Positions 1 to 64,000 of a DNA stretch of 64,000 nt are shown here, piece by piece. Each line of letters begins with the position of its first letter. The stretch's first letter is position 1. The translations under genes and the position numbers were made by a program. Below the pieces are notes generated by a model. That model was not told the origin of the DNA. It was given only the letters and a program-made list of their open reading frames with translations, and did not search any database. The DNA lies in assembly GCA_009801085.1 (NCBI GenBank), contig VNWV01000013.1, forward strand, positions 62,001 through 126,000, in the 5' to 3' direction. The DNA is from Lasiodiplodia sp. COLG20 (Eukaryota > Ascomycota > Dothideomycetes > Botryosphaeriales > Botryosphaeriaceae).

Positions 1-2
1 AT

Positions 3-705
3 AATCAGTGGCAGCGAGACGTCGCGAGATGGACCAACATTTCCCTCGCCTATACACAGCAGTCATATCTAGACGCAGCAAGCGGCCCGAGCGACCCGCA
101 GGTCGAGCAGTTTTACACCGGCCCTCTGAACGACGATCATCGCCGGCTCTGCCGAAACCAGGTTCGTCCCCCCCGCACACATCCCCGACGCTCCTCTAAC
201 GCATCCTCAGATGATCCTCACCACCGCCTACACCAACTTCTCGATCTTCGGCCTGGCAACGGTCTTCATCGTGGGCGGCTTGATCATCTTCATTTCGTAC
301 GCGCTCGAGCCCGTTATGAGGTGGAGGAAGCGCAGCCGCCACGCATATGCCACACTTGAGTGGACTATGAACGACACGCTGCAGATGCAGCGCATGGCGC
401 ACGAGGAGCTCGGCATGGGCAGGTGGACAAACTGTGATCGCGACGTACCCATCACTGAGGGCCGAGACCGGCTTGCTGTGCTGGATTTGGAGGATCTGAA
501 GCATCCGCGGCTGAAGGTGCCGCCGGATACGTTTGAAGACATTTTGGCTGGGAGGCCTGAAAAGGGTAGGGGAGAGAGCGGGGAGGAGACGACGCCGGAA
601 AAGAGCGTGCGGACGACGGCATCGGAAGTTGGCTTTAGTACTAGGGATTCGGAGCGGGGACTGGAGGCTGCTTCTCCTCGTGGTCCTCGCGAATCAACAC
701 ACTAA
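3..705 (+). CDS. C-terminal part of a membrane protein, cut by the left edge
   Basis: The reading frame enters from the left edge (3..161), is interrupted by a 49-nt GT-AG intron (162..210) and continues in 211..705 to a TAA. The second exon opens with a strongly hydrophobic stretch of about 20 residues (FSIFGLATVFIVGGLIIFIS), a probable transmembrane helix, followed by a basic stop-transfer patch (RWRKRSRH) and a hydrophilic tail of about 130 residues rich in Glu, Ser and Thr. The tail has the look of uncharacterised integral membrane proteins common in Pezizomycotina, but I do not recognise a named domain. The N-terminus is missing, so length and topology are unknown. The joined frame and good splice sites support coding; function is not inferred. 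Confidence 0.7.
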
Positions 706-1164
706 AGCCAAGCCTTGTTGGTGGGCGATGCGTATGCATTCTTTACCGCTAAATGGATTTGTGATTGGTCTGATGAGATTTGCTCTAAATCAACCGTGTG
801 TTATCCTAGAATAAAACATCAAGAGGGAACGGTTGTTTCTGTTCACGGTGCATGAGGACGAGAACTAAAAGTTCTAGTAATTTAGCTCTGCTACTATCAT
901 GACTCCATAAGATCCGTTATACAGTTGCTCAACTGCTTTTAGGGCTTCAGGCTTTAGGAAGCTCTCAAATTAGCCATTCCATTTCAATATCAGACTTTTA
1001 GTAAGAAAGGATATTGTATAGAAAGGTAAATTTGGAGTCATAAATCGTCATCACCCTCGTACCCTACAAGAAATTTTCATTCACCCAGTACGAGCATGGC
1101 CAGCCCACCTTACTGCAAATTCCCATAATAGAAGTGACCGTAACCAAATCGTCCAAGCGAAAAT
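706..1164. other. Intergenic, convergent 3' ends
   Basis: Lies between the stop codons of the left-edge membrane protein (plus) and the HET gene (minus). AT-rich; no open frame, repeat or RNA gene was seen. Probably both 3' untranslated regions. Confidence 0.6.
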
Positions 1165-3447
1165 TCAAACTAAGGTCAGACGTTCAAGTTCGCGTCGTGT
1201 TTTTGGTGTCTCTTCTCCAAACATGATTCCATGGATATATGCCTCACCAACAAGTGTATGCTTCCCACCATCCACCCTACGAAACACATAAGGGACTTGA
1301 CAACCTGGGACAATATAGACTAGGTCCCCCTTTTTTGCCTCTGGTGGAAGCCAGCACATTCTCCCGGCATCGGTGAGCCCCATTGTACGACCCGCCGTCC
1401 ATTTCTCAAGCCTATCCCGGACTGTCTCGAATTTACTGGATTCCCACGGGTTCTCTGAAGATCCATCAATCAACGACTCTCGAACAAAGTTGGGAATCCA
1501 CCATTCATTCTTGTCTGGAATTGGTATGTTCAAATCCTGCATGAGATAACGGTAGAAGCTTCTCAGGCGAGCAATATACACAGTTGAAGCTCGAGGGCCT
1601 TCTTCCCTAAGGCAACAAACCATGTATCGATAGAAGTCCAAGTTGGGGATTTCCTTGCCAGCCAAAACGTTATCGAGGAACCTTTCTTTGTACTGCGGAT
1701 CTGCACGTACACCAATTTGACCTAGGTACTGGAGCACCTGTCCGTTGATGATGCGAGCTGCAATTAGACTGTGATCGAGATATGCTTCAGCCCTGGAAGC
1801 TGCGTATCCAACTATCTGTATTGAATCAATCCTTTTGGCATTTAAAAACAGGTAGTCATCCGAGATTTCAGGATTTGATTCGATGCCGAAAGTGAAAAAC
1901 GTTGGAAGGCCGGCCCGAAAAGGTATACGGTCACTGAAGCGGATGAAAGTGTACTGGCTCGAGACATTGCGCCAATCAGGGATCCATGAGGGGAGGGAAC
2001 GATTGGCCGCTTTGGGAGCAGAGGATAGCAGCCCTAGGTTCTTGGTACTAAGAATACACCAAACGGCAAAGCGACGGTAGACATCCTCTGTTGTTACCTC
2101 ATGCCCGTAATCTGGTGCCAGCGGCCCTTCCAAATCAGTAGCGTCGAGATCATTTGCGAGACTTAGAACTGCATATATCTTGTCCCTGTTATCTGTGCAT
2201 GCAGAGGAGCTGGCCATTAGTAGCATTTGGAGGAATCCCCGTTTGTTTTCGGCTTCGTGGAGGAAGTCACCGTACAAATGCTGCTTCCGTGCTCTCTGAA
2301 TCTCCAATACGGTCCGTGACGCAGCCGCTGCCTCCTCTAAAAGTTTACTGTCCGCTCCAGACACCCGACGTACCCTGGAAACTACAATTGCGAAGTCATC
2401 CCAGTCCATTTCGGTGTTTCTGCTCATGAACACAGTAGCTCGCTGTGCGTGGACAATTTCCTGCAAGACCCAGACCCGATGAAACCAAGGCCGACGTAGG
2501 AGAGTGTTCATTCGACTCCAACACTCCGATTCGGCCTTGGGGGATGGCAGACGTGCGGCTATTCGACGAAGTCGTACGTGGGACGCGTCTGCGGAGACGA
2601 TTCCTAGGACGGAGGCAATCGGAAACGCGAATGCCCTCGTTTGGTGATGTGTCGATTCGCGGATGAATTTGAGCAACGTGAAAACGCCCTCCACATCCTC
2701 CGTTTCCTTTCCGAGCCATATCATTACCCTGTATGCATTTTGGTAGATATCTTTCATTCGCCGTACTTGTTTGTTTCGCTCTTCTACATCAGCTTGATTG
2801 ATGCATAGCGCGTCAATCCACAACAGGCGGTCGGCGTGTGGGAGACGAAGCTCTCGTAAGGCATCGTGCAAATTTGCCGTAATTGGAACCTCTTGATGGT
2901 GACAATGTATCGTTGCTGTCTTTTCTGTACCCCCCCAGTGATAAGAGAGCGCTTCGTATGGGACTACGGGCCGTCCAATCTTCTCAACAACGAACCTGCC
3001 CCGGATTTCGTTGTCGAGCCCTGGCTCCAGAATAAATAGGCGAAATTGGTCCACATCGAGGTCTCCATAAACCGTGCTATCGTCTTCTGAGTCCCGACGG
3101 GCAGCCACGAGTTTTGCAATAAGATACGCTTGAACACGATCTTCGTGGGAGTAGGGATAGTTCAACAGCACGAAAAAGCCCCATGTTAGGAGGAAACAGT
3201 ACAAAGGCCCGAGCATGAAGAGCACAAGAACACGTCGGCATATCCGTATTGTCGGGTTGTCCACGAGAGCTTTCCAGATTTTCGAACCACGAAACAGAGA
3301 GTTCTCGGTTTGATCTCGTTTGTTTCGCATTCCCGTGGCATAATCTGGCGGATGGCGGTGTCGTGATGGATAGGACCGAAGAGACGAGAGGTGGATTGAA
3401 CGTAGTGGATTGTGACCACGCCAAGAGAATCTCGGTTGCACCCTCAT
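1165..3447 (-). CDS. HET-domain protein with an N-terminal membrane anchor
   Basis: Single-exon frame of 760 residues. Residues about 165-320 form a complete heterokaryon-incompatibility (HET) domain: YEALSYHWGG, then LLWIDALCINQ, then the YRVMIWLG strand and the WFHRVWVLQE block. The C-terminus has the usual HET ending (GEAYIHGIMFGEE). HET domains trigger cell death or growth inhibition when genetically different hyphae fuse. Ahead of the domain, about residues 68-93 are a hydrophobic segment (VLVLFMLGPLYCFLLTWGFF) that should span a membrane, which is not usual for this family. The first Met gives 760 residues; a second Met at residue 40 (position 3330) is an alternative start that keeps the anchor. 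The family is certain from the motifs; the partner and trigger are unknown. Confidence 0.92.
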   Translation of the reverse strand: MRVQPRFSWRGHNPLRSIHLSSLRSYPSRHRHPPDYATGMRNKRDQTENSLFRGSKIWKALVDNPTIRICRRVLVLFMLGPLYCFLLTWGFFVLLNYPYSHEDRVQAYLIAKLVAARRDSEDDSTVYGDLDVDQFRLFILEPGLDNEIRGRFVVEKIGRPVVPYEALSYHWGGTEKTATIHCHHQEVPITANLHDALRELRLPHADRLLWIDALCINQADVEERNKQVRRMKDIYQNAYRVMIWLGKETEDVEGVFTLLKFIRESTHHQTRAFAFPIASVLGIVSADASHVRLRRIAARLPSPKAESECWSRMNTLLRRPWFHRVWVLQEIVHAQRATVFMSRNTEMDWDDFAIVVSRVRRVSGADSKLLEEAAAASRTVLEIQRARKQHLYGDFLHEAENKRGFLQMLLMASSSACTDNRDKIYAVLSLANDLDATDLEGPLAPDYGHEVTTEDVYRRFAVWCILSTKNLGLLSSAPKAANRSLPSWIPDWRNVSSQYTFIRFSDRIPFRAGLPTFFTFGIESNPEISDDYLFLNAKRIDSIQIVGYAASRAEAYLDHSLIAARIINGQVLQYLGQIGVRADPQYKERFLDNVLAGKEIPNLDFYRYMVCCLREEGPRASTVYIARLRSFYRYLMQDLNIPIPDKNEWWIPNFVRESLIDGSSENPWESSKFETVRDRLEKWTAGRTMGLTDAGRMCWLPPEAKKGDLVYIVPGCQVPYVFRRVDGGKHTLVGEAYIHGIMFGEETPKTRRELERLTLV

Positions 3448-4139
3448 GTTCTGTTCATGAAGGCTAAGTAGTCCGACACCTCTTCAATGACTTGATGTTC
3501 TGTGCCGGTGACAGCAGTGCTGAGTTCAGATCTTTGACCGTCTTGACGGAAGTCAGCATAGGACGGTAAGATGAGGGAGGGGCGATGGAGGCGGGGAAAG
3601 CTGTGTATTATCTAGACTACGTGGCATAGCTGCATTCAAATCTGATAGGCGACGACCCCGCACTAGCTCTATTTGCCGATAGGTTACCACATAAGACATC
3701 GCTTGGACGTGCCTCCAATAAGACCTAATGGACATTCGGGAAATATCATTGGTTTACCAAAGACTTAAGCCCTACCGTGTAATTGGTCGGGAACGATTGA
3801 AAGAAGAGACCCGCCACCCATATACAGGCATTTAAAAACAGTCCGAGAAAAATATTTTACCAAAGACAAAAAGCTTCTCAGTCTGTTTGGTTTGCCCGGG
3901 GCTGCTACTATTATTGTTCGCAATCACTTATTTTTCCCAATTGAGTTTAGTTTTTATTGCTTCTTGGTGGTATACGGCAGTTACCCATCCCAAACTTCAT
4001 GCTTGAAAAATGCGTCCGCGTGAAATGTTACGTACTACGAACGGCTGATTAGCTCTAAAAAATATTATTAATTCTGGAAGCTATGGGAAAGGTATTCAAC
4101 TATCCAATGTGAGGAACGTAGTTGGACCATTGAGGGACT
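3448..4139. other. Intergenic, no gene seen
   Basis: Upstream of the HET gene and downstream of the dead membrane-protein gene. AT-rich with short interrupted frames. The proximal part must hold the HET promoter; no specific element is identifiable. Confidence 0.55.
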
Positions 4140-5425
4140 TCATATACTCCGATCGGAGCATGTATCAGTGCCATGAAACACTCGACTACCAGATAAGCCC
4201 GTGCAAGAATGTAGGAAACGATGCACAAATATCGCATCACATATAATAAGAAAGAAACCGGCGAGGTAGGTATAACGGTGATTCTCGGCCCTATCTACCA
4301 ATATGGTGATGAAATCGACGACTGGCATTGATGCAATGACCGTTATAGAGGAAATTCGCCAAATTAGCCCCTCGATTGGTGTGCAGAGTGTTGCAACCCA
4401 AGCCAGTGTATGAAGGCCATCGTAGAGAAGTCTAGAGGCGTATAGGTAGAGGCTCAGCTGTTTGGGACGTCTCTCTTCATTAATCCCAAAGTCCATAAAC
4501 CCACTTGGCGCCAGTTCGTGTGGTAGGTTTCTCAATCGGTCCACGATATTTTCAGGTAAACAGGGTCGTTCGTAGATTATCAGGTCAAGTGTGAGATTTT
4601 TTTGATGGGTTTGAATGCTAGGCTGATAATGGCGTCGCTGGTTACAGGATCGATTTCTCGGTAGAAATCATAATTCGGCCCACGATAATGAATCCCGGTG
4701 TAGTAGAGTCCAGCTACCATGCGGAGTTGCTTGAGATGATTATTTGATTCTCCCTCGTAAATTCGCGTAGACTCAGAGGCTTGACTGATTACGTCTTCAG
4801 AGTCGAAGAAATAGCCGTCGCGTGATTCTTCATGTAATCTATCTTGCTCTCTCCAGTATTCAGATCTCCTCGTGTCGTATCTTGCAGAACTTCTCTCCCT
4901 CAAAGCTAAAGCTCTCGTGCAGGCCTCTTTTGAAATGAATTCCCGTTCGTATAAGCCATGAATGTATCCCTGGATCGTCCGAGTCTGTGTTACGAATTCA
5001 TACAGCTTTGTCTCACGTTCTCTCTGGTCCAGGGGAGTAATGTCGCCCATATCGAACCAGGTTGATGTCAGCCATAAGTAAGCCACATACCTTTCAGCTT
5101 CCGGTCCTGTGATCAGCGTTGGCTTCTCTATATCCAGCGGCTTGTGCCACCAAAAAATGTAGATCAGTAGTGCAAAAAGAGAGTGCCCGAGAGTGTTGAG
5201 CTGTGATGGAATCAGCTGGCAAAAACTTTCGACGGGAAAGCAAGTAAAAACCTCTACGAGTGTGATAGAAAGTGGCATAGCAACGCGAGTAATGCACTAC
5301 AATATGAACCAGCTGGCTTGTACATAGACAGGTAGCTTGGCAAGGCTGTTTGCCTTGCTCTTGTCTCTGATCTCTGAATCCGGTGTGATCTTCAAACGAC
5401 TGATTGATAAGCATAGTCCTGTTGC
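4140..5425 (-). pseudogene. Decayed fungal multi-pass membrane protein
   Basis: Read on the minus strand, the sequence matches the C-terminal half of a widespread uncharacterised Pezizomycotina membrane protein: a DKSKANSLAKL block, a WF..QC-type segment, then ALLIYIFWWHKPLDI, then a late YDGLHTLAW...GLIWRIS segment with membrane helices. Two lesions break it. There is an in-frame TAG at 5297..5299, where relatives have Gln before Cys. A reading-frame change maps to a run of seven A (plus strand 4597..4603), so frame 4580..5278 stops at TGA while homology continues in the next frame (4140 to about 4570). The first recognisable exon starts after a splice-acceptor-like CAG at about 5426. The N-terminal half was not found. 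One extra base in the homopolymer would restore the second lesion, so a sequencing error there is possible, but not for the TAG. Confidence 0.7.
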
Positions 5426-6155
5426 CTGAAAGGGAAAACGCGTTGCAGTTTCACGGATCTATCAAGCGCGGGTGCCCCGTTTGATAGTAGAAAGAGTAAG
5501 CACATTCTCTAGACTAGCGCCACTTTATGTGTATGGATGCAAGTGGCCAGACAGTGCAGTCATTGCAGCAAGGCTGCCTAGCAGCGGCCTGTTTTGAGAG
5601 CGGGGTCCATCGCACCAGCAGCCAATCACCGTTCGCCTCGTACATCTCCACATGCTAGGGCAAGAACATTATTGAATTAATAAGGCTGAAGCTGTCGCCT
5701 ATCATATCCATTTTGGAGAGAACACGAGCGAGAAGGGGCGGAGGATGCAAATGCAAATCCTGGCCGCGAAGCCTAGCTCATCTTTCGAAAGAGATACAAT
5801 CTACCTGCCTACAAACACCGACAAATCATAAGCAGCCTTGGAGATCAGGATTAAACGTTCCGTGTGTTTTTCGGTGTTTCAAGTTGCGGCGTGAGGTAGC
5901 GTAAGCCTTGCTGCATGGGATCGATCGATCCGCATTTCTAGCAAAGTAGACAGAGCCGTGCCCACGGCAGCCGGACTTGGAACAGTACGTTTATTTGCTT
6001 CTGCACATACAGCGGCTTTGAAACTATTCAGCACCTCACTTTCACCAAAACCAAAACCTTGCGTTGCTAGAGCCTGCAGTAGGTATGATTATGACAACAA
6101 AACGAAAAAAGCGAAATAAACCAACGACGATCTGTGAACATGACTTGAGGAGGGG
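5426..6155. other. Intergenic, no gene seen
   Basis: About 0.7 kb between the remnant membrane-protein gene and the stop codon of the minus-strand F-box-like gene. I looked on the minus strand for the missing N-terminal exons of the pseudogene and saw no convincing match. No tRNA or repeat. Confidence 0.5.
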
Positions 6156-7826
6156 TTACTCTCCAAAAAGTAATTCTGAGTCTGTAGCGGACGTCGAGAA
6201 TAACTTGAGTGGCGGCATGACGTCTGTTCTCTTCAAGATATAGTCGTATATAAGAGATGAGTAGCCCATTAGATAGTCTTCATCTCCTCTCTTCATGCGG
6301 ATCAGAACCAGAGGGCGAGCATCCAATTGATGATAAAAGCAGGGTTGAGGCTCAGTGTTGAGAATATCCTGGCGCACAATGTCTTGTTCACAGAACCAAA
6401 ACTCGGAACGATGCAAACTTTGGAAAGGAATCCGCCTCATGTCCTCGAAAAGCTGCGACCATGGCGTTTCGCCACCCTGCAGCATACAGTGTCGCAGGGA
6501 AAAAGACTGTAATGTCGATGCGGCAGAGGAAAACGTCTGAAGGATTGATGATCCCGGGAACTCGAATCCTTGCAAGCTGAGGTGGCTAATCATTGGCCAT
6601 TGGAAGTGCTTGTTAATCGCACAAAGCATGTCAAGGCCTTGCCACCGATCATCTGGGATATCGAACTCCAGCTCCAGACGACGAAGCTTCTTCGCTCCGG
6701 ATAAAAACATTGCCAGTGAGTTGAGGAATGCTGTCATGTCATCCCTCTTGGTAAAACGGATGTGGACATCTGTGAGGTGGTAGAAGGCCTCCATCGTAAA
6801 GGTGTTATCCCTAGTCGAAATGAGGTGCACCTTTTCTGCCTTTATGTACCCTTCTTCCTTTTCGTCCTCTTCTTCCTCTTCGTCCTCTTCCAGTATCCAG
6901 GTGGCGAGAAGATCTTGTAGGCCCCACCAACTGTCCATTCTTAAATCTAGCCTTAATGAAGTCAGGCTACTGCTAGAAGAGTTGCGTTTGCCCAGAGCTC
7001 GGAAGAGGAAAGCAAGAGGGGCCGCCTCGTCCTCAATAGCTCTGTTCTTTCTCAGCCCATAGAATTTGTCGTAGCGAATATCAAATTCCAAAAATTTGTG
7101 GTTTCGCCAATTATACAAGCCGAAATCGTCACATCTTTTGAAACAGACTTTAACCTCTTTTAGATTACGCAGCTTGAGCAGCGCTTTCTCAAAGTCGGTG
7201 CAAGCTTTCCGGAGACGGCACGTTGGTGCAACCAGGTGTATCACTCCTGAACATACAACACTAGGTTTCTGCTCCACTCGCTCTGTGTAATATCTTAGCC
7301 AGAAATCTACATCGTCTGCGTGTAAGGCCGTGTAGAGACTCTTTTCCCTGCGCTGGGCTTCGTATTCCTTGAAGAGTTGGTAGGCTTCTTTCCTGTCCAT
7401 TCTTCTCTCCTCTCTCTCCTCGATGCAGTTGGCCGGATCATTACAGTGGCTGCATTCACATTCGCCTATTCTCAGAGTCAGCCTCTCTCCGTAATGACTT
7501 GCTCCAGCTGCGCCTCAGTCGCACCCCATTTCTCTATACCATTCTTCCTCAGATATCTCGGCCAACTTCGGAGTCTCGAACAGCTTCAGCGTCTTGACGG
7601 CGTCCGCAGTCATGCTGCTGTTCGCTATTCCAATGACGCGCTCCATGCTCTCCGCGCGCATGTGGAACGAGACTTCTGCAAACAGATGTCGGGCAGCTTC
7701 TTTCGCGAGCCATCTGGAACAAAGTCGCATCTGTGCCAATGCGTCGCGGTCCAGGTAGCCAACGACATAAACCATCACATCGTTCGGAAGCCTCGGTGAA
7801 GAGCTCGAGACTGGTGCGTGCGACAT
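6156..7826 (-). CDS. F-box-like protein, minus-strand paralogue of a head-to-head pair
   Basis: Two exons, 7525..7826 and 6156..7449, with a 75-nt intron (GTGCGA donor, GCAG acceptor) give 531 residues. The N-terminus has an F-box-like motif (PRLPNDVMVYVVGYLD...MRLCSRWLAKEA, about residues 11-50), the part that would bind Skp1 in an SCF ubiquitin ligase. The rest is a long region with leucine-rich spacing (LRNLKEVKV, LRRLELEFDI) typical of fungal F-box proteins with degenerate LRRs, interrupted by an acidic stretch (EEDEEEEEDEKEE). It is a clear paralogue of the plus-strand gene at 8273: the same F-box, the same QLF-x-x-YE / SLx-ALH block after the intron, and the same ending (YDYILKRTDVMPP / YDFILKRTDTMPP). 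The intron boundary is the least certain part, because its phase differs from the paralogue. The substrate is unknown. Confidence 0.8.
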
Positions 7827-8272
7827 CTTGTGGTTCTTGGCGGTTTGGTGCTAGCTGGGGAAAGCCAATGGATTGTGGGCGACAAGTGCAGGTGAATGGT
7901 CCGACAGGTGGAGGATGGATTGATCAGCGGGAGATGGAAAGAGGTGGCAGATGGATTGATCAGTGGGAGATGGAAAGAGGTGGCACGCTGACGCGCGGGA
8001 TCAAAGACGCGTCCACTTCACTTGGACCGTGCTCACGCGTTGGAAACCAGCGCCCTTGTCGCACAACAGTCATCAGTCTCTTACTGCAGCCTGATAGCCA
8101 AGCGAAAATCTGACGCGTCTCAATCCCATCGCGGGTAACGCGTCGCCTTCTCCCTTCCCCGCACCCATTGCGTTCGATCGACATCCTGACTCAACCTACG
8201 CTCACAGCGCACGATGGCCCGGCTTTCGCTCATCCGACTTTGATTTCCAGCTCCATACTCCACGCGCAGACA
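7827..8272. promoter_or_regulatory. Shared divergent promoter of the F-box-like pair
   Basis: The 446 bp between the two start codons must drive both paralogues. It contains a perfect-length tandem duplication (7914..7985) and a CCCCGC element near 8155. No TATA box could be assigned with confidence. Confidence 0.6.
7914..7985. repeat. Two tandem copies of a 36-bp unit in the shared promoter
   Basis: Copy one spans 7914..7949 and copy two 7950..7985. They differ at one base (C versus T in GATCAGYGGGAGATGG). The copies abut exactly, so this looks like a recent duplication, and it lies on the start-proximal side of the minus gene. Confidence 0.92.
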
Positions 8273-9973
8273 ATGCTGCCCGTGCGCAGCTCAATATCGG
8301 AGCCTCGGCTTCCGAATGATGTGTTGGTGATTATCGTTAGCGTGCTGGACAAAGCCACGCTCAAGCAGGTCCGACTCTGTTCAAGATGGCTAGCAAAGGA
8401 AGCCACGCGACATCTCTTCAAGAGAGTCACTTTTCATATGAACTTGGAGTACATGGAGCGGGTGCTTAACATAGCGACCAACAGCGCGACCGCTGATGCC
8501 GTCCAAGTACTTGTCCTGAAACAATATACGCCGCTACCAAAGCTTACATTCGACGAGTGGAAGCGCAATGCACATATGGCTATAAGCTCGGGTAAGTGAG
8601 GAATTCTTCTGCGAAGTAATGAGGCGAAGCAGCTGACTGCGAGGACAGATGGCAATGGGATGACATCCGTGCCAGTCGAGAACGGAGGAAAATACCAAGC
8701 GAATCCCGCTTTGCCCCCTCTAACACTACAGCTCTTCCACGACTACGAGATTAAGCAGAGACAACCAAGTCTCTGGGCTGCCCTGCACACGCGAGGCTCA
8801 AGCCTCGCTGAAACTGTTCTCGAAGACTATTCGAAACCACCGGAAACCCGGAGTGAAGCACTGCGACGGCTACGGGAGGCCTGCACTGTCTTTGAGGCAG
8901 CGCTTCTAAGCCTGCGTAACCTACACCGGCTCGTCGTAGATTCGCACCAATACGAATATTGCAACTGGATCGGCTATAGTTGGCGATGTAAACGTTGGTT
9001 GTATCACCCGGAAGTTGCCCCTCTCGCTTTCCTCTTGCGGACCCTCGGCAGACGCAGCTGTTACAGCAATAGCTTGACTTCACTTCAAATGACTTTATAT
9101 TGCAAAATGCAGTGGGGCCTGGACGACCTTCCATTGGCATGGATATCTCCGGAGAGCATCGGGTATGAGGACGACGAGGAGAACCGCAATCAGAACGACG
9201 AGGAGAACGGCAATGAGGACGACGAGGAGAACGACAATGAGGACGACAATGAGGACGACGAGGGAAACAACGAGGAAGACGACGACGTGGACGACTACGA
9301 AGCTCACAAAAAGTCTAACGCTATTCTGGGAAGGAATTTAAGCTTAGCGGAAGACGCGTTCGCCCATCTCACCGATATCAACATTAATTTCGGACCAACT
9401 CGGAGAACTCCTGCGCTAGCCCACTTTCTGGCCAAGGCAAAGAAGCTTGTTCGCCTCGAGCTCATCTTCGTGAATCACATAAAGCCCGAAGAGCCACCCT
9501 ATGACATGCTTCTCGGAATCAACCACCGCGTAGAATGGCCAAGGCTTTCCCATCTGAAACTGGCATGTTTTCAATTCTCAGGGACGTCGATTCTTCGTAT
9601 GCTTTCCTGTGTTGACATGACTTTGAAATCCTTATCGATACTACAGTGCGGACTGATCGACGAAGAGAGCTCGTGGCCAAAGCTTTACAGACAGATGAGA
9701 CTGATTCCTTTCCGAGCGCTGGACCATCTCGATTTTGAGTGGTGCGGTCAGAGTGCTTTTCAGGAGGAGCTTCTCAGCAGCGCCTGGATTGGCCCAAATG
9801 ATCTTGATGCTCAACAGGTTTCATTCGTCATGGAAGATGGCTCGGGCCGATATGTGATACAATATCCACCAGTCATATACGACTTCATCCTCAAGAGAAC
9901 AGATACTATGCCCCCAGCACGATGCGTGCGTGCAGAGGATTACGCGTCTGGTCTGAACAACAACTTGCATTAG
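8273..9973 (+). CDS. F-box-like protein, plus-strand paralogue of a head-to-head pair
   Basis: Exons 8273..8591 and 8649..9973 (57-nt intron, GTAAGT donor, ACAG acceptor) give 547 residues. The start was chosen because it aligns with the start of the minus-strand paralogue: both begin a few residues before PRLPNDV. The F-box-like motif (PRLPNDVLVIIVSVLD...VRLCSRWLAKEA) is at about residues 10-50. The C-terminal two thirds carries leucine-rich spacing (LRNLHRLVVD, LVRLELIF) and ends YDFILKRTDTMPP. Between residues about 276 and 325 there is an almost purely Asp/Glu/Asn stretch encoded by a 24-bp tandem repeat, much longer than the acidic stretch at the same place in the paralogue. It probably acts as an SCF adaptor with an unknown substrate. 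Confidence 0.85.
9170..9265 (+). repeat. 24-bp coding tandem repeat (acidic DDEEN units)
   Basis: Three full 24-bp units (9170..9193, 9194..9217, 9218..9241) encode DDEENRNQ, NDEENGNE and DDEENDNE, followed by partial units. The unit length is a multiple of three, so copy-number change keeps the frame. The antisense open frame here is only the shadow of this repeat. Confidence 0.88.
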
Positions 9974-10746
9974 ACCTCACCAGTCCGGTCAATTTCCTCT
10001 CTCGGTTCATCGTCCAGCTCCAGCCTGATACCAACACAAGCATCGAAATTCTGCTTCGCATCCTTCCAAACTTTCCCCACCTATCTTGCCCTTCTCTAGT
10101 GCATTTCTTGATTCCTGTCCGTTTTCAATACCAGTGCTGGCTGCCTTCAGAGCTGATGTAATTTGACGGAGGCTGATGTCGAGACTGCGTTATCGTTGGT
10201 GTTCGCTTCAGATTCTTCCTTCAAGCCCAGATTCTGTTTGGCAGATCTTCAAACCACCTTTAGGATCACTTCCTTTCGGATCACTTTTCAAATTATCTTC
10301 CAGGCTTTTCTTCACTTTCCACCTTCCAGCTTTAAATTTCTCCTTTGGCAAACAAAGTAATGAACTTATTGCTTTTTTACCTTTCTCACTTTCGGTTTAT
10401 CCGTCGGTTTCCTAGATCCTTTCGTCATGATGCCGTAGAATTCGGCGAATATTATAGCCTACTCTTTTCCGGACAAATCGAGGCCATTCCGATCTCTCTC
10501 CATCGTCACGAGTAGTTGCATCAGGTCCGCTTTGTCGACACGAATCCAACACAATTTGCTAGTGGCTGCGTTTACATAGAGAGTTTTGGCAAACTATTTT
10601 CTCATATTCGTCATTGTGCTTCGCGTTGCTCATCAGCACCTTTCCGGTTCGCTTCGTTTGCAGGACGACGAGGCTGACTAAGCTAACAAGGAAATTACTA
10701 CAACACATCGTGCAACACGCGATGATCAATACGACACTGTGCAAGC
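9974..10746. other. Intergenic, convergent 3' ends, no gene seen
   Basis: Between the stop codons of the plus-strand F-box-like gene and the minus-strand tyrosinase gene. T- and C-rich with short frames that lack codon character or homology. Probably contains both 3' untranslated regions. Confidence 0.55.
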
Positions 10747-11905
10747 TCAAAGATATTCTGCACAGATAACCTCGCCACCCAGATCCATTACGTCGCCAAC
10801 AGTCACGTTAGGAATGAGGCCAGCCATCCAAAGATTGTGGTTCAACGTCGTGACATTCCCACCGTCTCCGAAGTAATCCGTCATAGATGCGGGCGGAGAG
10901 GTGAAGTTATTGACAGACAGGAACTCATCGGTAGGTATATTCTGGCCGGCGATGTCGTACAGGCGGCTGGACAAGTTGGCCGACTGCCATTCCCACCACA
11001 GCCTGTCGAGATTCGCATGATGAAGAAAGAAGATACTGTCTGTATCGCAATCAGCGGGCGCTTGGTCTACCTCCCAAGAGCAACATTACCTCCGGGGCTC
11101 AGAATGGCATCTTGCATGGTTCCACCGATGCCGGCGTGTGCCGAGCCGTGGGGCTGTGTGGCCCAGCAATCCCAGGCGACCGAGTAGTTGGTCATGGCGA
11201 AGCATTCATCCAGGTAGGTCTGGTTGGCTCCGGTGAATATATCAGCAATGAAATCGCGGCTGAGGCAGTACGGAGTGTTGTTTGTCGCCGGCGAGATGTT
11301 GAGGGTGTGGTTTGCGAAGGGTCCATCGACGACACAACCGTCATCTCCAACACCGTTGCCGCCGAAACCCGTGTCTGCATCCCACACAATGGATGCAGTC
11401 AGGTTGTTTGCATCCTCGACTTCATACCAATACCTGAACTCTGTCAGTCAAGAAGTGCCAGCGCGAGCTGAGTCCTTACGGCTGGTATCCAGTATAATTG
11501 CACTCGGTTCTCAAGAGATGTTCGTGTAGGTGCACGTAGTAGCGGTGCCACGGAAGGAATCCGCCCTGTATCAATGAGCTTCCAGACACGCGATTTGTCA
11601 ATTTTACTCACCACTCCGTGGATTACGTTGGACTGGACTACATGAACCCAGTGGAGCTCATCCCATCGATTCTTGGCCCCTTCCAACCCCGCCTTTGGTG
11701 GAGAGGACATCAGGCAAAGTTCCGCATAAATGTATGCATGTCTTTCCGCGATGGTAAGGTTGTGCCTGCGTTTTATTAGCTCGTGATTTCTTTTTACCAG
11801 TTTCAACACTCACCAGGCCTTGCGCTGGGCTTTTGTCGTGCAAATGCTCCCAGCTGCAAGGGATGCGGAAAGTAAAATGCCCACAACCTGTTTCAGAAAC
11901 ATCAT
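10747..11905 (-). CDS. Secreted short tyrosinase (type-3 copper oxidase)
   Basis: Five exons (11814..11905, 11612..11765, 11480..11565, 11090..11433, 10747..11039) joined by 46-50-nt introns give 322 residues. The first 18-20 residues are a signal peptide (MMFLKQVVGILLSASLAAG). The copper-A site reads NVIHG...FLPWHRYY...LHEHLL, with His80, His89 and His98 at the 9-residue spacing of tyrosinases. The copper-B site reads PHGSAHAGIGG, then SPGDSIFFLHHANLDRLWWEW. Tyrosinases oxidise phenols and catechols to quinones in melanin or phenol metabolism. This is the short class without the C-terminal lid domain, and with the signal peptide and several NxT/S sites it is probably extracellular. The neighbours are a secreted intradiol dioxygenase and a peptide transporter. 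Splice sites are strong and the frame closes exactly. Confidence 0.93.
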
Positions 11906-13496
11906 CTTGGTCGGAATGAGGATGGTTTGCTGCAGAAAGCAAACGACAAGGCACGCCCTCTTTAAATATCGATCTGATTGGAATCTCCTATCCCTTTTGC
12001 TGGCTGCAGCTACAGCAACAGAGAGAGAACATTGCCTTGAGTGACGCGTAACTGCATTCTTGCAAGGAAGAGCGGTATGCTGTTGTATCCTCTACTAAGA
12101 CGAACAGCTACTTCTCGAACCGTGCATCTGGTCAGGCCGGACTTCAAGATGCCGGGAGCCTCTGAATTAGGTAAGCAAAATGGAAATGGGTTTCCTGAAC
12201 AGGTTGAAACCTGGTAGAGAGTGTAGAAGTGGACGCGTGTTTGAATTGCGCACCGCTGTGGGAGTTGATCGGATCTCGGTCTTTAACATGCGATGAGACT
12301 ATCATCTGTGAAGATCTCTCTTGGCAAGATCTGTGTGAGCACCGTATACCGTATGTACTGCCATGTTTGTGAAGCGGCGGGATCACGGTCTTGGCTCGTG
12401 CCCAATGCGGACACTTACGCGGACAGCTTACGACTTTTCAGCACTGGCCATGCGGGGGACAGCCTCCGCTAGTTGGATGGAAAACGGTGTTACAAGCTCA
12501 ACAATATGGATAGAATGTTTGAATTCAAGCTAGGAGCGTAGAGTAGTATTCATATCGTGTGCCGCCCATTCAGCATTCAATTCAGATCCCGCAAACACCT
12601 CCCACAATACGATGCGATGACTTTTTCAACAAATTTGGCCGGTAGTAAATTAAGCAAGGGCCCAAACTATGTTGTATTCGCATGTATTCCCTGCAGATTT
12701 CGACACATGCAACCAATCAGCGATTTGGTAATCAGCACCTTCGAGCTCGTGTACTAGTATGCGCTTTTTTACGCTATGATAGATTCAGTAGCATTGGGTA
12801 GATCCGCTACCCCTGATGCCCACACATTGACCAATCATATATTTGCCAAGAATGCTGACGACGAGATATGCTTTCCGGTTCCAAGGTGCAGTTTATCAGA
12901 CTGCCGGCTCAATATTCCGCTCAACAACTACTGTTGCGTGCCAGCAGGGGACTTCGCCATTTCACACAGTACTCTTTTTCAAGAGCTTAAGACGGAGTAA
13001 CTACTATGGAGTACTCTAAGAAGCCTGAGGTGTTTACAGAAGACCTACATCTTTGATGAAACATGTAGGTTTTCCCGATCCTTCACCCTCAGGCCTTTCG
13101 TCCGCCGATCAAGGCCGCGTGTTTTACTGTCTTTCTCCCGGGTACCTGATAGATTGCATGCTGTACTGCGGATCTCATAGCTTTAGCTTACTCCACTATT
13201 GGACACAATCCGAGAGACACGAATGAACTCCGTAAGCATACGCCATACCGCCATCTTTGCTTCCCCGCGAACGTTTCGAAACCGTCTATGCTTTCTCGAC
13301 AACTCTCTACCCTAAGTAAAAGGCTTACGTGTTGTGCATCTCAACCCCGCTCATTGGATGTCAAGGCATTAACATGAACGTATACTACAAGAGTTCAGCC
13401 GCAGAAGATGTATATAAGTTGTCATACTTGGTCTTTTCATCCACAGCAAACCACATTCTCTTCCTTCGCCCCCAATTAATCAACTTTCACTTCGAA
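11906..13496. other. 1.6-kb divergent intergenic region, tyrosinase / dioxygenase
   Basis: Separates two divergently transcribed genes for secreted phenol-active enzymes, so it holds both promoters. No convincing coding sequence, repeat or RNA gene. Short frames near 12557 and 12776 have no coding features. Confidence 0.55.
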
Positions 13497-14688
13497 ATGG
13501 TCAATATGAAGCTCTTCGGTGCTACGGCGCTGTCTCTCCTCAGTACCACTGACGTTATGGCCCACCCGGGACACAACCACAAAGCTGAGGCTGTCCAGCG
13601 CAGAGCTGCCGTGGCCAACATGAGCAAGCGCTCACTTTCGCACTGTCAAGAAAAGTTAGCCGCTCGCGGCGTCGAAGCCAAAAACGTCCAGCGTCGCCAT
13701 GCCATGCATCAGCAGCTCCGCAAGACAGCCCTGGCCAAGCGCGACTTCGACACGGTTCTGAACACCACCCACCACTCCGACCTCACCGGAATCACGCCCA
13801 GCACCGACCCAGCCACGCTCTTCGTGGGGAACAACTCCTGCATCCTCGCGCCTGAGACGACCGAGGGCCCCTACTGTAAGTACGAGTAAACCCCTTCAGG
13901 CCCAACGCATCACTGACAACCCCCAAAGATGTAGTCGGCGAGCTCTTCCGCTTCAACGTCACCGACGACATGGCCGGCGTCCCGCTCTACATGGACATTC
14001 AGCTCATCAACACGAACACCTGCGAGCCCCTCCCGGGCGTCGCCCTCGATTTCTGGTCCGCCAGCCGTCCCCCACCCCCCACGCTAACTCACGCTCCTCC
14101 AGGCACTGCAACGCCACAGGCGTCTACTCAGGCGTCTCCGCCAGCGGCAACGGCGACTCCGACAGCGACACGACGAACCTGAACGCCACCTACGGCCGCG
14201 GCATCCAAGCAACCGACGCCGACGGCTCCCTGCAGTTCCAGTCCATCTTCCCGGGCCACTACACGGGGCGCACGACGCACATCCACATCGCGGCGCACGC
14301 AGCGGGCACGTGGTCGCTGCTGCCGAACGGCACGATCACGGGCGGCGACAGCACGGCGCATGTGGGGCAGCTGTTCTTCGATCAGGACTTGATTTATGCG
14401 GTCGAGGCCGTCGCGCCGTACAGCTCCAACGAGCAGACGTTGACGCTGAATGAGGAGGATGATATCATGGAAGGCGAGGCGGAGGACGTCGATCCGGTGG
14501 CGGAGTACGTCTTGCTGGGCGACTCGGTTGCGGATGGCATTTTCAGCTGGATTGCGGTCGGGATCGATCCGTCGGCTACCTATACCGTTACGCCGGCTGC
14601 GTACTACTCGGCTGATGGTGGCTATGCGAATGCGGATGGGCCGGGTGCGGGGGGCGCTCCGCCGAGCGAGGCGTCTGGTTCGGCGTGA
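13497..14688 (+). CDS. Secreted intradiol ring-cleavage dioxygenase-like protein
   Basis: Exons 13497..13875, 13929..14055 and 14103..14688 give 363 residues. The second intron uses a GTCCGC donor. The N-terminus is a signal peptide (MKLFGATALSLLSTTDVMA) followed by a His-rich start of the mature chain (HPGHNH). The catalytic core has the hallmarks of the intradiol family: EGPYYV around Tyr126-127, PLPGVALDFWHCNATGVYS, and the iron-binding H-x-H in GRTTHIHIAAH. Intradiol enzymes use Fe(III) to open catechol rings. The secreted fungal branch has few tested substrates. Adjacent, divergently transcribed tyrosinase suggests joint processing of phenolic compounds outside the cell. Two start Met codons lie 9 bases apart (13497 and 13506); either keeps the signal peptide. 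Confidence 0.9.
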
Positions 14689-14895
14689 GGTGCGAACTCC
14701 AGTTGAGTCGACGGTCACCTGTTTTGATGGCTTGGTAGAGGGATCTCCGGGATTGAGGTCAGTTATTTGTTCAAACTTGCTTTGTCATGTAAATAGATTG
14801 CGAACGAATGTTGTCACTACAAGTACGGCATCAAAAGGTCATCATTCATCTCGATTTCGTGATGTTCGTGACTAGACATATTTCCCCACCCTCTT

Positions 14896-17800
14896 TCAGT
14901 GAAACTGCCCAATCCTCGGCCCGAAGTACTCCCCATCCGCCACCGTGTACCTCGTGCAAGCATCGCCCTCGCAGCCCTGGAATGAGACGCTGTTGCCCCA
15001 CCACTCAAGCGACACAGACGACCACTGCAACGCAAAGAAAATGACGATAGCAGCAATGGCAATAGCGGCCGAGAAGGCGGCGGAAACAACGTAGTTGTAC
15101 TTGGACCAGAAGGCCGTGTACCGCGTCTTGAGGTAGACGTGTGAAAGCCACGCTACTGGCACGGTGGGCCACATGTAGCTGACGTTGTACTGAAATGCAG
15201 ACTCATCGTTAGTTCACTCAGATCGTCACAGAGTTGGCTTTCGGACGGAGGAGGCAAGGGGGTTCCACGTACCGGCGCCCACTGAATGGGCCCGTTGAAG
15301 ATGCAGACAGGATGAATGAAACGCAGCCAGTGTGTCTTGGGCCACTTCTTCCTGGCATAGTAGACGAGGATGGGCAGGAAGAAGCCGATCGGGAAGCCGA
15401 TCAGAAGCCAGGTGTACTGGCCGCCCTTTCCGAAGACTTTGATCGGGCCGATGGTGCCCCAGAGAACAGCAGCTGTGGAGAGATGGTCAGCACTCGCTCG
15501 GTCAAGCGGCATATTTCAAAGAGAAGCTAATTTCTTACCAGTGAAGAAGGTGTTGATGCCTGGACAGGTGAAGTGGTTGGCCTGGTAGCTCTCGCAGACG
15601 TCGGTTATGTTGTTCATCTGGAAGTTCATGACGGCTGTGCAGATGAAGCTCGAGACGAGGGTGCCGACGATCTGTGCCCAGAAGGTGTGGCGGGGTGGGA
15701 TCTTCACGTAGTGGGCCATCTTGAGGTCGTTGCAGAAGCGAAGTGCGTGAGCGCAGGTGACATATCTGGCGGCGTTGTAAGCTTCAAATACTTTAGTGCT
15801 GTTATCGGCAGTGGTACATACCCGAAAGACTTGAAATAGTTCATGGCCAGAGCGTTTCCAGCAACCCAGGATCCGCCAATGAACTCGGCCAGCACATTCA
15901 ACGTAACCTCCAGACCGGTGATGGCGAAGATGAGGCCGACAGGAATGACGAAGACGAGACAAAGAGCCAAACCGTAAAACACAACGCCGACGGTTGTGTA
16001 CGTATCCCATCCAGCCACACCACCGATTGAGCATCCGACGGCAAACAGCAGTACGGCAAGATACCACCACTCGGAGACCTCCGGGTAGGCCGACATCAAT
16101 CTGTTGTGGACGTCCTGGTATGCCGTCTTCTCGCCGCGTTTGAACATGCCCTTCAGGCCCATCCAGATCTCATGGCGATGCCACAGATAGGCGTACGATA
16201 TCGTGGCTGCGTAGATGGAAAAGAAGGCAAGATACTTGATCAAACTCGAAGCCGACATGAGCGCCGGAGAGTAGTTCTCGTATTTGCTGGCATCGAACAT
16301 ACCGCGCTCATCAATGGCTCGGCTGATGTTGTATTCCTGGCCCGTGTTGTCCCAAATTCTGTTCGAGTTGATCGGCAAGTATCCTGTGTTCCAGATATTG
16401 GTGTACCACATGCCCAGAACGACGGGTACCGTCGCGAGCATTCCGCCCAGTTGGTTAGCCCAGTAGAAAAAGCTCAAGACCAGCGGAGAGTTGCCCTCGA
16501 TGAATAGGAGCGTATTCCAGTCAAAAGTCGGGATGGGGTTGATGCCGAGGCCGTTGACCATGCCGGTAACAGTGTTGAGGTTGAGGTTGTCGGGCGCAAT
16601 CCAGGACATCCAGTTGAAGTAGCTCAGCGCTTGGAAGATGTAGTTGGGGAACCAGAAGTAGCAGAACATGCCGGCGAAACATATGAGAAAGCACCTCAGG
16701 CGGGAGGCCGCAAACACGCGCCTGAATGGGCCCGTGACGGGCATGTTCTTCTCTGTAATGTCGAGTCAGTAACTTCGCACCGTGGAAGTTTCACAGAACC
16801 ATCGGAGAAGCTGACCATCATGGAAAGACGCGTTCAAGGCAATGGTGACCAATGAAGATGGCCAGACGCAATGCGCCGGGTACACCAGGAAGCGCCTGCA
16901 GATTCCTGCGACGCCGTAGCCGATGTAGTTGGTACCCAATGCAATGAGGATCTGGTACAGGAAATTGCCGGCGTAGCTTTGATTGAAGAACCTGGGTAGG
17001 TATTGACTCCAGACTTGAAGTTGTCAGTACGGTGTAGCAAATAGTGGTGGGAGTCGATACTTACTGACGTAGTTGGTGTAGGGCACATTAAACCCAACGT
17101 TTGCCATGATGGTGATAAGCATGTGCTCCTTCTTGGAAAAACGGCCGGGGTTGAGGCTGAGTTCGTTGCCGAAAAATCGAAAGCGCCAATCAGGCAGGAA
17201 CCTTTCCCAAGCCTTACCCAGTGGGACTACCGCTCATAAGTCAACGGTACATGCGCGTCTGGGATTCGCTTACAAGCAAGCAGTTGAGCAACATTTGCTT
17301 CAATGTTGATGGTAGGCTGACGAATGCTGAATAACTGGTTCACAAACGCGCCTGCAATGACGAAAAAGATGCCGATAGTCCAAGACCGGATTGTAGACTA
17401 TGTCGAGTCAGCGTGCATTCGAACCTGTGACTGCGGGGATGCTTACGCTAGGCACGGACGTATCATCCGTATTATCCACAACAGCGCGGACCTCGGCGTA
17501 AGGACTAACCAAGATTAGCAAGCACTCTAATGATCCTTCCACACATCCCGACCAACCTGTTGTTATAGATCAGAGCAGCCTCAATCTTCATCTCGTGGAT
17601 GAGCTTTTCGTGCGCATCGGGGTTTGAGAAGATGTCGTTGTTGCCGAGGAACTCCTTCATTTTCTCCAGTACGGCGACGGGGAAGTTTTGGTCGTTCTCG
17701 TGGATTTTGACGACTTGTTCGAAGATCTGCATCGCCCCCAAGTAAGCACCACAACCACGACGCTGCAAGTACGCGTACTTCTCACCTTTCGCACATCTTC

Positions 17801-18042
17801 CAAGCTGAGCGTCCTGGCGTACTCTTCCGCGATGGCCAGGTCATCTCCTGTGATGTTCAGATCCGTCTCAACCTGGTTGGCGTCGAGTTCCACAGCTGCC
17901 GTAGTAAACTTTGCCTCGTGAGCTTGTCGTACGTGCAAGGAACCATTGGTGTCCGGCGGCATACAATTGGGTCTTTCCCTCCACTCTCGTATGCGGGGGC
18001 GTCTAGACCTCCCGCATCTCTTTTCTCGTTCGTGTCCGCCAT
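14896..18042 (-). CDS. Oligopeptide transporter, OPT family
   Basis: Eleven exons (17965..18042, 17786..17908, 17557..17726, 17447..17504, 17274..17397, 17226..17064+1 i.e. 17065..17226, 16816..17013, 15822..16752, 15539..15765, 15273..15472, 14896..15189) close into 854 residues. Family signatures are plentiful: NNSPYAEVRAVVD, TIRSWTIG, NPGRFSKKEH, TNYVIWSQYLPRFFNQSYA, FFLVY-type loops, NYIFQALSYFNWMSWIAP and IPPRHTFWAQ. OPT proteins have about 12-16 membrane helices and import small peptides, glutathione derivatives or metal chelates with protons across the plasma membrane. The 3' end lies only 207 bp from the dioxygenase stop, so the two genes converge. The first intron (56 nt) has two possible acceptors; the one used keeps the frame. 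Confidence 0.93.
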
Positions 18043-21000
18043 GTGGGGTTGACGGTCACCCGGACGCGGGTGAGCGGGATCTCAAAAGGGCAAGGATCAA
18101 GTTTGCGGATCGAGAATACCGGCCATGCGAGCGCGCCGCCGGTGTTCGGGGAGGGCAATGTTTTAAGTTTGGCAGCCAAGCATCCTATCGGTATGGCGAG
18201 ACATGGGGCCCAAAGCCAAGAAACGACAAGACATGCACCTCCGCTCCTTATCTCTGGGAAGCAGGTTGTACAGAATCCAAGAGTATAGAGCGCGTCGCTG
18301 GATGTGGCAGGTCACATTGGCCTCAGGAAGAAAATGGTGGCGGTTGTGTGGGGAACGTGCGGCGTGCTTCCGCTGCAATATTCGAGCAGAATGGTGCGAT
18401 AAGGCCCATACTTTGGAATGTCGCAGAGTCAGACATGAACACGGCAGCAGGCACAACAGATGCATCAGGTACTCTACTTAGTTTTGCGTCTAAATGGGAC
18501 TAAAAGGTGCAAGTAATTTACTCAAACCTGTTCAGGAACGACCGTACAACGTGCTACAGTGTTGATAAGGCTTGCTGTCGCAGATTCGAATGGTCTTGGC
18601 ATCTCCCGGGCCGTTGAACTGGAGCAGTCTATCGGCACAACTTTGCCGAGACTTGATTGCATCCGAGTGCGTGACGCGGCCTTCGGCGTGGATGGACCAG
18701 GTGCTCGGAAGATCGCGTGAATGTGCTTCTTCCCACGCGGATGAATTGCTTGTTGCAGCGCGTCGGGGATGATTTGTCTCTTGGCAGCGAACATGTTTCG
18801 GCCAGTCTAGCCCGCAACGGTAACACCTTGTCACACCCTCTCCGCAATATTTTGTAGCCCTATGTTCGAGTATAGTACTATGCTACGGACAGCTTGCATT
18901 CAGCTGAGGATTGATGGATTCTCAGCTCAGCAATAAGGCCAAAAATGCTTCGTCATTATGACTACCATGTCGCATACCCTGACACCTGGTTCCGACAAGC
19001 TGGGATGTTCGCCGCAATGCTTTTTGCACCGAATGAGGGGCAGGAACCACAACCGATTGCCCGCAGATCATGCCCTGTGCGCACCACGCGAAAGTGGGGT
19101 TTGCCATCGCAGTCGACGATGACATGCAAGTAAGCACCTGGGTGGCCTAACGCGGTCAAGTTGTTGACTACAGCTAATTCCTGTTGTGGATCGGAGGACG
19201 AAACATGGCTTCAATCTAGTACTTAAGGACCCGAGTTCGTCCTCGACGCCTTCCAATCATCTCACTAGTCGTCGTTCACAAGTCAATCTCAGCTTGGCCC
19301 ACTTGAAACCTGGTATTCTCAAGTACACCTACAGTAACATCCCACGGTGAGGTGAATCTTGGCATAAGCCACTGCCGGAGAGCCTCCTTGTTTCGGTAGA
19401 AACAGATCTACTGTCAGCCCAACCCTTATCTACCGCTCGGAAGTCGTCGGCTCGGCGGTCACTTGGCATGCGGCCCGATCAAGGTTCAGCAAACGATATC
19501 TCTCCACCATATCGATAGGATACAAACTAACTTGTGGCGACCTGACTCCTGAAACCTTCGGTGCCCCTTCGAGAAGGATTGGTTTGTCTGAGGAACTGAA
19601 TTGGGGTCGGTACTTGTGCTGGTTGTGGAACTATTATGCTTGAGGAAAGGAGGAGGTAAGACAAGGCAAAAATCAGTTATATGGAGAAGAAAATACGGCG
19701 GATGTCTCGGGGAAGAGCAAGGGGACCATGAAGTGGTTGGTTTATGTGCTCATGGTCGACATGAAGATGAAAAAAAGGCTAGCGCATGAAAGGTTAATGG
19801 GACAAGGGTGATTCGAATGGTGCAGCAGAGAGCAAGACTGGGAAAGGGAGGAGCATGAGGACGAGGGAAAGAAGGGTGATGATGAGTTGGCGCGAAACAA
19901 ATTGAAGTCGCAACAGAAAGAGCAGGACATGAACAACGCGGAGCGATAACAGAATCAGCCAAGCCGTATCCGTGGTGTTGCTGATTCAAGCTCGGTGAGG
20001 GGGCCGGTAGACTAACGGGAGAACCTTCCAGCCACGCGCCACGCAAACACCACGACCAAACCTGGTCGCATGACCACGTAACCACCACGACAGACACGCA
20101 GCGGGGGCCGGCAAAATCGACCGAACACGAGGTCCGCTACGTTCGACCTTCCAACGTTCGCGCGCGCACGCACGCGGCCTCGAGCGCAAGCGCTGTCGTC
20201 AGCGCCCCCGTGTTCCAGCAAATGAGCAGAGACGGCCCCCGCGCCCTCAACGTTGAGCCGGCCCAACCACCTCCTGTCATGTCGTCAACATTCCCGGAGC
20301 CAACTCCATCGCCATGGGAAACTCCCACGGTTGCGCAGTTCTCGATGCGTCTGAGACGCCATTTTGCTGGTTCCGAGAGGTTCTCGACCCCTGGAGGAGT
20401 CGGAATGGCGCCAGTGCTGCCGGTTCGTCGCCACGGCTGCCGCCGTCGCCGCGCTAGGCTGCTCCAGACAGCCACCCGGCGCGGCAGTTGCGCAAGCACT
20501 ACGTTGGTGTCTACCAGTGATGCCGGAGATGACTGGATCTACTTTGGTGGTAGTTGCGCCGATTTCTCTGCTTCGCATGATGCGAAGCTTTCGAGGGTTC
20601 ACCGTAACAAGCACCGAGTTGTTTTCTCTAAACTCAGACCATTTCCTTTATGCGGGTCCAGGTATTTTAATTCATCGGGTGAGAGCCGTGTTGAATGGCA
20701 GAAAGAAAGTACCATCCACTTTCAATCCTCTGTTCCCTGACAAGAGACGCCTTGGAGAGATGTATTATCAGTGGCCTAACCAAGGCCCCTACGACGCTAT
20801 CAATGGTGTCAGCTACAATGAACATGGCTTAAACCTAGGCAAAGCACATGTTCAATGATATATCTTCATTGCCGACAAGATGGTTGAAAGCAAAAGCGCA
20901 TATTGAACTTATTCGACAGTGAATGAGACACTTAACCCCACTCTGCTTTTGGTAATCGGCCACAGAATACCATCCAGTATACACCAAGATGTCATCGAGT

Positions 21001-21071
21001 ATGACGGGCTCAAGTCCCTTCTTCTCATTCCAGTTCAATCCGAGCTTATCCGTGAAGGCATCGCATGCTTT
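18043..21071. other. 3-kb gene-poor region
   Basis: From the OPT start to the HET remnant I see no gene I can support. The first few hundred bases must contain the OPT promoter. The longest frame (20210..20740, plus) has no recognisable domain and overlaps similar-sized frames on the other strand. No tRNA or tandem array. Confidence 0.5.
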
Positions 21072-22360
21072 CTAGAGAGTATCCAGCCCTACGGATTCGC
21101 ACATCCCGATCCCGACACGTCGATAGGTACTAAGATCTTCATTATTCCGTTCAAATACTAGAAGGTAGACTTTGCCAAAGCGGTAAGCGCAAACGGGGAA
21201 TAAAAGCAATTCCTTTGCATGTATCGCCTCTGACCTATCAGCAAAGAAACAACAATCCAATATTGCTCTCTTTTTTGGAGCCAGCCAAAGTCGAAGTTTT
21301 CCTTTCGAATACCAGGTCGCCAAAGCCAGTTTACCCAAACACCTGATATGGCCATCCATGACAGTATACTTGGATCCACCGGGAGATGGCGTCACTTCTG
21401 CGTGTAAAACTTGACCAACCTGCATAAGAAGGTTTTGAGGTTCTTTGGGACCACCCAGGATAAATTTATCTTTCACAGAAAGCCATGACCATGACGGAGC
21501 GACGTAGGAATCATGCCGTTTTCCGGGCCGCACCGCCCACCAAGCAAGGTCCATGTGAATGGTTGATCTCCAAAGGCCCGCTAAAAAGTTGTCTGAAGTT
21601 ATCGCCTTATACCTGTCGATGATACCTGTCAACGCAAGAATCCTGTCCGATTCCACCGTGAGACTGGCTCCTGAGTATGCTGCAATGACTCCGTACCATG
21701 CTTTCCTGAAATAAGGCAGATCGAAATTTGGCTTTCTCGCCAGGCTAGAATTGAGACGCTTTGGATTGGAGTCGTGAGACTTATGTTCTGCGAAACCTTC
21801 TGGGAAGCGCTCGGTCGCTCGCAGCTCATTGCATTCCCATGCAACTTGGGAAAGACCAAATTGAAGCATCCAGGCGGCGAGTACTCTCTCTTGTACGACT
21901 CAAGCTCGTTTTTGAAGAGGCGCTGTTTCGAATGTTCGGTCCCATTCGTGCTTGTCAAAGTAGTAAAAGTCCGTCCCAAGACCTCATGGCTCCCCGCCAG
22001 CCCGTGCTTTGAAATTTGAAAAAAACATGAAATACTTCATCAATGTGTTCAATGAAGCAGCCTTGACTTGAATCCGATGCCCCCATTGCTTCGATGTTAC
22101 AAAGCGAGTTGCGATAGACAGAGCACACTGTGTCAGCTTCCTGAGATCCCGCAATATACAGATGAAATCGATCCATATATAACGTTTTCCAAGCCTCCTT
22201 ACCACTTCCAGGTCATCGCGGAATGTTCGAGGTAAATCGCCGAAAGCAATGGAGTTCTGAAACTGGGTATGTGTTCGGCGCGTAAGGTTGATAGGTTAGG
22301 AATCACCCCAACAGTGACTTAGAGTCACGTATTTGACTCCTCGGGCAATCTCATCGCCTT
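21072..22360 (-). pseudogene. HET-domain gene inactivated by stops and frame changes
   Basis: On the minus strand the conserved HET blocks appear in order: GVKYVTLSHCWGDS, PINLTRRTHTQF, DLPRTFRDD, LGKRYIWIDFICI, SVYRNSLCNIEA...DSSQGCF, VVQERVLAAWMLQFGLSQVAWEC, then the C-terminal SDRILALTGI and SWSWLSV region. The reading frame is broken by TAA at 22296..22298 directly after the SHCWGDS block and by TGA at 21900..21902 where relatives have Trp before VVQE. The CNIEA block is in a different frame from the blocks on both sides. The 265-residue open part (21072..21866) could still be translated from an internal Met. A clear pseudogene of the NxCNIAAT-type HET subfamily, different from the HET gene at 1165. 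Confidence 0.85.
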
Positions 22361-23350
22361 CATAACGACGCAAGGTGTCGAGGCCAGGGCCTTTTCCTAA
22401 TTCTAATCATCCTGATGGCCTCCACTGCTTGTCGGAGGCATTACGGCAGTCGGTGTGATGCATTGTGCAATTGTCCATCAACGTGTTCATCAGTTCCTGT
22501 GCTCGTCCAGATTTGTTTGCGGTGTCAAGCTCGCCGGCAAGAATATTCCCATTTTTAACATCTGTCTCCGACTTTTGTTGTTGATATCCCCCTTTTTTCC
22601 GTTCCTCGGTTTGACTTACCTTCTAGTGACATGAAATGAGTTCAGGTTCTTCTCTAGCGCCAAGAGCCGAACCGGCTGAGCCGTACGCAGCATTGATAGC
22701 CAGCGAATTCATGCATAAATTGCGAACGAGTCTGCAACTAGATAGATATTGCAGCATAGAAGCTGAATCGCGGGAAACATTGCTAAAAGTCAGGTCACAG
22801 AACTTGCAAAACCCTCGTCTTGCACCGATTAGAGAGACCGTAAAATCCCCTTACGAGAGAGAATCTCGAAAACCCCTCCCAGCAGGTCCGCACATAAATA
22901 CATAACGTCCCATCGGCCGTCAAAAGAGGTTTTGGTAGGAAGGCTCATATGCCATGTTGCCCAGTACTAATGTATCAAGAAGGGCGGACTTCAAATGTCA
23001 AGAGCAAGAAGGTAGCGAGACGGCTTTATCCTCGGGGCTAGAGTTTGATGCGTTAATAATTAGGCCGGCTTATGGTTACGTACAGGCACACTATTAGTCG
23101 CGTTAGGGCTCGCTCAAGGCAGACGAGTTGGGTTGTCTGTATAATAGAGAAAAATTGTTTAACGAATAAAATGCTACAACATTTAATTACCGCAGGCGCG
23201 CGCTCCTTTGCGTGGAGTGAAAGTTAACTCATACGGGGCGAGGTGAAAAGAGAAAACGGCAATTAGGATCACTTATTACTTGAGCTTCCCTTCTGACACG
23301 AGACGTCCACCTCATATCCATGTTCAACCACTGGAATCGAGGTTCCAGTA
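22361..23350. other. Intergenic, no gene seen
   Basis: Possible remains of the N-terminus of the HET pseudogene lie in the first 100 bases or so. The remainder is AT-rich with short frames only. Confidence 0.5.
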
Positions 23351-26300
23351 TTAGTGATGAGTAAAAAAACGAGACAGAATGCCGCCGCCCCAGAAGAATG
23401 AGATCAGTCCGTAGAGAGCGGCTACTCTTAAAGCGGCTCTCCAAGCCTGCCGTAGAGTCTCTGAAATCCCAGTGTCCTTGTCAGCTTCCACATGTCTGTC
23501 AAGCAAGCTACACCTCTGAGTTGATGCGGTCTCCAGTATGTGCTGAGCTTCCGCATGAAGAGCCTCGTAGACATTCTGATAGTTGCCATCAGTCTTGGAC
23601 AAATCCTTCAAACGATAGATGATCCTATGTGAAAATTGGTCGCTGATCTCGAGGAGGCCAAGTATGGTTAACCCTGTGCGCTTGTCAGTTTTGAGACGCC
23701 AGTTCTGGATGTTTTCATTGCAGCCTAGAATAACTGAAAAGAATGATATCTTACCTTTATCATTAGCTGTGGATGACAATGCTGCTTTGCTTGCTGCCCA
23801 TTCAGACTCCTGTCTTCGAAGGTACTTGTGAAAGCCCAGAGCAGACTCATGCGATTTGGTCCAGAGTGCCACAAGCATGCCTTTTCTGTAACTAGGCATA
23901 TTTATGAGCTCACGGGCTTCTTTCACGTACTCCTGCATCGTGGAAATGGCCTCTTCAGCGGCATTTCCATTTTCCGGTAGCTTCCACGGCCGGTCTTCTG
24001 GCAGTCGCATTTTTTCTCCCTCAATCGTGAACTCTTGTGGTTCGAACTTGGCCTTTTCTGACTTATCCGCAAGTGAGTTGTTCAGCTTGGCCTCAACAAA
24101 CTCTCCATCCATTACCCCGTCCAGGAAACTAGAAAATAATTAGTACCCGATCAGAAATTATACCGATAGAACTTCGGCAGGGTTGAGTGCGCACCATTCA
24201 CCTATGAATTTCCAAACTTCAGTCTCCGAGGATTTTGGTAAGGATACCATTTTGCGCAGAATAAACGGCACTTCACCCCCACCGAGGATGGCAACGGAAT
24301 CGCCGCATCGAATTCCATATGGACCCATTCCTAGTCGGCCTCCCTCCGTTAGGAATATCCTTCTCCCGAACAGAAACCGTAGAGCCTTGAGCAATGCCGG
24401 TTGTGCCGGTTCGGAAAGAAGCTGCGCCAATTCCTCTGTCTCGACACTGGAACTACTTCCCTTCATATGCTCTGACGAGGTACATTTTGGTAGACGTATG
24501 CCAGGGGATGACTGGTCCGCCAACATGACACGCCAAATCGTTTCAAGAGACGGTGGATGAAGACTTACAGTCCTATACATCCCTTCGAAGGCGGGATTAG
24601 GGCTGAGAATCCTATACCATTCTTTGATCAAAATCTCCATCCCCCTTGCATGCCTTAGCAAATCTGTGTTCTTTGCATCTCCTAGATATGCCTCGGAAAC
24701 TTTGCGAACGCGATCACAGGCGTAGCCGTTGAGTGACAGTTGGTTTGAGTGCCAGAAAAAGAGCTCTGGAGATAGGTTGCTGCAGGAGTTGAAAATTCGG
24801 TTGGATTTCCGTGCTTCCTTTCCATCGCAGAAAGCAAATGTGAGAGGTATCACTTCAGTGGCGTCATTCTCCATCTGCGGTAGCCATGTTGCACGAGATG
24901 CAACTTGTTCAGCCTCAGATAAAGCCGAGAAAACCGAACCAAAGGAGAGAAAGTTCAAATTCTGTCCTTCATAATTCCGTGGGTCCATGGATAATGTTGC
25001 AACTTCAAGTAACGCCTCCGGAAGGTCCTTGGTGCACAGTTCTTTATGGTCGGACACATTTGCTAGAGTTCGTATTGTGTCCACACGGTATGCCGCTGCT
25101 TGGAACCTGAACCGCCAAAGCAATTTTTCAAGTGGTACCTTTCTGTCATCGATATATTCCTGTCGGGTTCGAATAAGGCTTCCAGCAACGCTCCACTCCT
25201 TAGAGTCAAAGAAGTCGTGGTATCCTTGGCCGAGGGGTGTGTACCAATGCCGCAATACAGCTTTGATGAGGACTTCTGATTCCAAAAACTCGGCAAGTAT
25301 GTTGAAATCAAAGGCGCGGTTGCCAAGAAACATCGTCGCAGATCTTGCAAGAACAAGCTCTTGGACAATCCAGCGTCGGCGCCACCAGTTTCTGTCGAAG
25401 ATGGACATCAATACCATCCACCCTTTTTGTTTTTCGATTTCGATCACCGTGTCGTACAATTCACACCCGATTGGAATGTTTGGATTTTGACTGTCGTTTG
25501 CCGATGATTTTTGGGTATCTTTGCGCCATCTTCTGACCAGGGAAACGATTTTGTAGATCAAGGAAAGGGCAGCCTCGTCTTGGCTTTTTTCTTCTCCCAG
25601 GCTGACGTACACTTCCTCTGCTTGCTTGAAGACGTCCCGAAGGGTGACAACAACATCGTCCATTTGCTGGTAAGCCTTTCCCAAGGTAATGAATGTCGCT
25701 TTCTGTGACTGGTACTCTTCGAAGAGAATCACATCTGCCCAGAACATTGTCTGCTGATCTTCTTGGTGTGATCTGACATTGCGAAAGATGCTTGCAAGCT
25801 GTGGGCGAACGGACTTCTGATATCCGTTCACAAATAAGGGAGAATCCTCTTTGACGCCCAAGGCATATGAAATGGCCTTGTACCGTGGCTGAGAATACAG
25901 TTTTTCCACGTGAATTCGACATCTCACCGGAGCTTCTGGATCCAGGGAAGGCAATATCGTGACGAGGCCTACATCGCCGTTATCTGAATTTGGAACTTTT
26001 TCGCCAAACCATCGTGGCTTCTCAGGTGCGCCATCTCCCGCCCAGTAGCCGTCAAAGCCGTCGTAGAAATAGGGAATGTTCAAAGCATCAAGAAGCCTCT
26101 GTTTTCCATTTTCTGGTAACCAGTCCACCAGCATTTGGTCGTCTGGATTTCTGGTCCAGCTAGAAAATTCACGGAACTGGGTGTACAGTCTTGTAGCTTT
26201 GCGACGTGCCGGATCTGCAACAATCTCGTCTTCGTCACTCGGTAGAATGTGCTTTTCCCAGTTGAACCATGCGTACTCTAGTAATTCAAGGTCTTTGTGG

Positions 26301-28449
26301 GGGGCAGATGGCTTATTGAAACGGTACAAGTACATCAGACAGTCCTTCGCGACCTTGAGATGGGCTTGTCTGATGTCTAATGCGAAGGTTTGCACTTCTG
26401 GGGTGTTGGGGCGTTCCTTTAGCAAGAATTCCCGGACCGAGAAATGTGCAAAAGTGACTTTGTACCGGTGTGCGTCTGGGATTGGGCCTTCAGGAAGAGG
26501 CGGCTGGAACGTCAGAAGGTCTCGAAACATGTCGAAGAACACGTATAGACTTGGCTTTGACTGGTAAAAGCTCTCAAAATGGCCGCTGACTATGTTGAGT
26601 GACCTTGAACAAGCATTTGCCAATTCGTGAATGTATAGGGGTCGTTTGGATACCAAAAGCCATTGAAGGGCACAGACGGCGAGTGGAACTGCCTGTTTGT
26701 CGATTCGACTAACAATTCTTGAATAAGTCTCGTCTAGTCCTTTTGGAAGTTGAGACAAGGCGTGCTTGATCGTCTCTGGTTCGATTGGCTGGAGATCTTT
26801 CAACGCCGAAATTTGAAGTACGCTCCACCGAAAGCTAATGTTGGCGGTTAGCTTGAGAATCTGAAAGCGTTGAGAATACCTACACTCCGTTGGCATTCTC
26901 TACTAGCCTTCTTCGGATCAAATCCTTGATATCTTGATTTTGTTGCTGAAGACGACCATGCTCCTTGATGCTCTTGGTGATGAACTCGTCAATGTCTCGG
27001 TTGACAAAGTCCGTGCCGACGGAGAGATGGTCCCATTCTGAGTGGGAACCACTGAATGCATGCGATATTTCCGGATCATTGCGGCTCGTCACCAACAGGC
27101 TTATCTTTCTGCTTGAAACTTTCGTAATGTCCCGGATGAACTTCAGCACTTCGTCTCTGTGGGGTCGTGGAACTTCGTCCAAAGCATCAACCAGAAGGTA
27201 AACTCGACTAACTTCCTTCCATTCGAACCAAAAGCTTGAGTCAATCCAGGTCTCATCTCGTGATAGAACCGACGATCCAGGTCCTAATTCAACCGATGAT
27301 GTGTATCCTGATCCATATCTTGATCCGTATCCTGATTCGTCTCCTGATGCATCCGCCGATGCATCCGCTGATGCATCCTCTAATTCATCCTCTAATTCAT
27401 CCGCCGATTCAACCGCCGATTCAACCGCCGATTCATTCGCTGATTCATCTGCCGCTTCGTTCGCTGATTCATCTGCTGCTTCGCTCGCTGATTCATCTCC
27501 CGTGCCTGGTCGCCCAGGAGCTCGAAGGTATCCAGTAGAGCTCTCTTCAGTTCTGAAAGACGAGGGCTCGCGTGGCTATTGTCTGGATGGTAGTTGTTGA
27601 AGCACTCCATTATCGGCTCTGGAACTCCTGAGCGCCATGTCTTCTTTCCAAAAAGCTGAGAGATGATGGAACGAATCAAGGAAGTCAAACCTCCCGGTGC
27701 GCTCGCATCGAAAAAGAAGTAGCAAAACATGGCTTTGTTGTATCCCGTAGCCTCACAACTCTGAGCATGGTGAATGATAATAGAGCTCAGAAAGGTTTTG
27801 CCACAGCCAACTAACGCAGGATATTAGCCAATACGATATTTAAAACTGATCGAGCCGACCTACCGCCTCCATGGAGCCAGAGGAATCTTGTATTACCAGC
27901 GAGCCACGCGGAGACCCCTGATTGTTCGAGAATCCAGAGCCCTGTATGTGTATCTTGTTGGACCAGGATCTCGCGATCAAGTATTTCCTCGTGCCGTGTC
28001 CCTCCTGACCATTCAGGTATAGCTCTATGTGTGAACAGACAGTCACGGAAGCTCTTTGTTGCTGCTCGGTCTCCGTGAATCTCAATTTTGTTTATACCAG
28101 TGATGTTGGTATTGTTGATGATATTGCCGTTTATCATGCGAGAATCGCCTTTCGCAGTGAAGTTGTTTTGGGTTCCCATGTTGCCTCGGCTTTGTGGCTG
28201 CTGGATAAAGTGACCATGGCCAAGGAAGGCGATAGGAAACGGGTCAGGTTGACCCGCCGTATGTGGGATGGAGAGGTCTGCTCGTCTGCTCATAGAAGGT
28301 TGGCTTCTGACCAGCTGTCCGGCCCGCTCATCCAGTAAGGGCCGATATGCAAACGGCTGCGAAAGCACGTAGACTGGTGAGGATTTGGATTCTACCTCAG
28401 TCGGTTGAATATAAATATTCGCATTCACTACATGTAGTATTACCAGCAA
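23351..28449 (-). CDS. NACHT NTPase (NLR) with a C-terminal HET domain and an amyloid-like N-terminal motif
   Basis: Main exons are 27864..28449, 26884..27810, 24195..26834, 23755..24128 and 23351..23673, roughly 1,500-1,600 residues. In order it shows an amyloid-motif-like segment (KGDSRMINGNIINN); a pre-NACHT block (SFRDCLFTHRAIPEW); a Walker A loop formed across an intron (GGVGCGKT); the YFFFDAS strand; an acidic low-complexity insert; Walker B (VYLLVDALDE); SLLVTSR; and the winged region to FAHFSVREFL. One uninterrupted exon then continues into a degenerate HET domain: YKAISYALG, FWADVILF, EEVYVSLGEE, WWRRRWIVQE and the typical HET ending (FIGECFLDGVMDGEF). Fungal NLRs sense a ligand and switch on cell death. 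The start is uncertain: Met at 28179 puts the motif at residues 10-23. The exon at 26884..27810 needs one frame change inside its repeat. Confidence 0.8.
27297..27500 (-). repeat. 17-unit, 12-bp minisatellite inside the NLR coding region
   Basis: Seventeen consecutive 12-bp units, degenerate around plus-strand TGATTCATCCGC. On the minus strand they encode acidic four-residue units (DESA, NEAA, VESA, DELE, DASA). Family members normally lack any insert between the LLDTFEL-like and VYLLVDALDE segments, so this is an expansion within the NACHT core. It is not a CRISPR array: there are no spacers. Confidence 0.9.
28108..28160 (-). other. HET-s-type amyloid-motif candidate in the NLR
   Basis: Encodes FTAKGDSRMINGNIINN, just ahead of the NACHT region. 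The pattern acidic-small-basic-hydrophobic-hydrophobic-x-G-N-hydrophobic is that of HET-s related amyloid motifs at NLR N-termini. It matches the two repeats at the end of the divergently transcribed HeLo-like gene. A Met codon at 28179 would place it at the extreme N-terminus, as in NWD2. Confidence 0.6.
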
Positions 28450-28494
28450 AAGGTGGTGTCATACAAACAGATGACATATTGATTTGCCGCTGAC

Positions 28495-28790
28495 CTGATA
28501 AGGCTGACGTGAGCGCGGGGTTTAGAATCATCAGGAAATGAAGTGCGGAGAATGTAGTACAAAGCCTTGGCGATATTGTTGCCTTGAAGCTGACATTGGT
28601 GAAACGTGATGTCAGTGCATGTGAAAATAAAGAGCATGGGTGGGGCGCCATTTGTACCTATGAAGTTCTAGAAACGGGGTATACTCACTCGTAATGCACG
28701 AAAACGGCTATCTTTTCCAATCCCTACATAGTATGGATTACTCCCAGCTGAACGATGGCGTGAGCTGATGACGTGTTCTAAAAGAAAGTT
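28495..28790 (-). other. Candidate upstream exons of the NLR gene
   Basis: On the minus strand, a coding-like stretch (SNPYYVGIGKDSRFRALR) ends at a GTGAGT donor at 28688. A CTGAC branch-like site and CAG acceptor at 28590 join it in frame to LQGNNIAKALYYILRTSFPDD. These may be N-terminal exons of the NLR or part of an older gene. I could not find a start codon or a fully consistent splice into the exon ending at 27864. Confidence 0.35.
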
Positions 28791-28975
28791 TTCACAGCAT
28801 GTGACCTCGAAATAGATGGCGAAATGAATTAATTATCCTTGTCGTGGATGTTCATCTACGAGGCTGTTCACAGATCATGTTTCACACGCTTGAACTTATA
28901 ATATTCTGCTTACATTCTCTGAATATCATTAACTACTCCTAAGCTTGTTCACTTTATCTTTTCCAACGTTCAGTC

Positions 28976-29914
28976 ATGGCAGCTGAGCTGGGAATTATCG
29001 CCAGTGTCATCGGCATTGCGAATGTTACCCATGCAAGTTGCAAGTCTCTCTATGAATTTCTCAAAAACATGCACGACGCGCCCAAGAACGCCGAACTTCT
29101 GGAGACCGATCTCAATGAAGTCACCCGGGTCCTCGAAAATTTCAACGTTGAGCTACAAAGACATCAAGGAGGAGAGAATGACGGAAAGAGCACCCCCATG
29201 ATCAGAAAAAGCCTCGAGCAAGTCCAGCCTTGCGTCAAAGAGCTTGGGGGTGCGTGCGACAAGTTCAGAGAGAAACTGGAGAAAACGTTCTCAAATTCAA
29301 CCGCAGTCCATACAAGCATGCGAGACCGGGTCAAATTCACCTTTCTGGACAAGCCCATTGCAGCCTTTCGCTACACACTGTCGTCATACAAAGAGACGAT
29401 CAACATAGCCCTCACACTTGTCACTGTGTATGTGGTCGAAGTCGGAATTTGGGGAGCCGAATTGTGTAGCTGACTGATGCAACCTTGCAGCAGGACAACA
29501 TCTGATAATGCGCGTGGCATTGGACGCCTCGAAGAGACGGTTGAGTCTACCAGCGTTGCTCTCGCCGGGCAAATCAAGGGTATAGAAATCAGCATACAGA
29601 CTTTAGCAGAGTCCGGGCTCACTGCCCTCACCGCCGAGAAGGACGAAATTCTGAAAGCCATCGAGAAGGAGAAGATCAACCTTCAACAATGCCTCGCGTT
29701 TTGTGTACGCGCATCTGAACAGGCAGCAGAGCTCTCTGGGAACAATATCAGGTTCGCGAAAGTTCAAGACGAGGCAAAGCAGCTGGTAGGAAATATCGGA
29801 AACATCGAGCAGGGCGGCCCTACCGTTTTGATCAATGAGTTGATTGCCCAGGACAGAGCGAGGCAGATGGGAGGGTCGATCTCAGGAAATGTCGCTCTCG
29901 AGTTCATGAAATAA
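28976..29914 (+). CDS. HeLo-like effector protein with a two-repeat, prion-like tail (HET-S-like)
   Basis: Exons 28976..29427 and 29491..29914 (63-nt intron) give 291 residues, almost the length of the HET-S protein. The acceptor could also be three bases downstream. Residues 1-150 look like a HeLo-like/fungal STAND N-terminal domain: a hydrophobic N-terminus (LGIIASVIGIANVTHA), then SLYEFLKNMHDAPKNAELLETDL and helical segments. Residues 155-235 are amphipathic helix. The tail has two copies of one motif, VQDEAKQLVGNI (243-253) and AQDRARQMGGSI (271-281), 28 residues apart. HeLo-type domains kill by making membranes leaky when an amyloid fold in the tail is templated by a partner NLR. Such an NLR lies next door in divergent orientation with a matching motif. 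Function is inferred; the gene structure and repeats are seen directly. Confidence 0.8.
29765..29899 (+). other. Prion-forming-domain candidate: two imperfect repeats
   Basis: Repeat 1 (29765..29812) and repeat 2 (29849..29896) share Q-D-x-A-[KR]-Q-[LM]-x-G-[NS]-I. Both fit the HET-s style of alternating polar and small residues ending in G-N or G-S. The arrangement of two pseudo-repeats separated by a flexible linker (EQGGPTVLINELI) at the very C-terminus is that of the HET-s amyloid fold. Confidence 0.6.
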
Positions 29915-31506
29915 TTCACGCGAAAGGGAAGACTGCGAGATCGATAGCCATTTTCATAGTGTTGATCTGACAGAAAATGAGATTTTGATTCTCACACGCT
30001 ACTACTGGGGAGTGTTTGGCTGAAATGGGGTATTGATTGGCCTAAACACTTGGAGCATCTCATGAATGGCTGCCACATATGCGGTAATTGATCTTCCTGC
30101 CAACTCTTCACGCTTGAAAAATTAATTCTCTGCTCGATCACGGGAGCTTTTTGTAACTTCGCCATAGCGTGTATCTAAGTTGAGGAGAATGGAGTAAGAC
30201 GTTCTTTTGCGAATTTTGTGGATGCAAGTCTTACGAAAAAGGCTCAATGTCGTGCTAGGGTCGGATGACCAATAGGTGTGCATGCATTGTGCAGCTAAAA
30301 CTTGACATATTATAGGCTGTTGCTTGAACGATTGAGGGGTAATCGGGAGATAGCGCTTGTTTAGTGCAACTGAAATTTCAGCTCACTGGTAGGAAAATGA
30401 TGACAGGCTATGCAGCAGTGACTCAGCTTCCAGTGGTCTATTGCGGCTTATAATTTCTGCGAAGGACCTGACTGGTCGCTGTTTCTCCGCTTTCTGTAGC
30501 TTGCTGACTGAACAAGATGATTCATATCTTGCTCAATGTACACGACGCCATCAATAGTATTTTGCAAGTCGTGATTGGGTTTCCTATCAGATCATCCTGC
30601 AGTCATCAGGCGGAATCACATGAAAGTTTCTGAATTGGCCCCCGTGCGCACCACGGTTGGCTGGTTTCTGGGCAGATTACTGTACTAAGATCTTAAAATC
30701 TTATTCGTAGATAAATTCGCACCCGGCTGCAGACCCTCAAACCCTTTCAATTGCCTAGAAGCGGGTCTGGTACCGGGAAGTGGTATTCGTGGTCCTTTTA
30801 ATACACTTGTAGGATCGCGCCTGTCGACCATTGCATGGAAAGGGATGAGCCAGCCAATTTTTATATCAACTACTTGAAATAAAGATGTGGTTTTTAGCAC
30901 GTGGGCTCTGAAACCCGCTTTCGGAGCTAATGATCTCTTTGCCGGCTCTTGTTGCCCTGATATAGATTAGAAGACCCCATTCCAGCTCTTAGATGTTGTA
31001 TGAGCGTGTCAGGCCTCATTATCAGTCAAATTCATTGCCGTGTTTTATACTTTTTCTCAACACTAAGGATCATGACTTGTTTATCTCACCGCAATGACGT
31101 TGTTCATTAATTTGGCTTTATATGTAGTATGCGCGTTTGTTTCTATCTAGGCGGGGCGAGGGGTGGGTGCGAGGGCGCTAAAGAGGATGGTTCAACTGCA
31201 AGCCCGCGCCACTGCTGCTTTACTAAGGCACGAGATGTGTCCAAGCCGAATTATAGCAAGGGATATGTAAGTAAGCACTATGGTGCTATTATAACAGTGT
31301 ATATATCTAGCATGATGTCTCGGGTATCCTGTCCTCGCTCCCGCTATCAATGCAAGAATGGAAAGGTCGTGATTCCATGCGCTTTTCCTCCAGCGCCATC
31401 CGAGCCGAGTCTTCACCTTCTCCTCCCCAGCAAACTTGTATCAAAAAACAAAGGAAAATGCCGCCAAGTAAACTCCCATAATGCATCACCGAACCCCCTC
31501 CTCCCG
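29915..31506. other. 1.6-kb intergenic region, no gene seen
   Basis: Downstream of the HeLo-like gene and downstream of the rhodopsin-like gene (convergent). AT-rich, many stops in all frames. No repeat or RNA gene seen. Confidence 0.55.
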
Positions 31507-32939
31507 TCATGCATGCCCATGCGGAAAGAACTTCCTCTCACTCTCACTAATGCTGTGCACATCATCCGGATCCAGCATATTCTTATCCGAACTCGAGTCC
31601 TCCCGTTGCGACACCACCGTCGTCACCTTAATCCCCTCCCCACTCCCCTCACTCTCCCCATCCGACCCATCACCCCCATACCCATGATGCCTTACCCCCT
31701 TCTCAATCGTCGTCGTAAACATCTCCTTCTTCTGCTTCACGACGCCTCCCATCACCCCGCCACCGCCCTCGCCCCTCTCCATACAATCGAGCGAAATAAC
31801 CGTCCCGTTCTTCCGCGTGTTCCGCGAGCGCTGCCACGCACCATTCGTGCCGCCGCCGCCGATGGTGTTGCCGTACTTGCCGGCGGGCGACCGCGAGGAG
31901 GCCGGGTCGGTCGAGAGCAGGTGCGGGAACATGCGTTTGATGAGGGCTTTGAAGGTGGGCAGCGACGCGCACATGATGGCGACGTTGATCTCGACGTTGG
32001 ACCAGACGGCGGCATCGACGTTGTCGTAGGATTGGTCGACGCTGTCGGCGACGGCGTAGAGGGATTTGAGGCGGAGGATGGAGGTGACGCAGCCGCTGTT
32101 GGGTGGTGGTCAGTTGGGTGGGGGGAGGAGAGTGGGGTTGTTGGGGGATACGTACAAGGCGCCGAGCGCGAAGATGCCCATCAGAGCGAGCTTTTGCTTC
32201 GTGGGGATGTTGAGGCCCTTGATGACGGGCATGGGGAGCGAGATGATGAGGACGTCGGAGAAGATGTTGATAGCGGCGTGGGCGAACCAGAGCGCTTTGA
32301 AGTCGACGCAGGTGCCGGAGATGGGCCGGTTCCAGAAGCGGCGGATGGGCGTGCAGCTGAAGACGCTGAGGAGGATGGCTTCCAAGGCGTAGAGGACGAT
32401 GAAGGTCATGGTTGCTAGGATGGCGAGGCGCATGGCTCTGGCGGTGGCGAAGATGCGGAGGTATTGCATCAGGATCGAGACCTTGGTGAGGCCCAGGGCG
32501 ATGTTGTAGAAGATGATTGAGAGCCAGAAGTACTATGCTGATGTCAGTGGCGGATGCCGGTGTTGGGTTGGTCGGCATGGCTTACGAAGTACAACTTCTC
32601 CTTCGACTCGTCGCTCAGTTCATCCATATGTCGTCCAAGTCCATATTTGACCTCTGGATAGTGGTTAGCACGTCTTACGAGCGATGGACTAAGGATATGA
32701 CTTACGTTGGGTGATACAAATGGTCATTCCAGCAATACCAGCCTACAACTGTCAGTTATCATGCTCCAATCTCCTCTCATGAGCGAACTTACGCAGGCGA
32801 TTGTGATCATCCAGTCGTCCCAGCCCGACGCGCGCACAATGCGTATGCGGATCCATAGACGTATGAGGACGATAGCGGCAGCGACACAGGTGACTGTCAC
32901 CGAAGTGGCCAGCGCACCCGGGCCCCTGTTCTCAGACAT
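31507..32939 (-). CDS. Fungal rhodopsin-like seven-helix membrane protein
   Basis: Exons 32793..32939, 32706..32742, 32586..32653, 32156..32532 and 31507..32095 give 405 residues. Diagnostic features of the fungal rhodopsin-like (Pth11-related) family are present: WDDWMITIAC, then YGLGRHMDEL, then FWLSIIFYNIALGLTKVSIL, CTPIRRFWNR, C..FKALWFAHAAINIFSDVLIISLP and an SILRLKSLYA segment. These plasma-membrane proteins with about seven helices are widespread in Pezizomycotina; some act as receptors in surface sensing, most are untested. It lacks a CFEM domain. The C-terminal tail of about 120 residues is Gly/Ser/Glu-rich and likely cytoplasmic. The start Met at 32939 was chosen because it gives a short extracellular N-terminus before the first helix. 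Confidence 0.87.
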
Positions 32940-35900
32940 GGTGGAGAGAAAACAAGCTCGCCGCTTGCCTGAAGGCTGCGGTTGTGGTCGAGGGCAGCTC
33001 AAGTTTGTGGGGAAAGAGTCAGTTGTGGATTCCCAAGGAAGCGGCACGCAACAGTGTTATGGGTGAGCAGCCTGGAGCTAAGAAAATGAGAGAGCACGGA
33101 ACACCCTGATTCTGCGGGACGGCAGGGCATTCCTTGGGGTGGCTTGAACGTGCGGCATCCAGAAATTCGACGCCCCGGCAAGCCCAGTACTAACTAGACG
33201 GCAGGGCGCGGCGCCCGCCGTAAAGTACGGGCTGGGCTTGAGTACGGGGTGGCGTCGGTACTATCGTCAGCCAAGCGAGGTGCATTGGATGATGAAGATG
33301 CGCGGTAGGGGTAGTCAGGGCGGCGGCAAGCTCCCCGCATGCACATGACGCCTGCTGATTCGCTTGGGTTGCAGATTTGGCAGTCAGCTCGAGACTCCCA
33401 CACTCCGAGGGTGATCCCGGCCGCCTCGTGAGCGTTCGGCGCTTTCGGTACCAGCCCAACCAACGACCCACCAATCCCGGAGAAGCTTAGCCGTCGACTC
33501 GTCGGGGCACTCGCTGTTGACGCTGCTGGGCGCCCTGCTGCGATCGTCAACGATCGTCAACTGCCGACACTATCGATACGACAATCATGGTGATGCACTA
33601 GGCACACTTGCTGCAACCTTCCTGCCATTAGCAAAATCTTTGCGCACACCTCCCCTATCTCCCAGCCAGGCACCACAGGGGCGCTGCAGGATCGCGAGCC
33701 AGCCACCTGCCGCAGAAAAACATGTGTGCCGCGCGTCAGCTGAAGTTCAAGGAAGCGCTGGTGTGTGCGAGGCCATGGTTCATGACTCTCCAGGTAGCGT
33801 CACAGTGCTAGTGATTAGAGCCCCACATTCCATTTCCCCATCCGGCCGTTCGCATCTCTCCACCATTTTGGTGGTTTCTCCGGTAAGCGATTGATTGTCT
33901 TCGTTATGTAGATGAATGTTAATATTCCTTCCATCTCTGCTGCCGTCTTCTATCGATCCAGGAAGACCCAATTGTTTCACTCCCAATGCCAACGGCAGCC
34001 TGGCCGCACAAATCATGCAGCTGTGATTCGGCACTGCATGTATGAGCGCTTTCTCGAGACGACGGTTTAAGGACGGCGGATTTAGTTTCCAGCTGCTGTG
34101 TCTACGGGCCAGGCACTGCCGCTGATAGTTCTGCCGCTACTCCTCGGCTTTCATACCCCACGAGTTTAGGCCCTCGGTTGTTTTCCGAAGGATCTACTAC
34201 GTCGCCCTGCAGCGAAAGGAAGCGATCTTCCATCGTTCTTCGTTAGGTTCCATTATTGCAACGCCAAAATGAAATCGTCTCCCAACGGCACCTGCCTGCG
34301 GTCTTTTTATCCGTAAATGTCGCTCTGCAAGAGGTTGCTACAGCTCTTCGGTCTGTGAAAAATGTTGATAGTTCAGCTCCGAGTAGGGAGCATTTTCGGC
34401 CCCGAGAGGTCAGCCTTTTCCGCCCCTGTTCTGAAAACCGTCGGCATGTCGGGATGGCGTTCCCCAGCGCCAGACGCGCCTCCTCGGCCGCATTGGTCCC
34501 GACCCCCTGGCACTTGCCCTGGAATTTACCCTGGCATCTTCCACGTGGTGCGGGAACTCAGCTGCTGTGCCCTTGCATGAACTTGTTGTTCTTTTCAAAC
34601 GTGATTTTTTGGCAGGTTCGCTTGACCGACTCATGCTTCTCGCTACGAAGTCTTAGCTGTTGATCTGATGCGGGATTCTGGTCCTATTTTGAGGCACTCG
34701 CGGTGACGTCTTCCACCTACATTGCAGCTACCTTCCTGTTCCAAAGCTGCCCACTGAGCTCGCAACGGTTCTTGATACCGTAATCCGCTTCCTCATACGC
34801 TTCCTGTCTCCCATAATCTCACGCCATAAACACGTGTTCAGGATCATTTTTTACGCGGCTCATACCGTCGGCGCTATACTCGGATGCTACGTCCTCCAAG
34901 CCATTTAAGAAGCATGCAGTGCCCTGACTCAAGTCACAAATCCTCTACCTCTTACCTGCCATTCGCACTAGTGTCTGCCTCCCGTGGCTCCGCGCTGCCG
35001 TGCCGCGTCTTACGGGGGCCAGACCAATGATCCAGCTGGGGCTGCAATCCTGTGGGGCATTCTCCGGCCCAGAACGTACGGTGGAATGCCCCTGCGCCAA
35101 TGGTGCAACGCCCATTCTCTTGCGCCATCTTATGTCCGCTGCGGCCGGAATGCACGAAGAAGGTTCGATGAATAGAGTTGGGGCTATGCTTTCGTGCCGC
35201 TTCCCCCCGCGGGCGGATATCTTTCCCCCCGCTGTCTTGGTAGGGGGAGGGTAGAAGCTTACATGCAGGCTAGGAGTATATGGCTTTTCACCACAACCTC
35301 GGCAGCAAAATGAGCCGATCGGTAACTCTTGCCAGGGAGAGCCAGACCCTTGACGCCCAGCCGGAACAGAGCCGAGGGCATGAATTAGATCTCCAACTTA
35401 TTGCGCAGAATAGGAGCCATAGTGCGACGGGCAGCACTAACGTTTAGCAACTGGTTCACCTCTATTTCGGTCAAGTCACGAGTCTTAATAGTTGAATTAC
35501 ACCTGCCTTTCTCTCAAAGCCAAGAGCATTACCAATCACGAAAGGTGGGGACGTCCAAGAGTCCATCGATATCCTATTCAATACATGTTGTATTTCAGGA
35601 TAACGATATCCAGGCCTGGCATCTAATTTCGTTCACAGCTGGAGGTCGCTCCGCTCCTACCCAGCGATGCACTTCCATGACGCCTGGCGAACACTCCACT
35701 CCTGCCGCACCCACAGGAACAAATTTCCCCGCTGCAGATCAGAAAAGTCACTGCGATAAACGATAGACTGCAATATCGCGAAATGGAATTCCTTGTTGAT
35801 AATTGTGATGCTATACCACCGAGCAGCCCTTTTACAGAAGGCGGACAACGGGGTGTTTCGATCAACAGGCCGAAAGGAGAAGAGGAACCCCACATGCCGA

Positions 35901-38763
35901 AGCCGCCCCACACGGCTGCTCCACGAGTCAATCGCCAGCCCAATCTCACCTCCCGCATTCCGATTGGAGAGCGTCGATCCCTCGTCTGTATTTCAGCGCG
36001 CTCTATTGGTGCCGGCGCGCCATCAGCCGCAGGAACTGTTTCCTGTCACAGTCGCGGAGCCCGCCGTAAAGGATTCAACAGGAGAGCTGCACGGTGTTCC
36101 TCACTTGTTGTCTTTTGGGACTGGTCGTTCAAGCCACACGGCTGTCGGCTTTTGCACCAACTGCCGGTGTTTGCGAACTAGTAACGCATTGCTACCCAGA
36201 CTGTCAGTGCACGGTGACGAGCATGAACGGATGATCCTGGTCCCACAACAGCGGCTGCGGATAACCATGGCATGATGGAGGGGTTCGAGACGACGCCAAG
36301 GAGGGCGCGAAACGAAGTGTGACGGCTGCTGGAGGAATTGTGGCGAATGGAGCTGCGGGATGACCTCCGTGGCAGTGCATGGTGCTGTGGCCAGCGGCTC
36401 CGCAGCTGTATAATTCGTGGCCCACCATTTTTTAGTCTTGCAACGCTGCGGCTTTAGAGCGTGTGGAAAAATGACTTAACATACATGCAACAGCCGGATT
36501 GCGTGCCTTGCTGGCCTGAAGCACAGCCATTGCTCCCTCGTTCAAAAGGCTTTTTGCGAAAGCGATTCCCGTGCTCCTGGATCCTTTGTCGCCATGTTCC
36601 GCGCCTCGTATCTCGGCCACTCCCGCGCACTCGCAAGAGAGCTCGCAATTTTCGCGTGTCGGACCCGCGCGTGGCGTTGATGTCTGATCGACCCCCTGCT
36701 TTTTTTTCCCGTCGTCGTCAGGCGAGCACTCATCAGACCACCCGATTATCCACACTCTTCAACAACACCCGCTTTTTTCTTTTTGCATCCACAGCCCCTA
36801 TACCCCTTTCGGCTCGATGCAACAGCGATACAAGGCCTGTGTTCATCTTCTCTGTTGCTGACAGATGAAACGGCTCCGCTCCTTCAGTAGCTCGGCAAAT
36901 CCGAGAGCGAGCGGACATAGGACATATGCTCATGTTCGTGCTGACCGGAATTCCCTCCGCTAGCTTTCATTTGCTGTGGATTTCTGCTCGCCCTATCATT
37001 TTTCCAACTATCGGCGATTACCATCCGTATTCGTATCATCTGCAAGGAACTTCCTCCGTAGAATCCAGAGTGATAAAGAAGTAAAAAAGAAAGAAAAAAA
37101 AATACACGGGAAGAACAATGACCCGACAAGAAGCACATGCGGTTCGCATGACGTCGTGTCCTGATTCGTGGCAGCATTTAGCTCGGCTATTGATAGTCTA
37201 GTCCTCTAGGACTCGTTCATGAATCTCAAATGCCAAACCACTAGTCTGTATAGCCCGGTATATGTCGAATTTTGTCACGGAGACCTTTAAGATATCTTTA
37301 GATCCTATGCAATACGCTCGTCACATCTAGAATATCACAGGATGTACATTGAACAAAAGGGAAAGTCAAGGAAGTAGAGACGGAGACTAGAAACCGTTGC
37401 CAGCTTCTAAAAAATCTCCTCAATACGAGAACTGAATCGTTACCATCATTGCGTACTTTCCACGTGGCATCGTGCACTACATGGTTTATGAGTAGAGATG
37501 TGGCTTTGCCTTGCCTCGTTACTTTTGCTAGCCAAGTACTACACACGTAGCGTACCTCTATGCGGCTTTTACTTGGAAGCTCCGTGCAGCATAACGTCTA
37601 TCCACTGCTAGCGATCGATAAAGCTTGACTCAATAACGGGCTCGGTTACAGAGTGATAAGGGGAAATCTCATAGCGTATCCGGCATTTCGTCTCGGTGGG
37701 GATTGAGATTTGGCGGTGTGTGAATATACCATGCAGATTTAATGAGGCTGTCACCGCTTTTCAAGGGGATACCGACAAGTGATAGAAAGCACGGCTTCAA
37801 TTCCTCGGCTGAGAGGACAGTGTATGCTTGCAGGGGTGCTCCCCGAGAGACGCTGATGCAGGTGACATAGCACCGGCCACTGGTGCTGTCATGACCAAAT
37901 GACTTGTATGATGCAACCGTAGTCAGCTGCGGGAATTATGATCTCATTAAGCTTCAAACGTTGAGATGATGTTGCATTTTACGCACGTAGAGCAAACAGT
38001 AACGCATAATGGTAGTTTTGAACCTTTTGAGAGTATTCCTCAAACTGTATTATATAATTTACTCAAGTCATGATAAATCAGACTCTGCAAATCAAGCAGT
38101 AGAGATTGACTAAAATCATATTTTGTCAACTGTTGCTATGCACTTTCCCTTGCGTGATGTTAAAATAGACAGACCTGAGCTATTAACTACTTGCTTTACC
38201 ATAAGAATGTATTGAAACTGATCAATGTTCAACCATTGATATTGCAAGCACTGTTCTGGCTTAAGAGGATCAAGATAAGCGGCGATGTTGGTTGAGCTGA
38301 TCAAGGCTCTACAGGCCTTAATCAGTCTGGAAGCTCTTCAGTCACGATAGAAATCCAAGAAATACCACATGATTTCGAAAGCTAGTACTAGCAAGCCTCA
38401 ACCCTGTGCATCTTGACGGAGATTCGTTGGAGTGGTTGGTGTTGTGGTCGGAAGTCTGGGTAACCTCCTGGACCCATCAACGTCTGCGCATGCGCATCTC
38501 ATAGTACAGATCACACTTTATTTTCATATCTTTCTCCTATCTATGTCTCGGAAATGCTTACTTCCGAAGGGTCCACTGGGCAGGCCTACGGCTAGCAAGA
38601 TCTAGACTTAGCCGAAGGATGAGACACGATGACCAATGAACTTCTCGCCACTGGACCACAACCTTGGGCTTTGATCCAATCAGAATACAGTGAAAGCCGT
38701 CGGATTTACGCAAAGTGCCGAATGGATAGTGGTCCTGCCCGGATCTTAATTCCTAGTGCTCTT
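32940..38763. other. Nearly 6-kb region without recognisable genes
   Basis: Between two divergent genes (rhodopsin-like on the left, C2H2 regulator on the right). All open frames are short, overlap each other on both strands and show no domain. There is no tandem array, no tRNA and no long terminal repeat that I can see. It could hold long promoters, non-coding RNA or eroded transposon sequence. Confidence 0.5.
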
Positions 38764-38829
38764 CCCCGCATTAGATGTGCGGCTCATCGGCGGGCAGAAC
38801 CGAAACAGTCTTTCCCCGCATTTCCCCAC
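38764..38829. promoter_or_regulatory. Three GNGGGG-type sites upstream of the regulator gene
   Basis: CCCCGC at 38764..38769 and 38814..38819, and CCCCAC at 38824..38829, within 66 bp and 90-155 bp ahead of the start codon. These are the reverse complement of GNGGGG, the site predicted from the zinc fingers of the gene they precede, which suggests autoregulation. They also fit the looser CreA consensus. Confidence 0.45.
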
Positions 38830-38918
38830 GCTCCCACCGGATGCGCTCTTCACCTACTGACGCTACCTTCAACATCATTTCCTTTGAATTTTGTGCTGTT
38901 CTAACTTGTACGATAACC

Positions 38919-41614
38919 ATGGAAGCTCCCCTCATCCCTACGGCAGCCGGCGGAAATGATCACCCGTTTGGCTTCACCAAGACCGGCAGAGCCAGACGCG
39001 TCTACAAGTGCCGCGAGTGTTCCCGAATCTTCAAGCGCAGCGAGCACTGTGCGCGTCACGAACGCGTCCATACCCGAGAGCGTCCCTTCGCCTGCCGGTT
39101 CTGTAAGAAGAGCTACGCACGCAAAGACCTTGTTAGCCGGCATGAACGCTCTCTTCACGCAGAGGAGCATGCCGCTGCCGGAGATCCCAGACCACGCAGG
39201 TCGTCGTACAGCGGATCTACCGGACCGTCCAACAACAAAGCTCAGCGCCAGGCTCCAGCAACGTCTCATGAAAGCCCCGGTGAGAGCACCTCGACAGAAG
39301 ATGTTCTCTCGCAAGACGGGCCACCGACACCAGAGGATTCCGGTATCCCTCATGCCAGACGAAACTCATACCCCATCACGTTATCTCGAATGATGAGTCC
39401 ATCGTTCTTCAACGATATGGATTTCCCCACATGGGATGTAGATCAGGATCTTGGCAATAATGGCCTGCAAACGCAGAATTATGGGTCCGGTGAAGAACAA
39501 GTAGCCTCGGCGCATTCTTCTCCTACAACAACAATGTCATTATCGGACGCGGCCAATAATCCATCTCAGCCGCCGGTAGACATAGCTGTTGAGAGACGAG
39601 CATCTGAGACGCTTTCCATCATTCCCGAAACGGACGAAACAGGAAATTCTCACCACACCACACACCACGAATCCACTGGACAGGATCTTCTGCTGGATAC
39701 GGAAATGCATGATCTTTTCGTAAACAATACAGCTCAAATGGTACCCGACGGCGTGTCATTAGATGTCCTTCGGGATCTCTACTTCATCCCGGACAGTCCA
39801 CTGGCAATTCCACAATTGCCAAATTTCCCCTCGACAATTCCACACATACCAGGCGTTCCGTTTCCCAGTATGCATCAAGAAAACGATGCTGCTTCTCAGC
39901 CTCTTCCTCGGGTAATGCGAGAGAAAGTCACCAGCCCTCCAAAGCTGACAGCAGACGATGCCGTCTACGAGTATCTATGCGGAGACATCCGCAGCCGAAC
40001 CAAGGAGGAGCCCGATCTCACGGCAATACCAAAGAGCAAAGAGCTGGAAAGACTCATGGAAGCCTACGTCTCCTGTTTCCACTGCCACTTTCCCATCATC
40101 CACATCGCATCTCTGGACCTGTCGACTGCCCCGGGGCCTCTCATACTGTCGATATGCGCCATCGGTGCCCTGTACAGGCTCGACCGGCGCCGCGCGGTGC
40201 AGCTCCACAACATCGCCAGCTCTTCTCTCCACCGCTCCGTCTCCAGCCAGCCATCCAGCTTCTCAAGCCCGGCTTCGGCACGCCCGCTGTGGGTAGTCCA
40301 AAGCTGCCTCTTGCTCTCGATGTACGCCGCATTCAGCGGGCAGTCGGCAGCGGTCCTGTCCACGGTCGAAAAGATGGGCTTCTTCAAAATCGAGTTCCAG
40401 CTCAAGCGGACTGCGCTACAGAAATCCGCACAAGAACCGTCCAGCCCCTGCTGGGACGAATGGATCCGGCGGGAATCGACCAAACGCCTGCTCTGCGGCA
40501 TCTTCATCATGACCAACCTGTTCTCCGTCACGTACGGCACCACGCCCCTCTTCTCCATCGAGCAGGACCTCACCTTCGAAACGCCCAGCGAAGAAAAGCT
40601 CTGGGACGCGCGCACCGCCGAGCTCTGGGAAGACGCGCGCGCCTCCCGCCTGCACGCCACCTCCCCACCACCCACAACCCTGCGCGAAGCCATCGTCACC
40701 ACCTTCTTCAACCAGCCCCCCGACTCCGGCACCACCGCGCCACCAGCACCACCCCAAATCTCCGGCTTCACAGCGCTCCTCATCACCCACGCCGCCAACG
40801 TCCACATGTGGAGCATCATCCAATTCGCCTCGTCCTTCCCCCCCACCCTCTCGCACTCCATCCTCACCACCACCTTCGCCTCGCTCATCCGGTGGCACAC
40901 GGCCCTCGGCCACGGCACCGTCGAGACGCCCGAGGCCGCGTACTACAACAACCACACCACCAGCGGCACCATCCCGCTCGTCTTCAACTGCCACGCGCTG
41001 CTGCGCATCGCGTACGTGCGGCTCTTCGGCAACAGCGCGCACTTCCCCAAGATGATCCTGCTCGCGTCGGACGATGCGGAGATAGCGCGAGCGATGGAGA
41101 CGTTCGTCGCGGCGCCGCAGCCGCGCAACGCCTTCCTCACCAAATCCATCAGCAAAGCCTACGAAGGCTTCATTACACCCGTACGGTTGGGCCATTTGCT
41201 GATTAAGAAGACGGCGGCGCTGAGCTGGAGCGTGGAGCATGCGGTGGCGGCGTGGGATAGCGTGTTGTTTGTGTCGAAGTGGGTGCATGCGGTGCAGATG
41301 ATGGAGGGCGGCGGCGGCGCGGCGGATGGGGAGGAGGGCGCGATTGTGAGGCAGTTGGAGGGACTGTTGGAGGAGATGGAGTACGGGTATGATGGGACGG
41401 GGTCGTTGGCGGCGGCGGTGACGAGGGCGTGGGCGGGGTTCTTGACGGATACGTGGGTTTGGGGTGGTGAGTAGCCTTTTTGCTTTGCGGGAAAAGGTGG
41501 GTTTAGGGATGATGGCTGATATTTGTGCGTGTGGCAGTGACGCCGCGGATGGGCTACATTCTGATGCAGCTCGCTACTGCGTACGACAACGCCTACCAAG
41601 CAGCGCTTTCCTGA
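38919..41614 (+). CDS. C2H2 zinc-finger regulator with a fungal transcription-factor domain
   Basis: Exons 38919..41466 and 41538..41614 give 874 residues. The start ATG sits in a good context (ACCATGG). Two adjacent C2H2 fingers lie at residues 31-51 (C31, C34, H47, H51) and 59-80 (C59, C62, H75, H80). Helix contact positions are R40/H43/R46 and R68/L71/R74, which by the zinc-finger code read GGG and GNG. The middle and C-terminal region carries the fungal-specific transcription-factor homology region found with C2H2 or Zn2Cys6 domains (FPIIHIASLDL, GALYRLDRR, WVVQSCLLLSMYAAFSG, WIRRESTKRLLCGIF). It heads the oxidative cluster, converges with the alpha/beta hydrolase 35 bp downstream, and is the likely pathway activator. 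The last exon was assigned because the first frame stops inside a GTGAGT donor. Confidence 0.92.
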
Positions 41615-41649
41615 ACTTCGACCATCCGACCATCAAACAGAACAGACGC

Positions 41650-42634
41650 CTATCCCTCCTCCTCCTCCGCCGCCTTCGCCTTGCCCCCTTCCAAATCCCC
41701 CAAGAACTTCAAGAACTCCGTCTGACACTCCTCCGCCATCTCCGTATACTACAACACCCGTCAGCAACCAAAAAGAAACAACACACAAGGGAGTAGAACT
41801 CACAATCTCATGCCCCCTCCCCCCCACCACCACCACCCTCGCCCCGGGCACCCTCTCCCGCACCCACCCCGCCTCCTCCACTTTCACCGCCGCACTCCTC
41901 TCCGGCACAAGCACGAGCACCGGCACCCCTCCCCCCGCCACCTCTCCCCCCTCCACCCACCCCCTCGCATCCACCTCCCCCCTACACAAAAACTCCGCAT
42001 ACCCCGCCAACCCCTCCGCGCTCTGCTGGCCTATCTGCTCTACCCACCAGCCCTCGTACCCCGGATCCGGATGCGCCATCGTGCCCGGCACCGCCGCCAG
42101 CCGCTGCGCCCAGCCGCGCGCACCGAGGGTGCGCAGCGCCGCGGGCCAGGTAGGCGCTGCGTCGAGGGCGAAGAGGGTCTGCGCGGCGGGGGGCAGGTGG
42201 AGGGGCGTGGAGATGAGGGTGATGGAATGCAGCCGCTCCGGGTGCCGCGCGGCGAGCGCGAGGGCGAGGATGCCGGAGGTGGATTCGCCGACGAAGTGGA
42301 CGCGTTGCAGGGCGAGTTGGTCGAGGGTGTCGATGATTTCGGCGAGGATGGTGGAGAGGGTGTAGGCGTAGGAAGAGCTGGTTGGGTCAGGGACGCTGGA
42401 TAGGCCGTGCCCGCGGAGGTCGCGCCGGATGATGCGGTAGCCGGCGAGCGAGAGGCGCGGGATCCAGTGGTACCAGAAGGCGGAGTGGCGGGCGAAGCCG
42501 GGTTGGAGGAGGATGGTTTGGGTGCCGGTGGCGGGTTTCCAGGGGTCGGTGTAGTCGGAGAGGATGTAGTGGGTTGTTTGGCCGTTGGGGTGGTCGATGA
42601 AGGTGCGGCCTTGGGAGTCGGTTGTGGGGGGCAT
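41650..42634 (-). CDS. Alpha/beta-hydrolase
   Basis: Exons 41804..42634 and 41650..41748 (55-nt intron) give 309 residues. Fold features in order are LLQPGFARHSAFWYHWIP (oxyanion region), YRIIRRDLRGHGLS, the nucleophile elbow VGESTSG with Ser118, an SITLISTPLHL strand, and the late catalytic His in GRGHEI (His275). The closest general types are the 3-oxoadipate enol-lactonase and RutD-like hydrolases, which act on lactones, esters or carbon-carbon bonds of small acids. Substrate is not determinable. It overlaps in likely 3' UTR with the convergent regulator gene. The second exon, rich in Glu and Lys, completes the final helix. Confidence 0.9.
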
Positions 42635-42762
42635 GGTGATTGGGGGTTTCTGTTACTTTTTCTGTTTTAGTTGGTGTTCAGTTGGTTGTCTGGCTGAATG
42701 ACGTGCAGGTGTTGTGTATATTTTGAACAAGTCGTGCTTTACATTGATTTTTGACTGCTGCA

Positions 42763-42800
42763 CCCCACCTCCGTACCCCACGCTACTTGGATTTCCCCGC
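42763..42800. promoter_or_regulatory. Three GNGGGG-type sites upstream of the hydrolase
   Basis: CCCCAC at 42763..42768 and 42776..42781, and CCCCGC at 42795..42800, packed into 38 bp, 130-165 bp upstream of the hydrolase start (minus strand). Confidence 0.4.
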
Positions 42801-42895
42801 AGATGCGGGAACTTTGCTGCTGAATGAGCATGGGCACAGACTGAATACGCAAACATACAGAGTCACTTTGAACAAAGTCCAATCATTCAGTGCTA

Positions 42896-43917
42896 CTACT
42901 CGGGCCCTCCCAAGAAACGATACACACTACTCGCATCCTTCTCCCTAATCCGCTCATCCCTCGCCGCCTCCTCATACACCTGCAACGCCGCCCTCCCCGT
43001 CGCCGCCCTCGCACCCAACTTCTCCGCCGCCTCAACCGCCAACCTCACATCCTTCGGCATCATCACCATCTTAAACCCGCCCTCATAATCCCTGCTACTC
43101 GGCGCCTCCGGATCCACGCCCGGCACGGGGCACACCTTCTCGAGCATAAACGAGTTCCCCGTCGACGCGCGAATGACGCTGACCAGATCGCGCTTGTCGA
43201 GCCCGGCCCTGATGCCGAAGTTCAGCGCCTCGGACGTGACGAGGTTGATGATGCACGAGCAGTAGTTGTTTGCCAGCTTCGCTGCCAGCCCGTTGCCCAG
43301 CCCGCCCAGGTAGAACACCTTCGCCGGATCGCCCATCATGCCTACTACCGCGTCGACCCGCGCCCGCAGGGGTGTGTCGTCCGCTGCAGCGCCGACTAAG
43401 AACGACAACGTGCCCGCGGCCGCACCCGGCACCCCGCCCGAGACGGGCGCGTCGATGTACGTCCCGCACCCCGCGGCGGCCAGCGCGGCGCCGACGTCGC
43501 GCGTCGTCTCGACGTCGATGGTGCTGCATTCGAGCATCAGCCGCTCCTGGGCATCGTCGTCCTTAGCAGCGGCTATTACCCCGCTCTCCTCGTCTAGATA
43601 CACTGCCCGCACGTGCGGCGCTGCGGTGACGATGGAGACGATAGTGCGAGCATGACCAGCAACAGCACGGGCAGACTGTGCAACCACGACGGGGAGAGGT
43701 GCATGCTCGCGGGCGAAGCGCTCGCAGGCGGCGGTGTTGAGGTCGAAGATGTATAGAGGAGTGCTGGCAGGTAGGTGGCGGCGGATGTTGGAGGCCATGG
43801 GGAAGCCCATTGCGCCGAGGCCTGGCCGGGGGTTGGTTGGGTTAGTGGGGGGTAGAGGAGGAAGAAGATGGGAGGCGTACCGATGAAGCCGAAAGGCGAA
43901 TCCATTGCTGTTGGCAT
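42896..43917 (-). CDS. 3-hydroxyisobutyrate dehydrogenase-family enzyme
   Basis: Exons 43881..43917 and 42896..43821 (59-nt intron) give 320 residues. The Rossmann motif is rebuilt across the intron (GFIGLGAMGFPMA, residues 10-22). The family's substrate motif DAPVSGG is at residues 136-142 and the catalytic Lys194 lies in GNGLAAKLANN. Beta-hydroxyacid dehydrogenases of this group oxidise small 3-hydroxy acids with NAD(P); the mitochondrial member acts in valine breakdown. Here no mitochondrial presequence is visible, and the setting within a cluster argues for a pathway enzyme acting on a 3-hydroxy acid or a tartronate-type product. It is divergent from the metallo-beta-lactamase gene and shares its promoter. 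Two start Met codons (residues 1 and 5) are possible. Confidence 0.92.
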
Positions 43918-44332
43918 TGTGGGATTGAGACGGTGGTTGAGGATTTGGGATGGTGTAGCAGTGTTGCTTCCAAGCTCTCTCCAAGCTTTGCTTTCTCCAA
44001 AAGTAGCTCAACCGTTGCGGAGTAGCACATGCCACCACCCACAACCTTACCCCGAATGCCACGCCCCAATCGGGAAACAGCGGAACGATGCTGCCGTCGT
44101 GGTTCAAAAAGAGGGGCACCCGGATTTAAGCATACCCCTCATTTTGCCTCTTTCGGCAGTGGTCCCTGAATCGCGCCCCTCATTCTCTCTCCCTCTCTCG
44201 GCCGGCAGATGGCCGAACTGCCGGCCCGCTGTGGGGGCGCAAAGCCAGGCAACCAACCAACCAAACCATCCTCCATCACCCAGTGCTCCACCTACCAGAG
44301 CAAACCTAATTGCGATCACCACACCGCACGAC
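43918..44332. promoter_or_regulatory. Divergent promoter, dehydrogenase / metallo-hydrolase
   Basis: 415 bp between two start codons. Contains GAGGGG at 44111..44116, CCCCTC at 44135..44140 and 44176..44181, and GTGGGG at 44231..44236, all fitting GNGGGG on one strand or the other. Confidence 0.45.
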
Positions 44333-45513
44333 ATGGCCAATTCCTCGCCCACAGCACCTCTGCCCCGCGCCGGTCCAACCGTCCAGCTCCGCCTGCTGGA
44401 CGGCGGCAGCTTCGTCGCCGAGGAAGACAAGCTGCACGCCGGCGCGCCCAACAACCGGTTCCGCATGTACGACTGGGCCTTCCACGTCCACCACCCGGCG
44501 ACGGATCGGCACGTGTTGTGGGACCTGGGGGTGGAAGGGGTAAGTTGACCTGCTCCCCTCTCCCCCCGCCTCCCGCCTCCCGCCTCCGCCTCCGCCTCCA
44601 CATCGGCGGGCGCAGATCCCTGTCGATCGTGTGCAACGTTGACACAACAACAGGACCCGGAGATGTACTCGACGTGGGTGCAGAAGGTGATTTTTGGTTT
44701 GGTTAATCCAGTGGGCCCGAGGGTGCCGATTGACGAGCAGTTGCGCGGGCAAGGCGTGCAGGCTGAGCGCGTAGATGCGGTGGTGTTTAGGTGGGGGATT
44801 CTCTCGCCGTCTATGGTGGCGGAAATGCGGATGGGCTGACGATGCGATAGTCATGCGCACTGGGACCATTGCAGGCCCATCGCGAAGATGTTTCCCAAGG
44901 CGAAGGGGTACTTTGGTCCCGGTACCAAGGACTTCTGTTCCCCTGGTCACATGCAAGATCCCTCCATGCAGTGGGATGGCAGGTTCTTCGACCCTGCCAA
45001 CGCGACAGAGGATTGGGAAGAGCTTGCTGGGCCCTGGGTGCCCTTCGGCCCTTTTGAGAAGGCTATGGATTTCTTCGGAGATGGCAGTTTCTTCGTGATC
45101 CAAGCCCCGGGCCACATGCCGGGGAACCTCTGCGCCGCGGCGCGCGTGGAGGGAGGCGATTGGGTTTTGCTGGGTAGTGACTGTTGTCACTCGAAGTAGG
45201 GCTTTCTCCAGCTTTTGTGATGGGGAAGCATCATGGCTGACCGGACTTGACCAGGAAATTGCTTGACGGACTGTGTGACTTCGCCGTCTTCGAGAGCCCC
45301 ACTGGTCAGAAGATGTGTCTGCAGCACGACATTCCCGCAGCGAAAGATACCTTGAGAAGAATCAAGGAATTTCAGAACATGGGAGCCCATGTAGCGCTCG
45401 CCCATGATGCCGAGTGGATGAAGAACGGCTCAAATCAGCTTCTTATGACTTTGCTGGGAGATGACATGAAACGCGCAGCAGTAGAGAGGATACCCAACGA
45501 TGAGAGGCCGTAA
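44333..45513 (+). CDS. Metallo-beta-lactamase-fold hydrolase
   Basis: Exons 44333..44539, 44654..44790, 44851..45195 and 45255..45513 give 315 residues. The zinc-binding motif HAHWDH (His116, His118, Asp120, His121) is formed right after the second intron. Further ligands are supplied by GHMPGNLCA and GSDCCHS, and ALAHDAEW near the C-terminus. The layout (long N-terminal strand region, then HxHxDH at about residue 116) resembles lactonase-type members of the superfamily, such as those opening acyl-homoserine lactones or other cyclic esters and amides. The substrate is unknown. Neighbouring oxidases and a hydrolase suggest a ring-opening step in a catabolic or tailoring pathway. All splice sites are canonical and the frame closes. 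Confidence 0.92.
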
Positions 45514-45588
45514 TTGGATTTCTACCAGTCTACCATAGTATAAATTGATCCTCCAATTCGTCTCAGCACAAGAGGACATATGCAACAG

Positions 45589-45617
45589 GTGGGGTTGAGC
45601 TGCAGTCCAGAGCGGGG
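45589..45617. promoter_or_regulatory. Two GNGGGG sites upstream of the NAD(P)-binding gene
   Basis: GTGGGG at 45589..45594 and GCGGGG at 45612..45617, about 100-130 bp before the start codon at 45718. Confidence 0.4.
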
Positions 45618-45717
45618 TACGTCGAGACCATAAAACCCGACGAATGATTTCCACCATCGGTAGGTACATCACCAACTCAATCGACAAAGCTTAGCCTGTC
45701 TTCACGCAAACCCAAAA

Positions 45718-46751
45718 ATGGCCAAACCCTTAACTATCGGCGTCATCGGCCCTGCCGGCTTCACAGGCTCCCACCTCTGCGTCGAGCTAATCCGCCGCGG
45801 CCACCACGTCATCGGCCTGTCCCGCAGCCCCGAAAAAATCGGCACCCACCCGCTCTACACCCCGCGCAAACTCGACGTCGACTCTCAAACCATCGACGAG
45901 CTGGCCACCTCCTTCAAAGACCTCGACGTCCTCATCAACGCCTACGGCCCGCACACGGCCGGCGCCGGCGCCCTCAAATACAGTACTAGCCCTTCTCCCT
46001 CCTCCCCCCTCCTCCCCCGCCTTACCTCACACCTTCCACAGTGCCCTTCCTCGAAGTAACCCGCAAAATCATCCTCGCCGTCCGCGTCCGCGTCGTCGCC
46101 GCCGCCGCCTCTCACCAGCACCCCTTATACCTCATCCAAATCGGCGGCACCGGCAGCCTGCACATCCCGGGCCGCGCCGCCTCCTTCCTCACCGTCGCCG
46201 AAACCCCCGACTTCTGGCTCGCCTACCGCCGCGGCATCGCCGACAGCGCCGCGCACACGGCCTACATGGAAGAGCGGCTCGGGCCCATCGGCACTCTCCT
46301 CCGCTCGTACCGCAACGCGCGGATAGCCGCGCGGAACGGGGCGGCGACGGTGGAGACGGAGGGGGTGATCAGGGAGGTCGAGGAGAAGATTCTGCGGGGC
46401 GACGACGCGGCGAAGGAGTTTGTGATGGGGGGAAGGACGAGCTTTATGTTTTTTGATGGGAATGGCGCGTTTGCGTGGAGTTACGTCTCGCCGCCGGCGC
46501 TGTATCGGGCGGGGAGCCGCACGGGGGGGTATGAGTGGGGGGTGGATTATTTGCCGTTGAAGGGGGAGGATCCGATGGATGGGAGGGTGTTGGAGGGGAG
46601 GTTGCAGGGCATTTCGGCGGCGGATTTGGCGATTGCGGTTGCGGATGAGGCGGAGGGGAGGGAGAGGGTTGGTAAGCATTGGTCGGCGTGGGCGAAGGAT
46701 ATGGGGGATGATGAGCCGGCGCCGAGTTATGTTACGTTGGCGGATGTGTGA
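45718..46751 (+). CDS. NAD(P)-binding, NmrA/epimerase-like protein
   Basis: Exons 45718..45982 and 46042..46751 (59-nt intron) give 324 residues. The N-terminus has a Rossmann nucleotide motif (IGVIGPAGFTGSHLCVELIRRGHHVIGLSRS) with the GxxGxxG spacing of atypical SDR or NmrA-like proteins, followed by DVLINAYGPHT. The C-terminal half (YLIQIGGTGSLHIPG, FAWSYVSPPALYRAG, DYLPLKGEDP) matches the layout of extended NAD(P)-binding proteins that reduce or epimerise small molecules. No catalytic YxxxK is apparent, so a reductase of the NmrA or isoflavone-reductase type, or a regulator, is more likely than a classical SDR. It is in tandem with the metallo-hydrolase and the first P450. Confidence 0.85.
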
Positions 46752-47223
46752 GTAAATATCGATGAACTATAGCCCAGCAGTGGATGGTGGAGTTGAGCAT
46801 CTTGTGGCATATGAAAGACGGTACAGGTCTTGGTCATTGATAGTCAAAGTGGTATTCTGACGCAAATGTATGTTCTGAAACCTTGAACCTTGAAAGTACG
46901 TGCAGACGCCCAGCTTTATCCCGCATGCAATTCGAATTCTATACGTCTGGTGGACGTCCGGCATGATTTCTATTCATCCACAGTAAAACTAATGCGGTAT
47001 GTGGGAAAAGTGGTACACAGAATGTAGTGCAACCATCTTCTCAGGTAGTGCAAAATACCCCGCAATCTACCCCCACCTTCTATAAAAGGCTAGAGGGCAC
47101 CCACCGTAGAGGCTAATTCAGCCCCGCGGTAAGCCCCAATAAACGTGTTCAGAAAACCGCTTCCACGGATTGGAGCATTTCTATCTCTATCCACACTACA
47201 CAATACCTCAATTGAATGAAACC
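46752..47223. promoter_or_regulatory. Promoter region of the first P450, with three GNGGGG-type sites
   Basis: CCCCGC at 47058..47063, CCCCAC at 47071..47076 and CCCCGC at 47122..47127, all 95-165 bp upstream of the start. A TATA-like TATAAAAG follows at about 47091. No gene in the rest of the 472 bp. Confidence 0.5.
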
Positions 47224-48954
47224 ATGGCCCTCATCACACTTTTACTATTCCCCGTCATCAGCTTCCTCCTCTATCATCTGCTGTCACGCCGTAGATCAAT
47301 TCCACCCAAAGGACTTCGAGCCGTCCCTGGTCCCGGCGGAAAAGTCCCCATCATTGGCCATGCCCACCTTCTCAAACCCACAGGCTCTCAACGCCAATTC
47401 ATCGACTGGGCAAAACAGTACGGCGAGCTCTTCTCACTGCAGCTAGGATGGGAGAACTGGATTTTCCTCAACAGCCCTTCGGCAGTGAAGGAAATCATGG
47501 ACAAACAATCGGCCTCAACGTCTGGCCGGCCGCCAATGCCTGTCGGCGCCGATATCATCTCGGGAGACATGCGTTTCTTGCTCATGACCTACAGTCCGCG
47601 CTGGCGGCGGCTGCGGGCCATCGTGCACAAGCTGCTGACTCCCAGGGCGTCGGATACGTTCAAGCCGAGCCAGGAGTTTGAGGCGAAGCAGTTGCTGCAT
47701 GACATATTAAAGGAGCCGGAGAAGACGTATGATCACTGCAGGCGCTACACGACCTCTGTTGTGATGACGTCGACTTATGGACGGAGGATACCTGAGTTTG
47801 TGAGTTTGTCTCAGCCTTGCGGAGGCACACTGTACTGATATCCACAGGATTGCGAAGACACGAGGGAGATCTACGGACTGATGAAAGACTTTACTGAAAA
47901 TATGCCTCCGACAAATGCTTTCCTTCCAGACCTGGTACCCCCGCTCGCTAAGCTGCCGACCTGGATGCAATGGTGGAGAAAGCCCGCACTCGCCATGCAG
48001 AAGCGCCAAACCGCCATCTGGACCAAGTACTGGCGTACGCTGCTCCAGCAAATGGAAGAAGGCAAAGCACCCGAATGCTTCGTCAAGCAATTCATCGAAA
48101 CCGAGTACCAAAAACAAGACATCAGCGAAATGCAAGCCGCCTGGGTCGCCGGCAGTCCGTCCTCCCCCTCCCTCCCCCTTCCCTCCTCCCTCCCCCTCAC
48201 TAACGCCGCCCCCACCCCCCCAGCCATGATCGAAGCCGGCTCCGAAACCACCTCCAGCACCCTCAACACCACCCTCAAATACCTCGCCGCGCACCCCTCC
48301 GCCCAACACCGCGCCTTCACCGAACTCGACAGCGCAGTCGGCCCCACCCGCACCCCCACCTTCGCCGACGAACCGGCGCTCCCCTACATCCGCGCCATCG
48401 CCAAAGAAGTCCTGCGCCTCCGCCCCATCACCAACTTCGGCACGCCGCACTACACGACCGACGACGCGGTCCGCTACAAGGACTACTGGATCCCGGCGCA
48501 CACCGTCGTCACGATCAACCAGTACGCTTTGCACTACGACTCCACTCGATACCCCGACCCCGAAGCGTTCCGGCCGGAGAGGTACCTGGCGTATCCGCAC
48601 AAGTCGGGGGTGTACGCGGCGGGCGCGGATGCGGAGGGGAGGGATCATTGGAGTTTTGGGGCGGGGAGGCGGATTTGCTCGGGGATGCATTTGGCGGAGA
48701 ATAGCTTGTTTATTACGATTGCGAAGATTGTGTGGGCGTTTGAGATAAGCCCGCGCGAGGGGGAGGGGGTCGATTTGTCGGATGAGGGGTTTGAGCCGGG
48801 GGTTAATACGCTGCCGAAGCCGTATGTGTTGGAGTTTAGGCCGAGGAGTGAGGAGAGGGAGAGGGTGGTGAGGGAGGAGTGGGAGAAGGCGTTGAGGGAG
48901 GGGTTTTGGCTGGGGGAGAGGAAGGTTAATGCTGAGGGGATGGTGGTGGGGTAA
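47224..48954 (+). CDS. Cytochrome P450 (first of two in the cluster)
   Basis: Exons 47224..47799, 47848..48154 and 48224..48954 give 537 residues. The start ATG (ACCATGG) opens a membrane anchor (ALITLLLFPVISFLLYHLL), then a proline-rich hinge (AVPGPGGKVPIIGHA). The I-helix oxygen-binding motif AGSETTSS, the ExxR motif EVLRLRP, the PERY motif and the haem loop FGAGRRICSG with Cys446 are all present. It is a microsomal class II P450 resembling fungal secondary-metabolism monooxygenases of the O-methylsterigmatocystin oxidoreductase type. The second intron (69 nt, GTCCGT donor) is a multiple of three without stops, so unspliced transcripts would also be translated, adding a Pro/Ser-rich loop just before the I-helix. 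Confidence 0.92.
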
Positions 48955-49413
48955 ATTTGGTGGATTGTGTCTTGTTGGCTAGTTGATGGTTTTACTCATT
49001 TATTCTTCCTGTTATCTCGCAATGGTCTTGTAAGTGTCACAAAATAGTAGTCTCAAAAAGTCCACCATCAAGATCACAGCTTTCACTGCCCATTTGCTGT
49101 TAATATTAATTTCTCGTAAGAGTGGGTTTTGTATATTATTGCTTTCGAACTGGAACCTATTGTCGAATTCATCTAGCTCAGATCACTGCCGGGGGCTCAT
49201 CAACACCTTCACTTGTAGATCTGGACGACAACCGCCTTTCTTCAGAGATACAGTTCGATGATATTTACGAGTGATGAGGTCAGACTTTTGACAGCACAAG
49301 ACTGATCATGGTACACAGAAAGTCTGAGACTTCATACAGCTCAAACCAGCAACTGAAATAGTAAACACACTCAATTCGATAGAACGTAATTACATTGTGC
49401 AACAGATTTTCTC
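48955..49413. other. Intergenic, convergent 3' ends
   Basis: Between the stops of the first P450 (plus) and the FAD monooxygenase (minus). No coding sequence or repeat seen. Confidence 0.55.
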
Positions 49414-50877
49414 TCATCTCACCGCGGCCATGATCCTCACGTAATCTGCTGCTGGTCCAGAATCGACCTTATCGTCTGCTCTCGCCACTTCCGCCACAGG
49501 CTTCTGCTCTCGATAGTATTGAGTGAAGTCACGCTGAAGCGCGTATATTCCCTACAGCTCAACATGTCAGCAACACCGAACCGTAGGTAGAACAGTTCTA
49601 CTGACCTTTTGGAATTCGTTCGAGAACTCGGGATCCACAGCAGTTCTCTTCAAGGCAAGAAGGAATTCGTCCTCATCGCCAATGGTCTCCGGATCTTTCC
49701 ACAGCCTCCGCAAGTTCTCGCAGGAGATGGGGTCACTGAAGTCAAACCACTTCTGCCGCCGAATGTCATTGTACTTATCCAAAATGGTATCGTCCGCCTT
49801 CCCCTCATGAATGCCCACCAAACAGTCATACAGACCACCGACGTCCACAATCCCACCCATGAGCCCCATCCCGCCACTACGGTCATTGGTCAACGCGGGA
49901 TCTACGGTTATGCCATTCAAGAAACTTACAAAGGATTGCAGAGATGCGCAGCATCAGCCGCCAACAGAAACCTCCCCACACGCATCTTCTCGGCTATGCG
50001 CTGGTGGATCTTGTACGGGCTGATGCTGGCGACCCTGTACTGGTCAGGCTTCGGATTCCCGGGCAACATCTTCTCGAATTTGGCGGGCTGGCGCGCCAGC
50101 AGCTCTTCGCGGGTCAGCCCAGCCGTGTCGCCGTAGGTGACGCGCCACATGCCGTCCTTGGAGATGCGGGCGGCCATGTAGTAGTCCTCAGGGTGAACGA
50201 TGAAGTTGGAGTCTTCCCAGCCGAAGCGGTCGAAGTCGTAGTAGGTCTGGTGGCATCCTGTGTCAGCCCGCAGTCCGGCAAGGGGAAACGATACTGACAT
50301 TGGTCGCCACGATCTGCTCATCCCACGTCCTCCCCGGGAAATTCGTGTCCCCAAACAAGCTCCGCCGAATCTGGCTATTCGCCCCATCACACCCAACAAT
50401 ATAGTCCGCCTCCATCTTCTTCTTCCCCCCCTCCTCGCCCTCAACCTCCACCTCCACCCACGCCCTCCCCTCATCCTGCCCGAGCCCCAGCACCTTATGC
50501 CCATACCTAACCTCCGCACACTTACACTTCACGAGGTTCTCATACAGCACCTGTCCCACGCGCTGCAGCGAGAGGCAAATCATGCGGTCCGGCTGGCCAT
50601 CTTGCACGCTGCCGTCCAATCCGGCAATGTACGTGCCGTCGGGCTTGCGCCAGCACACGGTCTTGGGTGTGAAGCCCTCATCGCGCAGCTGCTCGGCGAC
50701 GCCGGCCCGCCGCAGCTCGTAGACGGCCGGCGGCGCGAAGTGGGTTGCGCGCGGCGACGGGTCGAGCGCGTGGTTTTGCTCCAGCACGGTGACGGGGATG
50801 TTGGCTCGGGCGAGGAGGAGGGCGAGGAGGAGGCCGGAGGGCCCGGCGCCGACGACGATGACGGAGGAGATAGCCAT
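49414..50877 (-). CDS. FAD-dependent monooxygenase (aromatic hydroxylase type)
   Basis: Exons 50295..50877, 49930..50257, 49606..49876 and 49414..49551 give 439 residues. The FAD-binding motif GAGPSGLLLALLLA is at residues 10-23. The second dinucleotide-contact motif (YIVGCDGANSQIRR) and the ribityl-binding motif (LLAADAAHLCNPFGGMG, completed across an intron) follow. This is the PheA/TfdB-type FAD_binding_3 family, which hydroxylates aromatic rings with NAD(P)H and oxygen. No cleaved signal peptide is visible. The first intron would be only 37 nt, short even for fungi. The last exon was found because the third frame stops in a GTCAGT donor. Shares a promoter with the second P450. Confidence 0.88.
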
Positions 50878-51272
50878 GGATTGGGTTTGATAAGATGGAT
50901 TTTCTGGGTAACGTCAAGCTTTGGTATGCTCTGAAGAGCTTCAGTTATTGGATGTAAATCTATATACTTTGTTTTGGCGAGTTGGGGACATTGGTCAGTC
51001 TCGATGCACCTACCTCGCGTGAATGTGGGGTTGCTGTGGGGTAACTGTATCTGGGGTTTGGGGGAAGTCAGAGCATCGGCCGGGGAAACTCATGCAGCAC
51101 TAAGATGAAACTGGCGTTGCAGCGAAAGCAAATTTACCCCTCATCGCTTTGCCCACGAATTCCCTGGTGCTCACTCTGAAGTGAACTGTCCAAGCGTCAA
51201 GTTACTGCCTACATATAATGTATGCGCACAATCTGCTGTAGCGAAGCAGCAACATCCCGTGATACTTCCTCC
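50878..51272. promoter_or_regulatory. Divergent promoter, FAD monooxygenase / second P450
   Basis: 395 bp between start codons. GTGGGG at 51025..51030 and 51036..51041 lie one helical turn apart, and CCCCTC is at 51137..51142. Confidence 0.5.
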
Positions 51273-53005
51273 ATGATAGATTCCGCAATGTTTCCCATCT
51301 CATTCGAAGCACCCCGACCGGGCTTCTACGCCTGGCTCGCCGGAATCTTCGCCGCACCCATCCTCTCATTCCTCCTGGCATACTTCTACTACGTCCCAAA
51401 CACCATCAAAGTCCGTCCCCTCCCCTCTCCACCCCTCCATCCGCTAACCCACCCCCCAGGACCCCCGCCGCCGGCACCTGCCCCCCGGCCCCCGCGGCCT
51501 CCCCTTCATCGGCAACATGCTCGACCTCGCCGACTCGGACCTCGTCCGGCACAAAGTCCGCGCGTGGCACTTACGCTACGGCGCCATCTTCCACACGCAG
51601 ATCGGCGGCAGCGACTACATCTGGCTGTCGTCGCCGCGCACGGTCAAGGACCTGATGGACAAGCGCTCGTCCATCTACTCATCGCGCGCGGCGCTCCCCC
51701 TCGCGCAGGACGTGGCCAGCGGCGGCCGGCGCCAGCTGTTCCTGCCCTACGGCCCGCGCTGGCGCCAGATACGCAAGCACGGGCACGCGCTGCTCAGCGC
51801 AACGGCCGCGACGCGCTACCAGCCGATTCAGGACTACGAGTCGAAGCAGCTGCTGGCGGAGCTGCTCGGGGCGCCGGGGGAGTTTTATCAGATTAATCGG
51901 AGGTATGCGGCGAGTGTGATTATGCTGTCGACGTATGGGAAGCGCGTGAGGTCGTGGGATGAGCCGGTGATGAGGAGGGTTTTTGCGGTCATTGATAATT
52001 TGACGGAGATGACGGCGCCGGGAGCGCATGTGGTGGATAGTTTTCCGGGGCTGGCGGGGTGGCCGGAGTGGTTGTTGGGGGGGTGGCGGGGGTTTGGGAG
52101 GAGGGTGTTTGAGCATGATAGTGAGGTGTATTTGGGGTTGTGGAGGGAGTTGAAGGAGGAGGTGGATAGGGGCGTGGCGAGGGATTGCTTTTGCAAGGAT
52201 TTCTATCTGAATGATCCGGAGAAGAGTGGGATTGATGAGCTGTCGGCGGCGTATACGTGTGGGGGGTTGGTGGAGGCGGGGTCAGAGACGACGGCGTCGA
52301 CGTTGAACAACTTCATCCTTTGTATGACGTTGTTTCCGGAGGCGATGAGGACGGCGCAGGAGGAGATTGACCGTGTGGTGGGTCCGGATCGGCTACCGCA
52401 GTGGGAGGATGAACAGGAGCTGCCGTATACGAGAGCACTGATCAAGGAGGTTCTGCGGTGGCGGCCCGTCAACAAGTTCGGCATGACGCATGCAAGCTCG
52501 GAGGATGATTGGTATGAGGGTTTCTTCATACCTAAGGGGTCTGTGGTTGTGCTCAACTGGTGGTAAGATCTCCCTCCTCAGCTTCATTGTCCACGCTTAC
52601 CATGCCAGGGCAATCCACATGGACCCTTCCATCCACAAGGAACCGGAACACTTCGACCCGGCAAGGTACCTCAACAAGCCGCTCGGGGCCGCCGATTATC
52701 TCAATACCAGTGATCCATACGAGCGAGATCACTTCACTTACGGTGCTGGGAGGCGGGTTTGCCAAGGTATTCATCTGGCAGAGCGCTCTTTGTACATCAA
52801 CATTGTGCGCACTTTATGGGGTTTTAACATTACGAAAAAGGTGGACTCAGAAGGAAAGGAGATCGAGCCAGATTGCGGCATGGTGAGAGGGTTCTTGTCT
52901 GTTCCCAACCCCTTCCTTACGGACATCAAACCTCGATCAGAGAAGCACGCTGAGATTATTCGGACCTCGTTCGAGGAGGCGGAGAAGGAGGGCCTGAATT
53001 ATTGA
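51273..53005 (+). CDS. Cytochrome P450 (second of two in the cluster)
   Basis: Exons 51273..51410, 51460..52562 and 52609..53005 give 545 residues. N-terminal anchor (WLAGIFAAPILSFLLAYFYY), hinge (LPPGPRGLPFIGNM), I-helix AGSETTAS, ExxR motif EVLRWRP, and haem loop YGAGRRVCQG with Cys465 are intact. It is related to the other cluster P450 (same RRYxxSVxMxSTYGxR and SETTxSTLN blocks), so the two may act on successive positions or intermediates. A second Met at 51288 is an alternative start. Its 3' end lies only 33 bp from the end of the convergent SDR gene. Confidence 0.92.
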
Positions 53006-53038
53006 TGGTAGTGGAAAAGTAGCTGCAATATGAAACGT

Positions 53039-53939
53039 TCAAATCCCGTTCTTGGCCGGGGGAACAGTCTCGTAAGCTTCCGCCCAGAATGTCTCTCCCA
53101 GTTCTGCCAATTTCCTCTGACTCTCATTCGGGTAGTCTACCTGTTTGCGGAAGAACAGATCCCTAATGCTCAGCTCCACTGTCTGGCCCGTCATTCCATC
53201 ATCATCCAGGAAAGTGTCGAATGCTTTGAGGACAGTTGACATGGGGGTAATATGCTCTTTCGGGAACTTGGCCAGCATGTGGGGCGGGCACAAGTTGGTT
53301 GGGACGAATGCGGGACAAATGCAATTCACGGTGATGTTCTCCTTCAGGAACACAGGTCCGCAAGAGCGCGTGAGCCCAACCAGCCCGTGTTTGGCTGCAG
53401 TGTACTGCGCATTTGTTTCCATAGGGCTGGACGTGTTAGCAGTTAGCTAGATATCTGTGTAATATGGAGAAAAGGACTTACTATAAGCCAGCAGCAGAAG
53501 ATGTAATCACAATCTTTCCTTTGCGGCCTGGGTTCTTCCGTGCATAATGCTTGAACAACCAGATTCCTTGGAAAACAGCCAGTAGATCAACTTCGACGGT
53601 CTTCAGATTGAGTGGTTTGAGGATGCCGTTCTCGTCCACGCTCTCTTCCGTCTCGTAGAGGCTTTGGCGGTCATCGATTCCGGCGTTCGCCGCGAGAAAG
53701 TCAAGCCGGCCGTTGCCCCATGTGAAGGCTTTCTGGAACAAAGCAGCTTGCTCGGCGTACACGGATACGTCGGCTTTGTGAAAGAGGGCGTCGTCACCCA
53801 ACTCAGTGGCAATGCGTTCTCCTTCGTTGGCATTGACGTCGGCCATGACAACGCGATAGCCTCGGGTGAGTAGGTGCTTGCTCACCGCAAGGCCGATGCC
53901 GGATGCAGCACCGGTGACAATGGCTACCGGTTTGGACAT
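53039..53939 (-). CDS. Short-chain dehydrogenase (15-hydroxyprostaglandin dehydrogenase-like)
   Basis: Exons 53482..53939 and 53039..53426 (55-nt intron) give 281 residues. Classical SDR motifs are GAASGIG (residues 10-16), AANAG, and the catalytic Ser...Tyr-x-x-x-Lys in SSAAGL and QYTAAK, the last rebuilt across the intron. Residues DVNANEG after strand 2 start with Asp, which favours NAD over NADP. It probably oxidises an alcohol made by one of the oxygenases. Confidence 0.92.
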
Positions 53940-54080
53940 GTTGGAAAGGTCAGGGAGAAACTGGAAGTGTTGTCGCTATTCTTCGGTGTGGCTTGCAGAA
54001 ATGGAACGTTCGTCACAGGGCTCTCTTTTTATCGGCATTTATCAAGCATTTACGCTGCTCTGCACGCGATATGCTTATGT

Positions 54081-54149
54081 CCCCTCTATTTTGTGGGGTA
54101 ATAGCGTTAGGGGCAATCCCGATCCCCGGATCTTATAGCTGTGCCCCGC
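54081..54149. promoter_or_regulatory. Three GNGGGG-type sites upstream of the first SDR
   Basis: CCCCTC at 54081..54086, GTGGGG at 54093..54098 and CCCCGC at 54144..54149, about 140-210 bp before the SDR start on the minus strand. The intergenic region 53940..54876 also serves the second SDR; further single sites lie near 54477, 54793 and 54850. No gene was seen in these 937 bp. Confidence 0.45.
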
Positions 54150-54172
54150 ATTCTCCGCCCACACATCTTATT

Positions 54173-54288
54173 GGGCTAGCGTGGGTTTGTTTTCCGCTTA
54201 TGTCATGGGTAGTTGAAGCTTTTGTCCGGACGTGAATGTCGAATTAAAAAATTGTACGTTTGCGTCCGGATGGTAGCTTCAAATATCT
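54173..54288. mobile_element. Fold-back repeat (MITE-like), diverged copy 1
   Basis: Two inverted arms, 54207..54239 and 54256..54288, each beginning with a variant of GGGTAGTTGAAGCT and containing TCCGGACG or TCCGGATG, would fold into a hairpin with a loop of about 16 nt. The preceding GGCTAGCGT...TTTTCCGCTTATG segment is also shared with copies 2 and 3. It is the most diverged of the three. Confidence 0.8.
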
Positions 54289-54876
54289 ACATATGTTAGG
54301 ATTTTCGGGGGCGTAACTGCCCTTGTTCTGCAGCCCTGCTATTCTTTACGCTGGCCTACAGTTGCAAGAATATTCTTTGCGGCTAAAGAACGGTTAGAAT
54401 CAGGGTTGATTACCCACAAAATCAACAGATAAACCTGCATCACATTCCAGGTTTCGAGTTCTGGACCTCCACTATTTCCCCCGCCATCAGTCATCAGCCT
54501 TGGCCTTTGAATGGTGCCAACTCATTCACGCTATTGCTTTTCACACCCTCGCGGAAAGTATCCTTCTCGAGAGGAAAGTCCGCCCATATATCAGCGCTTG
54601 CAGTAGCTGCATGCAGGTCCCTGGTTAAAGATGGGGGCCAAAACCTCGAACCCGCCGGCGATGATTCCCTGAAACAAGCAGGATCAACAATCTCCAAACA
54701 ACACTAACCAAACTGTTGTCAGCCCACCCATGCATGCATTTCCAACCTACCCTGCAACAAACGCGCAACCGCCCACATAAAGCGCCTACAAATCCCCGCC
54801 AGAATACAACTGGAAACTTCGATCCCACCCTGTTCCCTCCTCCAGAAAAACCCCCACACCGAAACCGTCCCACACA

Positions 54877-55972
54877 ATGACGCCGCCAAACCAACGCCTC
54901 CAAGCGCTCGCATCCCAAGTGCAACCCGCCTACTCCGCCAGCCGCCGCCTCCTCAACCGCGTCGCCATCGTAACGGGCGCATCATCCGGCTTCGGCCGCG
55001 AAATCTGCAAGCAATTCGCCATCGAAGGCGCATTGGTCGTGTGCGCGGACCTGCAACCCACCTCCGGCAACGCCGACGACATTCCGACGCATGAATTGGT
55101 GCAGAAGGAGTACGACGCGAAAGCGCTGTTTGTCAAGGTCGATGTGAGCAAGGCCGCGGACGTGAAGACTGCGGTGGCGCGGGCGGTGGAGGAGTTTGGG
55201 AGGGTTGATATGTGAGTAGGGCCCCAGAGAGGACGGAGTGAGGTGATGGAGATGGAATGCTGATGATTGGGGTGCGAGAACAGCATGGTGAACAACGCGG
55301 GCATTTGCACCGAAGCCGCGAAGCCGGCGCCCGTCGATGAGAGCAGCGAGGAGGAGTTCGATCGCCACTTGCAGATCAACACCAAGGGCGCGTACCTCGG
55401 CTGCAAGTACGCCGTCGAGCAGATGAAGAAGCAGGAGCCGCATGCGTGCGGGGTGCGGGGTTGGATTGTGAATGTTGCGTCGCTGGGTGCTACGGTCGGG
55501 ATACCGGGGTTGGGTAGGAATTGGTCTCTCCTGGAGGTTTGGCATCGCGACAGTGACTAACATTGGACAGTCTGCTACAACGCATCAAAGGGCGCTATCG
55601 TCTCCCTTACCAAGACGGTCGCGGTTGATGTTGGCCAGTTTGGCATCACCTGCAATGCCATTTGCCCCGGATGTGAGTACCCCTCCAGCCAATTAGAACC
55701 TCCGCACGCCGCAGTCACCCGGCGAGAGAAACTTTCTTGGGAACGGAAAAGGCTGACGGAGATACACAGCGTGCTACAGCACAATGTTGGACGAAGCTCT
55801 TAAAGGCGCCTTCAGCACCATCGGTCATGATGCCATTGCAGCCATGTACCCCATGAAGCGCTTCGGACGTCCCATTGATCAGGCAAGATCAGTCTGCTAC
55901 TTGGCTTCCGACGATGCCGCCTGGGTGACCGGGACTACATTGGCGGTGGATGGCGGCATGTCGGCACAATAA
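54877..55972 (+). CDS. Short-chain dehydrogenase/reductase (second SDR of the cluster)
   Basis: Exons 54877..55211, 55284..55513, 55571..55672 and 55770..55972 give 289 residues. Motifs are GASSGFG (cofactor loop), MVNNAGI, a catalytic Ser in VNVASLGA, then YNASKGA with Tyr-x-x-x-Lys rebuilt across an intron, and the C-terminal VTGTTLAVDGGMSAQ typical of classical SDRs. CADLQ after strand 2 carries Asp, suggesting NAD. The last intron acceptor is the least certain, because a second AG lies 10 bases downstream, but only the chosen one keeps the frame. It closes the cluster on the right. Confidence 0.9.
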
Positions 55973-56196
55973 AAATCCACGAGGTACGAAAGCGAAGCAG
56001 GTGGACTTCCGAGAGAGGCTAGGAGGATGAAGAAGCGCCGCAGACTTGTGTTTTGCTTTAATGCCGGCCGCACGGGCCTTCAGGGGTCAAAATTTTTCTG
56101 CCGGCGCCGCCCCTCCTTTTCTTCCACCACCTCCACCACCTCCACCACACGGCGACCCCACCGTCTCTGCAGCAAAACGATGGTCGCTAGGAGAGC

Positions 56197-56200
56197 AAAA
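56197..56200 (-). terminator. RNA polymerase III terminator of the tRNA
   Basis: A run of four T on the minus strand begins about 7 nt after the tRNA 3' end, as expected for Pol III. Confidence 0.7.
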
Positions 56201-56206
56201 GAAGAT

Positions 56207-56342
56207 GCGTCGGCCGGGAATCGAACCCGGGGCTGATCGAGACTCGGTGTTGAGCTCCTGGGATGACTCCCTATGATCAAGGAGGTCCAAAGGAGGCTAC
56301 AACTGTTGGCAACGATCAATTTTACCACTAAACCACCAACGC
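56207..56342 (-). tRNA. tRNA-Gly(GCC) with an unusually long intron
   Basis: On the minus strand the acceptor arms GCGTTGG and CCGACGC pair fully (one G-T). The D-arm has TTTAGTGGTAAAA, the T-arm GGGTTCGATTCCC (internal box B). The anticodon stem halves GATCG and CGATC flank loop TTGCCA with anticodon GCC. About 65 nt are inserted after the base 3' of the anticodon, the standard place for nuclear tRNA introns. Mature length is about 70-71 nt. Confidence 0.9.
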
Positions 56343-57622
56343 GCTCAGTTTCTACGTGTTCTGATGTATGTTTGACGTCCGGGAGGGCTTATGAATCGAT
56401 TGGTGAGGTCAGGGGGAGGTGGCGGAACGGGAACTTTGCGGGACGGTTCCGCAATCAACGGAACGCAATTTAAACGTGTTGTACAGCTAGAACAGGATCA
56501 ATGCTTCCATTTATCATGATCCTGGCTCGTAAGAACATATAGAGTGAGTGGTATCCCAAGATCATTGCTCTGGAACCACCCGGTGATGACAAGGAATTTT
56601 TCACTGAAGTCCCCACAGCCTTCGTGTATCGCAACTGATGAACACGAGACTTATTGAAATTGATTGCTAAGCTCTTAGAAAGACGGCTTAATTCACTACC
56701 CAATAGAAGAACGAATAGTCAATTCCCCTATACAAAGAGAACTGGATTGTGTTCAGAAGGCAAAACACCCCTTTTAAATAGAAGGCTAGATGTAATGGAA
56801 TATACATGACTATTTTCGATACTACAGTTTTGCTCACGGCTTCGCCGGTACTGGGAGAAGAGCCTATCTGAGACTATTAAGGAGGAGGTATACGGTTGCG
56901 GTATTTGCGGAGAAATCTATGGGTATGCGTTACTGGCTGTATTGCGAGAATGAGCTACGTAAGCCTTACCATGCAGTAGAGATGACGTATGAGGGTACGA
57001 GAGCGCGCAGGATGGCTGGGGAGCCGGATAAATGGGTTGAGAGGAGCTGAAAGCCAACAGCTGCGGAGCGACAGTTGTTGAGCTGAGGGCCTCGCGACGT
57101 TTTTGCCGTTTAGAGCGGTGGAGGCGGGCGGCGGGTTCCTGCACATCCTCAACACATCTCGCGCCGATCCGATAACACCTCTACCTCCCTTCATCGGCTT
57201 ACACCAGCCTCGATTTCTCCAAAAACCTAACGGATACCCTCATCGCCTCCTCCGAGCGCCTGGCATCGGCACCTCCTGGCATTTGGCGAACTGTGTATGC
57301 ACTCCCCGAAGATCTCCCTCGGCGATCGACAGGCCACTTGTCTAAGATCCCGAAGAACTCCCTCGGTACTTCCAGCGTCAGCCAATCCTCCAGGGCTCAC
57401 AACCACAGGTTCAAAGTTCTCCGCTTTACTCCTTGTAGTCACCATCCTGCTTCTCCTCCCACTCCTCCACCAGTGCCTCATTGGCAAAGTCCTTTGGCTC
57501 CCAGGTTGGTTCGTATGACTCCCTAGTCACCGAGTTGTCCTCCCCGCCAATCAGATAGTGCTCAGCAGTCTCCTCCCTTCATTCCCACTCATGTCTCATC
57601 ACCTTTGCTCTAGGTATTGCAT
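56343..57622. other. 1.3-kb intergenic region, no gene seen
   Basis: Between the tRNA and fold-back repeat copy 2. Short frames on both strands overlap and have no domain. No clear second tRNA. Confidence 0.5.
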
Positions 57623-57818
57623 CCGACGGCTAGCGTAAATTTATTTCCGCTCATGCCGTGGGTAGTTGAAGCTATCATCCGGACGTGAATGTAAAATTAT
57701 TAATTCGACATTTACATCCGGACGATAGCTTCAAATACCCGGGTTTGTATTCTTTTTTTTTGTTTTAAAAAAAAAAAAAAAGAAGAAGAAACAGGAATCG
57801 TGAGAGTGTCAACGTTGT
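57623..57818. mobile_element. Fold-back repeat (MITE-like), copy 2
   Basis: Inverted arms 57660..57692 and 57708..57740 (GGGTAGTTGAAGCTATC... with the complementary ...GATAGCTTCAAATACCC) enclose a 15-nt AT-rich loop. Similarity to copy 3 extends on both sides, from CCGACGGCTAG (57623) through a T/A homopolymer zone to GTCAACGTTGT (57818). No open frame inside, so it would be non-autonomous. Confidence 0.85.
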
Positions 57819-58133
57819 CCATTAAGGTTGTATGATAATCGTACTGTCCGAACAAGTCATGGATGTACAGGCCAAGGTTTTCCTAATAGGAACGTAAAGC
57901 TGGCGGGCAAATGAGAGACCCCAGATATAGCTGACAAAGTGTAATTTGCATTAATGGGTCTGATACGGTGTACACTTACCCTTGCCTTCGGGCTCGGACT
58001 CGGGCTCGGGGTCGGCCTTGAACTCGAAGACTCCACGTAGACGGTCATACAAGAAGCGCCACTAACTTACTTGCTACATACTTCTTGCCAGTACTCTTCG
58101 AACCTAATCGATCATCTCTGCTTAACAGCTAAG

Positions 58134-58894
58134 ATGGAGAAGCTCCTGGGTCGTCATTTGCGAAATGGTAAAGCCAACCTTAGACTAAGCAAATGCTTCC
58201 AGATTGACAGTCGCAGTCGTTCCCTCGGTCAATCCAATATACGCGGCGGGGCTTCATAATGCTCGACTCTTCAGCAGTAGACCCAGGCACCAGCTGCCAC
58301 CCCATCCAAACGGTCCAACAGCCACCCCCCGAAAGTCGGTTGACTTATCGACAAGGCGTGTGAGGAGCACCGCTGCTGAATATGTTTTGTAAGAGCAGCG
58401 CTCTTCCCGCGTTTCATGCTATACTAATTTACGGCTTGCGTAGGACGACGTTGGACAAGATCACCAATTGGGCATGCCAGGGCTCCCTGTGGCCCATGAC
58501 TTTTGGCCTAGCATGCTGCGCCATTGAGATGATGCATGTTTCGATGCCGCGATACGACCAAGATCGCCTTGGTATCATCTTCCGCGCGTCGCCTCGACAA
58601 TCCGATGTTCTCATCGTCTCCGGGACGGTCACAAATAAGATGGGCCCAGCGCTCCGTCAGGTATACGATCAGATGCCAGAGCCGAAGTGGGTCATCAGTA
58701 TGGGGAGCTGTTCCAATGGAGGTGGCTACTATCATTACAGCTACAGCGTGGTAAGGGGCGTAGACCGGATTGTGCCAGTGGATATATATGTGCCGGGATG
58801 TCCGCCAACACCGGAGGCGCTGATGTATGGCGTTTTCCAGCTACAGAAGAAGATGAGACAGAGGAAAATCACAAGGATGTGGTATAGGAGATGA
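58134..58894 (+). CDS. NADH:ubiquinone oxidoreductase 20 kDa (PSST/NDUFS7) subunit
   Basis: Exons 58134..58167, 58211..58388 and 58444..58894 give 220 residues. The core ([85 protein letters not shown]) is the complex I subunit that holds iron-sulphur cluster N2. All four ligands are present: Cys95, Cys96, Cys160 and Cys190. The first 60 residues are rich in Arg, Ser and His with few acids, fitting a mitochondrial presequence. Compared with the strict family consensus, [10 protein letters not shown] and VEMM-to-IEMM are mild changes. It sits between two direct copies of a fold-back repeat, with the second copy starting 53 bp after the stop. The 43-nt first intron was chosen to reach the only usable ATG. 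Confidence 0.88.
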
Positions 58895-58947
58895 AAGAGG
58901 GATCGAATGCAACTACGCTTTCCTATCCTGTATGGTAGGTACTGTAG

Positions 58948-59127
58948 CCGACGGCTAGTGTGAATTTATTTTCCGTTTATGCCGCGGGTAGTTGAAGCTA
59001 TCGTCCGGACGTGAATGTCTAATTATTGATTCTACATTTACATCCGGACGTTGGCTTCAAATACCCGAGTTTGTCCTTTTTTATTTCTCAAGCGAAGAAA
59101 AAAGAGTCGTAAGATTGTCAACGTTGT
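58948..59127. mobile_element. Fold-back repeat (MITE-like), copy 3
   Basis: Same orientation and layout as copy 2: shared left flank from CCGACGGCTAG, inverted arms 58986..59018 and 59034..59066, shared right flank to GTCAACGTTGT. Lies between the complex I gene and the end of the biotin ligase gene, 33 bp from the ligase stop codon. Confidence 0.85.
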
Positions 59128-59159
59128 ATCTATTCTCCTTCCACGCCGGAAAAGGTATT

Positions 59160-61434
59160 CTAAACCTTCCTCTTGAGCAAGCCCTTAAAGAAGTCGAAAC
59201 TGTTACTGTCGCTTTGCAGCGCCCACATTTTCCCCGTCTTCCGGTCCTCCCACCCCAGCTCTTCCGCTAGTAGCAATCCCCAATCGCTTGTAATGCCTTT
59301 GATCTGGGCTCTGATACCACCTTCATTCTCGAGAACAACGACTTGGTCCCTGTAAAAGCGGAATAGTCAGCGGAACAGCCAGAACACACTCAGACCCGTG
59401 GGAAATGCTCACTGATGCAACCACAGCCGATAATACATCTCCTGCAACTCCCCATCCCACCCATCCCGGCAGAACTTCGTATACAGCTCTTGAAACCGCG
59501 TCATAATACACGCTAGCAGTTTCTCAGCCTTGACGGGCGGCAGACCGTGCGCCTTCGCCAGCGCATCCACACTAGTCGTCGGCGCCGCATTGGCCAAGTT
59601 GAACCCCACGCCCAGAACAACGGTAAACTCTGAATCCTGGTACGACGTATTCACGAGCACCCCGCTGATCTTGACGTAATCGGACGGCGAAGGGCTGCTG
59701 CCGCTGCCCGATGCGAATGCGGGCGAGGAAGGGTCAAGGGCGTAGATGTCGTTGGGCCACTTCAGCCTGATGGGAAGCTTTTCATATCCCGGCTCGTACG
59801 TCTGCACGGCTTGGACGATGGCCATCGCGGTGACGTACTGGATGAACACGATGGGCGCGTGTGAGAGTGTTATGGGGTGGCGCAGCACGGTGGTGAACAT
59901 CAGGGCGCCGGGCGGAGCGACCCAGACGTTGGTGCCGCGGCCGCGGGCGGCGACCTGGGTGGTTGCTGTGGCGGTGAAGCCGGAGGGGAGGTGCTTGAGT
60001 AAGGCGGGGTTTCTGTTTGGGGTCAGAGATGGGGAATTCTCGGGTGTGTACGATTGTAGTACTTCTCGATCATTGTGCTGGTGCTGGTGAGCACCTCTCC
60101 GTAGAGTAAATATCTCCCAAATTCGCTGTGAGAATTCGTCGACCGCGCCCGGTAGTGATCGAGGTTTGAGAAAAACGAATCGTGGTTCCAGTAGGGCGTG
60201 TCTTTGTTGGACGGGCGGTCCGACTCATGCACGATGAGGTGTTTGACAACCTTGTCATAGTCGGGGATCCTATCGCCGTTACCAGAAGATTCATCAGTCT
60301 TGTCACTCTCTTCGCTAACTTCTGCAAGAGCGTGTTGAGAGAGAGATCCACTGGATTTCTCCAGGTGGAAGGTGTCATGTTCGTCCTTGATGTACTCTTG
60401 ACCGTCCTCAAGGGTGGTGATAATATCACGCCATGAAGCCACCAGCTCAGCAACATCCGAGGGATTGGCAGAAGTAAGGTGAAGGGAAGAGAGGTGAGGT
60501 ACCGTATAAGGTTCCGTATTTACCCGCAGGCATAATTTGATGAGACATGCCGTAATGAAATCGGTGCGTCGCTTGTCGTCGTCTTCCAAGGCTTTAACCA
60601 GCTTGCCGTAGCCAGGAATATCCGCTCCCATAGTGAGATTGACAGCAGCGAATCTATGATACTTGGTCAATACGGTGCCTTGCTTTTCTAAATCGGACGG
60701 TACTGACTCTGGGTGCAAGCCGGTTAAAATCACACCTCCTTCTCCAACCTTGCGGTATACAATAGCTGCAGCTCCCTCGCCGGAATCGACACGCAGCTGT
60801 TCCGTGTAGCTCGCAAGAATCTCAACGCCGCGGTCTTCAAGCTTCTTAGCATCGACAAAGACACCGCCTCCGTTATAATAACAGCGAAACGTTTCGGGCA
60901 CGGTGCTGCCAGCCAGCGCCTTCTTGTTGACCTCCAACCTCACCGCTCGCGCACCCGCTTCGCTCCGATACACAAACCCAGGAAAAGCGAGGCCGCGGCA
61001 GATGCCCGGGTAGAAAGCGAGCTCGCGGTCGCCGACGGCCTCCATCTCGCCACCCACTTCGAACTCGCAGCGGGCGCACGCGTAGTAGCCGCCTGCGCAG
61101 AAACCGAGGTAGTTGCCACCGGCGTTCACGTACTGGGCGATGCGGCGATTGCCTTCGCCGTTCAGTATGCGGCAATAGCCAAGATCCGCGCCGCCTGGCA
61201 TGACCAGCAGCGCACACGACGCGCTCCACGGTTCATGTAGAAGCGCGGGGCTGTCGATTGGGAGGACGGCATAGTTGGGCGAGAGCAGCTGCCGTAGCGT
61301 CCACATGCAGTGCAGCACGCTTTTAGAAGAACTGCCGCCGCCTGGAGTGCGTCAATAGTTGTTCTTATGATGAACGCAAGATTAGGTATTGCTTTACCAG
61401 AGTAGACCAGTACGTTTGTCCGCTTGCTCGCCAT
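59160..61434 (-). CDS. BPL1: Biotin--protein ligase
   Basis: Exons 61398..61434, 60063..61341, 59413..60012 and 59160..59349 give 701 residues. The N-terminal third is the glutamine-amidotransferase-like domain of fungal biotin ligases (NVLVYSGGGSSSKSV, PGGADLGYCR, YVNAGGNYLGFCAGGYYA). The catalytic domain follows, with TSTSTMIEK, the biotinyl-AMP loop GRGTNVWVAPPGALMFT, KWPNDIYA, and ISGVLVN. The C-terminal domain (VVVLENEGGIRAQIKGITSDWGLL) closes over the active site. The enzyme attaches biotin to acetyl-CoA carboxylase, pyruvate carboxylase and other carboxylases in the cytosol. It is a conserved housekeeping gene. The first and last exons were recovered by splice-site reading and match the known ends of the family. 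Confidence 0.95.
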
Positions 61435-63260
61435 GAGGAGTGGTAAGACCGGAAGAGCACGAGTGGGTTGGCGACGATAACGCTGATGCGCGGAGGTAGA
61501 AAGACTTGGGAGAATTGTGAGCCAACCGCGCAGCAGAAAATTAATCGAGGTGTCCAACAGGGCGAAGAACACGGCTGCAAGGCAGGTGGCTGACTAGAGC
61601 AAAGTCAAGCTGGTGGAGGAGCGGGGGCCCGGCTCGTGACGGAACGGCTGTGCAGGGACAAGCAGACCTTTCGACGCTCCAAGATAACCGATTGATACTT
61701 TGATAAGGACTGTTCCGCTTGCAGGGAAGAGGAATGTGTTTTTGTTGGGTACGGAACCGAGGCGTACGAATCCGAGGCCCCGCGCCACTCACGGATCATC
61801 CTCCCCAACGCCTTCCCTCGAGATTCAGGCATCGTAACGATCAGCATGCCGCGATAGGAACGTCTGAGTAAGCTTCTCAAAGGACGCAGCTACGGCATTG
61901 TGCATGTACAAGCGAATTCTCTTACGCGGTAATGACATCATGTATTGTTACATGATTGCATGCAGCGTTTATCAAGCTTTGAATGAACTGAAACCTTAGC
62001 GTAGCTTAACGTAGATAAGCTTTTCCTGTCTCTATGGCCGGCGGAGGCCGGCGGATGTATCTATCATCACCATCATAATCATTTCACATAAGTCAAACTA
62101 GACACATTTGGTCTCGCGTGTTACAAAGCAGACATGCGAGCTGCGATGCAAGGCTATTATCCCCGCAATATGGGGGTGCGAAGAAGTCAAGCAAACCTTT
62201 TGTCTTTAAGAGTTGAATGAGAGCACCAGGATAGCTGCCGGCTTTAAGAATGTGGAAATTCTCAGGCAATTACAAGCCTGCCAGGAGCACTTCCATGACA
62301 GTTTTGGTTGATCCTGTTCTTTTCAACGCCTGGTTCCGCACAACAAATATGTCTGCATCACATCCCACACCGCTACAGAGTTTAGCATTAGCCTTACTGT
62401 CCCCAGTGATGCCTGCATCTCTGTTCTCGGCGGCAGCGCTCTCGTTTTCTTGTGTGCTTGTGTGTGTGTTTTTTTCTTTCTTTCCCCGCCACTGTTCCCC
62501 CTTTTGCCGCATTATTGTTTTCATCTGTAACTCGTTGTTTGCCCGTAAAAGACCCTAATTCTGTCCTCAGCTCTCCTTGCGCAGCTTTAATAGTAGTCTG
62601 ATTTTTGACATTTATATCTCGCGTGTAAAGAGGGTAGTAGCTTTTATGAGGCATAGGAGGCTGAAGTTTTTCGCAACCTACTACAGAAACACGAGCTTTA
62701 TACGCTGTTACTATTGAAACATCATAAGTGAATAGTAAAGTCTATTGATTGGCTGCTCGGTGTTGTTATTGCCTGTATAAACGATGAGTGCAGCTTAACA
62801 CATCTCGTCAATTGGTTAGTGAGGCTGGACAGACGCGATTAAATAATATGCTATTCTAAAGCAGCCAAATATTTCCTTCTGTCTTGCAAGATAATGTTCG
62901 CTATCTAGGAAAGTTTTTTTTTCTTCTTCTTTGGTACTCTAATAGCGTCGGTTGCCTCAGCAGTATACATAAGCCCTCTCGTTTGGCTAACGAAGCACTC
63001 CAACCATGCATGCATGCACTTACCTAGACAAGTCGCGGGAGTAAAACACAGAACGAATGTGAAATGAAGTGAATATTCCATGTAGCTTTCGGCGGCACAA
63101 CTTATAAAGAAATGCAGTCCGGGCTTGATGGAAGCTTCGAATATGACTGACCTAGATACAGAAACCTTCCCCACAAACTACACCAAAAATGCTCAAATTC
63201 ATGTATATACCGACCGCTACCACCTCCTATCCTACCAGTGCGTTCAGGAGGCACGCCATG
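61435..63260. other. 1.8-kb intergenic region, no gene seen
   Basis: Upstream of the biotin ligase and downstream of the edge HET gene, so it holds the ligase promoter. The remaining frames (for example 62250..62558) are low-complexity Phe/Ser/Leu and unconvincing. Confidence 0.5.
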
Positions 63261-64000
63261 TTAAACTACCAATACCGTTCGCTCCTCGGCAACTGTAAAC
63301 ATGGTTTCCGAAAAGATTTCAAAAATACCGACTCGCCAATACTCGTCCTCGGTCTTGGTTGGAAGTAGTAGGATGCCTAGGTGGCGGGAAGGCATACAAT
63401 ATGTGCGAAACATTAATATCCCTTCATTTTGGCTGGATGAGAAGTCTGTCATCCAGCATCCGCAATGAACTGGTACCTCCCAGTCCGTGCAAATCTTTGC
63501 CACCTGTCTACCACCAAACCATCCTTCGTATATACCTCGGCCTTTCACGGGGTGGAAATCGCTGAGTCTCATTGCCCTGCCTGATATTGCAAGGCACCCT
63601 CCGCTGACTTGCCCGAATTCGTTCAAACCATGGTTTAAGGTTTGCGCATCTTCTATTGTGCAAGCCCACGAGTTTCCACAGCCAAATTCAGTGAATAAAG
63701 TCTTCACCGGCCAGCTCACCCGCCTCCCGCTACGTGCCCATGACCATGACGGTACATGAACATCTTCTCGGGCATTATCCTGAAGCAACGATCGAAGCTG
63801 TTTCTGCGAGGACGGCTTGGTAGCCCACAACAAGCCTCTCTTGAGGTCAAGTCTCCACAGCCCTGCAAGATACTGGTCGACATTATCGGCGGCTGCGGCC
63901 ATCGCAGATGAGGCAATGGCAGGTAGACGGTCCGTCTCATGGGTGAATTTTCGTCTGGAATATTCCTGGATAGCGGAGTACCAGAACATGTTGTACTGGA
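63261..64000 (-). CDS. C-terminal part of a HET-domain protein, cut by the right edge
   Basis: The minus-strand frame runs to the window edge and encodes at least 242 residues of the post-HET region: WYSAIQEYSRRKFTHETDRLPAIAS, QYLAGLWRLDLKRGLLW, VPSWSWAR. These blocks always follow the HET domain in the NxCNIAAT-type subfamily, the same subfamily as the pseudogene at 21072, so the HET domain itself must lie just outside the window. No stop or frame break in the visible part. Met at 63989 is probably internal rather than the true start, because the frame stays open to the edge. Confidence 0.85.
   Translation of the reverse strand, partial: QYNMFWYSAIQEYSRRKFTHETDRLPAIASSAMAAAADNVDQYLAGLWRLDLKRGLLWATKPSSQKQLRSLLQDNAREDVHVPSWSWARSGRRVSWPVKTLFTEFGCGNSWACTIEDAQTLNHGLNEFGQVSGGCLAISGRAMRLSDFHPVKGRGIYEGWFGGRQVAKICTDWEVPVHCGCWMTDFSSSQNEGILMFRTYCMPSRHLGILLLPTKTEDEYWRVGIFEIFSETMFTVAEERTVLVV

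Follow-up and report, generated by a model that had tools for sequence, protein, structure and literature searches.

The closest described systems are the HRAM pairs (PMC4518210; subfamilies HRAM1–5), in which an effector of at most 310 residues with a HeLo, HeLo-like or SesA domain carries two C-terminal repeats, separated by a loop of 6–18 residues and complementary in charge, and an adjoining NLR bears a single motif. An NLR gene is adjacent to 98 of the 155 HRAM proteins, and only 38 of the 155 match PF11558 (PMC4518210). The window analysed here, a stretch of 64,000 nucleotides from contig VNWV01000013.1 of Lasiodiplodia sp. COLG20, contains a pair of genes that is probably of this known HRAM type and not HET-S/NWD2 itself. 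The favoured reading, to which a probability of roughly 0.65 is given, is a bipartite amyloid-type pair of the HRAM kind in which the NLR would seed a HeLo-like killer.

The effector gene consists of two exons on the plus strand (Table 1), and its product of 291 residues, within the HRAM size limit, matches PF17111 (PigL_N, HeLo-like) over residues 5–222 at 6e-29 in Pfam, in agreement with the 291-residue HeLo-like protein proposed in the initial annotation. The divergent NLR that the same annotation placed beside it was confirmed by gene models and Pfam matches; it is read on the minus strand from an ATG at 28293, and in this genome 682 bp separate the two start codons, so that the adjacency reported for HRAM proteins is present. 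The NLR has no recognised repeat domain and carries a diverged HET domain on its C-terminal side. Its two orthologues (P0004 and P0007) come from Periconia digitata and Alternaria alternata, P0007 being the Alternaria protein. The single effector relative that was found, P0001, shares 26% identity and by eye has no tail of this type.

Table 1. Features of the divergent gene pair, in positions of the window.
Feature	Position	Strand	Basis or remark
Effector exon 1, HeLo-like N-terminal part	28976..29427	+	spliced ORF
Effector intron, 63 nt, GTATGT...TTGCAG	29428..29490	+	consensus donor and acceptor, preferred over several other open options
Effector exon 2, amyloid-type tail and stop	29491..29914	+	spliced ORF
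Repeat r1, residues 233–253, SGNNIRFAKVQDEAKQLVGNI	29735..29797	+	G19, K15, 5/5 core positions
Repeat r2, residues 261–281, PTVLINELIAQDRARQMGGSI	29819..29881	+	G19, R15, 4/5 core positions
Intergenic region between the divergent start codons, 682 bp	28294..28975	.	gene models
NLR exon 1: leader, r0, start of Walker A	27864..28293	-	PF24883 3.6e-20 jointly with next exon
NLR motif r0, residues 38–58, NMGTQNNFTAKGDSRMINGNI	28120..28182	-	3/5 core positions here
NLR intron 1, GTAGGT...TTAG, splits Walker A GGVGCGKT	27811..27863	-	P0004 has GGVGCGKS
NLR exon 2, first NACHT half, to about LGDQAR	27500..27810	-	gene model and orthologue comparison
12/24-bp tandem array within NACHT; frame before differs from frame after	27303..27497	-	P0004 without insert there
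Walker B, VYLLVDALDEV, other reading frame	27171..27203	-	sequence and orthologue comparison
NLR intron, 49 nt, GTAGGT...TTAG	26835..26883	-	gene model
NLR exon: NACHT C-terminal part and HET region	24195..26834	-	gene model and orthologue comparison
HET domain match within NLR	25358..25882	-	PF06985 4.2e-7, profile positions 1–146 of 146
NLR intron, 66 nt, joins FIGE to CFLDGVMDGEF	24129..24194	-	P0004 and P0007 read GECYVHGIMDGE
NLR last exon: C-terminal extension, hydrophobic segment at end	23351..24128	-	first part shared by P0002, by eye

The effector ends in two imperfect repeats, VQDEAKQLVGNI at residues 242–253 and AQDRARQMGGSI at residues 270–281, with the spacing of 28 residues that had been described initially. 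The published HRAM rule was coded as G19, K or R at position 15 and hydrophobic residues at the core positions 5, 8, 10, 16 and 18, where A, T, C, W and Y count as hydrophobic and Q is allowed at 16 and 18; this is our own coding of the written rule and is distinct from the profile of the authors of PMC4518210. Apart from r1 and r2, no 21-mer of the effector has at least four core positions, and the loop between the two is 7 residues long, inside the published range. With the thresholds fixed at the observed scores, two rule-satisfying 21-mers spaced 27–39 residues apart occurred in 10 of 20,000 shuffled tails; the score of r1 against r2 was equalled or beaten in 25 of 2000 shuffled tails, and another run gave 2 of 1000. 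As read from the sequences, position 13 is E in one repeat and R in the other and thus complementary, whereas position 12 is D in both, contrary to the published charge complementarity. Position 16 holds Q, as the text of PMC4518210 gives for HRAM5. Other differences from the HRAM pairs are that r0 begins at NLR residue 38, away from the extreme N terminus, that r2 and r0 are imperfect, and that the NLR continues into HET.

The motifs had originally been thought to fit no family that could be named exactly; the HRAM families of PMC4518210 now provide one, their written rules being largely followed. Neither the tail nor the leader matches PF11558 (E up to 10) or contains the N.G.Q.G.N or G.Q.G pattern of the PP/RHIM type. 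PUASM was also rejected by pattern search. With HET-S/NWD2 of Podospora anserina, as described in PMC3321046, the locus shares a divergent arrangement and two repeats versus one, but r0 lies outside residues 3–23, the effector is HeLo-like (PF17111) rather than HeLo and has no PF11558 match, and no WD model is found in the NLR (Pfam, E up to 1), HET being listed instead. The original description of a HET-S/NWD2-like pair is partly supported: the two-versus-one layout and the class of mechanism fit the published HRAM rules, but the pair is not HET-S/NWD2 proper, and its NLR runs into a HET domain. HELLP/PNT1, a pair with the PP motif, likewise combines a HeLo-like effector with an adjoining NLR and a short motif in common, but has the patterns missing here and NB-ARC-TPR in PNT1 where the window protein has NACHT. 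HET-E/HET-D (HET-NACHT-WD40) also unite NACHT and HET in one protein; the window HET, however, stands C-terminal to NACHT, contrary to the N-terminal position that defines HNWD, has diverged in the stretch that is usually of CINQ type and is accompanied by no WD model match.

On the NLR side, KGDSRMINGNIINN occupies residues 48–61. It had been placed immediately before the NACHT region, which was loosely worded, for the motif is indeed in the leader but about 80 residues upstream of Walker A. The motif aligned with r0 agrees at five of five core positions in both P0004 and P0007, compared with three of five in the window. Residues A47, G49, D50, R52, M53, I54 and G56 are identical in all three NLRs, and the best-conserved ten-residue segment of the first 130 is 47–56, with 7 of 10 residues conserved against 27 of 130 overall (hypergeometric 6e-4, uncorrected for the choice of segment); over the whole motif, residues 38–58, 8 of 21 are conserved (p = 0.038). 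The DNA pattern of the r0 core has a single zero-mismatch occurrence in the genome. The idea of r0 as a common leader was rejected: when as many as two mismatches were allowed, it had 46 and 50 matches and a control pattern had 24 and 26, so that about half of such matches are chance.

The resemblance of tail and leader could be fortuitous, the tail repeat being of a different and perhaps helical type and the leader motif having some other role, so that the two neighbours would have no amyloid signalling. This is considered unlikely, since the two-motif fit is rare among shuffled tails and divergent adjacency is seen again in a second pair (below), although the single-sequence AlphaFold2 model of effector residues 193–291 is all helix (pLDDT 67.5, pTM 0.43), core position 18 of r2 is glycine, and the direct similarity of tail to window leader is weak and by itself not significant (for two leader lengths, 135 and 202 of 2000 shuffles; 75 of 1000 in another run). 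Window r0 misses two of the five core positions, and an equally good match occurred in 6186 of 20,000 shuffled leaders. The register chosen by the outside r0 motifs nevertheless coincides with r1, which argues against chance: the orthologue motifs alone place r1 at the top of the 271 effector 21-mers, at a score attained in 63 of 5000 shuffled tails. Against the NLR motifs r1 ranks 1 of 271 with or without window r0, and r2 ranks 2 of 271 but only 4 of 271 in register once window r0 is omitted. The proposed match of the NLR motif to repeat 1 holds with the orthologues' motifs, while window r0 by itself aligns best to repeat 2. It is quite improbable, moreover, that the motif in the leader serves to assemble NLR oligomers or to recruit another effector and is not cognate to the HeLo-like tail; r0 is kept in two species, a comparison of the NLR side alone, and PMC9815663 reports motifs that occur without adjacent partners, but the effector stretch that best matches orthologous r0 is r1 of the very gene next door.

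A further possibility, rated at somewhat less than even odds, is that the pair is a relic, with an HRAM-type effector and motifs but an NLR turned pseudogene by expansion of the array in NACHT, so that nothing now triggers the effector; for the ancestor, this is compatible with the favoured reading. Between the two Walker motifs, A and B, the reading frame changes across the 12/24-bp array, a place at which P0004 carries no insert, and the listed GT-donor introns that would bridge the array begin with GTTGAA or GTCTTT, whereas the four modelled introns of the two genes begin differently (GTATGT, GTAGGT, GTAGGT, GTGCGC). Because of this interrupted frame, the NLR copy may be defunct in this strain, but the remaining exons keep an open frame and share about 40% identity with the two orthologues, and an assembly indel in the repeat or an unusual intron would resolve the break. 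Neither the array with its frame change nor the HET domain behind NACHT had been noticed in the initial annotation.

The second pair, on contig C88, also consists of a divergent HeLo-like gene with r1 and r2 and an NLR with one motif; it differs in that the motif is of another type and r0 sits at the extreme N terminus. In the C88 NLR, residues 1–98 give AAA_16 at 2.5e-5 and NB-ARC at 0.034, both below the curated cut-offs. In a comparison that was not blind, as the C88 (L045) and C1 (L043) tails were picked by eye and then scored, the window tail scored 29 to the window NLR and 21 to the C88 NLR, and the C88 tail 39 to its own NLR and 19 to that of the window. By these sequence scores, tail-to-leader matches are cognate within this genome; one cross-species row is not, for the Alternaria leader (P0007) gave 25 with the window tail (151 of 1000 shuffles), at a place that is not in the motif register, and 30 with the non-cognate C88 tail (64 of 1000). 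HeLo-like genes were surveyed at 17 places in the genome; of the 16 beyond the window's own, 9 were taken in long form, and none of these was flagged by the two-repeat rule. It missed the C88 tail, which is clearer than that of the window, and is therefore a poor detector.

According to the favoured seeding model, the HeLo-like effector, with its two 21-residue repeats in the C-terminal tail, would be kept inactive until the C-terminal half of the NLR senses a cue. The NLR would then oligomerise via NACHT, its N-terminal motifs aligning into a β-solenoid seed that would make the effector tail take up this fold as well, whereupon the HeLo-like domain would attack the membrane and cause cell death. 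Amyloid templating, membrane attack and death are here inferred from HET-S/NWD2, while the gene models, domains and motifs, the agreement of the motifs with the rule, the conservation of r0 in the two orthologues and the better-than-chance match of the orthologue motifs to the effector tail come from the sequences.

The C-terminal diverged HET domain is common to the window NLR and its orthologues, and within the papers open to search no description of an NLR with HET on this side was found. Tentatively, and with considerable doubt, these proteins and fragments from sequence collections may be considered as a family in which a diverged HET replaces the usual repeat sensor. The amyloid motif at the N terminus would then control a HeLo-like killer, and HET would sense, act as a decoy or provide a second output leading to death. 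If so, the receptor would either monitor HET-based cell death or fire two death pathways together. The NACHT-HET arrangement raises the question of whether an immune receptor can use a death domain as its sensing part. The array at the frame change inside NACHT offers a view of receptor decay or between-strain variation. Amyloid signalling from NLR to membrane killer is already known; the present locus adds a diverged pair in a genome that also has a second pair with a different motif, a setting in which the insulation of motif classes from each other is naturally put to the test.

The effector, whose contig belongs to a fungal assembly of 43.5 Mb in 88 contigs, matches PF17111 over residues 5–222 at 6e-29 (Pfam), a family currently named PigL_N and termed the HeLo-like domain in PMC9815663. 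The divergent NLR gene lies 682 bp away on the minus strand with its start codon at 28293; its exons were placed from splice signals and then checked against the alignment of two orthologues. The HRAM motifs of PMC4518210 come from 155 HeLo-related proteins, none longer than 310 residues, each with a 21-residue motif repeated twice, with glycine at position 19, R/K preferred at 15 and hydrophobic residues at 5, 8, 10, 16 and 18; the inter-repeat loop comprises 6–18 residues in 154 of them, and an NLR with one motif adjoins the gene in 98 of the 155 cases. In coding these rules, A, T, C, W and Y were taken as hydrophobic and Q was permitted at 16 and 18. The first tail repeat of the effector, r1 (residues 233–253), then agrees at 5/5 core positions and the second, r2 (261–281), at 4/5, with a loop of 7 residues between them. 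No other 21-mer of the whole effector scores 4 or more, and two such motifs at legal spacing arose in 10 of 20,000 shuffled 80-residue tails. Both repeats have Q at position 16, as does HRAM5 (PMC4518210). The single motif in the NLR leader, r0, agrees at 3/5 core positions, a score equalled by 6186 of 20,000 shuffled leaders, and is therefore weak on its own.

Features of the effector–NLR pair, of the surrounding window and of related loci in the same genome (G000)
Feature	Location	Strand	Details
Effector gene	28976-29427 + 29491-29914	+	two exons, 291 aa
NLR second conserved leader patch	28207-28248	-	residues 16-29
NLR intron inside Walker A GGVGCGKT	27811-27863	-	splice signals, orthologue alignment
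12/24-bp array between Walker A and Walker B	27303-27497
NLR last intron, joining HET end GECFLDGVMDGE	24129-24194	-	splice signals, orthologue alignment
NLR C-terminal extension	23351-24128	-	ends in hydrophobic stretch AALRVAALYGLISFFWGGGILSRFF
HET protein	1168-3447	-	PF06985, 3.4e-35
tRNA gene	56206-56342	-	apparent intron; 137-nt match to 71-position model
C88 pair, divergent HeLo-like/NLR	contig C88 (L045), 3900-5850
HeLo-like gene on C1	C1:3849457-3849861 (L043)

The NACHT-to-HET region of the NLR was the query of the third protein search, which scored 7992 candidates and yielded ten proteins (P0002–P0011). Alignments of two of them, P0004 from Periconia digitata and P0007 from Alternaria alternata (both Pleosporales), extend through the NLR leader, and their r0-equivalent motifs, TPRPVVNATATGDARMIVGNV and QPGPTVNALATGDARMIVGGV, each score 5/5 at the aligned place. 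All three proteins have the same residue at 7 of the 10 positions 47–56, compared with 27 of the first 130 positions overall (hypergeometric 6e-4, uncorrected for picking the best stretch), and at 8 of 21 across the whole motif, residues 38–58 (p=0.038). The P0004 and P0007 motifs alone place r1 at rank 1 among the 271 effector 21-mers, a top score reached by 63 of 5000 shuffled tails, with the stretch one residue before r2 at rank 2 and r2 itself at rank 4; adding the window r0 brings r1 and r2 to ranks 1 and 2. The second conserved leader patch has P16, F19, F23-L24-G25 and F29 identical in all three proteins.

The genome holds 17 HeLo-like places, of which 9 were examined besides the window's own. 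The C88 pair has effector repeats FKQEYGNTKAGDNARNLQ and FEQKYGDTVIGNGTWSAQ and an NLR starting with MALSSQHFGNLTAGNGNYIFQG; compared with the window pair its two-repeat tail, missed by the coded two-repeat rule and spotted by eye, is clearer, and its NLR motif sits at the extreme N terminus. Tail-to-leader alignments, each with 1000 shuffles for the chance level, scored 39 for C88 tail and C88 NLR (4 shuffles) and 29 for window tail and window NLR (75), against 21 for window tail with C88 NLR (631) and 19 for C88 tail with window NLR (863); of the two pairs, the window pair is the weaker and the C88 pair the stronger. With the P0004 leader the window tail scored 30 in the register of r1 (30 shuffles) and the C88 tail 20 (722); with the P0007 leader the window tail scored 25, out of register (151), and the C88 tail 30 (64), and this last score speaks against a clean motif specificity. 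The tail of the C1 gene, with two FGD-type repeats, scored 35 with the C88 leader (6/1000) and 19–23 with the other three, and the C88 NLR possibly serves two effectors. About 2.3 kb downstream of the C1 gene lies another NLR, which by eye seems to begin with a SesA-like domain.

The window NLR carries a HET domain after NACHT (PF06985, 4.2e-7, full profile), and the Pfam matches with E of 1 or less include no repeat model. P0004 and P0007, each about 40% identical to it, likewise have NACHT and HET by Pfam, the P0007 model being without the Walker A part; P0002 lacks the front and shares 58% identity with the window NLR across the region used as query. By alignment and eye, NACHT C-terminal sequence precedes the HET region in nine of the ten matches (P0002–P0010), including P0006, which has no precomputed HET call, and none was seen there in P0011. 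A genome search with P0004 gave one place spanning NACHT and HET (35 of 292 candidates scored). Across the genome, HET places number at least 150 and NPHP3_N places at least 155. The usual HET stretch W-DAICINQ reads [FV]W[AV]D-I--EE in the window protein and P0002–P0007, and because of this divergence the HET domain may have lost or altered its activity. Literature searches for this architecture, together with the parts consulted of PMC4986451, PMC9815663, PMC12258605, PMC10197012 and PMC12881547, place HET solely at the N terminus of NLRs or in proteins that are not NLRs; PMC4986451 leaves rare C-terminal annotations to a supplement, so the statement is limited to an NLR with HET behind NACHT not having been found described there. 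The hydrophobic C-terminal stretch, seen in neither the P0004 nor the P0007 model, is a possible membrane anchor.

The Walker B frame differs from the reading frame before the array, where P0004 has no insert in the alignment. GT-donor introns able to bridge the array would use GTTGAA or GTCTTT, which differ from the donors of the pair's other introns. The frame change may reflect an error in the assembly, an unusual intron or an allele that is dead, and the NLR is possibly broken in this strain.

By analogy with HET-S/NWD2 (PMC4518210; PMC3321046), from which we infer all steps beyond motif recognition, the NLR, once activated, would bring its leaders together as a stacked seed, convert the effector tail and release the HeLo-like domain for membrane attack. 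A single-sequence model of the tail is helical (five versions, pLDDT 44 to 67), which counts against this mechanism, though it was built without an alignment. The window pair is probably of the HRAM type, a known kind.
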